In this document: positions 1 to 48,340 of the stretch, piece after piece
Layout of the letters: each line of letters starts with the position of its first letter
Numbering within the stretch: the stretch's first letter is position 1
Source: Caldifarciminota bacterium
GTDB taxonomy: Bacteria > Hydrothermota > Tepidihabitantia > SM23-42
DNA length: 48,340 bases
Assembly (NCBI GenBank): GCA_020341755.1
Contig: CP070834.1
Location: 1,140,166 to 1,188,505 of the forward strand
Direction: 5' to 3'
Made by a program: the position numbers and the translations under genes
The notes under the pieces: model-generated
The model's database searches: none
The model's input: the letters and a program-made list of their open reading frames with translations, nothing else
Told to the model about the DNA's origin: nothing

Positions 1-462
1 TCTGCAGAGGTTGTTGGTCTCATGATGGCAAGGATCATGAACCTTTCTGTGAAGGCATATGATTGAGCACGGTACCTGGGCAGGGCGATGCAGTATATCA
101 ATTTCATCCGGGATATAAAAGAAGACCTCCGCATGGGTAGAACCTACCTGCCGCGTACTCAACTCAAGAAACACCGGCTCATATCACTGCATTATCCTTA
201 TGTGCGCTTACACCGCGTCCGTTTTTGCCGTTTCATACGCGCAGAACTGGTACGATTTAAAAATTGGCAGAGAAAAGCAGAAAAAGGGTTCCGATTTATT
301 CCACACAAGTACCTTGTGAGTATAAAAACGGCGTCCGAGATGTACGAGTGGACCGCCCGTCAGATAAAGAAAGATCCATTCATCGTATATAGAAAAAAAG
401 TAAAACCTGCGGTGTCGTACATCAAACAACGACTGGACCATAACAGAAGAAAATTGTTGTGA
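1..462 (+). pseudogene. crtB: Phytoene/squalene synthase (CrtB family), 3' part, interrupted by an in-frame TGA
   Basis: The family condenses two prenyl diphosphates (phytoene from two GGPP) at the start of carotenoid synthesis. The window opens inside the gene. Frame 1 reads SAEVVGLMMARIMNL, a conserved helix, then a TGA at 64-66. The same frame continues as ARYLGRAMQYINFIRD..ED, the second Asp-rich Mg-diphosphate motif (about 67-126), and GRTYLP at 136-153, ending at 462. Both sides of the stop are conserved in one frame, so this is one gene with a nonsense codon and not two genes. An ATG at 88 exists, but a product from it would lack the first Asp-rich motif. TGA is a normal stop elsewhere in the window, so genome-wide recoding is unlikely. 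It is a pseudogene, a strain mutation or a sequencing error. The next gene is also carotenoid-related. Confidence 0.75.
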
Positions 463-523
463 GAACCGTGTCCGATACGTTTTCAAGTAACTGGTGTTCC
501 TGTTCAGTACTGGTTTTTAACGG

Positions 524-1162
524 ATGAACAGACCTGAACACATTTTTACGAGCATACTGTATTCCTTCTATGCATTCGGTATAGCCGGACACATTCATCC
601 TGTGACCCGGTCTTTTATAGTACCCCTCACTCCGTTTATCCTTCTCTTCTTCGGGCTGGCTGTCCTGTATTTCTCAACACGTCAAAGACCCCGGCTGCTG
701 CTGTGGTGTGCGTGTACCTATATAATCACCTTCTTCATTGAAGTACTGGGGGTCCGGTCAGGATGGGTCTTCGGTGAATACTTTTACGGTGGTGCACTTG
801 GTTTGAAAGTGTTGGATGTTCCTCTTGTCATCGGTTTCAACTGGGTGCTTGTGGTGCTTGGTGCGGTTCTCCTTGTCAGTAAGATTGTGAAACATAAAGT
901 ATTGTTAGCCGCGGCAGCGGGTATGGTTACGGTCATTTTCGACATACCGCTTGAAATTGTGGCGGTAAAACTGGATTACTGGCATTGGATTTCCGGTGGA
1001 GTTCCTCTGCAGAATTACGCCGCCTGGTTCTGCATATCCTTTATTGCGGCGTATGTTCTGATGCGACTGAAAACGGGTCAAAAGAGTGCTGTTGCGGTCC
1101 ATTATCTTATTGTGCAGTTCGTCTTTTTCATCGTAATTGGCGCTTTTCTGCTTTCTGTGTAA
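524..1162 (+). CDS. cruF: Carotenoid biosynthesis membrane protein, CruF family (carotenoid 1,2-hydratase-like)
   Basis: This is a 212-residue integral membrane protein with about seven hydrophobic segments. The signature stretch FIEVLGVRSGWVFGEYFY (about residues 72-89), followed by DVPLVIGFNW, is typical of the DUF422/PF04240 carotenoid family. Family members hydrate the terminal psi-end double bond of gamma-carotene-type or C50 bisanhydrobacterioruberin carotenoids in the cytoplasmic membrane. It lies 61 bp after the crtB remnant on the same strand, which supports a carotenoid operon. The SD before ATG 524 is weak (ACGG). The exact substrate, C40 or C50, cannot be told from sequence. If crtB is truly dead, this gene has lost its substrate supply unless another synthase exists. 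Confidence 0.75.
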   Translation: MNRPEHIFTSILYSFYAFGIAGHIHPVTRSFIVPLTPFILLFFGLAVLYFSTRQRPRLLLWCACTYIITFFIEVLGVRSGWVFGEYFYGGALGLKVLDVPLVIGFNWVLVVLGAVLLVSKIVKHKVLLAAAAGMVTVIFDIPLEIVAVKLDYWHWISGGVPLQNYAAWFCISFIAAYVLMRLKTGQKSAVAVHYLIVQFVFFIVIGAFLLSV

Positions 1163-1323
1163 TATCCCTTCTTAATCCTCCTGCAAAACGTGTACGTGTA
1201 CAGCATGGAATAAAATCCGGTAACATTTGTAGTATTGGTAGTGAAACAGTGTTCCTGCAGAATAACTGACTGGTTGCTGCGATGCTGCACACGTATTTAA
1301 GCAACAATGAAAGGAGGAAACAT
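1163..1323. other. Intergenic, no gene seen
   Basis: This 161-bp gap lies between the carotenoid genes and the lipoprotein. No convincing TTGACA/TATAAT pair was found. The only clear signal is the AAAGGAGG Shine-Dalgarno at 1310-1317, just before ATG 1324. Confidence 0.4.
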
Positions 1324-2472
1324 ATGAAGACAAGGAAGGCATTTATTTTGAGTATGCTTGCCGGATTGTTCCTTATCGGCTGTCTCGGAGTGACGGGGAG
1401 TGAGATGGTCAACGATATCATTACACTGCTCAAGGCGCAGGTGGGAGAACAGGTCATTAAGGAGCACATCGTCCAGAAGGGGTATTCCTTTGATCTAACG
1501 ACCGACGATATCGTGAAGTTGAAGAAAGCCGGTGCCAGTGACGATCTTCTGACCTTCATGCTGCAGGGTGCATCAGGCGACTTCCCATTTGAACTCGAGG
1601 AAGGACTCGTCGTGGAACAGCCGATCATATACCGTCATCTCGCACTCTATCCGGTAGTACGAACGACATCCGTTGATGTCGGTGACTATATCACGCTCGA
1701 TATGGCTCAAACAAACAAGACTGTTCTGATAAAAGAAAAACCGGATGCGTCAGTACCGACCGTGCTTATAAAAAATACCGGCAAACGTCCCATCTATATC
1801 ATGGCGGGTGAGATAATCATCGGCGGAAAACAGGACCGCATGGTCTCATTCGATATCATTATCCCTGCGGGCAAAGAAATCGAGGTGGAGGTGCGGTGTG
1901 TGGAACACGGCAGATGGCACGGTGCATCCGTACAATTCTCCCCAGGCGGTGCCGTCGGCAGCAAGAAGGTGAGAACGGCTCTGCAGTTCGAGACCCAGCA
2001 TGATGTATGGGATGAGGTCGAGAAGATGTGCGAGGAACATGATATCACATCCAGCAGCGGCACATACGGTGCGCTTCTGTCGAGTGACGAGGTTGATAAA
2101 AAGAGCAAGCCGTTTCTCGATGCCATGAACAGGGGATTGCAGAACGAGAATATGGTCGGTTTGATAATGGCCCTGAACGGCGAGATCGTCTGTGTCGATA
2201 TATTCATGAATCCGGAATATTTCGCCCAGGTCAAAGAGAAATTGCTCAAGGCGTATGTTCTCGATGCGATCAGCACGGCAGAAATCCATGCAGGTGCTGC
2301 AGACAAACAAAAGATCATCAGTTTCTTCAACGAACTGAACCGGGCTCAGCGTGCGGAACTGAAAGAATACAGGGAAAACAGCAATTATGAGTTAGAATCA
2401 GACCGGATCATAGGGAACGAATCCCGCGATTCCGATGGCAGACTGCAACATCTTAATTTATATATGAAATAA
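1324..2472 (+). CDS. Lipoprotein with ARPP-1 domain
   Basis: This is a 382-residue lipoprotein. The N-terminus (MKTRKAF..LFLIGC) is a lipoprotein signal with lipobox LIGC, lipidated at Cys20. ATG 1324 is chosen because AAAGGAGG lies at 1310-1317. Residues about 25-85 form a small helical region (IVKLKKAGASDDLLTFML) like domains that sense or bind via short helices. From about residue 95 the pattern of valines, GEIIIGGKQDRMVSFD and VRCVEHGRWHG matches the ARPP-1 family (PF20208-type, ARG/rhodanese/phosphatase-associated protein), in which the GGKQ-R and C-E-RW motifs are hallmarks. The biochemical role of ARPP-1 is not established. The location is envelope, and membrane side unknown. A strong terminator follows at once, so it is probably transcribed alone. 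Confidence 0.75.
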   Translation: MKTRKAFILSMLAGLFLIGCLGVTGSEMVNDIITLLKAQVGEQVIKEHIVQKGYSFDLTTDDIVKLKKAGASDDLLTFMLQGASGDFPFELEEGLVVEQPIIYRHLALYPVVRTTSVDVGDYITLDMAQTNKTVLIKEKPDASVPTVLIKNTGKRPIYIMAGEIIIGGKQDRMVSFDIIIPAGKEIEVEVRCVEHGRWHGASVQFSPGGAVGSKKVRTALQFETQHDVWDEVEKMCEEHDITSSSGTYGALLSSDEVDKKSKPFLDAMNRGLQNENMVGLIMALNGEIVCVDIFMNPEYFAQVKEKLLKAYVLDAISTAEIHAGAADKQKIISFFNELNRAQRAELKEYRENSNYELESDRIIGNESRDSDGRLQHLNLYMK

Positions 2473-2493
2473 ATTCGAACCTGCGGGTCAGCA

Positions 2494-2538
2494 AACCGGC
2501 AGCCTGTGACTCTCGTGAGATGCGGCTGCCGGTTTTTT
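2494..2538 (+). terminator. Rho-independent terminator
   Basis: AACCGGCAGCC (2494-2504) and GGCTGCCGGTT (2524-2534) form a perfect 11-bp stem closed by a 19-nt loop. A run of six T follows on the + strand. It lies 22 bp after the ARPP-1 lipoprotein stop and separates it from the minus-strand TolB-like gene. Confidence 0.9.
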
Positions 2539-2585
2539 CTAACGTATGAAATGTGAACCACTGTACGCCAACAACTACATGTCGT

Positions 2586-3470
2586 TCAATCGTCCGGATA
2601 CGTAAGGCGCTGAAGTTCGGAACCATCTGTGCGGATCGACCAGAGCGAGTAGCATGTTTCGTCGCCACTATCGACCGGCGCGGCAAAGACAACAGTTTGA
2701 CCATCGGCTGACCATGCCGGATCATACCCCTCTATAAGGGCGAAATCGTTATTGCCGAGGGTGTCCATGATGTGTACATACTGATCCTGTATATCATAAT
2801 ACAGGATACGGGTGCCATCAGGTGAGAACTTCGGATATGCCTGACCAGAAACCTCCCTGATGAATCTGATAATGGTGCCGTTCGTATCACCGACGCAGAT
2901 ACCATACTGGGTTTCGTGCTGGGCAAGAAACAGGAGTGTACCGTCTGCGGGGTGCCAGCTCGGTTCTACGGCAGAACCAAGGATCTGCCGTATCATACCG
3001 CCAGGATAAATAAGATAAATGCCGATCGTATCGACGGTTTTCTCGCATACAATACAATCACCCTGGGGTGACCATTGAGGTCGGGTTGCATTCATATCGG
3101 TGAGCTGGCTGGTCACTCCGGTTGCAATGTCGATCGTTCGTATGTCTCCAAATTCGTGGTATGTGAATACGATCTGAGTGCTGTTGAATGACCAGTCGGG
3201 AGTGAACCCCACGGTGAGGAAGAAAACATCCCCGGTTTCACGGTTGAGCAGGTGAATGCCGGCGATATCATTGTTTACCTGGGGTGGTGGATACGCCATG
3301 TTCAGGTTTTCGATATACTGATTCTCAGGATCCCGGTAGAATGCTATCAATGAATCACTATGTGCCCAGGATGGGTGTCTGTCCGTGCAGGTCCTCACGA
3401 TCCGTGTTTCTTCTCTACCACATGTTAGGCACAGAATAAGACACACGATCAGAACGCAGCAGTATTTCAT
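2586..3470 (-). CDS. Secreted TolB-like (PD40) beta-propeller protein
   Basis: This 294-residue exported protein has a hydrophobic N-terminus (MKYCCVLIVCLILCLTC). The Cys could be lipidated, but the lipobox is not canonical. Six PD40-type repeats follow, each with a P-x-[WF]-S-x-[DN]-[GS] core: HPSWAHSDS, PDWSFNST, RPQWSPQGD, EPSWHPADG, YPKFSPDG and DPAWSADG. They would build a six-bladed propeller as in TolB. ATG 3470 is chosen over an upstream in-frame start because TGGAGG precedes it by 6-7 bases. The gene diverges from the choloylglycine hydrolase gene. Its partner or ligand is unknown, and PD40 proteins usually act as periplasmic scaffolds. Confidence 0.8.
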   Translation of the reverse strand: MKYCCVLIVCLILCLTCGREETRIVRTCTDRHPSWAHSDSLIAFYRDPENQYIENLNMAYPPPQVNNDIAGIHLLNRETGDVFFLTVGFTPDWSFNSTQIVFTYHEFGDIRTIDIATGVTSQLTDMNATRPQWSPQGDCIVCEKTVDTIGIYLIYPGGMIRQILGSAVEPSWHPADGTLLFLAQHETQYGICVGDTNGTIIRFIREVSGQAYPKFSPDGTRILYYDIQDQYVHIMDTLGNNDFALIEGYDPAWSADGQTVVFAAPVDSGDETCYSLWSIRTDGSELQRLTYPDD

Positions 3471-3498
3471 AAAACCTCCAGGTACCAAGTTTACAACG

Positions 3499-3532
3499 TA
3501 GTATATACTAATCGGGGGTTTGGCAAAGTCAA
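3499..3532 (-). promoter_or_regulatory. Promoter of the TolB-like gene, with palindrome over the -10
   Basis: On the minus strand there is TTGACT (3532-3527), a 16-bp spacer and TAGTAT (3510-3505), giving a start near 3498 and a 28-nt leader. The -10 lies inside a perfect 12-bp palindrome, TAGTATATACTA (3499-3510), which could be a repressor site. Confidence 0.6.
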
Positions 3533-3553
3533 GAAGGGGAAGATGCGCATCGA

Positions 3554-3581
3554 TTGACAAATTATTCAATACCGATACAAT
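3554..3581 (+). promoter_or_regulatory. Promoter of the choloylglycine-hydrolase-family gene
   Basis: TTGACA (3554-3559), a 16-bp spacer and TACAAT (3576-3581) predict a start near 3588. The leader would be only about 12 nt and would hold the GGAGG at 3589-3593. It is back to back with the TolB-like gene promoter. Confidence 0.75.
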
Positions 3582-3599
3582 TCTATCCGGAGGTTGTGT

Positions 3600-4667
3600 A
3601 TGAGAATAATGTTTTTGTCCATCATCCTAGCGATTACCTGTCTATCTCCCTCGATCATGTATCCGTGCACGACATTCTGTTTTTGGGAAGAAGATGCATG
3701 GGTCTTTGGCAGGAATTATGACTGGAGCATCGAGGATTGTATGATCATGATCAATAAACGCGGTGTGCAAAAGACCGCGTTCACAAGAGATAACCCTGCA
3801 ACCTGGACTTCACGATACGGCAGCATCACCTTTAATCAGTATGGTCGTGAGTTCCCGCTCGGCGGAATGAATGAAGCGGGTCTTGTTATCGAATGCATGT
3901 GGCTGGAAGGGGCGGAGTACCCGCCTGCTGACACGCGGTACGGTCTTTCAGAACTGCAGTGGGTGCAGTACCAGCTCGACATGCACAAGACCGTCGAACA
4001 GATCATTCAGAGCGATACAGAAGCACGTATCACCAGACAGAACAGTGTACCGCTGCACTTCCTGGCATGCGACCGCAGCGGGCATGCAGCAGTTATTGAG
4101 TTCCTGGAGGGTAAGATGGCGGCATACACGAAGGAGGATCTGCCGACATCAGCACTTACCAATCACACCTATGAATACTCTCTGGAATTCCTGGGGGAAT
4201 GTAATGGCTCAGAAACAGAATCGTCCTTTGCTACCGCGGATTATTCCCTGAAACGCTTTGTGTGGGCTGCGCACGGTGTTACATCCTGGGACGCAAATGC
4301 CGACACATCGGCCGTCGGCTATGCCTTCGAAATACTGGAGAAGACTGCGGTTGATTTCACCATGTTCAGGGTCGTCTATGATGTTGGCAACAATCTCATA
4401 TACTTCATGAACAGATCAAATCCTCGAATTCGCTCCATAAAGTTTGATGAGTTCGATCTGTCCTGCACCCAACCCGTGAAGGTACTTGACATTTCAACAG
4501 GTGAAGGCGGCGATGTGACATCGCTGTTTACGGATTACTCCTTTGAAGCGAATTATGATTTGATCACCCGCGCCTACGCGGGAACGAGTTTTTTACAGAC
4601 ATTCTCCGAAGAAACACGCAGAACCGTCGCCGCATATCCAGCGACGACCGAGTGCCAGGACAAATAG
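3600..4667 (+). CDS. Choloylglycine hydrolase / penicillin V acylase family Ntn-hydrolase, secreted
   Basis: This is a 355-residue linear amide C-N hydrolase (PF02275-like). A signal peptide (residues 1-22) ends just before Cys23 in YPCTTFCF. Cleavage would expose Cys23 as the N-terminal nucleophile, as required for this Ntn-hydrolase family. FGRNYDWS supplies the conserved Arg38 and Asp41, and a later TNHTY stretch offers the oxyanion Asn. Family members cleave bile-salt conjugates, penicillin V or N-acyl homoserine lactones. Substrate cannot be assigned here, but the exported form fits an environmental amide. ATG 3600 is preferred to the TTG at 3594 because GGAGG (3589-3593) is spaced correctly. 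It converges with the ankyrin fusion gene. Confidence 0.85.
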   Translation: MRIMFLSIILAITCLSPSIMYPCTTFCFWEEDAWVFGRNYDWSIEDCMIMINKRGVQKTAFTRDNPATWTSRYGSITFNQYGREFPLGGMNEAGLVIECMWLEGAEYPPADTRYGLSELQWVQYQLDMHKTVEQIIQSDTEARITRQNSVPLHFLACDRSGHAAVIEFLEGKMAAYTKEDLPTSALTNHTYEYSLEFLGECNGSETESSFATADYSLKRFVWAAHGVTSWDANADTSAVGYAFEILEKTAVDFTMFRVVYDVGNNLIYFMNRSNPRIRSIKFDEFDLSCTQPVKVLDISTGEGGDVTSLFTDYSFEANYDLITRAYAGTSFLQTFSEETRRTVAAYPATTECQDK

Positions 4668-4673
4668 ATTGAA

Positions 4674-4752
4674 GGCCTGACACCATGACGGCTTAGTTGT
4701 GGAGGAGGAGGATGAGCTTGTTTGCCCATGTTTACCGTCACGGTGCCAGGCC
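4674..4752 (-). terminator. Long stem-loop at the 3' end of the surface operon
   Basis: Arms 4674-4691 and 4735-4752 are inverted repeats of 18 nt matching at 16 positions. On the minus-strand RNA both mismatches become G-U pairs, giving 18 continuous pairs. On the plus-strand RNA they are A-C mismatches. The structure therefore belongs to the minus-strand transcript ending at 4778. There is no long T run, so it may stabilise the 3' end or assist termination. The loop is about 43 nt. Confidence 0.5.
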
Positions 4753-4777
4753 ATTATTATCATTCGTTGAACATCGC

Positions 4778-6937
4778 CTATTTGCGCGCGACACTGCCGT
4801 TCGTAAAGAAGAATCTATCACCCCAGTCCACCGCACATACGATTCGGGTCGGGTAATTCTTGTCGGCTACCTCATCGGCGAATTCCTGATACCGGTACGT
4901 CGCCATGCCTCCATGCTGGGGGAACAGGGCGGTGGGAGATAATTTCTCGATCGCATACCGGACACCTGCTTTCACAGATACCGGGTCGCCCAGACTGCAG
5001 CCCGTGATGCCGAAGAAAGCAAGATCGATGTCAAGGTCCTTTGCTGCCACATAGTCAATTTCCACAGGGTACTCTCCTGACATGTCCACGTACCCGTTGG
5101 CATGGTCGCCGGCGTGGAATATGACCAGCCCATCCACCTCGATGATGAAACCGACACCGGCATCATTTGATTTGATCGTTGAAATATTCATGCCATCAAT
5201 GCTGTGTTCGGTCCGGGGACCGGTGAACGTATACTGGTCGTGCTCGATATCGCGCGGTCTGAAGCCAAGAACATAGGTGATATCCTGATGTGTTTCCTGC
5301 CATGAAAAGATCGCAGGATTAAAGTGATCGCCATGATGGTGGGTGACAAAGACCGTCATATACTGGTCCTTAAGTGCTTCGGGGAGCACATACCCACTAG
5401 CAAGGGAAGCGCCGTCCGGTGTTGTACGATCGCCGTGCAGGAAATAATCGAAGACGAGAAAATGGTTCTTCGTTTTTATTGCCCAACCGCTGTGTTCGAG
5501 GTACCAGATGACTGCTTCTTTTTCATTCAGCTGTTTCTTCAACAATTCGGTCGTATTAGCCAGATTTTTTTTCTTATTAATAGCGGCACCATTATTTTTG
5601 AGCAATTCGGCAACGTGGCTGAACCCGTGGCTGAAAGCGTAATCGAGAGGTGTTTGCCCGAACCGGTCTTGAGCAGAAACATCGGAACCGGCATCGACGA
5701 GCGTGTTTGCTAGATCATGCATACCCATCACGCTCGCAGTATGCAGTTCGGTCCGTTCATACCTGTCTTCTTTGGAGAGAGCCGCTCCCTTAGATATCAG
5801 ATAGCGGGCAATTTCGTTATTACCTTTACCGACTGCTAAGTGCAGTGGGGTGACGCCGTTATCGTCGGGGATATTGAGATCTGCACCGTCTTCGACCAGC
5901 AGCATGACCGTATTCAAGCTGTCACTTCTCACTGCTCCGTACAAGGGCGTGATACCCGAAACCCTGCATCTGCCATCAACCGTATCGTTCGGCATGTCCG
6001 GGTTGACATCCGCACCGCGGGACAGATAGAACTGTGTGAGCTCGAAATTATGGTGCGCGGCAAAGGTTAGTGGAGTCCATCCATTGTCGTTGCGGGTATT
6101 AATGTCGGCACCGTGTTCGAGCAGGAGTTCGGCAGTTTCAACGGTCCCGTGCCATCCAAGATAATGGAGCGGTGTCGCGTTGGCATCTGTCCTGATATTC
6201 GCATCAAGACCCAGTTCGAGGAGTTTTTTCGCTATATCATAGGAGTTCGGACCGAGTGCCGCATGGAGGACTGAAGCCCCTTCATTATCCGTAGCATGAA
6301 TGTCTGCGCCGTGCTCTACGAGATAGTTAAATACTTCAGATGCACCCCGGTATGCAGCGTTGTGGAGCGGTGTGGAACCGTCTTCCATTGAATGGTTGAT
6401 GTCTGCACCGTGCTCGATGAGGAGTTCGGCCAGCTCGAGATTATTGGAGAACGCCGCGTAAGATATCGGTGCCAGACCTTGTGACGTCTGAACATCTCCA
6501 TCGGCACCGTGCTCGAGGAGAAATCCGACCATAGGAAGTTGTCGATAACTCGATGCAAAGTGCAGTGGTGTCAGGTTATTGTCATCACGCACATTAATAT
6601 TTACCCCGCGCGACAGGAGCAGTGCCGCAGTTGCGGTATCCCCGCTGATCGCGGCACAGTGCAGGGGCTGGCTGTTGTCGACATCACCGGTATTGATATT
6701 CGCACCTCGGCGGATCAGCTCGGCAGCGATGTCTGATCTTCCGGAAAGCGCAGCCCGGTTCAGCGGCGTCATGCCGTCATCATCGGTCGTATCCAGAAGG
6801 GACGGATCTTCATCGAGCAGCCGCACAACCAGGTCCAGGTCACCATCTCGTGCAGCATCGTGAATTTCTGCTGCTGATATCGTTGAGATGGTTGTGCTCA
6901 GAGCAAGAATTATAATAAGTTTTGTAACCCCTTTCAT
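4778..6937 (-). CDS. Secreted ankyrin-repeat / metallo-beta-lactamase-fold fusion protein
   Basis: This is a 719-residue exported protein. Residues 1-22 are a signal peptide. Residues about 23-480 hold roughly thirteen ankyrin repeats (for example GMTPLNRAALSGRSDIAAEL and GWTPLTFAAHH). After a charged linker, residues about 500-719 form a metallo-hydrolase domain of UlaG-like type. Its motifs are VTHHHGDHF (metal motif), IFHAGDHA and LFPQHGG. Ankyrin repeats usually bind proteins, so the hydrolase may be docked on a partner. ATG 6937 has a perfect AGGAGG just upstream and starts a good signal peptide. It is the last gene of the nine-gene run and follows the serine hydrolase by 54 bp. The substrate is unknown. 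Antibiotic beta-lactam hydrolysis is not implied. Confidence 0.85.
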   Translation of the reverse strand: MKGVTKLIIILALSTTISTISAAEIHDAARDGDLDLVVRLLDEDPSLLDTTDDDGMTPLNRAALSGRSDIAAELIRRGANINTGDVDNSQPLHCAAISGDTATAALLLSRGVNINVRDDNNLTPLHFASSYRQLPMVGFLLEHGADGDVQTSQGLAPISYAAFSNNLELAELLIEHGADINHSMEDGSTPLHNAAYRGASEVFNYLVEHGADIHATDNEGASVLHAALGPNSYDIAKKLLELGLDANIRTDANATPLHYLGWHGTVETAELLLEHGADINTRNDNGWTPLTFAAHHNFELTQFYLSRGADVNPDMPNDTVDGRCRVSGITPLYGAVRSDSLNTVMLLVEDGADLNIPDDNGVTPLHLAVGKGNNEIARYLISKGAALSKEDRYERTELHTASVMGMHDLANTLVDAGSDVSAQDRFGQTPLDYAFSHGFSHVAELLKNNGAAINKKKNLANTTELLKKQLNEKEAVIWYLEHSGWAIKTKNHFLVFDYFLHGDRTTPDGASLASGYVLPEALKDQYMTVFVTHHHGDHFNPAIFSWQETHQDITYVLGFRPRDIEHDQYTFTGPRTEHSIDGMNISTIKSNDAGVGFIIEVDGLVIFHAGDHANGYVDMSGEYPVEIDYVAAKDLDIDLAFFGITGCSLGDPVSVKAGVRYAIEKLSPTALFPQHGGMATYRYQEFADEVADKNYPTRIVCAVDWGDRFFFTNGSVARK

Positions 6938-6991
6938 AGAAATCCTCCTTCGTGCAGCGACAATAAAATATGTATGCAAATATATGCCATA

Positions 6992-8440
6992 TTATTTCTG
7001 TTTCAATTTCTTGAGCATCTCGACCGCATTGATATTGTTCGGGTCCAGTTCCAAGGAGCGTTCATAGTTTTCGATCGCCAATTGTGTATCACCGACGGCC
7101 ATGTATGCTTCACCAAGGCTGTCGTAAACGTTCGAGGATTCCGGGTAGAGATATACGTTAAATCGGAAAACAGCGATCGCGCCAGAGGTATTGCCCTTAC
7201 TCAATAACTCATACCCGTATCGGTTGACGGTATTTTCGTTGACCGTACCGCCTTCACGTTTTTTTTCAAAGTATTCGACACCCGCCTCATAACCGTGTTC
7301 GGTCAGATGTTCGAGAACCGCATCAGTGAGTTCGATATTCTTTGTATACTGTGTTTTTCCGACCAGCAGTTCCTCGATAAACACTTTGAGCGCTTGACTC
7401 CCCTGGTCTGAGTTCGATAGGATGGCGACCGTGTATCCCAGATCTACATACATATTAAGCCGGCTGGAGATGCCAGGAAAACCTCCACCGTGACCTACGA
7501 TGCGATGACCATTCTCGAATCGCTCGCGAAAACCATATCCATACCGGCTATTTGTACCAGCATCAACTTTGCCGGTTAGAACGGTTCGGGTGAACTTTGG
7601 ACTGAGAAGTTTGTGCCCGAGCAGCGCGTTACTGAAACTCAGGAGGTCTTCGACCGTGGAGTATCCGCCGCCAGCAGGTCCGCCTTTTACCACATGCATG
7701 AAAAGATTATTCTTCACGGTACCAGGCTCGGCACCAAACGTGGTGTAGCCAACCGCGTAATTGGGAACAACGCAGTCTGTCTCATAGGCGTCGGTATTGA
7801 TCATGCCTGCTGGCTCGTAGATGTTCCTCATGACATAGTCGAAATAGTCTTCGCCGGTAACCCGTTCGATGATCAGACCGAGCACCATGAATCCGGCATT
7901 ACTGTATGAGTACTGCGTCCCGGGTTCGAACAGGAGCTGCTGATCGGCAAATAACGGAATATAATCTTCTACCTTTTTGAACCGATCTTTGGATGCCCTG
8001 TTGAATTCATCGGTCCAGTAATGCCCCAAGCCCGACGAATGCGTGAGCAACTGATGTATGGTAACCTTCTCGGCGATTTCCGTGTTCGGGTAATCGGGAA
8101 CGTGTTGTATGATTCTATCCTGGAGCGACAAGGTTCCTTTCTGTACCAACTGCAATACGGCAACTCCGGTGAACATTTTGTTCATGGAACCGAGATTGAA
8201 CTTGGTGTCAATCTTATTTGGCACCTGGAAAGAACGGTTCGCCAGACCGTATGCTTTTTTCAGTAATAGCTTGCCGTCCTTGGCGATAAGCACGGTTCCC
8301 GAAAAACTCTCATCGGTAACTGCTTTTTCAAGGTACTCGAGAGTCTTCTCTACGAGCGTGGAATCGTCTACGGTCTGTGCATGGACAGGGGATACTGCAA
8401 TTGCCGCAATTATGAGTATCAAGCATGCTATATGTTTCAC
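6992..8440 (-). CDS. Secreted serine beta-lactamase-like hydrolase (S12 family) with C-terminal TPR
   Basis: This is a 482-residue exported enzyme of the class C/S12 penicillin-recognising fold. The signal peptide is about residues 1-21, ending PVHA-Q. The catalytic motifs are Ser85-x-x-Lys88 (SMNK), Tyr179-Ser-Asn181 and a late HGGGF box replacing KTG. The last ~50 residues contain a TPR unit (AIENYERSLELDPNN). Relatives are esterases, D-peptidases or D-aminopeptidases. Substrate is open. GTG 8440 is chosen because AAAAGGAG lies 9 nt upstream. An ATG at 8473 overlaps the previous stop (ATGA) but lacks an SD and would add 11 residues. It is translated within the surface operon. Confidence 0.85.
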   Translation of the reverse strand: MKHIACLILIIAAIAVSPVHAQTVDDSTLVEKTLEYLEKAVTDESFSGTVLIAKDGKLLLKKAYGLANRSFQVPNKIDTKFNLGSMNKMFTGVAVLQLVQKGTLSLQDRIIQHVPDYPNTEIAEKVTIHQLLTHSSGLGHYWTDEFNRASKDRFKKVEDYIPLFADQQLLFEPGTQYSYSNAGFMVLGLIIERVTGEDYFDYVMRNIYEPAGMINTDAYETDCVVPNYAVGYTTFGAEPGTVKNNLFMHVVKGGPAGGGYSTVEDLLSFSNALLGHKLLSPKFTRTVLTGKVDAGTNSRYGYGFRERFENGHRIVGHGGGFPGISSRLNMYVDLGYTVAILSNSDQGSQALKVFIEELLVGKTQYTKNIELTDAVLEHLTEHGYEAGVEYFEKKREGGTVNENTVNRYGYELLSKGNTSGAIAVFRFNVYLYPESSNVYDSLGEAYMAVGDTQLAIENYERSLELDPNNINAVEMLKKLKQK

Positions 8441-8469
8441 TATCGGTGTCTCCTTTTGGAGTAAGTCCG

Positions 8470-9753
8470 TCATCGTACTTTAATGATTTTGTGGATACTC
8501 TTGCCGTCTATCTTCATGAAATAAATACCGGGTGCTGGTAGAACTGTCAGGACTTCCCTGCCTGAGGTATCGTAAATCGTATAGGGCAGGTCTGGCACTG
8601 GCAAAGGTCCGTGAACGATAGTCGGCAGAAAAGCGAGGTTGTGTTCCTGCGGTCTGTCATACTCTGAAGTACCGGTATTGTCACTTTCCCACCAGGCAAT
8701 GGCATCAGCCTGAATCCCGGCGCCGAGCACGTCGATGTCTGTATCATCATCCATGTCAATACCCTGGGCAGAGTGCGCGTATGCGAACGTACCCGTTACG
8801 AGCTGCTGCGTGAAGTTCTCGCTACCGTCATTCTCGAACCATGCAATATCGTTCAGGTACCAGGCAACGCTCAATACATCGAGATCGTTGTCATCATCGA
8901 TATCAACTGGCTGGACCGAACCGGCACCGCTGAAACCACTGGTTATGATATGCTTGGTAAAACCCTGGCTGCCGTCGTTTTCCCACCAGGCTATTTGTCC
9001 GGCACTCCAGGCTGCACCCAGGACATCGGTATCGTTATCTTCATCAAGATCGATCCCGCACACAGCAGTAGCTCCGGCAAAACTACCATCAATGAGATGA
9101 AGGGTGAAATTCTCGCTGCCATCGTTTTCCCACCAGGTAATGTCATTAGCAGTTCCCGCAGCACCGAGTACGTCTGTATCACCGTCATTGTCTACATCCG
9201 CAGCATGTACATCGCTGGCATCACCGAACACGGTGCAGATATCGTGTCGTGTGAAATTTTCATTTCCATCATTCTCAAACCACGCGATCGTATTGGCAAT
9301 CCGACCGGCTGCGAGGATGTCCATGTCACCATCCTCATCGATGTCAGCAGCGTAGACTGAATACGCGCCGGCAAGGCTATCCGTGATGATATATTCAGTG
9401 AACCCGCTGCCGTCATTTTTCCACCATGTGATTTCGCCGTCATAATAGGCGGCTGCGAGTATATCACAGTCCAGGTTTCCGTCCAGGTCAGCGGCATGGA
9501 CACGTGCTGCGCCGTCAAAGGTAGTGGTCAGGACATGTTCGGTATACATACCCGCTCCATCATTTTCCCACCAGGCGATCGCATCGGCTTCCCATGCTGC
9601 ACCAACGATATCGAGATCGTCATCATTATCAAAGTCGGCTGCACACGCCCAACCAGCGCCGTCAAAGCCAGTCGCAACCGTGTGCTGCGTCCAGGCAATC
9701 TGACCGAGCAGTGTACTTGCGAACATCAAAGAAAAAATCGTTAATCGGCACAT
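8470..9753 (-). CDS. Secreted seven-repeat FG-GAP/VCBS propeller with sorting tail
   Basis: This 427-residue secreted protein has a signal peptide (about residues 1-22). Seven ~50-residue repeats follow, each reading V-x-A-A-D-[FLIV]-D-x-D-x-D-x-D-[IV]-L-G-A, then I-[AT]-W-W-E-N-D-G. The Asp-rich loops are calcium-binding type, and seven units predict a seven-bladed beta-propeller. The C-terminus (YTIYDTSGREVL..PAPGIYFMKI) resembles the Por-secretion/T9SS type A tail that directs export to the cell surface. AAGGAG precedes ATG 9753. It lies 10 bp after the preceding gene. The ligand is unknown. It is closely related in layout to the propellers at 11122 and 16228. Confidence 0.85.
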   Translation of the reverse strand: MCRLTIFSLMFASTLLGQIAWTQHTVATGFDGAGWACAADFDNDDDLDIVGAAWEADAIAWWENDGAGMYTEHVLTTTFDGAARVHAADLDGNLDCDILAAAYYDGEITWWKNDGSGFTEYIITDSLAGAYSVYAADIDEDGDMDILAAGRIANTIAWFENDGNENFTRHDICTVFGDASDVHAADVDNDGDTDVLGAAGTANDITWWENDGSENFTLHLIDGSFAGATAVCGIDLDEDNDTDVLGAAWSAGQIAWWENDGSQGFTKHIITSGFSGAGSVQPVDIDDDNDLDVLSVAWYLNDIAWFENDGSENFTQQLVTGTFAYAHSAQGIDMDDDTDIDVLGAGIQADAIAWWESDNTGTSEYDRPQEHNLAFLPTIVHGPLPVPDLPYTIYDTSGREVLTVLPAPGIYFMKIDGKSIHKIIKVR

Positions 9754-9763
9754 GTTGTCTCCT

Positions 9764-11125
9764 TCACCGTATCAGAATTATTTTGTGAATTATTACGTTA
9801 TCCTGTTCGACGAAATAGATACCCGGTGCAGGCGCGGTCGGCGTGACCGGACGACCGGCTATGTCAAATATCGTAACATGGCGATCGTGAAAAATCCCGG
9901 CAAGGTTATTCACGATCATAGTCGTATAGGGATTACGGTGCGAAACGGCATCGTGCTCCTGGATGCCGGTCTCGGGCTCGAGTTTGATTACATAGACATC
10001 ATTATAACCCGCACCATACGATCCAGTGTATCCGACAAGGACAAATTCGTCGGCATCGGTGATCATCATGCCCAAAGCGGATTCATCGTAAATGCCTCCG
10101 TACCGTTTGGTCCAGAGCGTATCACCCTCATTGTCGGTCCGGACCAGCCAAACATCTTTGGTACTGCCGTAACCATATTGACCGCCAATGATATAGCCGT
10201 CATCACGTTCGAATACATCGAAGCCGAAATCCTCGCCCCCGGCACCGAATACACTGGTCCAGAGCGTATCGCCGTAGGCATCTGTCTTTAATAACCAGAG
10301 ATCTCCGGCGGTCCAGGAGCCGCTTCCGTCCCGGTATCCGGTGACGATGAAACCACCATCAGCAGTCGTATTAACGCCGTAGCCCACGTCTTCAAGGGCA
10401 CCGCCGTACACGCGTGTCCACAGGGTATCGCCGTCCATATCGGTTTTCACGAGCCAGAGATCCTTACCGCCGGCACTCGCATAGGTGTTCACACCGGTGA
10501 TGATGTAACCGTCAGGAATGGGTCGTATCGAGATACCGTAATCCTCGCCGGCACCGCCGTACACGCGCGTCCACAGGGTATCGCCGTTCGTGTCGATCTT
10601 CAGGAGCCAGAAATTGCCCTTGACCCAGCCCGTCGGACCATCCCGGTACCCGACGACCATAAAGCCGCCGCCGTGAGCCGGGCAAAGCGCATACCCGACA
10701 TCCTGGAGATTTCCGCCATAAACCTTTGTCCAGATAGTATCACCATCAGGATCGGTCCGGATAAGATAGAGATTCTTGCCGGCAGCACCGTATGATTCTA
10801 CAAAACCTGTGACCAGAAATCCGTTGTCCTCGGTTTCCAAAACGCAGTGAGCGCCATCATACGATGGGCCGCCATAATATTTAGCCCACAGGGTATCACC
10901 GTTGCTGTCCAGACGCAACAGATAGGCGTTCTGTACGCCTCCACCAAACGATGCGGTGTACCCGGCTACGCAGAACCCGCTGTCATACGTGGGACATACA
11001 TAGTAGCCGATATCATGATTTGCACCGCCGTAGGTTCTGGTCCATAGTGTATCGGGTATTTGCGCGTACAGCCATGCGGTACTTGAGAAAAATACAAACA
11101 AAACCAGCATCAGATATTTCCTCAT
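9764..11125 (-). CDS. Secreted protein with seven GDTLW-x-x-YGG repeats and sorting tail
   Basis: This is a 453-residue secreted protein with a signal peptide (about residues 1-21). Seven ~50-residue repeats begin [GP]DT[LI]W[TA]-x-x-[YF]G[GA] and contain GG[FY]-[ILV]-[VI]-x-G. This pattern is common in surface proteins of FCB-type uncultured bacteria and probably folds as a beta-propeller. The tail (VTIFDIAGRPV..APGIYFVEQDN) is the same sorting-domain type as in neighbouring genes. Its start codon overlaps the stop of the preceding gene by 4 nt (ATGA, 11122-11125), implying translational coupling. Function is not recognised beyond surface display. Confidence 0.8.
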   Translation of the reverse strand: MRKYLMLVLFVFFSSTAWLYAQIPDTLWTRTYGGANHDIGYYVCPTYDSGFCVAGYTASFGGGVQNAYLLRLDSNGDTLWAKYYGGPSYDGAHCVLETEDNGFLVTGFVESYGAAGKNLYLIRTDPDGDTIWTKVYGGNLQDVGYALCPAHGGGFMVVGYRDGPTGWVKGNFWLLKIDTNGDTLWTRVYGGAGEDYGISIRPIPDGYIITGVNTYASAGGKDLWLVKTDMDGDTLWTRVYGGALEDVGYGVNTTADGGFIVTGYRDGSGSWTAGDLWLLKTDAYGDTLWTSVFGAGGEDFGFDVFERDDGYIIGGQYGYGSTKDVWLVRTDNEGDTLWTKRYGGIYDESALGMMITDADEFVLVGYTGSYGAGYNDVYVIKLEPETGIQEHDAVSHRNPYTTMIVNNLAGIFHDRHVTIFDIAGRPVTPTAPAPGIYFVEQDNVIIHKIILIR

Positions 11126-12447
11126 CGTACTTTCACCACCTTTTGCACAACATGATTTCCTTGGCAGATAAAATATATACCTGGTTTGAGTTGGTCGTGA
11201 TTAACAGTCCTCCCGATGATGTCGACGATTCTGTATTCATTGTCATCAGGGAAAGTTATACTTCCCGCGATGACCGTCGCCGTACACATACCATTGAATC
11301 GCATGGTATGACCATACTCGGCAACGCCCGTCAAGTCGCTCTCCCACCACATCACATCATCACCATACGTGGCTCCGCCGAGCACGTCCATGTCACCGTC
11401 GTCGTCGATGTCACCAGCATGGACCGGCCAGGCACCGTCAAAACCCGTGGCAATGATCTCTTCGGTCCAGACAATAGGCACGTTGCCGTTATTGCGCCAC
11501 CATGATATGAGGTCACCACCGTCGGACGTACCGACAACATCGATATGCCCGTCTCCGTCGATGTCTTCGGCATGAACACCGAGCGCGGTCGCGAAATTTC
11601 CGTCGATAAACTGTTTTACCCAGACAACCGGTTCACCACCGTCGTTGCGCCACCAGGCGATGTCATTCGACATGTAGGCAGCACCGACGAGGTCATCATC
11701 TCCGTCTGAATCTATGTCCTTTACCCGTACCATGTGCGCACCGAGAAAATTACCATCGACGATTTGTTCTATCCAGGCAGTATCGCCACTGTTGTACCAC
11801 ACAGTGATATCATGGTCGAGGAGTGACGCACCCACGACGTCGATGAGACCATCATCGTTGAAGTCACCTGTCCGGGCAGAACGTGCACCAGCGAAGGTGG
11901 AATCGATGACGCATTTTTCCCAGACGATCGGATCACCGCCTGTATTGCGCCACCAGGCGATCATCTGCACATCTGCGGCGGCACCGACCAGATCGGAGTC
12001 TCCGTCAGCATCCATGTCGCAAATAAACACCTCGTGCGCCCGCAGGAACGTACCGTCGATCGTGGTTTTCGTCCACGTGATGGGCGTACCGCCTTCATTC
12101 TCGTACCAATTGATCGCGTTGGCGTACCAGCCCGCGCCAGCGACATCGATATCACCGTCATTATCAATGTCTCCCGGATAGGCAAATGCTGCACCCATTA
12201 TGCTAAGATCGATATCGTACTCGGTCCAGGTAATCGGATTGCCGCCTTCATTTTTCCACCAGCTGATCTTGTTGGAATGAATAGACGTGCCGAGTATATC
12301 GAGTGCTCCGTCCTGGTCGATATCAATTAACATGAGAGAACTAGGACCATTGTAATAGTCGGCGACCACGTGGCCGGTCCAGTCAATGCCGGCAGCGGGT
12401 GTCGTGATCATGCAAACAGCACTAATCATTATGATACCGTATTTCAT
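11122..12447 (-). CDS. Secreted seven-repeat FG-GAP/VCBS propeller with sorting tail
   Basis: This is a 441-residue secreted protein. A short signal peptide ends near TTPAAG. Seven Asp-rich repeats follow (for example DIDNDGDIDVAGAGW and DMDADGDSDLVGAA), each ending I-x-W-[WY]-x-N-x-G-G-x-P. The sorting tail contains YRIVDIIGRTV and KPGIYFICQGN. ATG 12447 is chosen because AAGGAGGAG lies just upstream. An upstream ATG at 12474 overlaps the DUF5916 stop (TGATG) but would put nine charged residues before the signal. It follows the second DUF5916 barrel directly. A family-level calcium-dependent propeller fold is likely, and the ligand is unknown. Confidence 0.85.
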   Translation of the reverse strand: MKYGIIMISAVCMITTPAAGIDWTGHVVADYYNGPSSLMLIDIDQDGALDILGTSIHSNKISWWKNEGGNPITWTEYDIDLSIMGAAFAYPGDIDNDGDIDVAGAGWYANAINWYENEGGTPITWTKTTIDGTFLRAHEVFICDMDADGDSDLVGAAADVQMIAWWRNTGGDPIVWEKCVIDSTFAGARSARTGDFNDDGLIDVVGASLLDHDITVWYNSGDTAWIEQIVDGNFLGAHMVRVKDIDSDGDDDLVGAAYMSNDIAWWRNDGGEPVVWVKQFIDGNFATALGVHAEDIDGDGHIDVVGTSDGGDLISWWRNNGNVPIVWTEEIIATGFDGAWPVHAGDIDDDGDMDVLGGATYGDDVMWWESDLTGVAEYGHTMRFNGMCTATVIAGSITFPDDNEYRIVDIIGRTVNHDQLKPGIYFICQGNHVVQKVVKVR

Positions 12448-12473
12448 TGTCTCCTCCTTCACATAGGTGATCA

Positions 12474-14609
12474 TCAGAAGTAAAACAGATACTTCGCCTT
12501 GATCGCACCGATGGTGTAGACCGGCTCGAGTTCACCGGTCATATAATCCTGTGCATGATAGTCGTTGAGTGCAATGTACAGCCAGGATTTGGGCAGAAAA
12601 TTCCACGAGAAAAGCGCACCGGTACGTACCTGCACGAGTTCTGTTTCGTCATACTCGGTCTGGGGCGTATACATGACGAATTCGGTCGTGATCCGCAGGG
12701 ACATGTCGGCAGTGAACCGTATGAACATGTTCGGTCTCACCAATGAGGTCAGAGAAGCGAACGTATTGGTGCTGTCCCATTCTAGCCAGAAATTTGCGTT
12801 CACGCCCACACTGACATTATCGATGATCGAATAATTATACACGAACCAGTGCGAGCCGCTGTATGCCGGATACATACGGCGGTAATTGTATTGATAGGCA
12901 TAGTAAAAACCGGTATTAATGTAATTACCACCGAGATTACCCCAGGTGCTGAGGTTCAGGCTGCGATACAGGAAATTGGTGTCAGCCTCGTGGGTTTTGC
13001 CAGCCTCGAGAAACATATCAAAACCCCAGTTGTTGCGAAACTGTGCGTTAATTTCACCCACGCCGTGATACGACCAGTTGGTATCTCCTGGTTCCTGAAA
13101 CACGGAAATCCCGGGTGTGATGAAGAACGTCCTTATGGGTCCGCTGCGGAACTGCTTATAGGGGCCGCTCATGACAAAGAGGCGCTTCATGCCAGCCCAG
13201 GGCACGAAACCGATATCGCTGACATCGAACGAGCTGTCGATTATACTGCCGGATGCGAAGGTAATGAAGTTTTTAATATACCCGAAATATCCAGAATTCA
13301 CCGCCCATCCCCGGGTATCATTTTTATCACTGGCTGCTCCCTGCATGATGAACTGATGAGCACCTTTCCGGTAGACCGCATCGAGTCCGAGTACGTAATT
13401 GTAATCATTCTCATCCGCGCGCATGCCAGAGAAGAGCATGCCAATATCAGAGTTATCGAGCACGCGTTGCTTTGCCCTTAGCGTTCCGAACCAGCGGTCT
13501 GGTTCGATAACGATTTCATCCTCAACATATTCATCGGTATAGGCACCGAGCAATCCGACATTGAGTCCTTCGGTCTTGTGTGTGACTTTCAGCCCGCCCA
13601 GAATCGGGACGGCATCGCCGTTCAGGGATTTACCGATGCGCCGGGAATAAAAGATCTCGAGTGGTTGAAAGAATCCCCACCCGCCAAAAGCTGACATGCG
13701 GAATACATCCTGTCCTTCAAGAAAGAAGGGTCTGCGTTCCTGAAGGTATGTCGGGTACCGACCAAGATTTAAGGTGAACGGATCGGATTCGATCTGGGCA
13801 AAATCCGGAAGAACGGTGGCATTGAGGCTCGTCTGCGGGCTGATATCCCATTTTGCATTCATGCTCATGCTCGGTTTGGTGTCGATTGAGTCTATATATG
13901 TTGAATCATTCTCATCCCAGTACCAGTTCCGGTCGATTCTCACATATGCCTCAGGGTACAGTTCGAAGTAATAACCCGTGGCCTGGGGATTGATATTTTC
14001 GAGCGTGCCCCATCTGGAAACGAGATCGCCTTCACTCTGAAGCACCTCGGTCCAGAAATCCTCTTCCCGATTTGCGGCATAATACCGCCGGAACTGGATA
14101 CCCCATGAGGTCAGACCTTTCTTGTAACGGATCGACTTGAATGGTATTTTAAACTCGGCTTCGTAGCGGTCATCGAAGAAATGCACTGCCCGGTACCAGA
14201 TGCCTTCCCAGGAATCATCGTGGACGCGTCCATCATCATGGATCCATCCGTCATATTTTATCTGACTACCAAAGACCTGGAAATAATAACCACTCGTTTT
14301 GCTGCCGAACGGATCTATGCCGATGGTGAGGTGGTCCTCATCCTTCGTGAATGCAGCGATCGGTTTAATATTGTCGGTATAACAGCGAAATGCAATGTAA
14401 AGATTCTCCGCGTCCTGGAGCACATAGACTACCGTTCTATCACAGGGATCTGTTTTTTCGTAGGGCTCATGCTGAATGAAATCATACGCGGAATCGGCTA
14501 TTGCCCATGTATCCTCGATGATGCCATCGATACGCGGCGCGTTGTCAGTAAAACGCACCTCGACTGATTTACTGTTTATCGCGAGTAAGGTACATAGTAA
14601 AAATAACAT
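12474..14609 (-). CDS. DUF5916 outer-membrane beta-barrel with N-terminal CBM9-like domain (copy B)
   Basis: This 711-residue protein has an N-terminal signal and a CBM9-like domain at about residues 15-210 (PRIDGIIEDTWAIAD, YIAFRCY). A DUF5916 barrel follows, with the family block LPDFAQIESDPFTLNLGR, ERRPFFLEGQDVF and FYSRRIGKSLNG. It ends with aromatic YLFYF, typical of outer-membrane barrels. AAGGAGG precedes ATG 14609. It is about half identical by eye to the protein at 17585 and occupies the same place relative to propeller genes. The family is widespread in Bacteroidota and relatives, but its transported or bound substrate is not established. The CBM9-like domain suggests glycan or another surface ligand. 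Confidence 0.88.
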   Translation of the reverse strand: MLFLLCTLLAINSKSVEVRFTDNAPRIDGIIEDTWAIADSAYDFIQHEPYEKTDPCDRTVVYVLQDAENLYIAFRCYTDNIKPIAAFTKDEDHLTIGIDPFGSKTSGYYFQVFGSQIKYDGWIHDDGRVHDDSWEGIWYRAVHFFDDRYEAEFKIPFKSIRYKKGLTSWGIQFRRYYAANREEDFWTEVLQSEGDLVSRWGTLENINPQATGYYFELYPEAYVRIDRNWYWDENDSTYIDSIDTKPSMSMNAKWDISPQTSLNATVLPDFAQIESDPFTLNLGRYPTYLQERRPFFLEGQDVFRMSAFGGWGFFQPLEIFYSRRIGKSLNGDAVPILGGLKVTHKTEGLNVGLLGAYTDEYVEDEIVIEPDRWFGTLRAKQRVLDNSDIGMLFSGMRADENDYNYVLGLDAVYRKGAHQFIMQGAASDKNDTRGWAVNSGYFGYIKNFITFASGSIIDSSFDVSDIGFVPWAGMKRLFVMSGPYKQFRSGPIRTFFITPGISVFQEPGDTNWSYHGVGEINAQFRNNWGFDMFLEAGKTHEADTNFLYRSLNLSTWGNLGGNYINTGFYYAYQYNYRRMYPAYSGSHWFVYNYSIIDNVSVGVNANFWLEWDSTNTFASLTSLVRPNMFIRFTADMSLRITTEFVMYTPQTEYDETELVQVRTGALFSWNFLPKSWLYIALNDYHAQDYMTGELEPVYTIGAIKAKYLFYF

Positions 14610-14618
14610 CCTACCTCC

Positions 14619-16190
14619 TTATTGTATCTTTATAACTTTGCTTGTGATACGACCTTCATATTCCACAAAATACGTTCCCGAAGAGAGCATCCCGGGAACT
14701 GTACGCCTGCCAGAAACATCATACACGATATACGATCTGTGGTCGGGCAGGATGAGTGGACCGGTTATTACCTGGGTGTACGTATTCTGCTGCGGTGTGG
14801 TGTTATTATTCTGTTCCAGTATGCCGGTTACTTGATTTTCGAAAAGCATGACACTCGTGCCCGTGGATACGAGGTCGAGATCAGAGGAATATTCATAGGT
14901 GATGCAGAGTATATCGCCATCGGGTGGCGGAGCGGCGAGCGAGAACCATCCGTCCGTGATATCATAACAGTAATCACCGGGTTCGAGGGCGATGCCATTG
15001 ATCGTAATGGATATCAGTGAGTGCATCGGAGCGTTGCTTATATAATAAAGCTGCGTGACGTCGTTGCCGACAAACGTGTCGCTATCTTCTATAATACCAT
15101 CCTGATCAAAATCTGCCCAGGCGACCTGTTGTTTAAAACCATTTCCTGTGTATTTCCACATGAAGGTATCGCTGAGTTCCCCATCCGTGTTCTGGAATAT
15201 ACCAACCGGTGCGAACCAGCCGCCGGCAGCGAGATCGAGGTCTCCATCATCATCTGCATCCGCCCATGCGACGCAGGACGGTTCAGAATAGGCATAACAT
15301 GACCATGAGGGGGTAGTCTCGAACGTGCCGCCGTAATTTCTGAACAGGAAAAAACCCTGAGCCATGCCAGCCACGGCAAGGTCAGGATACCCATCTTCGT
15401 TAATATCACCGAAATCGAATTGTCTGCCGCCGATGATATCCAATGTCTGCCATGATGGGGTGGTTTCCAGTGTTCCGTTGTCATTGTAAAAAACGGCAAT
15501 ACCGCCAGTACGCGCACCGAGCACGAGATCGAGATCGTCATCACAGTCGATATCACAGAACACGGCTTCGACACCGAAGTACAGACTGTCTGTTTCCCAT
15601 GCGGGGATGGTGTCGAATAGGCCATCAATGTTCTCATACATGACGGTCTTTTGTGGTTGGGACGTTGCGTAATCACCCTGGGCAAATGCAATATCGAGGT
15701 CTCCGTCTTTGTCCGGGTCGCCGATAGCACAGGAGAACGAATTCGCCGGTTGCGATTGCCAGCCAGGCAATTGCGAAAGCCCATTGTCGTTATAGTAGAT
15801 GAGTTGCGGCAGGGGAGGACATCCGGCTGGAGAATATCCTAACTGCGCGACAACGAGATCGTAGTCGCCGTCATTGTCCAGATCACCGATGGCAACGTTA
15901 TCAGAGGGAAACTGGTCCTGTGACACCCAGTCTGGTGATGATGGCAGGGTGCCGCCTGAGTTGAAATAAACATGATTGGGGACGAACGCGGCATCGCATC
16001 CATTGGCGATGACCAGGTCTATCCACCCGTCAGTATCAATGTCCGCACAACCGATACCGGTCGGGATGTATCCGGTGCCGGCGGTCCATACAGGTGATGG
16101 CGAGAACTGAACATCGGCACGGCCAAGACTGCATGCCGCACAGATTACCATTATGACAGCGGGTATCGTACATACGCTTATACGATTCAT
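14619..16190 (-). CDS. Secreted FG-GAP/VCBS-repeat protein (divergent) with sorting tail
   Basis: This is a 523-residue secreted protein. The signal peptide (MNRISVCTIP..SLGRA) is followed by seven Asp-rich FG-GAP-like units (DIDTDGWIDLVIANG, DLDNDGDYDLVVAQ, DINEDGYPDLAVAG and so on). These differ from the three WWENDG-type propellers by carrying Y-x-N-x-G and P-x-W-x-x motifs. A ~90-residue beta-rich region (about 355-445) precedes the usual tail (YIVYDVSGRRTV..SSGTYFVEYEGR). ATG 16190 has GAAGGAA upstream. A longer in-frame reading to 16823 is only a shadow of the neighbouring gene. It lies 9 bp before DUF5916 copy B. Confidence 0.82.
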   Translation of the reverse strand: MNRISVCTIPAVIMVICAACSLGRADVQFSPSPVWTAGTGYIPTGIGCADIDTDGWIDLVIANGCDAAFVPNHVYFNSGGTLPSSPDWVSQDQFPSDNVAIGDLDNDGDYDLVVAQLGYSPAGCPPLPQLIYYNDNGLSQLPGWQSQPANSFSCAIGDPDKDGDLDIAFAQGDYATSQPQKTVMYENIDGLFDTIPAWETDSLYFGVEAVFCDIDCDDDLDLVLGARTGGIAVFYNDNGTLETTPSWQTLDIIGGRQFDFGDINEDGYPDLAVAGMAQGFFLFRNYGGTFETTPSWSCYAYSEPSCVAWADADDDGDLDLAAGGWFAPVGIFQNTDGELSDTFMWKYTGNGFKQQVAWADFDQDGIIEDSDTFVGNDVTQLYYISNAPMHSLISITINGIALEPGDYCYDITDGWFSLAAPPPDGDILCITYEYSSDLDLVSTGTSVMLFENQVTGILEQNNNTTPQQNTYTQVITGPLILPDHRSYIVYDVSGRRTVPGMLSSGTYFVEYEGRITSKVIKIQ

Positions 16191-16227
16191 GGTTCCTTCT
16201 CGCATATCAAAGGTTCTCCTACGACCT

Positions 16228-17544
16228 TCACTGCATAATGATGATCTTCTGGACCTCTTTGTCTTGACGCACCACAAAATAAACGCCGGAACTGATATCC
16301 TTTTGAGCGACCTGCTTTCCAGCGGTATTGTAATAAACATGAGTACCATCATTCGGCAAGAATGAGGGGTGGGCATAGATCGTTGTTCCGGTCCTGTTGT
16401 TGTGTTCCAGAGGGTCTTCGTATTCAGCAATCCCCGTAAAATCACTTTCCCACCATGCAATACGGTTTCCGAACTGTGCGGCACCGACGATATCGAAGTC
16501 TCCGTCATCATCAAGGTCTTCGATGTAAATATCGCTGGCACCGTCGAATGAATTCGTGATGACATGTTTTGTAAAATACTGGCTGCCGTTGTTCTCCCAC
16601 CATGAGATCTCGTCATTATCGATGATCGCACCCACGACGTCGAGGTCGTCATCATCATCCATGTCCTCGGGCAGCGCGCAGTGCGGCCGGAACAGTCCTG
16701 CGCCGATCGTATGCTGTGTGAAACCCTGGGTACCATCATTTTCAAACCAGACGATCTGATTAAGGGGATAACACGTGGTAACAATGACGTCGGTGTCGGT
16801 ATCCTGGTCCAGGTCGACCCCAAAGACGCTGCTCGGTCGGCCCCAGTTCTCGACGATATTTATCTTTGTGAAATTCTCATTACCGTCATTCTGGAACCAT
16901 GCGACTTCATGTGCCTGACTCGCACTGCCCAGCAGGTCCATATGATCATCCGAGTTCACATCGGCTGCATGGACGCAGTTCACATTATCCCAGGCAGCGA
17001 TGACGACATGCTCGGTAAAATTTCCGGCGCCGTCATTCTCGAACCATCCCATCATGCCCGGATCGGCTTCGCAGGCAGCCGCGAGAATATCGATATAGCC
17101 ATCGCTGTTCACGTCTTCAGCATAGGTATAGGTAACGTTATCCCAGACGCCAATGACATGTTTGGTGAAGTTCTCGCTGCCATCGTTCTCCCACCATGCG
17201 ATCTGATTAAGGAATTGTAGGGCACAGGTGATATCGATATCGCCATCATAATCAAAATCAGCAGCATAGAGATGCATTGCACCATTGGCAGTATCGTCGA
17301 TGGTGTGCTCGGTAAAAAATTCGGTCCCGTCATTTTCCCACCAGGTAATATAATTACCAAGCCGCGCCGAGCCGATGACATCCTGGTCACCATCATCATC
17401 CAGGTCGATGACATGAACGCTCCAGGGCATGGCATACCCGGTCCTGATCGTATGCTCGGTCCAGCCGATATCAGCGTGTACTGATGAAGCAATACAGATC
17501 AAAATACACACTGAGAGTACAGAAAAAAGCAGAGAAATTTTCAT
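16228..17544 (-). CDS. Secreted seven-repeat FG-GAP/VCBS propeller with sorting tail
   Basis: This is a 438-residue secreted protein with a signal peptide (about 1-24, ending SSVHA). Seven repeats of ~50 residues carry D-[LFVM]-[DN]-x-D-x-x-x-D-[VI] calcium-type loops and close with [IV]-x-W-[WF]-[EQ]-N-[DN]-G. The tail reads HVYYNTAGKQV..SSGVYFVVRQDK. It is the first propeller after DUF5916 copy A, 40 bp downstream. It aligns unit for unit with the proteins at 8470 and 11122, so the three arose by duplication. The ligand is unknown. Confidence 0.85.
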   Translation of the reverse strand: MKISLLFSVLSVCILICIASSVHADIGWTEHTIRTGYAMPWSVHVIDLDDDGDQDVIGSARLGNYITWWENDGTEFFTEHTIDDTANGAMHLYAADFDYDGDIDITCALQFLNQIAWWENDGSENFTKHVIGVWDNVTYTYAEDVNSDGYIDILAAACEADPGMMGWFENDGAGNFTEHVVIAAWDNVNCVHAADVNSDDHMDLLGSASQAHEVAWFQNDGNENFTKINIVENWGRPSSVFGVDLDQDTDTDVIVTTCYPLNQIVWFENDGTQGFTQHTIGAGLFRPHCALPEDMDDDDDLDVVGAIIDNDEISWWENNGSQYFTKHVITNSFDGASDIYIEDLDDDGDFDIVGAAQFGNRIAWWESDFTGIAEYEDPLEHNNRTGTTIYAHPSFLPNDGTHVYYNTAGKQVAQKDISSGVYFVVRQDKEVQKIIIMQ

Positions 17545-17584
17545 GATAACTCCTTTAGCAGTTATATACGATCATCAACTGCAT

Positions 17585-19750
17585 CTAGAAATACAGTAAA
17601 TATTTAGCCTTGACTGCCGCGATCGTGTATTGTGGTTCAAGTGTATTGTCTTCGCCCCGAGCGTGGTAATCATTGATCGCGATGTAGAGCCACGATTTAG
17701 GTTTGAAGTTCCAGGAAAAGAGAGCGCCGGTGCGGATGGTGTATAGATCTGTCTCATCGAATTCTGAACCGGGTGTCAGCATGACGAATTCGGTCGTCAT
17801 TCGGAAAGTCATGTAGGCATTGAAACGTATCGTGATATTTGGCCGGAACAGAGACGTCATCTGTATCAAGGTGTTGGTCGTATCCCATTCAGGCCAGAGG
17901 TTTGCGTTAAAGCCAACGCTGAGCGGAGGTATGATAGAATAATTAAACGAGCACCAGTTACCGCCGCGATATGCGGCAAAGTCACGCGCGTAGTTGTACT
18001 CATAACCGTACCAGCAACCAAGTTCAACATGCTGGGAAAACAAAGGTCCCCAGATGTTGATGTTGAAGGAGCGTGCCGTATATTCAATCGGTTCGCCATC
18101 CCAGCTCGTTTCATGTGCTTTTCCGTAGGTGGCGCTGATATAGGAACCCATGCGATTACGGAAATGCGGGATGATCTCAATGAAACCGGCAGTCGACCAG
18201 TCATCGGTACCCGGTTCCTCGTTTAATGCGAGCCCGGGCGTAATGGTTATATCCTGCAAAAAACCTTTGGGGAAGGTGAGGTACGGTCCGGCGATCGCCC
18301 GGAGCCGCTTCAGTCCAGCCCACGGGACAAACCCGACATCACTGACATCAAAGCTATCCTCAAATACGGCAGCCGAGAGCATGGTTCGGATGTTACCGAG
18401 CATGCCATAATACCCCGAGGTGAATGCCCAGCCCTGCTTGTTATCCTTATCGCTTCTCGCACCCTGGGCGATGAATTGGTGGACCCCATTTCGGTAAACA
18501 GCATCAACACCGACGGCGTAGTTGAAGGTGTCTGCATTCACCCGTGTGCCGCTGAATAACAATCCTATTTCCGATGTTTCCATGATACGGTTTTTTATGC
18601 GAAAGATACCGAATCCCCGGTTCGGCTCCAGCACCGTATCCCCAACGGCATAATTATAATACTGACCGTCGTCGGTATAGGCGCCGAGTGCGCCGATATT
18701 CCACGTCTCTGAATTGTGGGTCAGTTTCATCCCAGTTATGATGGGAATGGCATCGCCGTTCAGTGACTTGCCGATCCTGCGTGAATAGAAGAGTTCCAGG
18801 GGTTGAAAGAATCCCATGTCGCCAAAACTCGACATGCGGAAAATATCCCTGCCCTCGATGAAGAAAGGTCTGCGTTCTGAAAGGTATGTGGGGTACCGGC
18901 CGAGGTTCAGGGTAAAGGGATCGCTCTCGATCTGGGCAAAATCAGGATACACGGTTGCGTTGAATGTCGTCTGAGGTGTGATATCCCATTTGGCATTGAG
19001 CGAAAGGCTCGGTTTGGTTTCGATCGTGTCGGACCTTTCGGGTTCGGTATCATACCAGTTCCGGTCGATTCGTACATATGCTTCCGGGTATAGTTCGAAG
19101 TAGTATCCTGTTGCTCTGGGATCTATATTGGTCAGCGTGCCCCATTCTGACACGTGTTCGCCTTGCGAATGGGTGATACTGGTCCAGAAATCGGTCTCAC
19201 GGTTGGCGCAGGTATATCGCAGGAACTGTATGCCCCATTCATTCAATCCCTTTTTGTAGCGGATCGACTTGAATGGGATCTTTATTTCAACTTCCCACCG
19301 GTCGTCGAAAAGTTTCGCTGCACGGTACCAGATACCTTCCCAGGAATCGTCCCATACACGGCCGTCGTCGAGCACCCATCCATCCCATGCGAGTTGACTG
19401 GCAAAGACAAGAAAATAGTAGCCGGTTGTGTTGCTGCCAAACGGGTCGAAACTCACGCGCACATAGTCTTCGTCCTTAGTATAGCAGGCAAACGGTGGAT
19501 TTTTTTCGGCATAACATCGGAATGCCACATAGAGATTTTCATCGTCCTGCAAGACGTATACAGCAGTTTTTTCGTTCGGTGGTTCTGTTTCGTACGGTTC
19601 ATATTGTACGAAATCGTATGCTGAATCAGCCTGCTGCCAAATATCTTCGATAACGCCATCGATTCTCGGTGCAGTCGATGTGTAATTAACGCTGACGGTC
19701 TTTTCCGACTGACCGATAAGCATGAAGGTTATCAATAATGCTGACATCAT
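17585..19750 (-). CDS. DUF5916 outer-membrane beta-barrel with N-terminal CBM9-like domain (copy A)
   Basis: This is a 721-residue paralogue of the protein at 12474. It has the same order: short signal, CBM9-like domain (PRIDGVIEDIWQQAD, YVAFRCY), then a barrel with YPDFAQIESDPFTLNLGR, ERRPFFIEGRDIF and FYSRRIGKSLNG, ending YLLYF. GAGGAGG precedes the two adjacent ATGs at 19750 and 19747. It is the first gene of the nine-gene run, so the operon promoter should lie in 19751-19950. Inferred role: an outer-membrane platform for the propellers encoded just downstream. This inference rests on gene order only. Confidence 0.88.
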   Translation of the reverse strand: MMSALLITFMLIGQSEKTVSVNYTSTAPRIDGVIEDIWQQADSAYDFVQYEPYETEPPNEKTAVYVLQDDENLYVAFRCYAEKNPPFACYTKDEDYVRVSFDPFGSNTTGYYFLVFASQLAWDGWVLDDGRVWDDSWEGIWYRAAKLFDDRWEVEIKIPFKSIRYKKGLNEWGIQFLRYTCANRETDFWTSITHSQGEHVSEWGTLTNIDPRATGYYFELYPEAYVRIDRNWYDTEPERSDTIETKPSLSLNAKWDITPQTTFNATVYPDFAQIESDPFTLNLGRYPTYLSERRPFFIEGRDIFRMSSFGDMGFFQPLELFYSRRIGKSLNGDAIPIITGMKLTHNSETWNIGALGAYTDDGQYYNYAVGDTVLEPNRGFGIFRIKNRIMETSEIGLLFSGTRVNADTFNYAVGVDAVYRNGVHQFIAQGARSDKDNKQGWAFTSGYYGMLGNIRTMLSAAVFEDSFDVSDVGFVPWAGLKRLRAIAGPYLTFPKGFLQDITITPGLALNEEPGTDDWSTAGFIEIIPHFRNRMGSYISATYGKAHETSWDGEPIEYTARSFNINIWGPLFSQHVELGCWYGYEYNYARDFAAYRGGNWCSFNYSIIPPLSVGFNANLWPEWDTTNTLIQMTSLFRPNITIRFNAYMTFRMTTEFVMLTPGSEFDETDLYTIRTGALFSWNFKPKSWLYIAINDYHARGEDNTLEPQYTIAAVKAKYLLYF

Positions 19751-19778
19751 AACGTATCCTCCTCTTCTGCTATGTGCG

Positions 19779-19853
19779 GACTGACACCGGATCTAGCAAT
19801 TCGGATGTCAGTGCGAACAGTATACGTGCAAACTGTGAAAAATATGTGAAAAA
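19779..19853 (-). promoter_or_regulatory. Candidate control region of the surface operon
   Basis: The 200-bp gap before the surface operon has three signals. An imperfect inverted repeat is centred near 19796, with CTGACA at 19781-19786 and TGTCAG at 19806-19811 plus flanking matches. A TATACT -10-like hexamer lies on the minus strand (19824-19819). Two direct copies of TTTTTCACA (minus strand, 19853-19845 and 19842-19834) are spaced 11 bp, one helical turn, just upstream. No TTGACA-like -35 is present, unlike other promoters here, so the direct repeats may bind an activator. Exact promoter position is uncertain. Confidence 0.4.
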
Positions 19854-19950
19854 CATGCATTCGCGTATAATAGAATCCAGCAAAGTACCCCGAAGTTCGG
19901 TTTTTGATAGACTGGCTTCATATAACCATACGGACATGCATCTCCTCATG

Positions 19951-20643
19951 TTACACTCCTTTCCTGTTCTCCAAGGGATTGCCGGTAAATCCCTGGAGTC
20001 CATACAGATACATAGTTGCCAGCCGATCAGCATACCGTTCGAAAAAGGAGTCTTCTTTTTCGACTCTATGTTCATCATGGGCGAAATGGTTGCGCAGACG
20101 CTGTGACAGATCGGGCAGGTTGGCGATATGATCACAGCAGTACAGTGATTCAAAAAAACCAAGCACAATGTTGGTCAGATAACTGCGCATGACCGCCATA
20201 TCCACTTCGTTTCGAGGGTCTAGCCCGTACTGGACATACAGTCGTTCGGTTGCCGTCCGGTTGCTTTCGAGCCATTTGATGCGCAGGTCGATAATCTCGG
20301 GGATATCGATCGGGATGGCACTGAATGCAACAATAGCCATTTCCGCATTGTCCCTGAAGAAGGCGACAAGCTGGTGTACGAGCGTGCGGATTCGTGTTTC
20401 AATCGGCGTATTTTCTTCGCCGGTGTTGTGAATAGCCTCATAGTACAGTTTGAAGCTCTGGTTCATGATTTCCTTTAAAATCCCGATTTTTCCTTGAAAA
20501 TAGTAGTTGATCATGGAAATCTGCACTTCGGCGGTCCTTGCGATCTCTCGTATCCCGACTGAAGCATATCCTTTCTGGGCAAACAGTGAAACAGCAGCAG
20601 CGAAAATTCGTTTTTTAGGGTCTTTTTCACTAGATTTCGTCAT
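19951..20643 (-). CDS. TetR/AcrR-family transcriptional regulator 1
   Basis: This is a 230-residue regulator. An N-terminal TetR HTH occupies about residues 8-55 (IFAAAVSLFAQKGYASVGIREIARTA split over the helices, then MINYYFQGKIGIL). The helical C-terminal half is a ligand pocket of unknown specificity. AAGGAG precedes ATG 20643. It has its own consensus promoter and palindrome just upstream, predicting autorepression. It is clearly paralogous to the next TetR (shared IREIAR and NYYF-GKIGILKEI). Being co-directional with and just upstream of the surface operon, it is a candidate regulator of it. Confidence 0.88.
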   Translation of the reverse strand: MTKSSEKDPKKRIFAAAVSLFAQKGYASVGIREIARTAEVQISMINYYFQGKIGILKEIMNQSFKLYYEAIHNTGEENTPIETRIRTLVHQLVAFFRDNAEMAIVAFSAIPIDIPEIIDLRIKWLESNRTATERLYVQYGLDPRNEVDMAVMRSYLTNIVLGFFESLYCCDHIANLPDLSQRLRNHFAHDEHRVEKEDSFFERYADRLATMYLYGLQGFTGNPLENRKGV

Positions 20644-20658
20644 TTTTTCTCCTTTTTA

Positions 20659-20720
20659 AATCGAACGTTTGATATAATCAATCGTTCGATTAATTATATT
20701 GAAAAAATTAAGATTGTCAA
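20659..20720 (-). promoter_or_regulatory. Promoter and palindromic operator of TetR 1
   Basis: On the minus strand there is TTGACA (20720-20715), a 16-bp spacer and TATAAT (20698-20693), a perfect consensus with start near 20686. A perfect inverted repeat overlaps the start: AATCGAACG (20659-20667) and CGTTCGATT (20683-20691), separated by 15 bp. Binding there would block initiation. The sequence upstream of the -35 (CCCCTTGACAAT) recurs at the promoter of the third TetR gene. Confidence 0.75.
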
Positions 20721-20819
20721 GGGGTAAAAATTTGTATTGTTTTCAAGCATTTGCACGGCATGTATCGAAAAAGCATGATTTTACAATGCTTTGCTGAGTG
20801 CGTACAAAACGTATATAAT

Positions 20820-21479
20820 TTAAGTCTTTTTCTGGGGAGTTTTATTTATATGCTGTACAATGCCATTGACGCCGTTAAAGTAGAATCGGGTCAGCATCTC
20901 GGCATATTGTTCGTAAAAGGCATCATTGAATTCATGTATTTTTCTGTGTGTCGCCTGCTCCCAGGCGTGTCGGCCGCGAAAATGTGTTAGAATGATGTTA
21001 GCCAGGAAACCATTGAAAATACTGACCTGGACAGTATCGTTGATGTCCAGGCCGATATCTGCAAATAATTTTTCCAGCAATTGAATATTGGCTTCACCCC
21101 ATTTTTTCTTGAGTTCGATTATCTCTGGAATATCGTAGGGCAATGTGTCAAATGCAACCAGGGCGAGTTCTGTATTGTCTCTGAAAAATCGAATGAAATT
21201 GCAGATAACTCTATTGATATGCTGCTTGGGGGTGAGCTGCTCATCCGTACTGGTGATGGCTTCGCGGTGGCGTTGGTGGGCGGTGTTGATGATCTCCTTG
21301 AGTATCCCGATCTTACCGCCGAAGTAATAATTAAGCATAGCGCTGTTGACTTCGGCAACACGGGCGAGTTCGCGAATGCCAACCGCATGAAAACCTTTTC
21401 GGGCAAAGAGTGTCACTGCGGCATCGAAGATCTTCTGTTTGGTATCTTTTCGCGTATTTTCTTTCATGTTATGGTCCAT
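20820..21479 (-). CDS. TetR/AcrR-family transcriptional regulator 2
   Basis: This is a 219-residue regulator with a TetR HTH at about residues 15-62 (GFHAVGIRELARVAEVNSA, LNYYFGGKIGIL) and an all-helical effector domain. The closest visible relative is TetR 1, 176 bp downstream. The start is ATG 21479 or ATG 21467. Neither has a good SD, and the predicted transcript starts near 21506. Its operator (GTGAT half-sites) differs from that of TetR 1, so the two paralogues should not share sites. Ligand and target genes are unknown. The divergent histidine kinase is an obvious candidate target. Confidence 0.88.
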   Translation of the reverse strand: MDHNMKENTRKDTKQKIFDAAVTLFARKGFHAVGIRELARVAEVNSAMLNYYFGGKIGILKEIINTAHQRHREAITSTDEQLTPKQHINRVICNFIRFFRDNTELALVAFDTLPYDIPEIIELKKKWGEANIQLLEKLFADIGLDINDTVQVSIFNGFLANIILTHFRGRHAWEQATHRKIHEFNDAFYEQYAEMLTRFYFNGVNGIVQHINKTPQKKT

Positions 21480-21494
21480 GAGAGACAGGCGAGG

Positions 21495-21540
21495 TGTGAT
21501 ATATCACATGTGATTATACTCAAGAACCGAGCAAAATCAA
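21495..21540 (-). promoter_or_regulatory. Promoter and overlapping palindromes of TetR 2
   Basis: On the minus strand there is TTGATT (21540-21535), a 16-bp spacer and TATAAT (21518-21513). Downstream and overlapping the -10 lie two interlocked perfect palindromes, TGTGATATATCACA (21495-21508) and ATCACATGTGAT (21503-21514). They make three alternating half-sites, probably the autoregulatory operator. Confidence 0.7.
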
Positions 21541-21544
21541 GATA

Positions 21545-21573
21545 TTGACAAGTTTTCAACTATCCATTATACT
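21545..21573 (+). promoter_or_regulatory. Promoter of the hybrid histidine kinase gene
   Basis: TTGACA (21545-21550), a 17-bp spacer and TATACT (21568-21573) give a start near 21580 and a leader of about 155 nt. It is divergent from the TetR 2 promoter, with the -35 boxes 4 bp apart. Confidence 0.65.
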
Positions 21574-21734
21574 AATAACAATACATACGAGAGGGTATGA
21601 AGATTGTACACATCAGAAATGGGCTTCATGCCTGATTGTTTTTATGAAGCGCAATATTGATGTATGCGAGGTATGGTATAGTGCATGGATGTAAAGATCT
21701 TGATCTGCGTTGGTTGTATAAATAAGGGGTATGC

Positions 21735-24700
21735 ATGGATATGCTGAATGACAGCAAGACTAAAAAAAAGAGAAAGCCGGTTAATTTCATTATAGTAAGC
21801 ATTATCCTGGCGGTAATTTTCTGGATCGTCGAAGGATTCATTCATGGTTTATTATTCAATCAACCAGATCTCTTGAGGGAAATAATAATACCCGAAGCAC
21901 ATGAACTATGGATGAGGGTCATAGTCGTCACCATCATGATATTGTCGGGTGTATTTGTCCATATTTTTTTAAGAAGATATGCCAGTTTGTCAAATGAATT
22001 CAATATAAGTGAAAGAAAATACTCAGAACTTTTTAAAAAAGCCACAGTCGCAATCACCATCGTGGATACAAATGGTAGAGTCGTCGATTGCAATAGATCG
22101 ACAGAACTCCTTACCGGTTATAGACAGGAAGAACTGATCGGAAAGCCGTTCAATGAACTATTGACACTCGATGCTCAAGACCTTCCCATACTGCAAGAGA
22201 AATTGGAATTACTCGCCCGTGGAAGAGAGGTCGCGCCCTATGAATTAAGAATTACGAGGAAGGATGGTGAACACCGCTGGATTGATGTAGCCAATTCATT
22301 GCTCATACAGGGAGGTGTTGTCCAGGGCATTCAGGTGATGGCAACTGACATAACCGCCATGAAAACCGCTGAAATGGTACGCCGGAAGTTCGAAGATGAA
22401 AAGGATCTTGTTCTCAGTGCTACCCGGCATTTGATAATATATTATAACAAAGAATCTGAAATTATCTGGGCGAACCGGGCGGCACTCGAGACCATGGAAA
22501 AGGATCTCGAGGATGTTGTCGGCAGGCGCTGCCAGGTTGTTTGGTTGCATTCTGAGGAAATGTGTGCGGATTGTCCTGTAAAGAAGACGCTCGAAACGAA
22601 TGAAACAAAGTTTGGTGAAAGGAAAAAACCAGATAGTTCCTGGTGGAGTATCTCGGGTTTTCCCGTACGCAGTGATAGCGGCGACATTATTGGTGTGGTG
22701 GAGGTGACACGTGATATCACAGACCAGAAAAAGGCCGCACAGGATATCAAGACAAGTGAAATCCGCCTGCGTACAGCCATGGATAGTCTTCCCTTTGATT
22801 TCTTCATGATCGATAAAAGGGGACATTACGTAATGCAGAACGTGTCATGCCAGGAGAAATGGGGAGATATTGTCGGAAAACGACCTGCAGATATTGCCGA
22901 TAATGAGGAAACACGCAGACTCTGGGAAGAGAATAATCGACGGGCATTTGCCGGTGAGACAGTACATGGCGAAGTAAGTTTCACATTACAGAATAAGCGA
23001 CTGCATTGTTATAATATCATTACACCGATATGGGAACAAGGTCAGGTACAAAATATAATCGGTGTTAATATCGATATCACCGACCTCAAGGAAGCAGAGG
23101 AGGCACTGCAGCACCGGCTTGCTTTTGAGAAGGTCCTTGCCACGATCTCGACACGCTTTATTAACATTGCCACGAGTGATATAGACGGCGGTATTGAACA
23201 TGCGCTGGAAGGGCTCGGTAAATACCTCAAAGTAGACCGCAGTTATGTATTCCAATTAAATGATGATCGTACCCGCTTCTCTAACACCCATGAATGGTGT
23301 GAATATAATATACCTTCACAAAAAGCGGATTTACAGGATATGTCGCTTGATGTTTATCCCTGGGCTATATCACAGCTCAAGGACGGAAAGACGGTTCTCG
23401 TAAAACGGATCGAAGATCTGCCGAAGGAAGCAGACGGATTAAGGGAAGTTCTCCTATCCGGTGACATAAAATCGATGATTACGGTACCCATATATCTTGG
23501 CGGAGTGGTCATGGGATTCGTGGGATGCGATGCCGTAAGAAAAGAAAGAACCTGGTCAGATGATACAGAATCCATGTTGATTACCGTCAGCGGTATGTTC
23601 GCCAATGCGCTGGAACGCAAACAGGTCGATATTGCATTGCGTCAGAGTGAAGTTCTTTTCCGTCAGTTCTTTGAGAATGAACCGGAATACTGTTATATGG
23701 TCTCGCCGGATGGCATGATATTGAATGTCAACAATGCAGCGCTGAAGGCATTGGGATACAAAAAAGATGAATTGGTGCATAAACCAATCGATACTATCTA
23801 TGCGCCGGAAGCAAAGGATAAAATTAAGCAGGTGTTCAAAGAGTGGAAAAAGACCGGGCAGGTGCGTGATAAGGAACTTGTCATCGTGACAAAAGCAGGT
23901 GAAAAGCGGACGGTACTCCTGAGCGCCGATATGGTAAAAAAGCTGGATGGCACGATATCTCATTCGATCTCGGTTCAGCGGGATATAACCGATCGCAAGA
24001 AAGCAGAAGAAGATTTCAGGATGGAAAAGGAATTCACCGATAATGCAATTAATGCCCAAATAGATACCTTTTTTGTATTTAATCCCAACACTGGTAAAGC
24101 TGTTCGATGGAATGTAAACTTTAGAAGAATTTCAGGGTATAGTGATGAAGAAATTGGTAGAATGAAAGCTCCTGATTCTTACTATGACAAAAAAGATTTG
24201 CAGAGAGCAGTTGAAGCTGCAACAAATGTTATGAAAACAGGTTCCGCTACAGTTGAAATGTCTCTAATAACTAAAAGTGGAAAAAAGGTACCTTTTGAAT
24301 ACAGAGCATCTCTTATTAAAGGTAGGAACCAAGAATCTCTTATTATATCCATTGGTAGGGATATAACAGAAAGGAAAAAAGCAGAAGAAGCCTTGCGGGA
24401 AAGTGAAGAACGGTTTGAAGGTTTCTTTGAACAATCCCAAATTGGCATGGGGATCTATGATGAGAATGGTAGTTTACTTAATATCAATCCCGCATGTTTA
24501 GATATCTTTGGGATACCAAGTAAATCTGAAGTTAAAGGTTTTGAATTGTTTAAGGATCCCAATATCACCAAAGAACGTATAGCAAAATTGAAGGCTGGGA
24601 ATATCATTAGATATGAGGCAATTTTTGATTTTGAACTAGTGAAGAAACGTAATTTATATAAAACCAACAAATCGGGGATGATATGGACTAATGTTGTGAT

Positions 24701-27044
24701 TACTCCTGTACTAAAAGAAGGATTAAAAAAACCAATTGGGTATGTGGGTCAAGTTTATGACGTGACTGAAAGAAAAAGAGCAGAGGAGGCGTTATTAGAA
24801 AGCGAGGAAAAATACCGGGATATGACGAACCTGCTGCCGGAAGGCGTCTATGAAATCGATATCAACGGCAAATTCGTATATGCGAATGAAAAGGCATTGG
24901 AATTAGCCGGATATTCTCGAAAAGACCTGGATAAGGGAGTTAATGCCATGGATGTGTTTATCCCCGATGACCGCAAGCGTGTCAGAACCAACATGGAGCG
25001 GATACTCAAAGGCAAGGATATCGGTCCTCAGGAATATACCGCTTTGCGGAAGGATGGTTCATCTTATCCGGTACTTATCCATTCCACGGCGATACTGCGC
25101 GATGGTAAAACCATAGGGTTGCGGGGTATCATGGTTGACATCACAGAACGGAAGTATGCTGAGAAAGCATTGAAAGAAAGCGAGGACAAATACCGGTCCC
25201 TGTTCGAACTGGCGCCGGAAGCCATGGTGCTTCTGGCACTCGATGGTACGATACTGGATTGCAATAGTATCGCGGCACAACTGGCAAACAGGTCACGGGA
25301 AGAGCTTATTGGGAACAATCTAAAAGACGGCGATCTCATACCATCGGAGAATATCAAGGATTACTGGAAACTCTTTAAAAAGATCGAGCAGGGAGAAGAA
25401 ACGGGTCCGTTTGAGATCGCGGTGAAAGTGCCATCCAGGGGAACGGTATTGTACGAAGTGCATCCCAGCATACAATACAAAGATGACCGGGTGTATGCAG
25501 TCCAGGTGATGTTGCGCGATATAACGGCTGCAAAAGAACTGGAAAACGTATTGAAGAATTCCGCAACACAATGGACAACGACATTCGATGCCATTGGTGA
25601 TGCGGTCTGTATGCTGGATGCCAAGGGCGAAGTTATACGCTGCAACGCATCGATGCTCCATTTGTGCGATAAATCATACAGGGATATAATCGGCAAGAAG
25701 TGTTGCATGAGTATACACAATCGAAGGAAACCGCGAAAAGACTGCCCGCTGTCAAAAATGAAGAAAAAGAAAACAAGGGTTACTGAGACAATCCAGACAG
25801 ATACCGGACGCTGGTTAAGCAGTACGGCGGATCCCATTTTCGATGAGAATAAAAAACTCACCGGGACCGTGCTTATTGTATCTGATATAACGGAGCAGAA
25901 GAGATTGGAAAGTGAACTACTCAAGGCTCAGAAGCTCGAATCATTAGGAATACTTGCTGGAGGGATCGCCCATGATTTCAACAATATACTGCTGTCCATT
26001 ATGGGTAATATCGAGATATCAAAAATCTATACCGAAGGAAAATCAGATATTAATGACCGTTTATCAAAAGCCTATGATGGATTGGTGCGCGCCAAGGATC
26101 TTGTACAGCAATTGCTTACCTTTTCAAAGGGTGGAGCGCCGATCAAAAAGGCGACTTCGATTACCGATGTGATCAAGGATACTACACGGTTTGTGCTGCG
26201 GGGTACAAAGGCCAACTGTGAGTTTGATATCGCGGGTAATATCTGGCCTGTAGAGGTGGATGAAGGACAGATAAGTCAGGTGATCAATAATATTATAATC
26301 AATGCGGAACAGGCAATGCCCGAGGGCGGAAAGATCGAGATACACGTTAAAAATACAGATATTTCAGCTGATAATACACTCGCGGTACCAAAAGGTGAGT
26401 ATGTAAAAATATCGATCCGTGATCATGGCATAGGAATCCCGGAGGAACATATAACCAAGATTTTCGATCCGTACTTCACTACTAAGGATAAAGGGAGCGG
26501 GCTCGGTCTTGCAACGAGTTATTCGATAATCAAAAAACATAACGGTTATATCTTTGCCGATTCAAAAAAAGGGAAGGGTACAACGTTTACGATATACCTT
26601 CAGGCTTCGAAAGATATTCCTCTCCCTGCAGAAGCTAAAAGTGAAAAACAAAATATGGGGCAGGGGCGCATTCTTGTCATGGACGATGAAGCTGAGATCC
26701 GCGAGATCGCATCCGAGATGCTCGGGCACTGCGGCTACGATGTCATGGTTGCACGCGACGGCGATGAGGCATTCCAGTTATACACGAAGGAGAAAAAAAC
26801 CGGCAGACCGTTCGATGTGGTCATTCTCGACTTGACCGTGCGCGGCGGTATGGGAGGCATGAAGGTCATGGAACTACTCAAGAAGGCAGATCGGAAAGTC
26901 AAAGTTATTGTCTCGAGCGGCTATGCGAACGATCCCTTGATGGCGCAGTACAAGAAACATGGTTTCAAAGGTGCAATCGGCAAGCCGTACCGCATGAAGG
27001 AATTATGCGATGTCATTGCCCGGGTCATGAAAAAAGCTGATTAG
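21735..27044 (+). CDS. Membrane-anchored hybrid histidine kinase with nine PAS domains, one GAF and a receiver domain
   Basis: This is a 1769-residue sensor. Two membrane segments (about 16-41 and 59-80) flank a short external loop. PAS domains lie at about 92-210, 217-335, 340-455, 636-757, 763-885, 888-1020, 1021-1145, 1146-1270 and 1273-1395, with a GAF domain at 460-625. HisKA follows with phospho-acceptor His1413 (GIAHDFNN), HATPase_c with NIIINAEQAM and GSGLGLATS, then a receiver with Asp1699 (VILDLTV). PAS 2 and PAS 9 carry Cys-rich CxxC-P or C-x(n)-DCP motifs that could bind a metal or heme. PAS 5 and 6 are encoded by markedly AT-rich DNA. AAGGGG precedes ATG 21735. No output regulator is adjacent, so phosphotransfer must go elsewhere. 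The signal is unknown. Confidence 0.9.
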   Translation: MDMLNDSKTKKKRKPVNFIIVSIILAVIFWIVEGFIHGLLFNQPDLLREIIIPEAHELWMRVIVVTIMILSGVFVHIFLRRYASLSNEFNISERKYSELFKKATVAITIVDTNGRVVDCNRSTELLTGYRQEELIGKPFNELLTLDAQDLPILQEKLELLARGREVAPYELRITRKDGEHRWIDVANSLLIQGGVVQGIQVMATDITAMKTAEMVRRKFEDEKDLVLSATRHLIIYYNKESEIIWANRAALETMEKDLEDVVGRRCQVVWLHSEEMCADCPVKKTLETNETKFGERKKPDSSWWSISGFPVRSDSGDIIGVVEVTRDITDQKKAAQDIKTSEIRLRTAMDSLPFDFFMIDKRGHYVMQNVSCQEKWGDIVGKRPADIADNEETRRLWEENNRRAFAGETVHGEVSFTLQNKRLHCYNIITPIWEQGQVQNIIGVNIDITDLKEAEEALQHRLAFEKVLATISTRFINIATSDIDGGIEHALEGLGKYLKVDRSYVFQLNDDRTRFSNTHEWCEYNIPSQKADLQDMSLDVYPWAISQLKDGKTVLVKRIEDLPKEADGLREVLLSGDIKSMITVPIYLGGVVMGFVGCDAVRKERTWSDDTESMLITVSGMFANALERKQVDIALRQSEVLFRQFFENEPEYCYMVSPDGMILNVNNAALKALGYKKDELVHKPIDTIYAPEAKDKIKQVFKEWKKTGQVRDKELVIVTKAGEKRTVLLSADMVKKLDGTISHSISVQRDITDRKKAEEDFRMEKEFTDNAINAQIDTFFVFNPNTGKAVRWNVNFRRISGYSDEEIGRMKAPDSYYDKKDLQRAVEAATNVMKTGSATVEMSLITKSGKKVPFEYRASLIKGRNQESLIISIGRDITERKKAEEALRESEERFEGFFEQSQIGMGIYDENGSLLNINPACLDIFGIPSKSEVKGFELFKDPNITKERIAKLKAGNIIRYEAIFDFELVKKRNLYKTNKSGMIWTNVVITPVLKEGLKKPIGYVGQVYDVTERKRAEEALLESEEKYRDMTNLLPEGVYEIDINGKFVYANEKALELAGYSRKDLDKGVNAMDVFIPDDRKRVRTNMERILKGKDIGPQEYTALRKDGSSYPVLIHSTAILRDGKTIGLRGIMVDITERKYAEKALKESEDKYRSLFELAPEAMVLLALDGTILDCNSIAAQLANRSREELIGNNLKDGDLIPSENIKDYWKLFKKIEQGEETGPFEIAVKVPSRGTVLYEVHPSIQYKDDRVYAVQVMLRDITAAKELENVLKNSATQWTTTFDAIGDAVCMLDAKGEVIRCNASMLHLCDKSYRDIIGKKCCMSIHNRRKPRKDCPLSKMKKKKTRVTETIQTDTGRWLSSTADPIFDENKKLTGTVLIVSDITEQKRLESELLKAQKLESLGILAGGIAHDFNNILLSIMGNIEISKIYTEGKSDINDRLSKAYDGLVRAKDLVQQLLTFSKGGAPIKKATSITDVIKDTTRFVLRGTKANCEFDIAGNIWPVEVDEGQISQVINNIIINAEQAMPEGGKIEIHVKNTDISADNTLAVPKGEYVKISIRDHGIGIPEEHITKIFDPYFTTKDKGSGLGLATSYSIIKKHNGYIFADSKKGKGTTFTIYLQASKDIPLPAEAKSEKQNMGQGRILVMDDEAEIREIASEMLGHCGYDVMVARDGDEAFQLYTKEKKTGRPFDVVILDLTVRGGMGGMKVMELLKKADRKVKVIVSSGYANDPLMAQYKKHGFKGAIGKPYRMKELCDVIARVMKKAD

Positions 27045-27383
27045 CATATCAAGAGAATACACACGCTGTCATTCCTGATATAAAATATATTTAACACCGT
27101 ACCAGTGGCGAAACATATTTGTATAGTATTCATATAAAGAACAGCCAAAATCTCTTTGTATTTCGGCTTAAACCGGAATATTGCATATTGACATAAAAAT
27201 ACTTGTCTATATAATTTCATAAATATCAACGAGAGGATATAAAGGCAACAGAAAAACCGAGGATGGTTTTAATATCGATGCTCTTTTTAATGTAATACCA
27301 TAGAACGAAGAGTGCTATGAATGTATATTGTCTGGTGAAAGAGATTGTGTATATTACTTTCATGAAAAGATTGAAGGGAATAT
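27045..27383 (+). other. Intergenic region with two tandem promoters, no conserved gene
   Basis: This 339-bp AT-rich gap lies between the kinase and its truncated copy. It holds a perfect promoter at 27188-27215 and a weaker one at 27328-27355 (TTGTCT, 16 bp, TATATT). A ten-codon hydrophobic reading frame starting at ATG 27264 is too short to support. No terminator is obvious after the kinase. Confidence 0.5.
27188..27215 (+). promoter_or_regulatory. Consensus sigma-70 promoter
   Basis: TTGACA (27188-27193), a 16-bp spacer and TATAAT (27210-27215) are perfect matches at both boxes. The start near 27222 would give the truncated sensor gene a ~160-nt leader. Confidence 0.75.
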
Positions 27384-28034
27384 ATGAGTATATTGAATTA
27401 CAGGCATAATACCACACAGAAAAAACCGGTAAATTTCATCGCAGTGGGTATTATCCTGGCGGTTTTTTTCTGGATCGGGGAGGGGCTCGTTCATGGGTTG
27501 CTTTTTAATCAAACGCAACTATTGCGTAACTTACTGATGCCCGAGGTTCACGAATTGTGGATGCGCAGTGTAGTCAGTATCGTGATCATAGTATCTGGGA
27601 TTGTGGCTCAAGTATTGATCACGAGGAATATCCGTATATCCCGTGAATTATTGCTCAGCGAGAAAAAATATTCCAAACTTTTTGAAAAAGCACCGGTCGC
27701 TATTACGGTTGTGAATAACAATGGTATAGTAAGTGATTGCAATAAATCGACAGAATTGCTCACAGGGTTTTCGCGCGAAGAGCTCATCGGTAAGCCATTT
27801 CAAAAACTGCTTACCCTGGATGCCAAGGATCTTCCCAAGCTTCAGGAGAAATTCGAATTACTCGCGCGAGGCAGAGATGTGGCTCCCTATGAATTGGAGA
27901 TCGTAAGAAAAGATGGCCAGCGGCGCGTGATTAATGTGATCAGTTCATTATTGATTATCGATGGCGCTGTTCAAGGATTCCAGGTTATTGCGCCGGATAT
28001 CACTGAGATCAAACAACCCCCGGTACGTCAATGA
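27384..28034 (+). CDS. Sensor-only paralogue of the kinase N-terminus (two membrane segments plus one PAS)
   Basis: This 216-residue protein aligns along its whole length with residues 1-210 of the kinase at 21735. It shares KKPVNFI, HGLLFNQ, HELWMR, the PAS core DCNKSTELLTG and ELLARGRDVAPYEL, at roughly 60 percent identity by eye. It stops just after the DIT sequence that ends the PAS fold, where the kinase continues into the linker to PAS 2. There is no kinase, HTH or cyclase domain. GAAGGGAA precedes ATG 27384. It is a partial gene duplication with its own promoters. It could be a decaying fragment, or a functional decoy that heterodimerises with the kinase. The clean end at a domain border and well-kept reading frame favour function. 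Confidence 0.8.
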   Translation: MSILNYRHNTTQKKPVNFIAVGIILAVFFWIGEGLVHGLLFNQTQLLRNLLMPEVHELWMRSVVSIVIIVSGIVAQVLITRNIRISRELLLSEKKYSKLFEKAPVAITVVNNNGIVSDCNKSTELLTGFSREELIGKPFQKLLTLDAKDLPKLQEKFELLARGRDVAPYELEIVRKDGQRRVINVISSLLIIDGAVQGFQVIAPDITEIKQPPVRQ

Positions 28035-28036
28035 CA

Positions 28037-28576
28037 TCATTTGCCGTGTTTTGTACCAATTCTTAAATGTTTAATTAAACGCAGGGCTTTCACCGTAAGC
28101 CCTTTGAATTCACAAAAGACCTGTTTGTCGGTAGTAAAACCGACCTTCTTATAGAAACCGCTGTTATATTTCGGTATGATCGTATCCACGGTCAATGTAT
28201 TAACATCTGGCCAGTGTTCACGTATCCATTGTTCGATATATTCGATGCATGTCGATCCGATGCCTGTACCAATATTCTCCAGGGTGATATAGATCAGGGG
28301 AATCTCGGCAGTGTAGGTATCCAGCCGTTTCAGGGTGAAAAAACCGACACATTCCGTGTGCAGTTCAGCAACGAAAAAGGGCATACGCTCAGCCATGTGT
28401 ATGTAATCGACCGGTTCGTAGGCAGACACAGCAGCCGTGATTTCTCGCTCAGATAGTTCATCGGTGAATTCGTGATTATATGCACTGCGCCGGGTGTTGT
28501 AACAGAACTCAGCGTCATCGGGTCTAAACCATCTAATAAGGAAACCGGCGGCTTTTTTGTATTTTCTTTGTGTCAT
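28037..28576 (-). CDS. GNAT-family N-acetyltransferase
   Basis: This is a 179-residue GNAT acyltransferase. The core shows FFVAELHTECVGFFTL (strands 2-4), a degenerate acetyl-CoA loop NIGTGIGSTCIEYIEQW (R/Q-x-x-G-x-G/A type), and the late block YNSGFYKKVGF with the usual Asn and GF. ATG 28576 overlaps the isochorismatase-like stop by 4 nt (ATGA), so the two are translationally coupled. An upstream in-frame reading is only a shadow of that gene. The substrate is not predictable. It ends 2 bp from the convergent sensor paralogue. Confidence 0.85.
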   Translation of the reverse strand: MTQRKYKKAAGFLIRWFRPDDAEFCYNTRRSAYNHEFTDELSEREITAAVSAYEPVDYIHMAERMPFFVAELHTECVGFFTLKRLDTYTAEIPLIYITLENIGTGIGSTCIEYIEQWIREHWPDVNTLTVDTIIPKYNSGFYKKVGFTTDKQVFCEFKGLTVKALRLIKHLRIGTKHGK

Positions 28577-29106
28577 GCAAGGTCGAGCATGGTCTTCAGG
28601 GCGGTCCAGCCGACGGTCTCGAACAGGTGCTCGACGAATTTCGTATACTGAGAATCGTGGCTCATCAGGGCGCCTTTGACCATGAATGATGTGTAGTCCA
28701 GGTCCTTGGCGGCAAAATGTGTTGCCAGAACACAGCCTACCGCACTGAGCCCGCATAAGAACAGGGTATTACGTCCCTTTTTATCGAGGATTTTTTTCAG
28801 GTCGGTCTTTTTGAAGGCATTAGAATAATTCTTTATGATCCTTGGATCACGCGATTTCACCCTGACCGATGGCGGGAATTTGAAATCCTTGGTGCCGGGT
28901 TTTGGCCCGAACTTCGGGTCTGTGTGGTATATTTGTATGATCGGGTACCCGTGCTCCCGGAACATCCATATTACACCGTTAATCATCTCCAGAGCAATGC
29001 GGCGTTCGTGCTCCGGGATCATGGTCAGATAACTGTTCTGGATGTCGATGACAAGAAGCGCCGGTTTCATTTTCTTCACCGGTTGCTTTTTATGTTTTTT
29101 CTTCAT
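28573..29106 (-). CDS. Isochorismatase-like cysteine hydrolase
   Basis: This is a 177-residue hydrolase of the isochorismatase/nicotinamidase fold. The triad is visible: Asp21 in LLVIDIQNSY, a Lys in the RDPRIIKNYSNAF segment, and the nucleophile Cys in CGLSAVGCVLAT, preceded by the usual small residues. Family enzymes hydrolyse nicotinamide, isochorismate, ureidoacrylate or N-carbamoyl compounds. The substrate cannot be assigned. GGGAGG precedes ATG 29106. The N-terminus is Lys-rich (MKKKHKKQ) with no signal, so it is cytosolic. It forms a two-gene operon with the GNAT gene. Confidence 0.85.
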   Translation of the reverse strand: MKKKHKKQPVKKMKPALLVIDIQNSYLTMIPEHERRIALEMINGVIWMFREHGYPIIQIYHTDPKFGPKPGTKDFKFPPSVRVKSRDPRIIKNYSNAFKKTDLKKILDKKGRNTLFLCGLSAVGCVLATHFAAKDLDYTSFMVKGALMSHDSQYTKFVEHLFETVGWTALKTMLDLA

Positions 29107-29145
29107 GGTACCTCCCTCTGAACTAATTGATCGAAATGCCTGATG

Positions 29146-29173
29146 ATTATAACACTGAAACGAAATATATCAA
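29146..29173 (-). promoter_or_regulatory. Promoter of the isochorismatase/GNAT operon
   Basis: On the minus strand there is TTGATA (29173-29168), a 16-bp spacer and TATAAT (29151-29146), with start near 29139 and a 33-nt leader. It sits in the 74-bp gap after the RND gene, so the pair can be expressed independently of the export operon. Confidence 0.7.
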
Positions 29174-29180
29174 GAGATTT

Positions 29181-31874
29181 TCACGGCTGCTTCTCTTCAC
29201 GTCGAAACAACCCAATGATCGCCGGGATGAAGGTCACCGTCGTTATGAAGCAAGCAGCAACGCCGATCACGAGGAGCGCACCCAGACTGATGAATCCTCG
29301 ATACCTCGCGATCATCAAGCAGCCGAAGCCCACCATCGTGGTCAGGGAAGTAAGCAGGATTGCCTTGCCCGTACTCTTGAGCACGATTGATGTTCGATTA
29401 AGACCCTCATATTTATAGCGATGGAGGAGGTGCACGCCGTCGTCGATCCCGATGCCGACGATCATGGGTATACCGCACACATTCACCATGGTAAGCATCA
29501 TGCCCAGTGTTTTGAGTATACCCACCATCCAGATGCCGCCGAGGATGAGCGGGGTGATACCGAGCAGGGCAAGACGCAGGCTCCGGAAATCCACCCAGAG
29601 CAAGAAGAGAACGATTACAAGGGTGAGAGCGGTCGAGCGAAGACCGTCACTGCCTATATAGTCGATGAGCCGTATGAACATCGGCGGTGTCCCGGTTGCC
29701 CTGGGTTCAACCCGTGTCAGCTGATCACTGAACTGTCTCAGGTACTTCATGTCCCAGATATGTTGCCGTCCGTATATCGTGACGAGAAATTGGTTTCCTG
29801 CATCATTCATGTAGCGATTCTTGATGTGTTCCGGAACTTCATCGAGTGTGATGAGCTGGGGGTCCGCCATGCCATGCACTCGTGACCAGAGCAGCGGCAT
29901 ATAAAGAGATTGGAACGTGCTGAGCGTGCGGGCAGCATGAGGATCGGTCCGTATCAGCTCGATAAGGGAAAATATCTCGTTCTCTGTTTTTTCTACATCG
30001 AGATCGCCGATGATGCGGCTGCACGCCGCATCCACCCTATCCTGTCCGCCAATATATGCCATTTGTGAAAGTTCGTAAATATTCATTTCGAGCCGGTGCA
30101 GTTCTTCGCTGAGCCGGTGCAGGATTTGTTTGGTCAAGGGGCGCTGTTTGCTGCTGGATGCAACAGAGCGCTGGATCGACAGTACGTGAGGCTGCCGTTC
30201 TTGCTGTATATGCTCGGGCGGACAGATATCGCCGATATTTTCGATCATGCCGAATGCCGGCATTGCTTTGGCTTTTTCCGCGATCGCGAAGGATTCATCT
30301 ATCGAACCCGCAGTCACCATGGCAAAATCCGGACTCATGTCAAATGCCTGGACGATGGTATCCTGAAGCACGACCGATGGAATACCCGCCGGCTCCATGT
30401 TGAGGTAATTATGGTCAAACTGGACCTGCACTGTCTGGTACAGAAGCGCACCGGTCAGCACGATGCCTGTGCCGAGGAACAGTACGGGGTGGCGGTTAAT
30501 GACAGCACCGAACCTGCCCAGCAGGGTGAACTCGATGTGACGCGGGGGTTTTGGTTCACGGTTCCTTCTCAGCGAAACTTTCTCGCGAGCAGCGAGCAGG
30601 GCGGGAAGACCTATCAGCGTGGTGAGCATGGCGATGATGATACCGGTTCCCAGAACTATCCCCAGTTCTTTGATGCCGCGCGTCACCGAGATCGCCAGGG
30701 CAAAGAATGCGGCAGCAGTCGTCAACGCGCCGGTGATAATACCGGGACCAGACCGTATCAGTGCTTGCTGCATTGCAGATATACTATCCGGATCAATGGC
30801 GCGGCGTTCGCTGTACAATGAAATAATATGGATTGCATAGTCGATGCCGAGCCCGATGAGTATCACGGCGAACATCGAGGTCATGATATTAAGTCTACCC
30901 ACGAACAGCGCACTGGCTCCTGCAGTGATTATGAGCGCGATAACGAGATTGAGCCCGGCAAGTATCGGGGTGCTCCATACCCGGAATGTGAGTACAAACA
31001 GTCCGATGACGAGAATTATAGCGATCACCGAACTCAGCTTCATGTCGTTCATGGAATAGGACACTTCATCGCGCGCCAGTGGTATCGTACCTGTCAGACC
31101 TGCACGAACAGTGGGAAAATTTCGCTGTATAGTATCGACAAGCCGCTGCAGGGTATCGACTGCCGGAATGACCCGTTCTATGTCCATGCATTGAAACGTT
31201 GGTTTGATTATGATAAGCAGTGTGCGCTTATCTTGCGATACGAAATATTCATCGCCCAACAGGAGCCGGTCGATCGCTTCGCCGGCAAGGATCGGCGATA
31301 TGCGTGATGGATCTTGCAGGGATCGAGTCATAGAGCCGATCCAGAAATGCAAGCCATCCAGGTATCGAACCGCTTCATCTTCCTTGGTCCTGGTGCTGAG
31401 CGCCTCTTCATCGGCAATATATTCTTTTTCGAAATTGTCATTGATACTGGTGAGCAGGGGAACAAGATTGAGGTCTGTAAAGAGATCCTTTGATTGTTCG
31501 AGGTCTGAAACCCGCGTAAGCATGAATCCATGTTCAAGGAAATACGATTTGTCGAGCTTATAGTCGACGCGCTTAACATATTCTGTAATGCGTTCGATGT
31601 ACGGCACGACCGTATCGGCGAACCGCTTGATATCCTGTTCTTCTCCCTGCAGCACGAGGATAGCCGTCGATGCACTTTTGTATTCGTCGAGTATTTGCCT
31701 GAATTCCTGTGCCATGGGGTCGCGCTCAGGAAGCAGGTCTGCCCAGTGCATGTTCATCTTCAGCCGTGATGCACACATCGCGGCAAGTATTGTGACTGCA
31801 AATAGAGCACCGATCACTACCCATGACCGCTTCACGCAAATTCCTGCCCACCACTTTAATATTTGACGTCTCAT
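29181..31874 (-). CDS. RND/MMPL-superfamily exporter (copy 2)
   Basis: This is an 897-residue inner-membrane transporter. One membrane segment (about 18-36), a ~230-residue periplasmic loop and five more segments form the first half, and the pattern repeats in the second half. The sterol-sensing/patched-type motifs are GLGIDYAIHI (about residue 343) and GIGIDDGVHLLHRY (about 811). Their acidic residues carry protons in RND transporters. MMPL/HpnN-type members move lipids or hydrophobic compounds from the inner membrane towards the outer membrane. The start ATG 31874 has no clear SD. It is the last gene of the TetR-LolA-barrel-RND operon and a clear paralogue of the protein at 32135. Confidence 0.88.
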   Translation of the reverse strand: MRRQILKWWAGICVKRSWVVIGALFAVTILAAMCASRLKMNMHWADLLPERDPMAQEFRQILDEYKSASTAILVLQGEEQDIKRFADTVVPYIERITEYVKRVDYKLDKSYFLEHGFMLTRVSDLEQSKDLFTDLNLVPLLTSINDNFEKEYIADEEALSTRTKEDEAVRYLDGLHFWIGSMTRSLQDPSRISPILAGEAIDRLLLGDEYFVSQDKRTLLIIIKPTFQCMDIERVIPAVDTLQRLVDTIQRNFPTVRAGLTGTIPLARDEVSYSMNDMKLSSVIAIILVIGLFVLTFRVWSTPILAGLNLVIALIITAGASALFVGRLNIMTSMFAVILIGLGIDYAIHIISLYSERRAIDPDSISAMQQALIRSGPGIITGALTTAAAFFALAISVTRGIKELGIVLGTGIIIAMLTTLIGLPALLAAREKVSLRRNREPKPPRHIEFTLLGRFGAVINRHPVLFLGTGIVLTGALLYQTVQVQFDHNYLNMEPAGIPSVVLQDTIVQAFDMSPDFAMVTAGSIDESFAIAEKAKAMPAFGMIENIGDICPPEHIQQERQPHVLSIQRSVASSSKQRPLTKQILHRLSEELHRLEMNIYELSQMAYIGGQDRVDAACSRIIGDLDVEKTENEIFSLIELIRTDPHAARTLSTFQSLYMPLLWSRVHGMADPQLITLDEVPEHIKNRYMNDAGNQFLVTIYGRQHIWDMKYLRQFSDQLTRVEPRATGTPPMFIRLIDYIGSDGLRSTALTLVIVLFLLWVDFRSLRLALLGITPLILGGIWMVGILKTLGMMLTMVNVCGIPMIVGIGIDDGVHLLHRYKYEGLNRTSIVLKSTGKAILLTSLTTMVGFGCLMIARYRGFISLGALLVIGVAACFITTVTFIPAIIGLFRREEKQP

Positions 31875-31951
31875 GTTGTTATGATATACAGATGTTGGGT
31901 TATTTCAACAACGGATGCCGGTCGGTGAAAAGAATTTATTTCTGTTGTTTG

Positions 31952-32047
31952 CTACCTGCCATTACCATTAAAGAACGATCTGATGATCATGGCGATGATG
32001 AAAAACCCTGCGAAGAGCACAACGATCGCCGTGAATATCGTGTCCAT
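31952..32047 (-). CDS. 31-residue single-span membrane protein between the two RND genes
   Basis: ATG 32047 begins a 31-codon frame (MDTIFTAIVVLFAGFFIIAM, then IIRSFFNGNGR) ending at TAG 31952. AAGGAG at 32059-32054 is spaced 6 nt from the ATG, as good as any SD in the window. The peptide is one hydrophobic helix with a positive C-terminal end (R, R), predicting N-out or transporter-embedded topology. It lies 87 bp after the stop of RND copy 1 and 77 bp before RND copy 2 in the same operon. Small membrane proteins such as AcrZ bind RND pumps, so a modulator or assembly role is inferred. No homologue is recognised. Confidence 0.65.
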   Translation of the reverse strand: MDTIFTAIVVLFAGFFIIAMIIRSFFNGNGR

Positions 32048-32134
32048 TATACACTCCTTATCTTGTGACAGAATATCCCCTCCGGGGCCATCCGTGCATG
32101 GATGACCCCGGTCACAGTGAGGAGGGACGTGAAT

Positions 32135-34834
32135 CTATACATTATTTTTGCTATTTTTGTGTATGAGCCCGATGATCGAAGGAATAAAGAGCATGGTCGT
32201 GATGAAACAGGCAGCAACGCCCAGTGCGAGCAGCGCACCGAGACTCTGGTAGCCCGGAAACTCTCCGAGCATGAGGGAGCCGAAACCCGCCATGGTCGTG
32301 AGCGAGGTAAGAAGGACCGCCTTGCCCGTGCTCATCAGGACGAGCGGTGTCTTTCCAAAACCTTCGAATTTATATCGATGGAGAACATGGACACCATCGT
32401 CAATCCCGATGCCAACGATCATGGGAATGCCCATAAGGTTTACAAAATCAAGGAGCATGCCGAGCGATTTCATGATCCCGATCATCCAGATGCCCCCCGC
32501 AACAAGCGGAATAATGCCGAGCAGGGCAAGTTTCAGACTGCGGAAATCGAGCCAGAGCAGCAGAATGACGATGCCGAGTGTCAGTATGGTCGCCCAGAGA
32601 CCGTCTCGTCCAATGAGCTGTATGAGCCGCAGGAACATGGGCGGGGTTCCGGTAACACGCGGGCTTACGGTCTCGAGTTGTTTGGTGAAGCGGTCCAGAA
32701 CCTCGAAATCCCAAATCTCCTCACGAGGGTAGATGGACACGAGGAATTTGGTCCCGGCTTCATTCACATACCGGCTCCGGATGTGGTCGGGCAGCATGCC
32801 GAGGGTGATGAGTTCAGGATTAGCCATGGCGGTTACCCGGTCATGCATGTTTTCATGGTAGTATGATGTGAATACGTTAAGTTGTTTTAATGCCCTGTCT
32901 GGATCTTGTTTTATCCTATCTGCCAGATCGAGGATCATACTCTCGGGATCATCTGATTCCGGGTCACCGATAAGGCTCTTAGCCTTCGCATCGACTTTGT
33001 CCTGACCACCGATGTATGCTAGTTGCGCAAGCTCATAGATGTTCATGTCCAGACGCTCGAGTTCCTGGACGAGCCGATCGAGATCTTTCCGGGTCATCGG
33101 TTTTCTGGGACGGGCGGTCATCAAGAGTTTTTGGATTTTTGCGACATGAGGTTGCCGCTCTTGCTGAATATGTTCGGGTGGGCAGACATCACCAAGGTGT
33201 TCTACATTACTGAACGACGGCATGGATTTAGCCTTTTCCGCAAGTTCCCATGATTCTTCGATCGAGGTGGCAGTGACCATGGCAAAATCCGTGCTGAGGT
33301 CGAATGCCTCGATGATCGTATCCTGCAGTGCTACTGTCATTAGCCCCTTGGGTTCCATGCTCATCATATCGTAATTGAATTTTACGTTCAGTGCCTGGTA
33401 CAGAAGGAATCCGGTAAGGACAACGGCAATGATCAGATACAGCAGCGGTCTGCGCATCACGGTTTTACCGTAGCGTTCGAGTATCTTGAACTCGACGTGC
33501 GACTGCTTGAACGGTTTGCGGCTGACCTTCTTGATAACACGTTCCCGCGCCACGAGTATTGCCGGCAGTCCGCCCAGGGTCGTAAGCATGGCACAGACAA
33601 TGCCGATGCCGAGTACTATACCCATCTCTTTGATACCCTGTGTGGATGAGATCGCCAGGGCAAAAAAAGCTGCGGCGGTGGTGAGGGCGCCGGTAATGAT
33701 GCCCGAGCCGGCACGCACGAATGTTTCTTCCATGGCACTTGCCGGATCATCGTTCATTGATCGCCGTTCACTGTATACGGAAATGATGTGGATCGCATAG
33801 TCTATGCCGAGTCCGATGAGTATGATGGCAAAGACAGCGGTCATCATATTGAGCCGACCGATCGTGAGTCCGACAACACCTACCGTGATTATGATTGCGA
33901 TGACAAGATTGAGGCCGGCGAGTACCGGCGCACTTACCATGCGGAAGGTAAGTATGAAAAGGAGGAGCACGAGTACCAGTGCCACGATCGAGCTGATGCG
34001 CATGGTACGCTGCATGTGTTCCATTTCGTCTGCCTGCAGAGGGATTACCCCGGCAAGACCGGCACGCAGACCCGGATAGTCGGGAAGTGTTTCATCGATA
34101 ATGTTCTGGAGAGCGATCTTAGAGCCGACACATTTGTCCTGGTCTATCGAGGTGAAGGTTGGTTTCAACGACAGGAGCAGCACGCGTTTGTCCTGAGAGA
34201 TCACATATGGGTCACCATAGAGAAAACGATCGACCGCCGAGTCGGCACGTGCTGGCGTGGCAGCATCAGGATTGCTGATGAACATATCCATCACGTAGAG
34301 CCAGTACTGGAATCCGTCCAGGGATCTCACGGCTTCATCTTCTTTAGCCTTGGTGCTGAGCGCTTCTTCGTTGCCGGAGTATTCCTCTTCGAAATTATCA
34401 TTGAGATGCGTGAACAGTGGAACGAGGTTCAGGTCATTGAACATGTCTGCGCTTCTCTCCAGATCATCGGTATTGGCGAGCATGAACCCGTGTTTGCTGA
34501 AAAAATCCATATCGAGCTTGTAATCTACCCGCTCGATATACTCGGTAACCTGTTCCATCTTCGGCGCTATCTCGTCGGCGAAGCGTTTCATCTGCTGTTC
34601 TTCACCCTGCACCACGACGAGTATGGTCGAGGCGCTCCGGTATTCTTTCAGTATCTGGTCGAATTCCTGCGCCATGGGGTCACCCATGGGCATGAGGTCT
34701 GACCAGCGCATTTCCATACGGATGTTGGACGCAAAGACCGCGGCGATGATCGTAATGACGAGCAGTCCGGTGATCACCCTCCAGGGATGAGTTGCCGCGA
34801 AGCGTGCCCATTTTCGTAGTATTTTGTCTTTCAT
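32135..34834 (-). CDS. RND/MMPL-superfamily exporter (copy 1)
   Basis: This is an 899-residue paralogue of the protein at 29181, with the same two six-helix halves and the motifs GLGIDYAIHI and GIGIDDGVHVLHRY. The periplasmic loop of both copies carries ALSTKAKEDEAVR or its equivalent, and DVCPPEHIQQERQPHV. The two are therefore a recent duplication or partners in a heteromeric transporter. AAGGGG precedes ATG 34834. It starts 12 bp after the outer-membrane barrel gene. Inferred cargo: a lipid or other hydrophobic molecule, because of the LolA-like and barrel partners. Confidence 0.9.
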   Translation of the reverse strand: MKDKILRKWARFAATHPWRVITGLLVITIIAAVFASNIRMEMRWSDLMPMGDPMAQEFDQILKEYRSASTILVVVQGEEQQMKRFADEIAPKMEQVTEYIERVDYKLDMDFFSKHGFMLANTDDLERSADMFNDLNLVPLFTHLNDNFEEEYSGNEEALSTKAKEDEAVRSLDGFQYWLYVMDMFISNPDAATPARADSAVDRFLYGDPYVISQDKRVLLLSLKPTFTSIDQDKCVGSKIALQNIIDETLPDYPGLRAGLAGVIPLQADEMEHMQRTMRISSIVALVLVLLLFILTFRMVSAPVLAGLNLVIAIIITVGVVGLTIGRLNMMTAVFAIILIGLGIDYAIHIISVYSERRSMNDDPASAMEETFVRAGSGIITGALTTAAAFFALAISSTQGIKEMGIVLGIGIVCAMLTTLGGLPAILVARERVIKKVSRKPFKQSHVEFKILERYGKTVMRRPLLYLIIAVVLTGFLLYQALNVKFNYDMMSMEPKGLMTVALQDTIIEAFDLSTDFAMVTATSIEESWELAEKAKSMPSFSNVEHLGDVCPPEHIQQERQPHVAKIQKLLMTARPRKPMTRKDLDRLVQELERLDMNIYELAQLAYIGGQDKVDAKAKSLIGDPESDDPESMILDLADRIKQDPDRALKQLNVFTSYYHENMHDRVTAMANPELITLGMLPDHIRSRYVNEAGTKFLVSIYPREEIWDFEVLDRFTKQLETVSPRVTGTPPMFLRLIQLIGRDGLWATILTLGIVILLLWLDFRSLKLALLGIIPLVAGGIWMIGIMKSLGMLLDFVNLMGIPMIVGIGIDDGVHVLHRYKFEGFGKTPLVLMSTGKAVLLTSLTTMAGFGSLMLGEFPGYQSLGALLALGVAACFITTMLFIPSIIGLIHKNSKNNV

Positions 34835-34846
34835 GATATCCCCTTG

Positions 34847-36037
34847 TTAGAAATAGACGTTGGCACGGATAAAACCGCCGTTGCCGAGTTTTTCAGAAAA
34901 AACCTTTCCTTCTTCGCCGATGTATGCATTCAGCATCAAAGTCAATTCGACGTTTTCGTACAGACTCCAGTAGACCATGGGTACGAGCGCAGCGCTCCCG
35001 TCAGATATGCTGAAAATGACCGAACCTCCGACCATGATGAGGTCGGTAAGCGGATACTGGATGAGTCCGTACATCTGGTCCCGGGCGATCGTGTTTTGCT
35101 CCCCGGTGAAGAAACGCATCCAGTCATTGAGGTCATAGTCGGTGTGATCCGACTTGCCGGACGAGTTGTGATGATATTCAAGCATGGCGTACAGACCCGA
35201 TTCAAAGGTGTAATCTCCACCAGTGATGAATTCATAAAGATCATCATCGGCATCTTCGATAACCGTATAGCCTCCTTCTGCCCAGACCCCGAGACCAAGT
35301 AGTTCCCCGACTGCATCAGCCCCGAAGAGTCTGCGTTGCTCCTGGGTCTGTTCAAAGGTATAGAAATCGGTCGTCGTGTACTGATATTCGTATCCGGTTA
35401 TAGAGAAGTCAAAATGTCCCAGTCCTAGTTTTACCCGCAGGAGTTTTCCCGAGTTTTGCCAATCGAACGCGATCGGCGTATACAAGGCCATGATGCTCAT
35501 GCGGTTCGCCGGGTACACGTCCAACCTGATGGCATTGTGTCCCGGCTGTTCGTAGGTTGGATCGAGTGCATCTTTCGTATTCAGGACGTCGATGGGATTG
35601 GCAAAATAGCCGGTACCCAGCGATATCTGCTGCTTGCCGACGGTGAGCGCACATCGGCGAAAATTGAGCCGCGCGTATATATTGTCGAGAAAAAAACTAT
35701 CGCTCAGCGTGAACTGGTAGTATGGATAAAGGTCGGGAGATACTGCTGCCGTAACATCTGCAGGAAGAAAATCAAGTACGTTCCAGGATGTCGCGCCGAA
35801 GTAATGGAGAAAGATAACATTAGCCCCGAACTCCACATTTTTGACCGCCGTGCTGGTAATGTCCACGCGTAATTTGTTATAGGCATTCTGGAAATATGCT
35901 GTATCAAGGTATATGCCCGTGTACTGGGATTCGAAGTAACCGTAGATGTCCACCTGGGCGGATAGGGCAGAGGGCAGGGAGCATAGGGCAATGAACAAAA
36001 CAACGAAAGGTACATACTGACCGATCACGTTCTTCAT
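34847..36037 (-). CDS. Outer-membrane beta-barrel (porin-like) protein of the export operon
   Basis: This 396-residue protein has a signal peptide (about 1-27, ending SALSA). Alternating aromatic/polar strands follow (VDIYGYFESQYTGIYLD, FFLDNIYARLNF, LTVGKQQISLGTGYF), with the C-terminal signature ANVYF, Phe last. The GKQ..GTGYF pattern resembles DUF1302-type or alginate-export-type barrels often found beside LolA-like and RND proteins. Its ATG overlaps the LolA-like stop by 4 nt (ATGA 36034-36037). It probably forms the outer-membrane step of the transport path. The signal-peptide DNA contains short degenerate tandem repeats (see findings). Confidence 0.8.
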   Translation of the reverse strand: MKNVIGQYVPFVVLFIALCSLPSALSAQVDIYGYFESQYTGIYLDTAYFQNAYNKLRVDITSTAVKNVEFGANVIFLHYFGATSWNVLDFLPADVTAAVSPDLYPYYQFTLSDSFFLDNIYARLNFRRCALTVGKQQISLGTGYFANPIDVLNTKDALDPTYEQPGHNAIRLDVYPANRMSIMALYTPIAFDWQNSGKLLRVKLGLGHFDFSITGYEYQYTTTDFYTFEQTQEQRRLFGADAVGELLGLGVWAEGGYTVIEDADDDLYEFITGGDYTFESGLYAMLEYHHNSSGKSDHTDYDLNDWMRFFTGEQNTIARDQMYGLIQYPLTDLIMVGGSVIFSISDGSAALVPMVYWSLYENVELTLMLNAYIGEEGKVFSEKLGNGGFIRANVYF

Positions 36038-36804
36038 CGCTGCATCCCCTGTTCTGTGAAGAGGTCATCTGGTAGATCAACGTCGTAATGTACCTCAACA
36101 ATCTTCATGGTTGTCTTGGTATTGTCGAGTTTATTGTACATGGTGTACTGCATTGGTGTGTAGATATTATCGATTAATTGTATATCACGGCAGATCAGTT
36201 GTTTCTCCCTGAGTGAGTTATCTTCGTCATGATAATAATCGATTACCAGCGGAACCATGTATTCCTGGTCGACCCAGATGACGAGACGTGAATAACCCGC
36301 ACTACCTTCCGGTTTGCGTGTGAGTTCGAGTTTATAGCATGTGCGTCCTTCTTTTTTCTCATCATCCAGCCTGACTGCATCATATTCATTGATGAATTCA
36401 TCAGAGCCGCCCATGTCCTCATAAGAAAAATCACTGCCTTCGAGTTTTTGTTTCTTTGCATGCGATGCGAGTTTTCTGATGCGTTTGGTCCTGGGGAAGT
36501 ACGTCCATATATCATTGGCATCATTGAGCATGAGAATCGTTTGGCCTTTGACCCGTGATGGCTCAAGATATTTCATGAGGCTCATTTCTCCTCCACCCTT
36601 TGAATAGGTATGATAGAGAAATGTCCGCTCTTCCCCAGAACTGGTCATAATGGTCATCTCCATTTTTCCTTCTGTTTGTTCTGGATTCATAGTTTCAGTC
36701 ATGGTATTAATGATATCCTGGGCGGTCATTTCCTGAGCGTGGGCAGATCCCGTGAAAATGCCCATACTCATTATCATGATCATGAGTATCGTGATGCTTT
36801 TCAT
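36034..36804 (-). CDS. LolA-like outer-membrane lipoprotein-sorting family protein
   Basis: This 256-residue periplasmic protein has a signal peptide (about 1-23, ending GSAHA). A LolA/LolB-like half-barrel follows. Typical elements are EGKMEMTIMTSSGEERT, MSLMKYLEPSRVKGQTIL, DIWTYFPRTKRIRKL and GSDFSYEDM. This family (PF17131 type) is regularly encoded with MMPL exporters and is thought to carry a lipid across the periplasm. TGTACCTCC on the plus strand gives an AGGAGG SD before ATG 36804. It is the first structural gene after TetR 3, and an operator lies 24 bp before its start. Confidence 0.88.
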   Translation of the reverse strand: MKSITILMIMIMSMGIFTGSAHAQEMTAQDIINTMTETMNPEQTEGKMEMTIMTSSGEERTFLYHTYSKGGGEMSLMKYLEPSRVKGQTILMLNDANDIWTYFPRTKRIRKLASHAKKQKLEGSDFSYEDMGGSDEFINEYDAVRLDDEKKEGRTCYKLELTRKPEGSAGYSRLVIWVDQEYMVPLVIDYYHDEDNSLREKQLICRDIQLIDNIYTPMQYTMYNKLDNTKTTMKIVEVHYDVDLPDDLFTEQGMQR

Positions 36805-36827
36805 TGTACCTCCTTCGAATTTATTCT

Positions 36828-36846
36828 ATGACCAAAGGTCGGTCAT
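36828..36846 (-). promoter_or_regulatory. TetR 3 operator O3 before the transport genes
   Basis: ATGACC (36828-36833) and GGTCAT (36841-36846) flank a 7-bp core AAAGGTC. The 19-bp layout is the same as O1 (37630-37648), so the regulator encoded just upstream should bind here. A TAGAAT -10-like hexamer (minus, 36828-36823) abuts it. No good -35 is visible. Confidence 0.65.
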
Positions 36847-36867
36847 GAATAGGTAAAAAATAACATA

Positions 36868-37614
36868 TTAGTATCCACGTTGATAAAGCCTGTCCGTATC
36901 GGTTGAGTGTGCATTTGTCAGCTGCTGAAAATATATTTTCACCATGTCTTCCGTATTTCCCTGCTGCAAGAACTTGATACTGCCATGGGGAGTATGCAGA
37001 ATGTTTTCCATGGTATCTTGATATACGGCGATCTTGGTTTGTATCAAATGAGAAAGGAGCTTCGGTGTCATATCCTTTCGAAGCATGAGGCGGCAGATCG
37101 TTTCATTCAAGTTTGCACCAACCTGCAGGAGAAGTTCTGCGATGTCGTCCGGCGACATTGAAACGTGAAACACACCTTCTTCATTACCCTGTTTAATGAT
37201 TTCTGCATACATCGGAGTTAGCTTCTCGACCATTTTACGGTATATCTTTGAGCGCAAGATGGTATTTTCGTCGGTGAACAACACCTTGAGCATGATGATG
37301 AATACTTCCGGGTTCGTCATTTTAAATGCACTGCCTTCACGAAACATGGTGTTGAATTTATCAATGGCAGTCATATCTGATTCAACAATAGGGATAAGGA
37401 CCGAATACATCTCGTCGGTTATCGAATTTATGAGTTGATCGAGTAGATCTGTCTTGGAATTGAAATAGTGGTAAAATGTCCCCTTTGCAATGCCGAGTTC
37501 GTCAATGATATCCTGGATAGACGTACTTTCAAAGCCCTTATCAAAGAAAAATCGCTGGGCAGTTGCCAGGATCTCATTTTTTCTGATTTCTGGCTTTTTG
37601 ACTTCTCGGGTCAT
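36868..37614 (-). CDS. TetR/AcrR-family transcriptional regulator 3 (export operon)
   Basis: This is a 248-residue regulator with a classical TetR HTH at about residues 12-58 (KGFESTSIQDIIDELGIAKG, TFYHYFNSKTDLL) and a helical ligand domain. It is first in the minus-strand operon that continues with LolA-like, barrel and RND genes. Three palindromes with the core GACC-N-GGTC lie before it and before the LolA-like gene. It probably represses itself and the transporter and is released by the transported molecule. AAGGAG precedes ATG 37614 at 8-nt spacing. Confidence 0.9.
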   Translation of the reverse strand: MTREVKKPEIRKNEILATAQRFFFDKGFESTSIQDIIDELGIAKGTFYHYFNSKTDLLDQLINSITDEMYSVLIPIVESDMTAIDKFNTMFREGSAFKMTNPEVFIIMLKVLFTDENTILRSKIYRKMVEKLTPMYAEIIKQGNEEGVFHVSMSPDDIAELLLQVGANLNETICRLMLRKDMTPKLLSHLIQTKIAVYQDTMENILHTPHGSIKFLQQGNTEDMVKIYFQQLTNAHSTDTDRLYQRGY

Positions 37615-37629
37615 GATCTTCTCCTTTTT

Positions 37630-37712
37630 ATGACCGTCGGTCAGTCATGTTGAACTTTTCATAGACCGTCGGTCGGTCTATGGTATTATAATGGAAAAAA
37701 CCGTATTGTCAA
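37630..37712 (-). promoter_or_regulatory. TetR 3 promoter with operators O1 and O2
   Basis: On the minus strand there is TTGACA (37712-37707), a 16-bp spacer and TATAAT (37690-37685), a perfect consensus, with start near 37678. O2 (37661-37681) is a perfect ATAGACC-N7-GGTCTAT repeat over the start. O1 (37630-37648) is ATGACC-N7-AGTCAT and lies in the leader. Their centres are 32 bp apart, three helical turns, allowing cooperative binding. Upstream of -35 the CCCCTTGACAAT context matches the TetR 1 promoter. The rest of 37713-37890 shows no gene. Confidence 0.8.
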
Positions 37713-37890
37713 GGGGCGAATTTTTCCTTTGTTTACAATACTTTGCCGGGGTTTGTCTATCAGAACATTGTTATATAATGATCTGCTGGTAGATAATCAT
37801 ACTAACAGATAGCCAAAGATTGTAGTTTATCTGACTGGAACCGTTGAATACTCAAAGGCTATGCAGATGACAGAGAATGCAACTTACCTC

Positions 37891-37920
37891 TTGACAATAC
37901 CCTACTTTTTTAGTATACTA
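37891..37920 (+). promoter_or_regulatory. Promoter of the Rrf2-CODH operon, leaderless
   Basis: TTGACA (37891-37896), a 17-bp spacer and TATACT (37914-37919). The -10 is within the palindrome TAGTATACTA (37911-37920), a possible Rrf2 site. Transcription should start at 37925-37926, on the ATG itself. No SD exists before that ATG. Confidence 0.65.
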
Positions 37921-37924
37921 TTAT

Positions 37925-38359
37925 ATGAAAATAACGACCAGGACACGATACGCTTTGAGAGCCCTGATACAACTGGCACAACATAACGAAAACGGTATGA
38001 ATCTCAAAGCGATCGCCGCGTATCAAAAGATACGACCCAAGTATCTTGAGCAGATACTCTTGCGACTTCGCAGGGCTGGTATAGTCGGGACAAAAAAGGG
38101 ACCGGGCGGTGGATATTATCTTATACGCCCACCGCACGAGATATGCTTGAGTGACATCATGGCTGCGGTTGGTGAATCCACGGCACCGGTGCGCTGTGTG
38201 TCAGGTAGAGCAGATAAGTACTGTGCGGGCATGCAGACGTGCACCATGAAACCTGTCTGGATACAGCTGAAACACGTAATAGATGAATTTTTGGAAAACC
38301 ATACACTTCAAGAACTCGTGGAAGATGAAAAAAAGAAGTGTGTTAATGAGATTTTTTAG
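37925..38359 (+). CDS. Rrf2-family regulator with three-cysteine cluster motif
   Basis: This is a 144-residue winged-helix regulator. The N-terminus (MKITTRTRYALRALIQLA) is diagnostic of Rrf2/IscR/NsrR proteins, and GPGGGYYLIRP is the wing. Cys91, Cys100 and Cys106 match the Fe-S cluster-binding site of the family, so it may sense NO, redox state or cluster supply. ATG 37925 fits the family start exactly, although no SD precedes it. The promoter places it at the 5' end of the mRNA. The CODH-like gene follows after 31 bp, so it is probably the local and autogenous regulator. Confidence 0.88.
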   Translation: MKITTRTRYALRALIQLAQHNENGMNLKAIAAYQKIRPKYLEQILLRLRRAGIVGTKKGPGGGYYLIRPPHEICLSDIMAAVGESTAPVRCVSGRADKYCAGMQTCTMKPVWIQLKHVIDEFLENHTLQELVEDEKKKCVNEIF

Positions 38360-38390
38360 GTGTTTATAATTATGGAAGGATGGAGGATAT

Positions 38391-40295
38391 ATGGAGAATA
38401 ACAGAATATCGTACCATGATTCGGTACGAACGTTATACGAAAGATTGAAAAAAGACGGTATGAACAATATGTGGCAGCGCTACGAGGCTCAGGGGCTGGG
38501 CAGTGATCCGGACAAACGTTGTCCTTTTTGTATGGGCGGCGTACGCTGCGATCTGTGTTCGAACGGACCGTGCCGCGCCGATGTAGCAAAGGACAAACGA
38601 GGAGTATGCGGCATCACCGGTGATGGTATGGCGATGCGCATGATGCTTCTGCGCAACGTGATGGGTGCTTCCACGTATCATTACCACACCGAACAAACCC
38701 TCAAGACATTACGTGCTACGGTCCGGCAGAAAACACCGTTTGCCATACAGGAACCGGAAAAGTTGAAGGCATTTGCCCAAAGGCTCGGTATCAATTCAAC
38801 GGGCAGCGATGCCGATATTGCTTTACGGCTGTATGATTTTGCCAAGAAAGATTTCTACCGTACTCAGGATGAGCCGAGTGTCCTGGTAGATATTCTTGCG
38901 CCGCCGGAACGCAAGGATGTGTGGAAGAAACTGGGGATCTTTCCGGGCGGTATATACAGTGAAATGATGCTTGCAACGAGTTCGTGCCTGACCAATGTTG
39001 ACGGTTATTATGTCAGTCTTGCGCTCAAAGCCATGCGACTCGGCATTGCCATGGCATATCAGAGTCAGATCGTTAATGAATTCTGCCAGGATATTCTGTA
39101 CGGAATACCGCGACCGCATGAGATGCGTGTTGACCTCGGTGTTCTTGACCCGGACTATGTCAATGTACTGCCCAATGGTCACGAACCGTTTCTCGGTTTT
39201 GCAATGGTTCAGCTGGCGAGGAAATCAGAGTGGCAGAAAAAAGCACAGGCAGTAGGCGCCAAAGGACTGCGCATTATTGCCAATATCGAAACCGGCCAGG
39301 AAATGATCCAGCGGTGGAATATGGACGATGTGTTTTACGGATTCACCGGAAACTGGATCATGCAGGAAGCCGTGCTGGCGAGCGGTTGTGTCGATCTCTT
39401 TGCCGCGGATATGAACTGTTCCATGCCGGTAGATCCAATGTATGCGGAAAAATACAAATTCAAACTTTTGTCGGTTAGTGAACTCGTCGCCTTTGAAGGC
39501 GTGACCGACCGGCTCAACTATGAACCGGAAAGAGCCGCGCAGCAGGCAGCGAAACTTCTTGAAATGGCGATCGATAATTTCAAGACCCGCAGAACATCGG
39601 TAGAACCTGTCACCGGTCTGCCTGTGCAAAAGGCAGTGGTCGGGTTCTCGACCGAGAGTATCGTTGAAGCACTCGGCGGAACACTGGAACCGCTTCTCGC
39701 GGCCATCAAAGACGGAACCCTGCGGGGCGTGGTCGGTCTGGTGTCATGCACGTCGCTCAGGGACAGTGGTCAGGATGTGCACAGTGTTGCCGTAGCAAAG
39801 GAATTGATCAAACGCGATATACTCATCCTGTCGCTCGGCTGCGGGAACGGCGCGATGCAGGTAGCGGGTCTGTGCAGTCCTGATGCCCAGGAACTCGCGG
39901 GTCCGGGGTTGAAAAAGATATGTGCTGCGCTCAGCGTGCCGCCGGTGTTGAGTTTCGGAACATGCACGGACACCGGCAGACTTGCTGATCTCGTAGGTGC
40001 GGTTGCCCATGCACTCGGTGATGTACCTGTTACTGACCTTCCGGTCGCGGTCGCAGCGCCTGAATACATGGAACAGAAGGCGACGATCGATGCTATATTT
40101 GCGCTGGCTTTTGGTCTCTACACGTACGTGAATCCCGTACCGCCTGTAACCGGTGCGCCGAATCTGGTGAAGCTTTTACTCGAGGGATGTAAGGATGTCA
40201 CCGGTGGATTGCTGAGCGTGGAAACTGATGCAGTAAAAGCGGTTGACGGGATTGCTGCACACATCGAAGCCAACCGCAAGAAGCTTGGGATATGA
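38391..40295 (+). CDS. cooS: Divergent anaerobic Ni-Fe carbon monoxide dehydrogenase-like protein (CooS fold) with Glu at a C-cluster cysteine position
   Basis: This is a 634-residue CODH/hybrid-cluster-superfamily protein. Cys44-x2-Cys47 fit a CX2C-type D-cluster, and Cys53, Cys56, Cys61 and Cys73 fit the B-cluster. C-cluster ligands His264 (NGHEP), Cys343 (DMNCSMP), Cys453 (VSCTS), Cys484 (LGCGN) and Cys525 (GTCTD) are present, as is catalytic Lys563. The remaining cysteine, in the canonical G-I-C-C-T-G-N-E motif, is absent. Here the motif reads N-I-E-T-G-Q-E, with Glu300 at the second Cys position. Hybrid cluster proteins use a Glu there. Reversible CO oxidation is therefore doubtful, and a hybrid-like Fe-S-O cluster with redox or nitrogen-oxide chemistry is possible. 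No acetyl-CoA synthase, CooC or hydrogenase genes are in the window. GGAGG precedes ATG 38391. Confidence 0.85.
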   Translation: MENNRISYHDSVRTLYERLKKDGMNNMWQRYEAQGLGSDPDKRCPFCMGGVRCDLCSNGPCRADVAKDKRGVCGITGDGMAMRMMLLRNVMGASTYHYHTEQTLKTLRATVRQKTPFAIQEPEKLKAFAQRLGINSTGSDADIALRLYDFAKKDFYRTQDEPSVLVDILAPPERKDVWKKLGIFPGGIYSEMMLATSSCLTNVDGYYVSLALKAMRLGIAMAYQSQIVNEFCQDILYGIPRPHEMRVDLGVLDPDYVNVLPNGHEPFLGFAMVQLARKSEWQKKAQAVGAKGLRIIANIETGQEMIQRWNMDDVFYGFTGNWIMQEAVLASGCVDLFAADMNCSMPVDPMYAEKYKFKLLSVSELVAFEGVTDRLNYEPERAAQQAAKLLEMAIDNFKTRRTSVEPVTGLPVQKAVVGFSTESIVEALGGTLEPLLAAIKDGTLRGVVGLVSCTSLRDSGQDVHSVAVAKELIKRDILILSLGCGNGAMQVAGLCSPDAQELAGPGLKKICAALSVPPVLSFGTCTDTGRLADLVGAVAHALGDVPVTDLPVAVAAPEYMEQKATIDAIFALAFGLYTYVNPVPPVTGAPNLVKLLLEGCKDVTGGLLSVETDAVKAVDGIAAHIEANRKKLGI

Positions 40296-40313
40296 GAAAC
40301 GAATGGAGTGATA

Positions 40314-41102
40314 ATGAAAAAAGTTAAGCGAAAGATCATCAAGATCGATGAGGAATTGTGCGATGGATGTGGCAATTGCATACCAGCCTGTCCAGAACAG
40401 GCACTGCAGATCGTTGAAACCGAGAACGGTAAGAAAGCCCGACTGGTCAAGGAATTGTATTGCGATGGGCTTGGAGCCTGCCTTGGAAACTGCCCGACCG
40501 GTGCATTGTCGATAATCGAGGATGAAGTTGAACCATACGATGATGAAGCGACCATACAAAGGATAAAGGAATCGGCGCCGGAAATGCTCGAGACCCATAT
40601 AAAGCATATGCAGGAGCACGGTCATGCATCTCACGCACAGCACAAGCATACGGCTACTCATGCCTGTCCATCGGCAAAGGTGATGCAGTGGGAAAAGGCT
40701 GAGCAAAAGGGTGAAAAAGTCGGACGCATCGATTCCCAATTACGGCAGTGGCCCGTTCAGATCCATCTGGTACCGGCAGCCGCGCCGTATTTCAAGAATG
40801 CCGATATCGTTTTTGTTGCCGACTGTGTTCCATTTTCTTACGCGAATCTGCATCAGGATTTCATCAAGGGTAAAGCAGTCGCGGTCGGCTGTCCGAAATT
40901 CGATGATGCCGATGCATACATAGAGAAGATAACCAACATCATAAGACAGTCACAGCCGAAAAGTCTCACTGTTGTGACCATGGAAGTTCCATGCTGCTCT
41001 GGACTCGTAAGCATTGTAAAACAGGCAATACAGCAGTCAGGTTCAGATCTGCCACTCAAGACCGTGATCGTTACGATAAAAGGAGAGATCAAGAACGAAT
41101 AG
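40314..41102 (+). CDS. Ferredoxin-like electron carrier with degenerate second cluster, His-rich linker and C-terminal domain
   Basis: This is a 262-residue protein coupled to the CODH-like gene (18-bp gap). Cluster 1 is canonical: Cys16, Cys19, Cys22 and Cys26-Pro. Cluster 2 has Cys50, Cys56 and Cys60-Pro, but Leu53 replaces the second Cys, as in CDGLGACLGNCP. It may hold a [3Fe-4S] or an otherwise ligated cluster. Residues 95-116 contain eight His (H95, 98, 102, 104, 107, 110, 112, 116) followed by Cys118, a likely metal-binding linker. The C-terminal ~120 residues form an alpha/beta domain with CCSGL and VAVGCP cysteines. ATG 40314 is preferred to GTG 40308 because GGAG lies at 40305-40308. 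It is the inferred electron donor or acceptor of the CODH-like protein. Confidence 0.82.
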   Translation: MKKVKRKIIKIDEELCDGCGNCIPACPEQALQIVETENGKKARLVKELYCDGLGACLGNCPTGALSIIEDEVEPYDDEATIQRIKESAPEMLETHIKHMQEHGHASHAQHKHTATHACPSAKVMQWEKAEQKGEKVGRIDSQLRQWPVQIHLVPAAAPYFKNADIVFVADCVPFSYANLHQDFIKGKAVAVGCPKFDDADAYIEKITNIIRQSQPKSLTVVTMEVPCCSGLVSIVKQAIQQSGSDLPLKTVIVTIKGEIKNE

Positions 41103-41112
41103 ATTAGGTATC

Positions 41113-41140
41113 TTGACATGGAACCACAATCGGGTATAAT
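41113..41140 (+). promoter_or_regulatory. Consensus promoter of the attenuator transcript
   Basis: TTGACA (41113-41118), a 16-bp spacer and TATAAT (41135-41140) are perfect at both boxes. The start near 41147 is 2 nt before ATG 41149, so the leader peptide would be read from an almost leaderless mRNA. Confidence 0.8.
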
Positions 41141-41148
41141 GACCGGCA

Positions 41149-41229
41149 ATGAAGATAACTAGAGAGCATAAACTTGTGCATAATGATTTCTACTTCTATT
41201 TTTTCAGCGCGGAGATGAAGCCCGATTAG
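41149..41229 (+). CDS. Phe/Tyr-rich leader peptide (attenuator), 26 residues
   Basis: ATG 41149 opens a 26-codon frame that ends in TAG at 41227-41229. Codons 14-19 (41188-41205) read FYFYFF, a run of four Phe and two Tyr. The last codons (SAEMKPD) overlap the hairpin that follows. The layout is that of a ribosome-mediated attenuator leader such as pheL or pheM. A ribosome stalled at 41188-41205 for lack of charged tRNA-Phe or tRNA-Tyr would leave 41216-41224 free. One completing the peptide would cover it. No aromatic biosynthesis gene lies downstream in the window. The next genes are an HTH protein and a peptidase. Confidence 0.7.
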   Translation: MKITREHKLVHNDFYFYFFSAEMKPD

Positions 41230-41282
41230 GCTTTTTTTGAATTTTGTAAGGCGCCGCGGGCTTCAACCCGCGGCGTTTTTAT
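41216..41282 (+). terminator. Attenuator: antiterminator/terminator switch
   Basis: Three competing pairings are visible. Hairpin 1: AAGCC (41218-41222) with GGCTT (41229-41233), followed by T's. Hairpin 2, the strong terminator: CGCCGCGGG (41252-41260) with CCCGCGGCG (41267-41275), loop CTTCAA, then TTTTT. Antiterminator: TGAAGCCCG (41216-41224) pairs perfectly over 9 bp with CGGGCTTCA (41257-41265), which includes the inner 5' arm and loop of hairpin 2 and breaks both hairpins. The antiterminator strand begins 10 nt after the last Phe codon. An 18-bp inverted repeat, ATTTACAT-AA-ATGTAAAT, follows at 41281-41298. Confidence 0.7.
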
Positions 41283-41358
41283 TTACATAAATGTAAATTG
41301 ATTACGAAGATAAGCGGAAAGATTACTGAGATGTTATTTTTGTAACGGAAAAATGATG

Positions 41359-41422
41359 GCAGAGATGAAAGGAAAGATTACAGCGATTATATATCTCTGC
41401 TATCTTTCTGTTGTATCGCTGT
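41359..41422 (+). promoter_or_regulatory. Interleaved complementary segments upstream of the HTH gene
   Basis: Three short segments and their reverse complements occur in the same order. GCAGAGAT (41359-41366) pairs with ATCTCTGC (41393-41400). GAAAGAT (41372-41378) pairs with ATCTTTC (41402-41408). ACAGCGAT (41380-41387) pairs with ATCGCTGT (41415-41422). The stems interlock, so they cannot all form as simple hairpins. They may be alternatives or a pseudoknot in the 5' leader. An ideal SD (AAAGGAGGTGAT, 41441-41452) follows. Confidence 0.45.
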
Positions 41423-41456
41423 CATCAATGCACGGAGTGCAAAGGAGGTGATTAAG

Positions 41457-41681
41457 GTGAACAACACACAAAAACAGGAAAAGGTACGATCAAAACCTGA
41501 TGTAGTACAGATAAGTACGGCGTTGCCGTACACTGAGACTGAAATCAGGGTCGCACGTCTGTGTGTGGAAGGCTTGTCCGACATTGAGATCGCTGACGTA
41601 CTCTGTATGTCAGTGAAAGCAGTACAGGCACTGAAAGACATAATAACAGCAAAGGCACGGGCAGTGAACCGGGGGTGTTGA
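41457..41681 (+). CDS. Small stand-alone LuxR/GerE-type HTH protein
   Basis: This is a 74-residue protein. Residues about 25-70 (LPYTETEIRVARLCVEGLSD, then IEIADVLCMSVKAVQALKDI) match a GerE/LuxR C-terminal helix-turn-helix (T-x-x-E-x-x-V-x-x-x-x-x-G-x-S-x-x-E-I-A). There is no receiver or autoinducer domain. GTG 41457 is chosen because AAAGGAGGTGAT, the full anti-SD complement, lies 4 nt upstream. It is downstream of the Phe/Tyr attenuator and upstream of the DUF885 gene. The usual third-helix Thr-Val-x-x-H is replaced by KAVQALK, so DNA recognition may be atypical. Inferred role: a local regulator whose expression depends on aromatic amino-acid supply. Confidence 0.75.
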   Translation: MNNTQKQEKVRSKPDVVQISTALPYTETEIRVARLCVEGLSDIEIADVLCMSVKAVQALKDIITAKARAVNRGC

Positions 41682-41815
41682 TGCCTAAAATATATCAGGT
41701 CAGGAGACTGTTGAAATTCATCTTTACATCCGCCTCTGGCGGCATATATAATATCGTGGTATTTCACAGATTTTTCACGAATGCTGCATATAATGGCTGC
41801 GATCGAGGAGGTTCA

Positions 41816-43630
41816 ATGATAGTGTCACAATTTATGAAGGTTTTCCTCATGATGTTTTTCTGTATGGCAGGAGTAACTATGGCGTGCTGTGAGACGCCGC
41901 CGGAAGATATTGAAGTATTATTTAACGGATTCGTGCAGGAATTCATTCTCCTAAGCCCGGAAACCGGTACTCAGCTCGGTTTGCCTCCGTCGTACGGCAT
42001 AAAAGTCAGCCATGATCATCTGGATAAGGTGGATGAAGAGGCAAATGAGAAATTAGGGGATTTCTATACGAAATACCGAAAATGGCTTGACGCATACGAC
42101 CGGACATCATTAACAGAGTCGCAGCGTGTGGCATGTGAAGTATTAAGATGGTATTTGGATGATGCGATCACGGCTCACGAGTACCGGCACCTTCGTTATG
42201 TCATTAATCCTGTTCTTGGTTTCCACAATAATCTTACTTCACTTATGACCCAACATCACCGGATCGAGGATACAAAGGATGCAAAGGATTATTTAACGCG
42301 TCTGCGGCAATATGATACCATGATGGCGCAACTCGTCGAACAGATCGAGATCAGGGAGAGGAAAGGCATAATTGCTCCGATTTTTATCATAGATTCATTC
42401 CGTGAAGCGGTTGATGAATTTGTCAGCATGCCGTGCGAAGAGAATATACTATACACATCGTTTGCTACACGGCTCGTCAACCTCACTTCGGCCGATGGTA
42501 CGACAAAAGAGAAACTTCAAGAACAGGCACTGGAAGCAGTACGGGATGTGGTGTATCCGGCATACCGAAGATTGAGCGTGCAGTTGATCATCATGCATGA
42601 CAAGGCGGACGAACGTGCCGGTTTGTGGAAACTGCCGCGCGGTGATGAATATTATAAGTACTGCCTCAACCATCATACGACCACGAACATGACGCCGGAT
42701 CAGATACACTCACTGGGTCTTGCCGAGGTCGAGCGCATACAAGCCGAGATGACCGAGTTGTTCAAACACTTCGATATTCCCGATACCGGTACCTTTACCG
42801 ACCGGCTCAAGGCTTATAACGTGATCGCCGGTAACAGGAATGACGAACGGTTTTTCTTCCCCGCGACCGAACAAGGTATTGAGCAGACCTTGAACGCGTA
42901 CCAGGCGATAATTGATTCCATGCAAGAGCGATTACCAGAGATGTTTTTCACTGTGCCGCAGACACCGGTCACAGTAGAACGGGTACAAAAATTCCGGGAA
43001 AAGACTGTTGGGACATATTATCAACCACCAAAACTCGATGGTTCAGGTGGCGGAATATTCTATATGAATCCGTCGTACCAGCATGCAAAAGGGGGCATGA
43101 GGACGCTCGCATATCATGAGGCAATACCCGGGCATCATCTGCAGATGGCGCTGGAACAGGAATTAGGACATGCGCGTTTGTTCAAGGCCCTATTTTTCTT
43201 TACTGGATATGTGGAAGGGTGGGCTCTGTATGCCGAGAAACTCGCCAAGGAATACGGTTTTTACAATGACGTGTACAGCCGTATTGGCAATCTCAGGTCT
43301 GAACTCTTCCGTGCTGCCCGCCTCGTAGTTGATACGGGGATTCACGCAAAGCGCTGGACACGCGATCAGGCATACCAGTATGTGCTGGAGAATGTCGGTT
43401 GGGCTTCATACGGAGAGATTGATCGGTATATTGTCTGGCCCGGACAGGCATGTGCCTATAAGATCGGCGAGCTCAAGATCCTGGAATTACGGGAAAAGGC
43501 AAAGAAATCCCTCGGCGACGAGTTTGATATCAAGGAGTTCCATGACGTGGTCCTGAAATACGGTTCAGTCCCGCTCGAGCTCCTTGAACAATTCGTGGAC
43601 GAGTACATTCAGACTAAATCTGAGTCATAG
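41816..43630 (+). CDS. DUF885 family metallopeptidase-like protein, exported
   Basis: This 604-residue protein has a signal sequence (MIVSQFMKVFLMMFFCMAG, with Cys residues near the cleavage site). The DUF885 fold follows. The hallmark HEAIPGHH motif is at about residues 438-445, with downstream FFTGYVEGWALYAEKLA giving the Glu ligand in a gluzincin-like zinc site. DUF885 proteins are thought to be zinc peptidases, but their physiological substrates are poorly defined. GAGGAGG (41805-41811) precedes ATG 41816, preferred over upstream in-frame starts. A short CCGCC/GGCGG hairpin (41730-41742) lies in the gap after the HTH gene. As an exported peptidase below an amino-acid attenuator it could supply amino acids. 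Confidence 0.82.
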   Translation: MIVSQFMKVFLMMFFCMAGVTMACCETPPEDIEVLFNGFVQEFILLSPETGTQLGLPPSYGIKVSHDHLDKVDEEANEKLGDFYTKYRKWLDAYDRTSLTESQRVACEVLRWYLDDAITAHEYRHLRYVINPVLGFHNNLTSLMTQHHRIEDTKDAKDYLTRLRQYDTMMAQLVEQIEIRERKGIIAPIFIIDSFREAVDEFVSMPCEENILYTSFATRLVNLTSADGTTKEKLQEQALEAVRDVVYPAYRRLSVQLIIMHDKADERAGLWKLPRGDEYYKYCLNHHTTTNMTPDQIHSLGLAEVERIQAEMTELFKHFDIPDTGTFTDRLKAYNVIAGNRNDERFFFPATEQGIEQTLNAYQAIIDSMQERLPEMFFTVPQTPVTVERVQKFREKTVGTYYQPPKLDGSGGGIFYMNPSYQHAKGGMRTLAYHEAIPGHHLQMALEQELGHARLFKALFFFTGYVEGWALYAEKLAKEYGFYNDVYSRIGNLRSELFRAARLVVDTGIHAKRWTRDQAYQYVLENVGWASYGEIDRYIVWPGQACAYKIGELKILELREKAKKSLGDEFDIKEFHDVVLKYGSVPLELLEQFVDEYIQTKSES

Positions 43631-43653
43631 AATCTATATCTAACAGTACTGCA

Positions 43654-43681
43654 TTGACATAAAGGGTAGGATACGTAGTAT
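43654..43681 (+). promoter_or_regulatory. Promoter of the nitroreductase-like gene
   Basis: TTGACA (43654-43659), a 16-bp spacer and TAGTAT (43676-43681). The start near 43688 leaves a 12-nt leader that holds GGAGG (43690-43694). Confidence 0.7.
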
Positions 43682-43699
43682 CTTTGCGAGGAGGTGCTC

Positions 43700-44557
43700 G
43701 TGTCACATTTCAAAAAATTCGAGAAACCGATCAAAGAGATAATCGAATCCCGTGTATCATGCCGTACGTATCAGGATCAGTGGTTAAAGGAACATGATAA
43801 AATAAGACTGCTGGCATTCTGTGACAGTATACAGGAAGGTTTCAAGGGTAAGAAAATTTCGTTTCGTCTGGTCGAATTCGACAAAGAAACTCTGAAAGGT
43901 ATGAAGTTGACGTACTATGGTCTTTTTAAAAACGCGCTGAGTTTTATTATCGGCATTATTGCACAATCTGATTCAGCGTACGTGAGTTTTGGCTACGCTT
44001 TTGAACATGTGGTGCTCAAGGCGACCGAACTCGGTCTTGGAACGTGCTGGTTCGGTGATTTCAATCCGTATCTCGTGGAGGATATCGCAGTAACCGAAGA
44101 CCAGATGATCCCTGCACTATGTGTGGTCGGTTATCCGGCAGAAAGATCAACAATAAAGGAAAGAATCGCCAGGTTCGCGATCCGGGCATCCAAGAGAAAG
44201 GAATGGAGGAATCTTTTTTTCCATGAAAATTTCGCAGAACATTTGACCAAGGATTCAGCCGGAAAATACACAGTGCCGCTTGAGTATCTACGGATGGCAC
44301 CGTCATCACGGAATACTCAGCCGTGGCGTATTGTGAAACAGGCAAATCCTACCAGGTTCCATTTTTTTAAACAGACCATTAAAGCATACTGTGAGAAGAA
44401 ACGTATGCATGAGATAGACCTCGGCATTGCCATGTGCCATTTTGAACTTGGCTGTGCAGAAAAGAATATCAACGGCATCTGGAAAGCATATACGCATAAC
44501 CTTGACGATGTACCTGCGAAGACCACATACATCATGAGTTGGGAAGAGACGAAATAA
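43700..44557 (+). CDS. Nitroreductase-family (TM1586-like) flavoprotein
   Basis: This is a 285-residue cytosolic protein of the nitroreductase fold, made of two half-domains. The N-terminal half has the FMN-site RVSCRTYQ (R-x-S-x-R-x-[FY]) at about 17-24, and GYAFEHVVLKATELGLGTCW. The C-terminal half repeats the fold with RMAPSSRNTQPWRIV. This tandem layout is that of the putative TM1586-type nitroreductases (PF14512). The substrate is unknown, and such proteins reduce nitro compounds or flavins with NAD(P)H. GTG 43700 is chosen over GTG 43694 because GGAGG at 43690-43694 is then spaced by 5 nt. Confidence 0.82.
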   Translation: MSHFKKFEKPIKEIIESRVSCRTYQDQWLKEHDKIRLLAFCDSIQEGFKGKKISFRLVEFDKETLKGMKLTYYGLFKNALSFIIGIIAQSDSAYVSFGYAFEHVVLKATELGLGTCWFGDFNPYLVEDIAVTEDQMIPALCVVGYPAERSTIKERIARFAIRASKRKEWRNLFFHENFAEHLTKDSAGKYTVPLEYLRMAPSSRNTQPWRIVKQANPTRFHFFKQTIKAYCEKKRMHEIDLGIAMCHFELGCAEKNINGIWKAYTHNLDDVPAKTTYIMSWEETK

Positions 44558-44564
44558 CGCACAG

Positions 44565-44592
44565 TTGATTTTATACCACATAAATGTATAAT
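44565..44592 (+). promoter_or_regulatory. Promoter of the leucine-rich-repeat lipoprotein gene
   Basis: TTGATT (44565-44570), a 16-bp spacer and TATAAT (44587-44592) give a start near 44599, only 4 nt before ATG 44603. ACATAAATGTA (44578-44588) overlaps the -10, and the same 11-mer occurs at 41285-41295 below the attenuator. Confidence 0.65.
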
Positions 44593-44602
44593 TGTGCGCA
44601 TC

Positions 44603-45769
44603 ATGAAGACACTTTTAAAATTCATTTTAGTATGTACATTACTTGTGGGATGTGCACAGAAATCCCGTTCAAGACTATCCCATGATCCGGCGAGAGAAGT
44701 TAATCTCGCCGGTAAGAAATTAGCAGAGATACCGCCATACATATTTTCTGTTAATCAACTCGAAGTACTCTATATTAATGGCAATCATCTTACATACCTC
44801 CCCGCGAAAATTGGTGATCTTGATGGGTTGATCGTCCTCAACGCTGCATACAATAAAATAAATCAGATACCGAAAGAACTCGGAACGTTGAAGTATCTGG
44901 AGACTCTATTTCTCAGCAACAATCAAATAACTATGTTACCCGGGAATGTAAAAGACCTCACCGAGTTGAGAACATTAAAAATCAATGATAATCAAATAGC
45001 GTACCTTCCAGAAGGGGTCGGTAATCTCAAGAATCTACGTCATCTCGATGTGAAAAACAATCAGTTACAAGTTTTTCCGGAAGGTATTATACAGCTCGGT
45101 GCCCTAAAATTCCTTGACTGTGGCTATAATAGAATATCATCAGTGCCATCCAATATAAAGAAACTGAAGAAACTCGAGACACTGAATCTGGGCGGCAATA
45201 GTATATCCGCGATTCCATCCGGGATTGGTTCCTTGAAATCATTGAAGCATCTTGAAATTCAAGGTAATCCCCTTGTGCAGTTTCCGCGCGAGATAAAAAA
45301 TTTAAAAAGACTGCAATACCTGGACATCAGCGGTCTCCGGCTTATAAGACTTCCTGCTGAGGTCTGCGCATTGAAAGAGCTACGGGTTCTAGTTATTAGC
45401 AACAATCAATTAACCTCATTGCCGAAGGAATTAGCTAATTTGAAAAAATTGCATACCCTGTTTATTGCCAGTAATGATTTTACCGTGTTCCCGGATGTAA
45501 TATGCGAACTCAGGGGATTGAAAAATCTTGTGTTAATCGGTAACGACATCAAAGCCATACCGCGGGAGATCGGACAACTCACCGAACTCACGGACCTAAA
45601 ATTCGAGCAGAACAGAATTGGTTCTTTGCCCGATGAAATGCGGCTTCTTACCAAACTCAAGGGATTGAATCTTGACCACAATCAGTTCACGCTTCAGGAA
45701 GTTAAACGTATAAGAAAATTGCTACCACCGCAGGTCGAACTCAGATACAAAGGGCAGGCAGTTAAATAA
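44603..45769 (+). CDS. Leucine-rich-repeat lipoprotein
   Basis: This 388-residue protein has a lipoprotein signal (MKTLLKFILVCTLLVGC, lipid on Cys17). About fifteen 23-residue leucine-rich repeats of the bacterial type L-x-x-L-x-L-x-x-N-x-[IL]-x-x-[IL]-P-x-x-[IV]-x-x-L-x-x follow, forming one solenoid from about residue 35 to the end. ATG 44603 is used because the GTG at 44594 lies almost inside the -10 box. There is no SD, so translation is probably leaderless. It is an envelope protein that binds another protein or surface. The ligand is unknown. Confidence 0.88.
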   Translation: MKTLLKFILVCTLLVGCAQKSRSRLSHDPAREVNLAGKKLAEIPPYIFSVNQLEVLYINGNHLTYLPAKIGDLDGLIVLNAAYNKINQIPKELGTLKYLETLFLSNNQITMLPGNVKDLTELRTLKINDNQIAYLPEGVGNLKNLRHLDVKNNQLQVFPEGIIQLGALKFLDCGYNRISSVPSNIKKLKKLETLNLGGNSISAIPSGIGSLKSLKHLEIQGNPLVQFPREIKNLKRLQYLDISGLRLIRLPAEVCALKELRVLVISNNQLTSLPKELANLKKLHTLFIASNDFTVFPDVICELRGLKNLVLIGNDIKAIPREIGQLTELTDLKFEQNRIGSLPDEMRLLTKLKGLNLDHNQFTLQEVKRIRKLLPPQVELRYKGQAVK

Positions 45770-45857
45770 TCCCAGGATATCAGGGAGTTAGGATATCGGG
45801 AACGATGTTCGTGTGGGTGTTACTATTTTGCCCTCACACCTTGTTCTGGAAATAAAG

Positions 45858-45888
45858 ATAGTTAATAAGTAACTGGGTTATTAACTAT
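45858..45888. repeat. Perfect 11-bp inverted repeat
   Basis: ATAGTTAATAA (45858-45868) and TTATTAACTAT (45878-45888) flank a 9-nt centre. It sits in the 249-bp intergenic stretch between the LRR lipoprotein and the Spy-like gene. There is no T-run, so it is not an obvious terminator. It could be a binding site or part of a small repeat element. Confidence 0.5.
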
Positions 45889-45985
45889 TCGGACGATTAA
45901 CGTTACCGAACAACAACACGGGCTTCGTTACCCTTAACCGCTCAACCATTTTTTAATTCCTACTTCCTAGTTCTTAGTATTTTTT

Positions 45986-46019
45986 CGCGCTACGACTTAC
46001 TCTCTACGCATTACGGTTT
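45986..46019. repeat. Degenerate intergenic repeat, copy 1
   Basis: This is a 34-bp TACG-rich element with 28 of 34 positions identical to 47917-47950. Read on the minus strand it begins at the stop codon of the Spy-like gene, just as the other copy begins at the stop codon of the GyrI-like gene. Confidence 0.55.
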
Positions 46020-46516
46020 TATCTGTGTGGCATTCGATGAGGTAAGGGTGGTGGATGACGTTTTTCCACCAAATTCATCAGCTCAGCGCGCTGCTCAGGT
46101 GTGAGTATAGTATGCATCTTTGCCATGTTGTGAAAAACCATAGTTTCGAGCTGTGTTTGCAAAGAAACGATCTCCTGGAATATGAAGTCAGCCTGGGCAC
46201 TGTCTGCGTCCGGGTCTTTGAGCAATTCTATCAGTTCGCGTCTCTTTTTCTTCAACTCCTCGGCTATTGGTTGTGACATTTCACGGATTACTTCCTGTTG
46301 TTTGTTGAATGCTTCTATTTGCGCATCGGTAAGGTTCAGCCTGTGTTTGAGATGACTTTTATGCCAGTCATGTCCTTCGACTGCCCATGGAGTGATCGGT
46401 CCTTTGAAAGGCGGTTCTCTATGACTCGTGAGGAAGAACACACCGATCGCCGTTATCATCATGAGATTTGCGGCAAGACTGATAACTAATATAATCGTAA
46501 TTACCTTCTGGTTCAT
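46019..46516 (-). CDS. Spy/CpxP-like periplasmic stress protein
   Basis: This is a 165-residue protein with one N-terminal membrane segment or uncleaved signal (IILVISLAANLMMITAIGVFF). A helical domain follows with two LTxxQ-like motifs, LNLTDAQIEAF and LTPEQRAEL, typical of Spy/CpxP/ZraP proteins that act as periplasmic chaperones or metal sensors. The tail HPPPLPHRMPHR is His/Pro-rich and may bind metal. Its ATG overlaps the anti-sigma stop by 4 nt (ATGA), and AGGAGGT precedes it. With the sigma and anti-sigma it resembles CnrYXH-type or RpoE-type envelope stress modules. Confidence 0.82.
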   Translation of the reverse strand: MNQKVITIILVISLAANLMMITAIGVFFLTSHREPPFKGPITPWAVEGHDWHKSHLKHRLNLTDAQIEAFNKQQEVIREMSQPIAEELKKKRRELIELLKDPDADSAQADFIFQEIVSLQTQLETMVFHNMAKMHTILTPEQRAELMNLVEKRHPPPLPHRMPHR

Positions 46517-46992
46517 TCTGTACCTCCTGTGTACAAATCCTCGTAAATTGCACTGAACGATACATCTGACATTTCCTCAAAACCGCCTAATCCCGTAATG
46601 TAATCGATCTCTGCCGCCTGTACCCGGGTCGTTTGCGCTGTTGCCTGATAAATAGATCTGCCCAGTTGTCCTCCGGCAACGATCGAGAATAAGAACAATG
46701 CTGCTGCCGCAACCGGGATAGTGGCTCTCCGTATCCATTCGAGGAAAGGAAAAGGTTTTTCTTCATCTGCCTTCTCCTCCCGCAGTCGGGTCTTGAGATG
46801 TGCACGGAAATATGGTGTGACTTCGACATCCACCACTTCGTCAAGTGTCCGTGTAACTGCTGCAAGCTCTTCCAGTTCCTGGCGGCAGGAAGCGCAGGAC
46901 TTCACATGTTCGGAAATGATCGCCTGTTCATTTTCAGAAATTTCTCCGTCAATATAAGCAGTGAGTTTCTTTTTAACCTGTGAACACTTCAT
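46513..46992 (-). CDS. Zinc-finger anti-sigma factor, single-pass membrane protein
   Basis: This is a 159-residue protein. The N-terminal ZAS-type domain has His-x3-Cys-x2-Cys in EHVKSCASC (about residues 29-37). A membrane span lies at about 92-112 (ATIPVAAAALFLFSIVAGG), with a short periplasmic tail. It should bind the ECF sigma factor encoded upstream and release it on envelope stress. ATG 46992 with AGGAGA upstream is preferred to an earlier in-frame start, because the zinc-finger domain begins directly. It is 56 bp after the sigma gene. Confidence 0.88.
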   Translation of the reverse strand: MKCSQVKKKLTAYIDGEISENEQAIISEHVKSCASCRQELEELAAVTRTLDEVVDVEVTPYFRAHLKTRLREEKADEEKPFPFLEWIRRATIPVAAAALFLFSIVAGGQLGRSIYQATAQTTRVQAAEIDYITGLGGFEEMSDVSFSAIYEDLYTGGTE

Positions 46993-47048
46993 AGGGTCTC
47001 CTGTAAAATAAGACTCGATAAACAATCGATAACTTGCGTTCTTTCATG

Positions 47049-47684
47049 TCATAATCTCCCTTGTTTTCTCAATATATCGAACCTTTTACGCAAGGCTGTC
47101 CGTGCCCGGAAAATGAGTGATTCCACAGAACTCACCGATACCTTCATAGCAGAGGCAATTTCCTTATATGATAATCCGTCATACTGACATAGAACAAGCG
47201 CCATTCGCTGCCGCTCAGGCAGTTCATCCAATGCCTGTTGTATGACCCGTACACGTTCACGCTGCAGGATATCGGTCTGAGTCTTCAGAGAATCCGGGAT
47301 CATTCCCTTTTCGACCATGTTGTCTAGAGAAATTGGAGGCTGTTTGTGTTTGCTGCGGTAGGTCAAGCACCTGTTTGCCGTGATACGGTATAGCCACGTT
47401 GAAAATTTTGACCTACCTTTGAATTTCCCGGCATGACGCCAGACCCGCAAAAAAACTTCCTGGGCAATATCCTCGACGTCATCATAATTACCAATATAGC
47501 GATATATCGTATTAAAGACAGCACGTTCGTACTTCGCCATGATTTGTTCGAACGCCTGCTCATCACCCCGGGCAGTACGTTCGATGAGTTCTACATCCGG
47601 GTCAAGGATATGCTGTTTTTTCTTCACGGCATCTTTATTATACACGGGGGCAGTATCAAGTCGAGCCTGTTGTGCTGTATTCAT
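47049..47684 (-). CDS. ECF-type RNA polymerase sigma factor
   Basis: This is a 211-residue sigma-70-family protein with sigma 2 at about residues 45-115 (DIAQEVFLRVWRH; FSTWLYRITANR) and sigma 4 at about 145-205 (LPERQRMALVL; LSYKEIASAMKVS). It is linked by a variable ~30-residue stretch, and an N-terminal extension of about 30 residues precedes sigma 2. It directs transcription of an envelope-stress regulon and normally its own operon. No strong sigma-70-like promoter precedes ATG 47684, consistent with autoregulation. Its partner is the anti-sigma just downstream. Confidence 0.9.
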   Translation of the reverse strand: MNTAQQARLDTAPVYNKDAVKKKQHILDPDVELIERTARGDEQAFEQIMAKYERAVFNTIYRYIGNYDDVEDIAQEVFLRVWRHAGKFKGRSKFSTWLYRITANRCLTYRSKHKQPPISLDNMVEKGMIPDSLKTQTDILQRERVRVIQQALDELPERQRMALVLCQYDGLSYKEIASAMKVSVSSVESLIFRARTALRKRFDILRKQGRL

Positions 47685-47883
47685 AGATTAGTGCATCTTG
47701 TTTGTCTGCAGTAATGAACTATTCATATACTCCTTGATAATTTAGACTACAAGGGAGTGAAAAAACTTGCGGACCCTATGAAATTGCTAAGTGCTAACTC
47801 ATAATCTCAAATTGAAAAGGATTCTTTAGTCATTCGCCGTATGGTTGTATTATTGAATCCCGAACTTCGGGGAAGTGAGGGAC

Positions 47884-47950
47884 GCTTTACGTCATACGCA
47901 TTACGGTTTTTTGTATCGCCTTACGACCTACTACCTACGCCTTACGGTTT
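47884..47950. repeat. Degenerate intergenic repeat, two tandem units
   Basis: The stretch holds a partial unit (about 47884-47910) and a full 34-bp unit (47917-47950). The full unit matches 45986-46019 at 28 of 34 positions. Both units end TTACGGTTT. The second overlaps the end of the GyrI-like gene. The rest of the 257-bp gap 47685-47941 has no gene. A palindrome CCCGAA-C-TTCGGG lies at 47859-47871. Confidence 0.55.
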
Positions 47951-48340
47951 GTCAGCTATCGGCAGATACAACTCCATCATGAATTTCGACGGGTCGGTCA
48001 TATTTTCTATACTATCCAGGGTTTTTTCAAGACCCGGTGTGTAGGCATGCTTATGTCCGTTTTCCTCAGCCCATTTGTACAAATTTATCCATGTCTGGTG
48101 GATGTTGTCGAGTGTACACTTCGTCACGGCGTATGTACCGCCGTAAAATAATTCCACGCGCATGTCATCCGTTGGTTCGGTCTCAGGTCCGACCTTGATC
48201 CATAATACGTAGCCGTATTTTGTGCCTTTATCTGACGGCGGTGGATTGTTATAGCCATAGATGGGATAGGCTTTGGGGTCATCAAGCAGACCCTTTGGTT
48301 TTGCCCATGCCATGAGTTTATCCCAGGCTTTCTGCTCCGG
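47942..48340 (-). CDS. GyrI-like / AraC effector-binding domain protein, 5' end missing
   Basis: The minus-strand frame runs off the window end. The visible 132 residues (from PEQKAWDKLMAWAKPKG) show the GyrI-like small-molecule-binding fold: W-x-x-L-x-x-W-A, YPIYGYNNPPP, YGYVLWIKVGP, YGGTYAVTKCTLDNIHQTWI and a C-terminal ELYLPI. In full regulators this domain follows an AraC or MerR HTH. It may also stand alone and degrade or bind hydrophobic cations. The start lies beyond 48340, so it cannot be told whether a DNA-binding domain is present. The stop codon sits inside a TACG-rich repeat. Confidence 0.8.
   Translation of the reverse strand, partial: PEQKAWDKLMAWAKPKGLLDDPKAYPIYGYNNPPPSDKGTKYGYVLWIKVGPETEPTDDMRVELFYGGTYAVTKCTLDNIHQTWINLYKWAEENGHKHAYTPGLEKTLDSIENMTDPSKFMMELYLPIADKP

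Follow-up and report, generated by a model that had tools for sequence, protein, structure and literature searches.

Enterobacterial pheL and pheM, the leaders of pheA and pheST, combine clustered Phe codons with an antiterminator that overlaps the terminator, and their targets are biosynthesis and synthetase genes. In Bacillus subtilis, ribosome stalling in the bmrB leader, brought about by ribosome-targeting antibiotics and not by a starvation codon run, has been shown experimentally to control the multidrug ABC transporter bmrCD (PMC4191407). Ribosome stalling in the uORF of actinobacterial whiB7/wblC likewise induces the gene, which is linked to antibiotic and amino-acid stress (PMC13236596). 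Within the stretch of DNA analysed here (48,340 nucleotides, hereafter the window), the segment 41113–41284 is, in our assessment, probably a member of a family of ribosome-monitoring attenuators of WOR-3, for which the general input would be impaired translation.

Elements of the leader

An earlier reading made from the letters alone (the sequence-only reading) had described an aromatic amino-acid attenuator at this place. Its promoter, 26-codon frame, FYFYFF run, terminator and antiterminator are all present, and two elements that it did not contain, a stop-codon hairpin with a T-run (41217–41234) and a promoter-like site (41723–41752), are added in the following list.

41113–41140, + strand: promoter TTGACA-16-TATAAT, matching the consensus at 12 of 12 positions
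41149–41229, + strand: leaderless leader ORF MKITREHKLVHNDFYFYFFSAEMKPD, 26 codons, ATG at 41149 (8 nt past the −10 box), TAG at 41227–41229
41188–41205, + strand: six consecutive Phe/Tyr codons (FYFYFF), a feature of the window member alone
41216–41224, + strand: 5' strand of the antiterminator, TGAAGCCCG, on the final codons of the leader ORF; pairs with 41257–41265
41217–41234, + strand: stop-codon hairpin AAGCC/GGCTT, then a T-run; competes with the antiterminator
41252–41284, + strand: intrinsic terminator CGCCGCGGG-CTTCAA-CCCGCGGCG with T tract
41257–41265, + strand: 3' strand of the antiterminator, CGGGCTTCA, within the 5' arm and loop of the terminator; 9 perfect pairs
41285–41428, + strand: 5' UTR downstream of the terminator, with GATTAC-type repeats
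41429–41441, + strand: small hairpin TGCAC-GGA-GTGCA, immediately 5' of the Shine-Dalgarno sequence
41442–41448, + strand: Shine-Dalgarno sequence AAGGAGG of the HTH gene
41457–41681, + strand: regulated gene, a stand-alone GerE/LuxR-type HTH protein of 74 aa, likely GTG start at 41457
41723–41752, + strand: promoter-like site TTTACA-18-TATAAT (11 of 12), with the inverted repeat CCGCC-TCT-GGCGG (41730–41742) in its spacer
41816–43630, + strand: DUF885 protein with an export- or lipoprotein-like N-terminus, adjoining the HTH gene; the partnership is not conserved

The terminator arms (41252–41260 and 41267–41275) are followed by TTTTTATTT. Terminator and antiterminator are mutually exclusive, as is characteristic of a ribosome-mediated transcription attenuator. 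The pairing between the 3' part of the window leader and the terminator amounts to −28.3 kcal/mol, a value equalled by none of 500 shuffles. In folding calculations on this copy, holding the upstream part gives the antiterminator in the nascent RNA while the 3' arm of the terminator is still to be made, and masking the stop region gives the terminator. The stop-codon hairpin has the form ATGCC/GGCAT at the orthologous locus of another genome (G002), a compensated change relative to the window, and in both copies this candidate element may act as an anti-antiterminator or as a weak first terminator. An Rfam scan of the window returned no family match, and relaxing the threshold brought nothing near the gathering score.

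In this genome, the 5' UTR past the terminator is closely similar between the two HTH leaders (41285–41428 and L048), both with GATTACAGAGAT repeats, and the peptides of the same two leaders are unrelated. A small hairpin immediately before the Shine-Dalgarno sequence, such as TGCAC-GGA-GTGCA-AAGGAGG in the window copy, is found in several members, the sequences being unrelated to each other.

Related leaders and their downstream genes

A DNA search of 147 genomes of the phylum with 41149–41285 as query found the orthologous locus in G002 and the same layout elsewhere, including two places in the window's own genome. The covariance model built from eight of the DNA-search matches detected 18 strong members at E < 1e-8, spread over 15 of the 147 genomes; the window's genome contains three, and the model found no other attenuators there. 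Seventeen members lie in 14 genomes of one taxonomic family and the 18th comes from a sister family within the order; the attenuator family appears to belong to WOR-3 (Stahlbacteria), an uncultured phylum. Weaker hits outside the order (L180–L183) turned out on reading to be ordinary end-of-gene terminators. Nor is the terminator a common hairpin of the genome, as its core sequence is present in exact form at two places only, the window leader and the leader of the genome's own ABC operon.

The 18 members share a fixed geometry. Each has an exact TTGACA box, a TATAAT-like −10 box and an ATG 7–8 nt downstream of the latter (one has an in-frame ATG closer still), so that the transcript is effectively leaderless. 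The leader ORF always stops 22–29 nt upstream of an almost invariant terminator, CGCCGYGGG-loop-CCCRCGGCG plus a T tract, and its last codons always form the antiterminator strand, which a ribosome at the stop would mask. Twelve members have a single ORF; six ABC members have two, the first leaderless and 12–14 codons long, with its end at the start of the second or only just ahead of it, and the second extending to the common stop. Translation appears to be kept without conservation of the peptide: the ORFs of seven members from one genus are all exactly 30 codons long, and their codons 2–23 differ about equally at the three codon positions (0.45, 0.37, 0.45), with no third-position excess.

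The sequence-only reading had named covariation in the stems as a check. The terminator stem varies too little to be informative by itself, whereas the antiterminator does covary. Over the 18-row alignment, 91% of the cells of its 13-pair helix are standard pairs, compared with 28–51% when the strands are slid; five of the 13 pairs are changed on both sides (0/500 shuffles), with 14 further pair types. Pairing is also better between the two strands of one member than between strands exchanged among members (p = 1.5e-4 over all members and 5e-5 over ABC members). Kinship among the members inflates both the covariation measures and the swap test. Judged from this alignment, the antiterminator is under selection. 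Taken singly, the G002 leader pairs modestly better than its shuffles (1.4% as good), and two leaders of the second HTH type do not (22.6% and 32.0% as good). A self-hairpin within the antiterminator strand (columns 12–15/21–24) is 89% paired, with double changes within the range of shuffles (51/500), and is possibly a genuine element.

Downstream of all 18 members lies either an ABC operon (14 members) or a small gene for a stand-alone HTH protein (four). The operon encodes a DrrA-related ATPase and an ABC-2 permease; against the drrA model the ATPase scores 231 bits, under the 312-bit cut-off, and drug export is a guess at the level of the protein family. The four HTH proteins, of 74–80 aa, were the sole strong matches to such proteins in the 147 genomes, in a search seeded by those same four. 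BLASTP gave no alignment between the two HTH proteins of the window's genome, and for this reason we do not claim their common descent. PADLOC returned nothing for the HTH and DUF885 proteins.

We also looked at homologous ABC operons elsewhere. Those of another family of the WOR-3 class (L067, L069, L071, L094–L096) are preceded by another kind of leader, whose Shine-Dalgarno sequence is good (MIKDWTKNLWGPMLVIGFTLSLTEGCL and similar) and whose stop codon again carries a GGGGTGCC-like strand facing a CCCCGGGCATCCC terminator. Possible short leader ORFs precede such operons in Zixibacteria (L090, L093, L098), Coatesbacteria (L123) and Thermoactinomycetaceae (L109, L128), examples from these other phyla being MDNFPRITISLIIMKGTAYFQGRSLSIAES and NFWLIEGPRSYRESI / DYWLIEGPRSYRQSI, so leader control of the transporter may be old and widespread. 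At L074/L143 in G027 (WOR-3), a small terminator-like hairpin, GAAGCCATCTCTAAGGCTTC, followed by T-rich sequence lies right past the promoter of a homologous operon, and no leader ORF is found at this locus.

The architecture of these leaders, their recurrence, the covariation and the gene context are established computationally. The 17 relatives, the fixed geometry and the covarying antiterminator together give good support to the proposal that ribosomes control transcription attenuation ahead of a stand-alone HTH gene.

Candidate input signals

We infer that switching is co-transcriptional and would proceed as follows. The strong promoter would yield a transcript with a leaderless short ORF. 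A ribosome that reaches the stop would cover the antiterminator strand, the GC-rich terminator would fold, and the transcript would end at about 135 nt. Should translation of the leader stall or fail before that point, the antiterminator strand would be left free to pair with the 5' arm and loop of the terminator, and transcription would read through into the gene, that is, the DrrA-like ABC operon in 14 members and the HTH protein in four, the window copy included. As the ABC leaders contain no run of any amino acid and the peptide drifts, the common signal would be leader translation that is not completed; by analogy with bmrBCD and whiB7, whether translation completes is probably what the family senses, with ribosome inhibitors and shortage of charged tRNA as the expected inputs. 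The ABC-operon context suggests induction by ribosome-targeting antibiotics.

A narrower signal had been envisaged for the window copy, namely a dedicated attenuator in which Phe/Tyr starvation stalls the ribosome on FYFYFF and turns on the HTH protein together with a peptide-scavenging DUF885 enzyme. The run itself is far beyond chance: in 20,000 dinucleotide shuffles of the ORF, five or more consecutive F/Y codons never arose in frame, and no other run of at least six aromatic codons occurs in the six frames of the 48 kb window. A ribosome stalled on it would leave the RNA from 41216 onward free. At the aligned position the leader of the G002 ortholog retains YYF, and YYVY occurs in an HTH leader of G003. 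Neither chorismate synthase (PF01264) nor prephenate dehydratase (PF00800) has a match in the assembly of the window's genome, which is 90% complete, whereas all 14 control genomes matched; chorismate synthase is absent from 20 of 23 genomes of the family as well. The organism is therefore probably, as judged from its gene content, auxotrophic for Phe and Tyr.

Set against this, the 14 ABC-operon leaders and the other HTH leader in the window's genome have the same architecture and no aromatic run; partial counterparts of the run stand in the G002 and G003 leaders. Clustered Phe/Tyr codons of the pheL/pheM kind are found in the window member only, and the gene behind them encodes an HTH protein, not a protein that makes, charges or transports Phe or Tyr. 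Aromatic-specific sensing may thus apply to the window copy at most, and does not describe the family. The peptide-scavenging reading finds no support. DUF885 adjoins only one of the four HTH genes, the other three loci having different neighbours, which argues against an operon with the HTH gene; it is probably driven by its own promoter at 41723–41752, a site that probably lies outside the attenuator unit. The inverted repeat in the spacer of this site is a putative operator for the adjacent HTH protein. On balance we regard a dedicated Phe/Tyr attenuator as unlikely.

The general sensor of impaired translation can accommodate the run in another way. Given the auxotrophy markers and the Phe/Tyr block, a Phe/Tyr-tuned version of such a sensor is plausible, and the block plausibly makes the window copy especially sensitive to shortage of Phe- or Tyr-tRNA, as suggested by one strong case and one partial ortholog. 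These results lead us to speculate, tentatively, that a single attenuator framework, defined by its leaderless start, the constant placing of the stop and a terminator that hardly varies, serves different genes by taking on different sensor ORFs. The ORF would report on translation in general at the ABC exporter, and would be tuned to an amino acid, here Phe/Tyr in an aromatic auxotroph, at HTH proteins that would act as starvation regulators.

Because most members control a DrrA-like ABC transporter, one could instead imagine a dedicated resistance switch based on drug-dependent stall motifs in the leader peptide, as in ermBL and msrDL. Ahead of the antiterminator the peptides drift freely (19–77% amino-acid identity within one genus), and the conserved C-terminal residues (QGVKST-like) coincide with base-paired RNA; we find such antibiotic-specific arrest improbable. 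Least credible of all is an sRNA gene or plain tandem terminators, in which a ~135-nt sRNA is made and the ORF is incidental: a strong promoter and a strong terminator would suffice for an abundant short RNA, yet the leaderless start is constant, the ORF is open to the same relative stop in 18 of 18 members and of constant length in the seven of one genus, and ABC or HTH genes always follow directly.

Comparison with known systems

The kind of mechanism is known, while the WOR-3 family and its targets are apparently undescribed, no published account having been found in the literature searched. They give WOR-3/Stahlbacteria a testable regulatory system: a translation sensor that is compact, leaderless and spread across the lineage, follows clear sequence rules and is linked both to an exporter-like operon and to small HTH proteins.

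Like pheL and pheM, the window leader has clustered Phe codons in its ORF and an antiterminator that overlaps the terminator. Unlike them, it precedes an HTH gene in a genome without PF00800 and PF01264, and the six-codon run is missing from its 17 relatives. A conspicuous run of codons can thus mark the specialised form of a sensor with a wider scope. The family has in common with bmrB-bmrCD a translated leader ORF, an antiterminator and a terminator that exclude each other, and an ABC transporter as target, but the B. subtilis terminator is located inside the bmrB coding region, whereas the leaderless WOR-3 ORF stops 22–29 nt before it (PMC4191407). The leader sequences are unrelated, and antibiotic induction is a prediction for the WOR-3 family. 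The mycobacterial polycysteine sORFs (Canestrari 2020), to the extent that they are presented in PMC13236596, are likewise leaderless short ORFs that sense an amino acid; they act by translation attenuation, whereas the WOR-3 helix competes with an intrinsic terminator. The HTH members resemble whiB7/wblC in placing a small transcription factor under transcription attenuation by a uORF, and differ in that the protein is of the GerE type and not a WhiB iron-sulfur protein, in another phylum and with another RNA (PMC13236596). This suggests that whiB7-like logic, in which translation stress leads to a small regulator, has a counterpart beyond actinobacteria that uses another type of protein.
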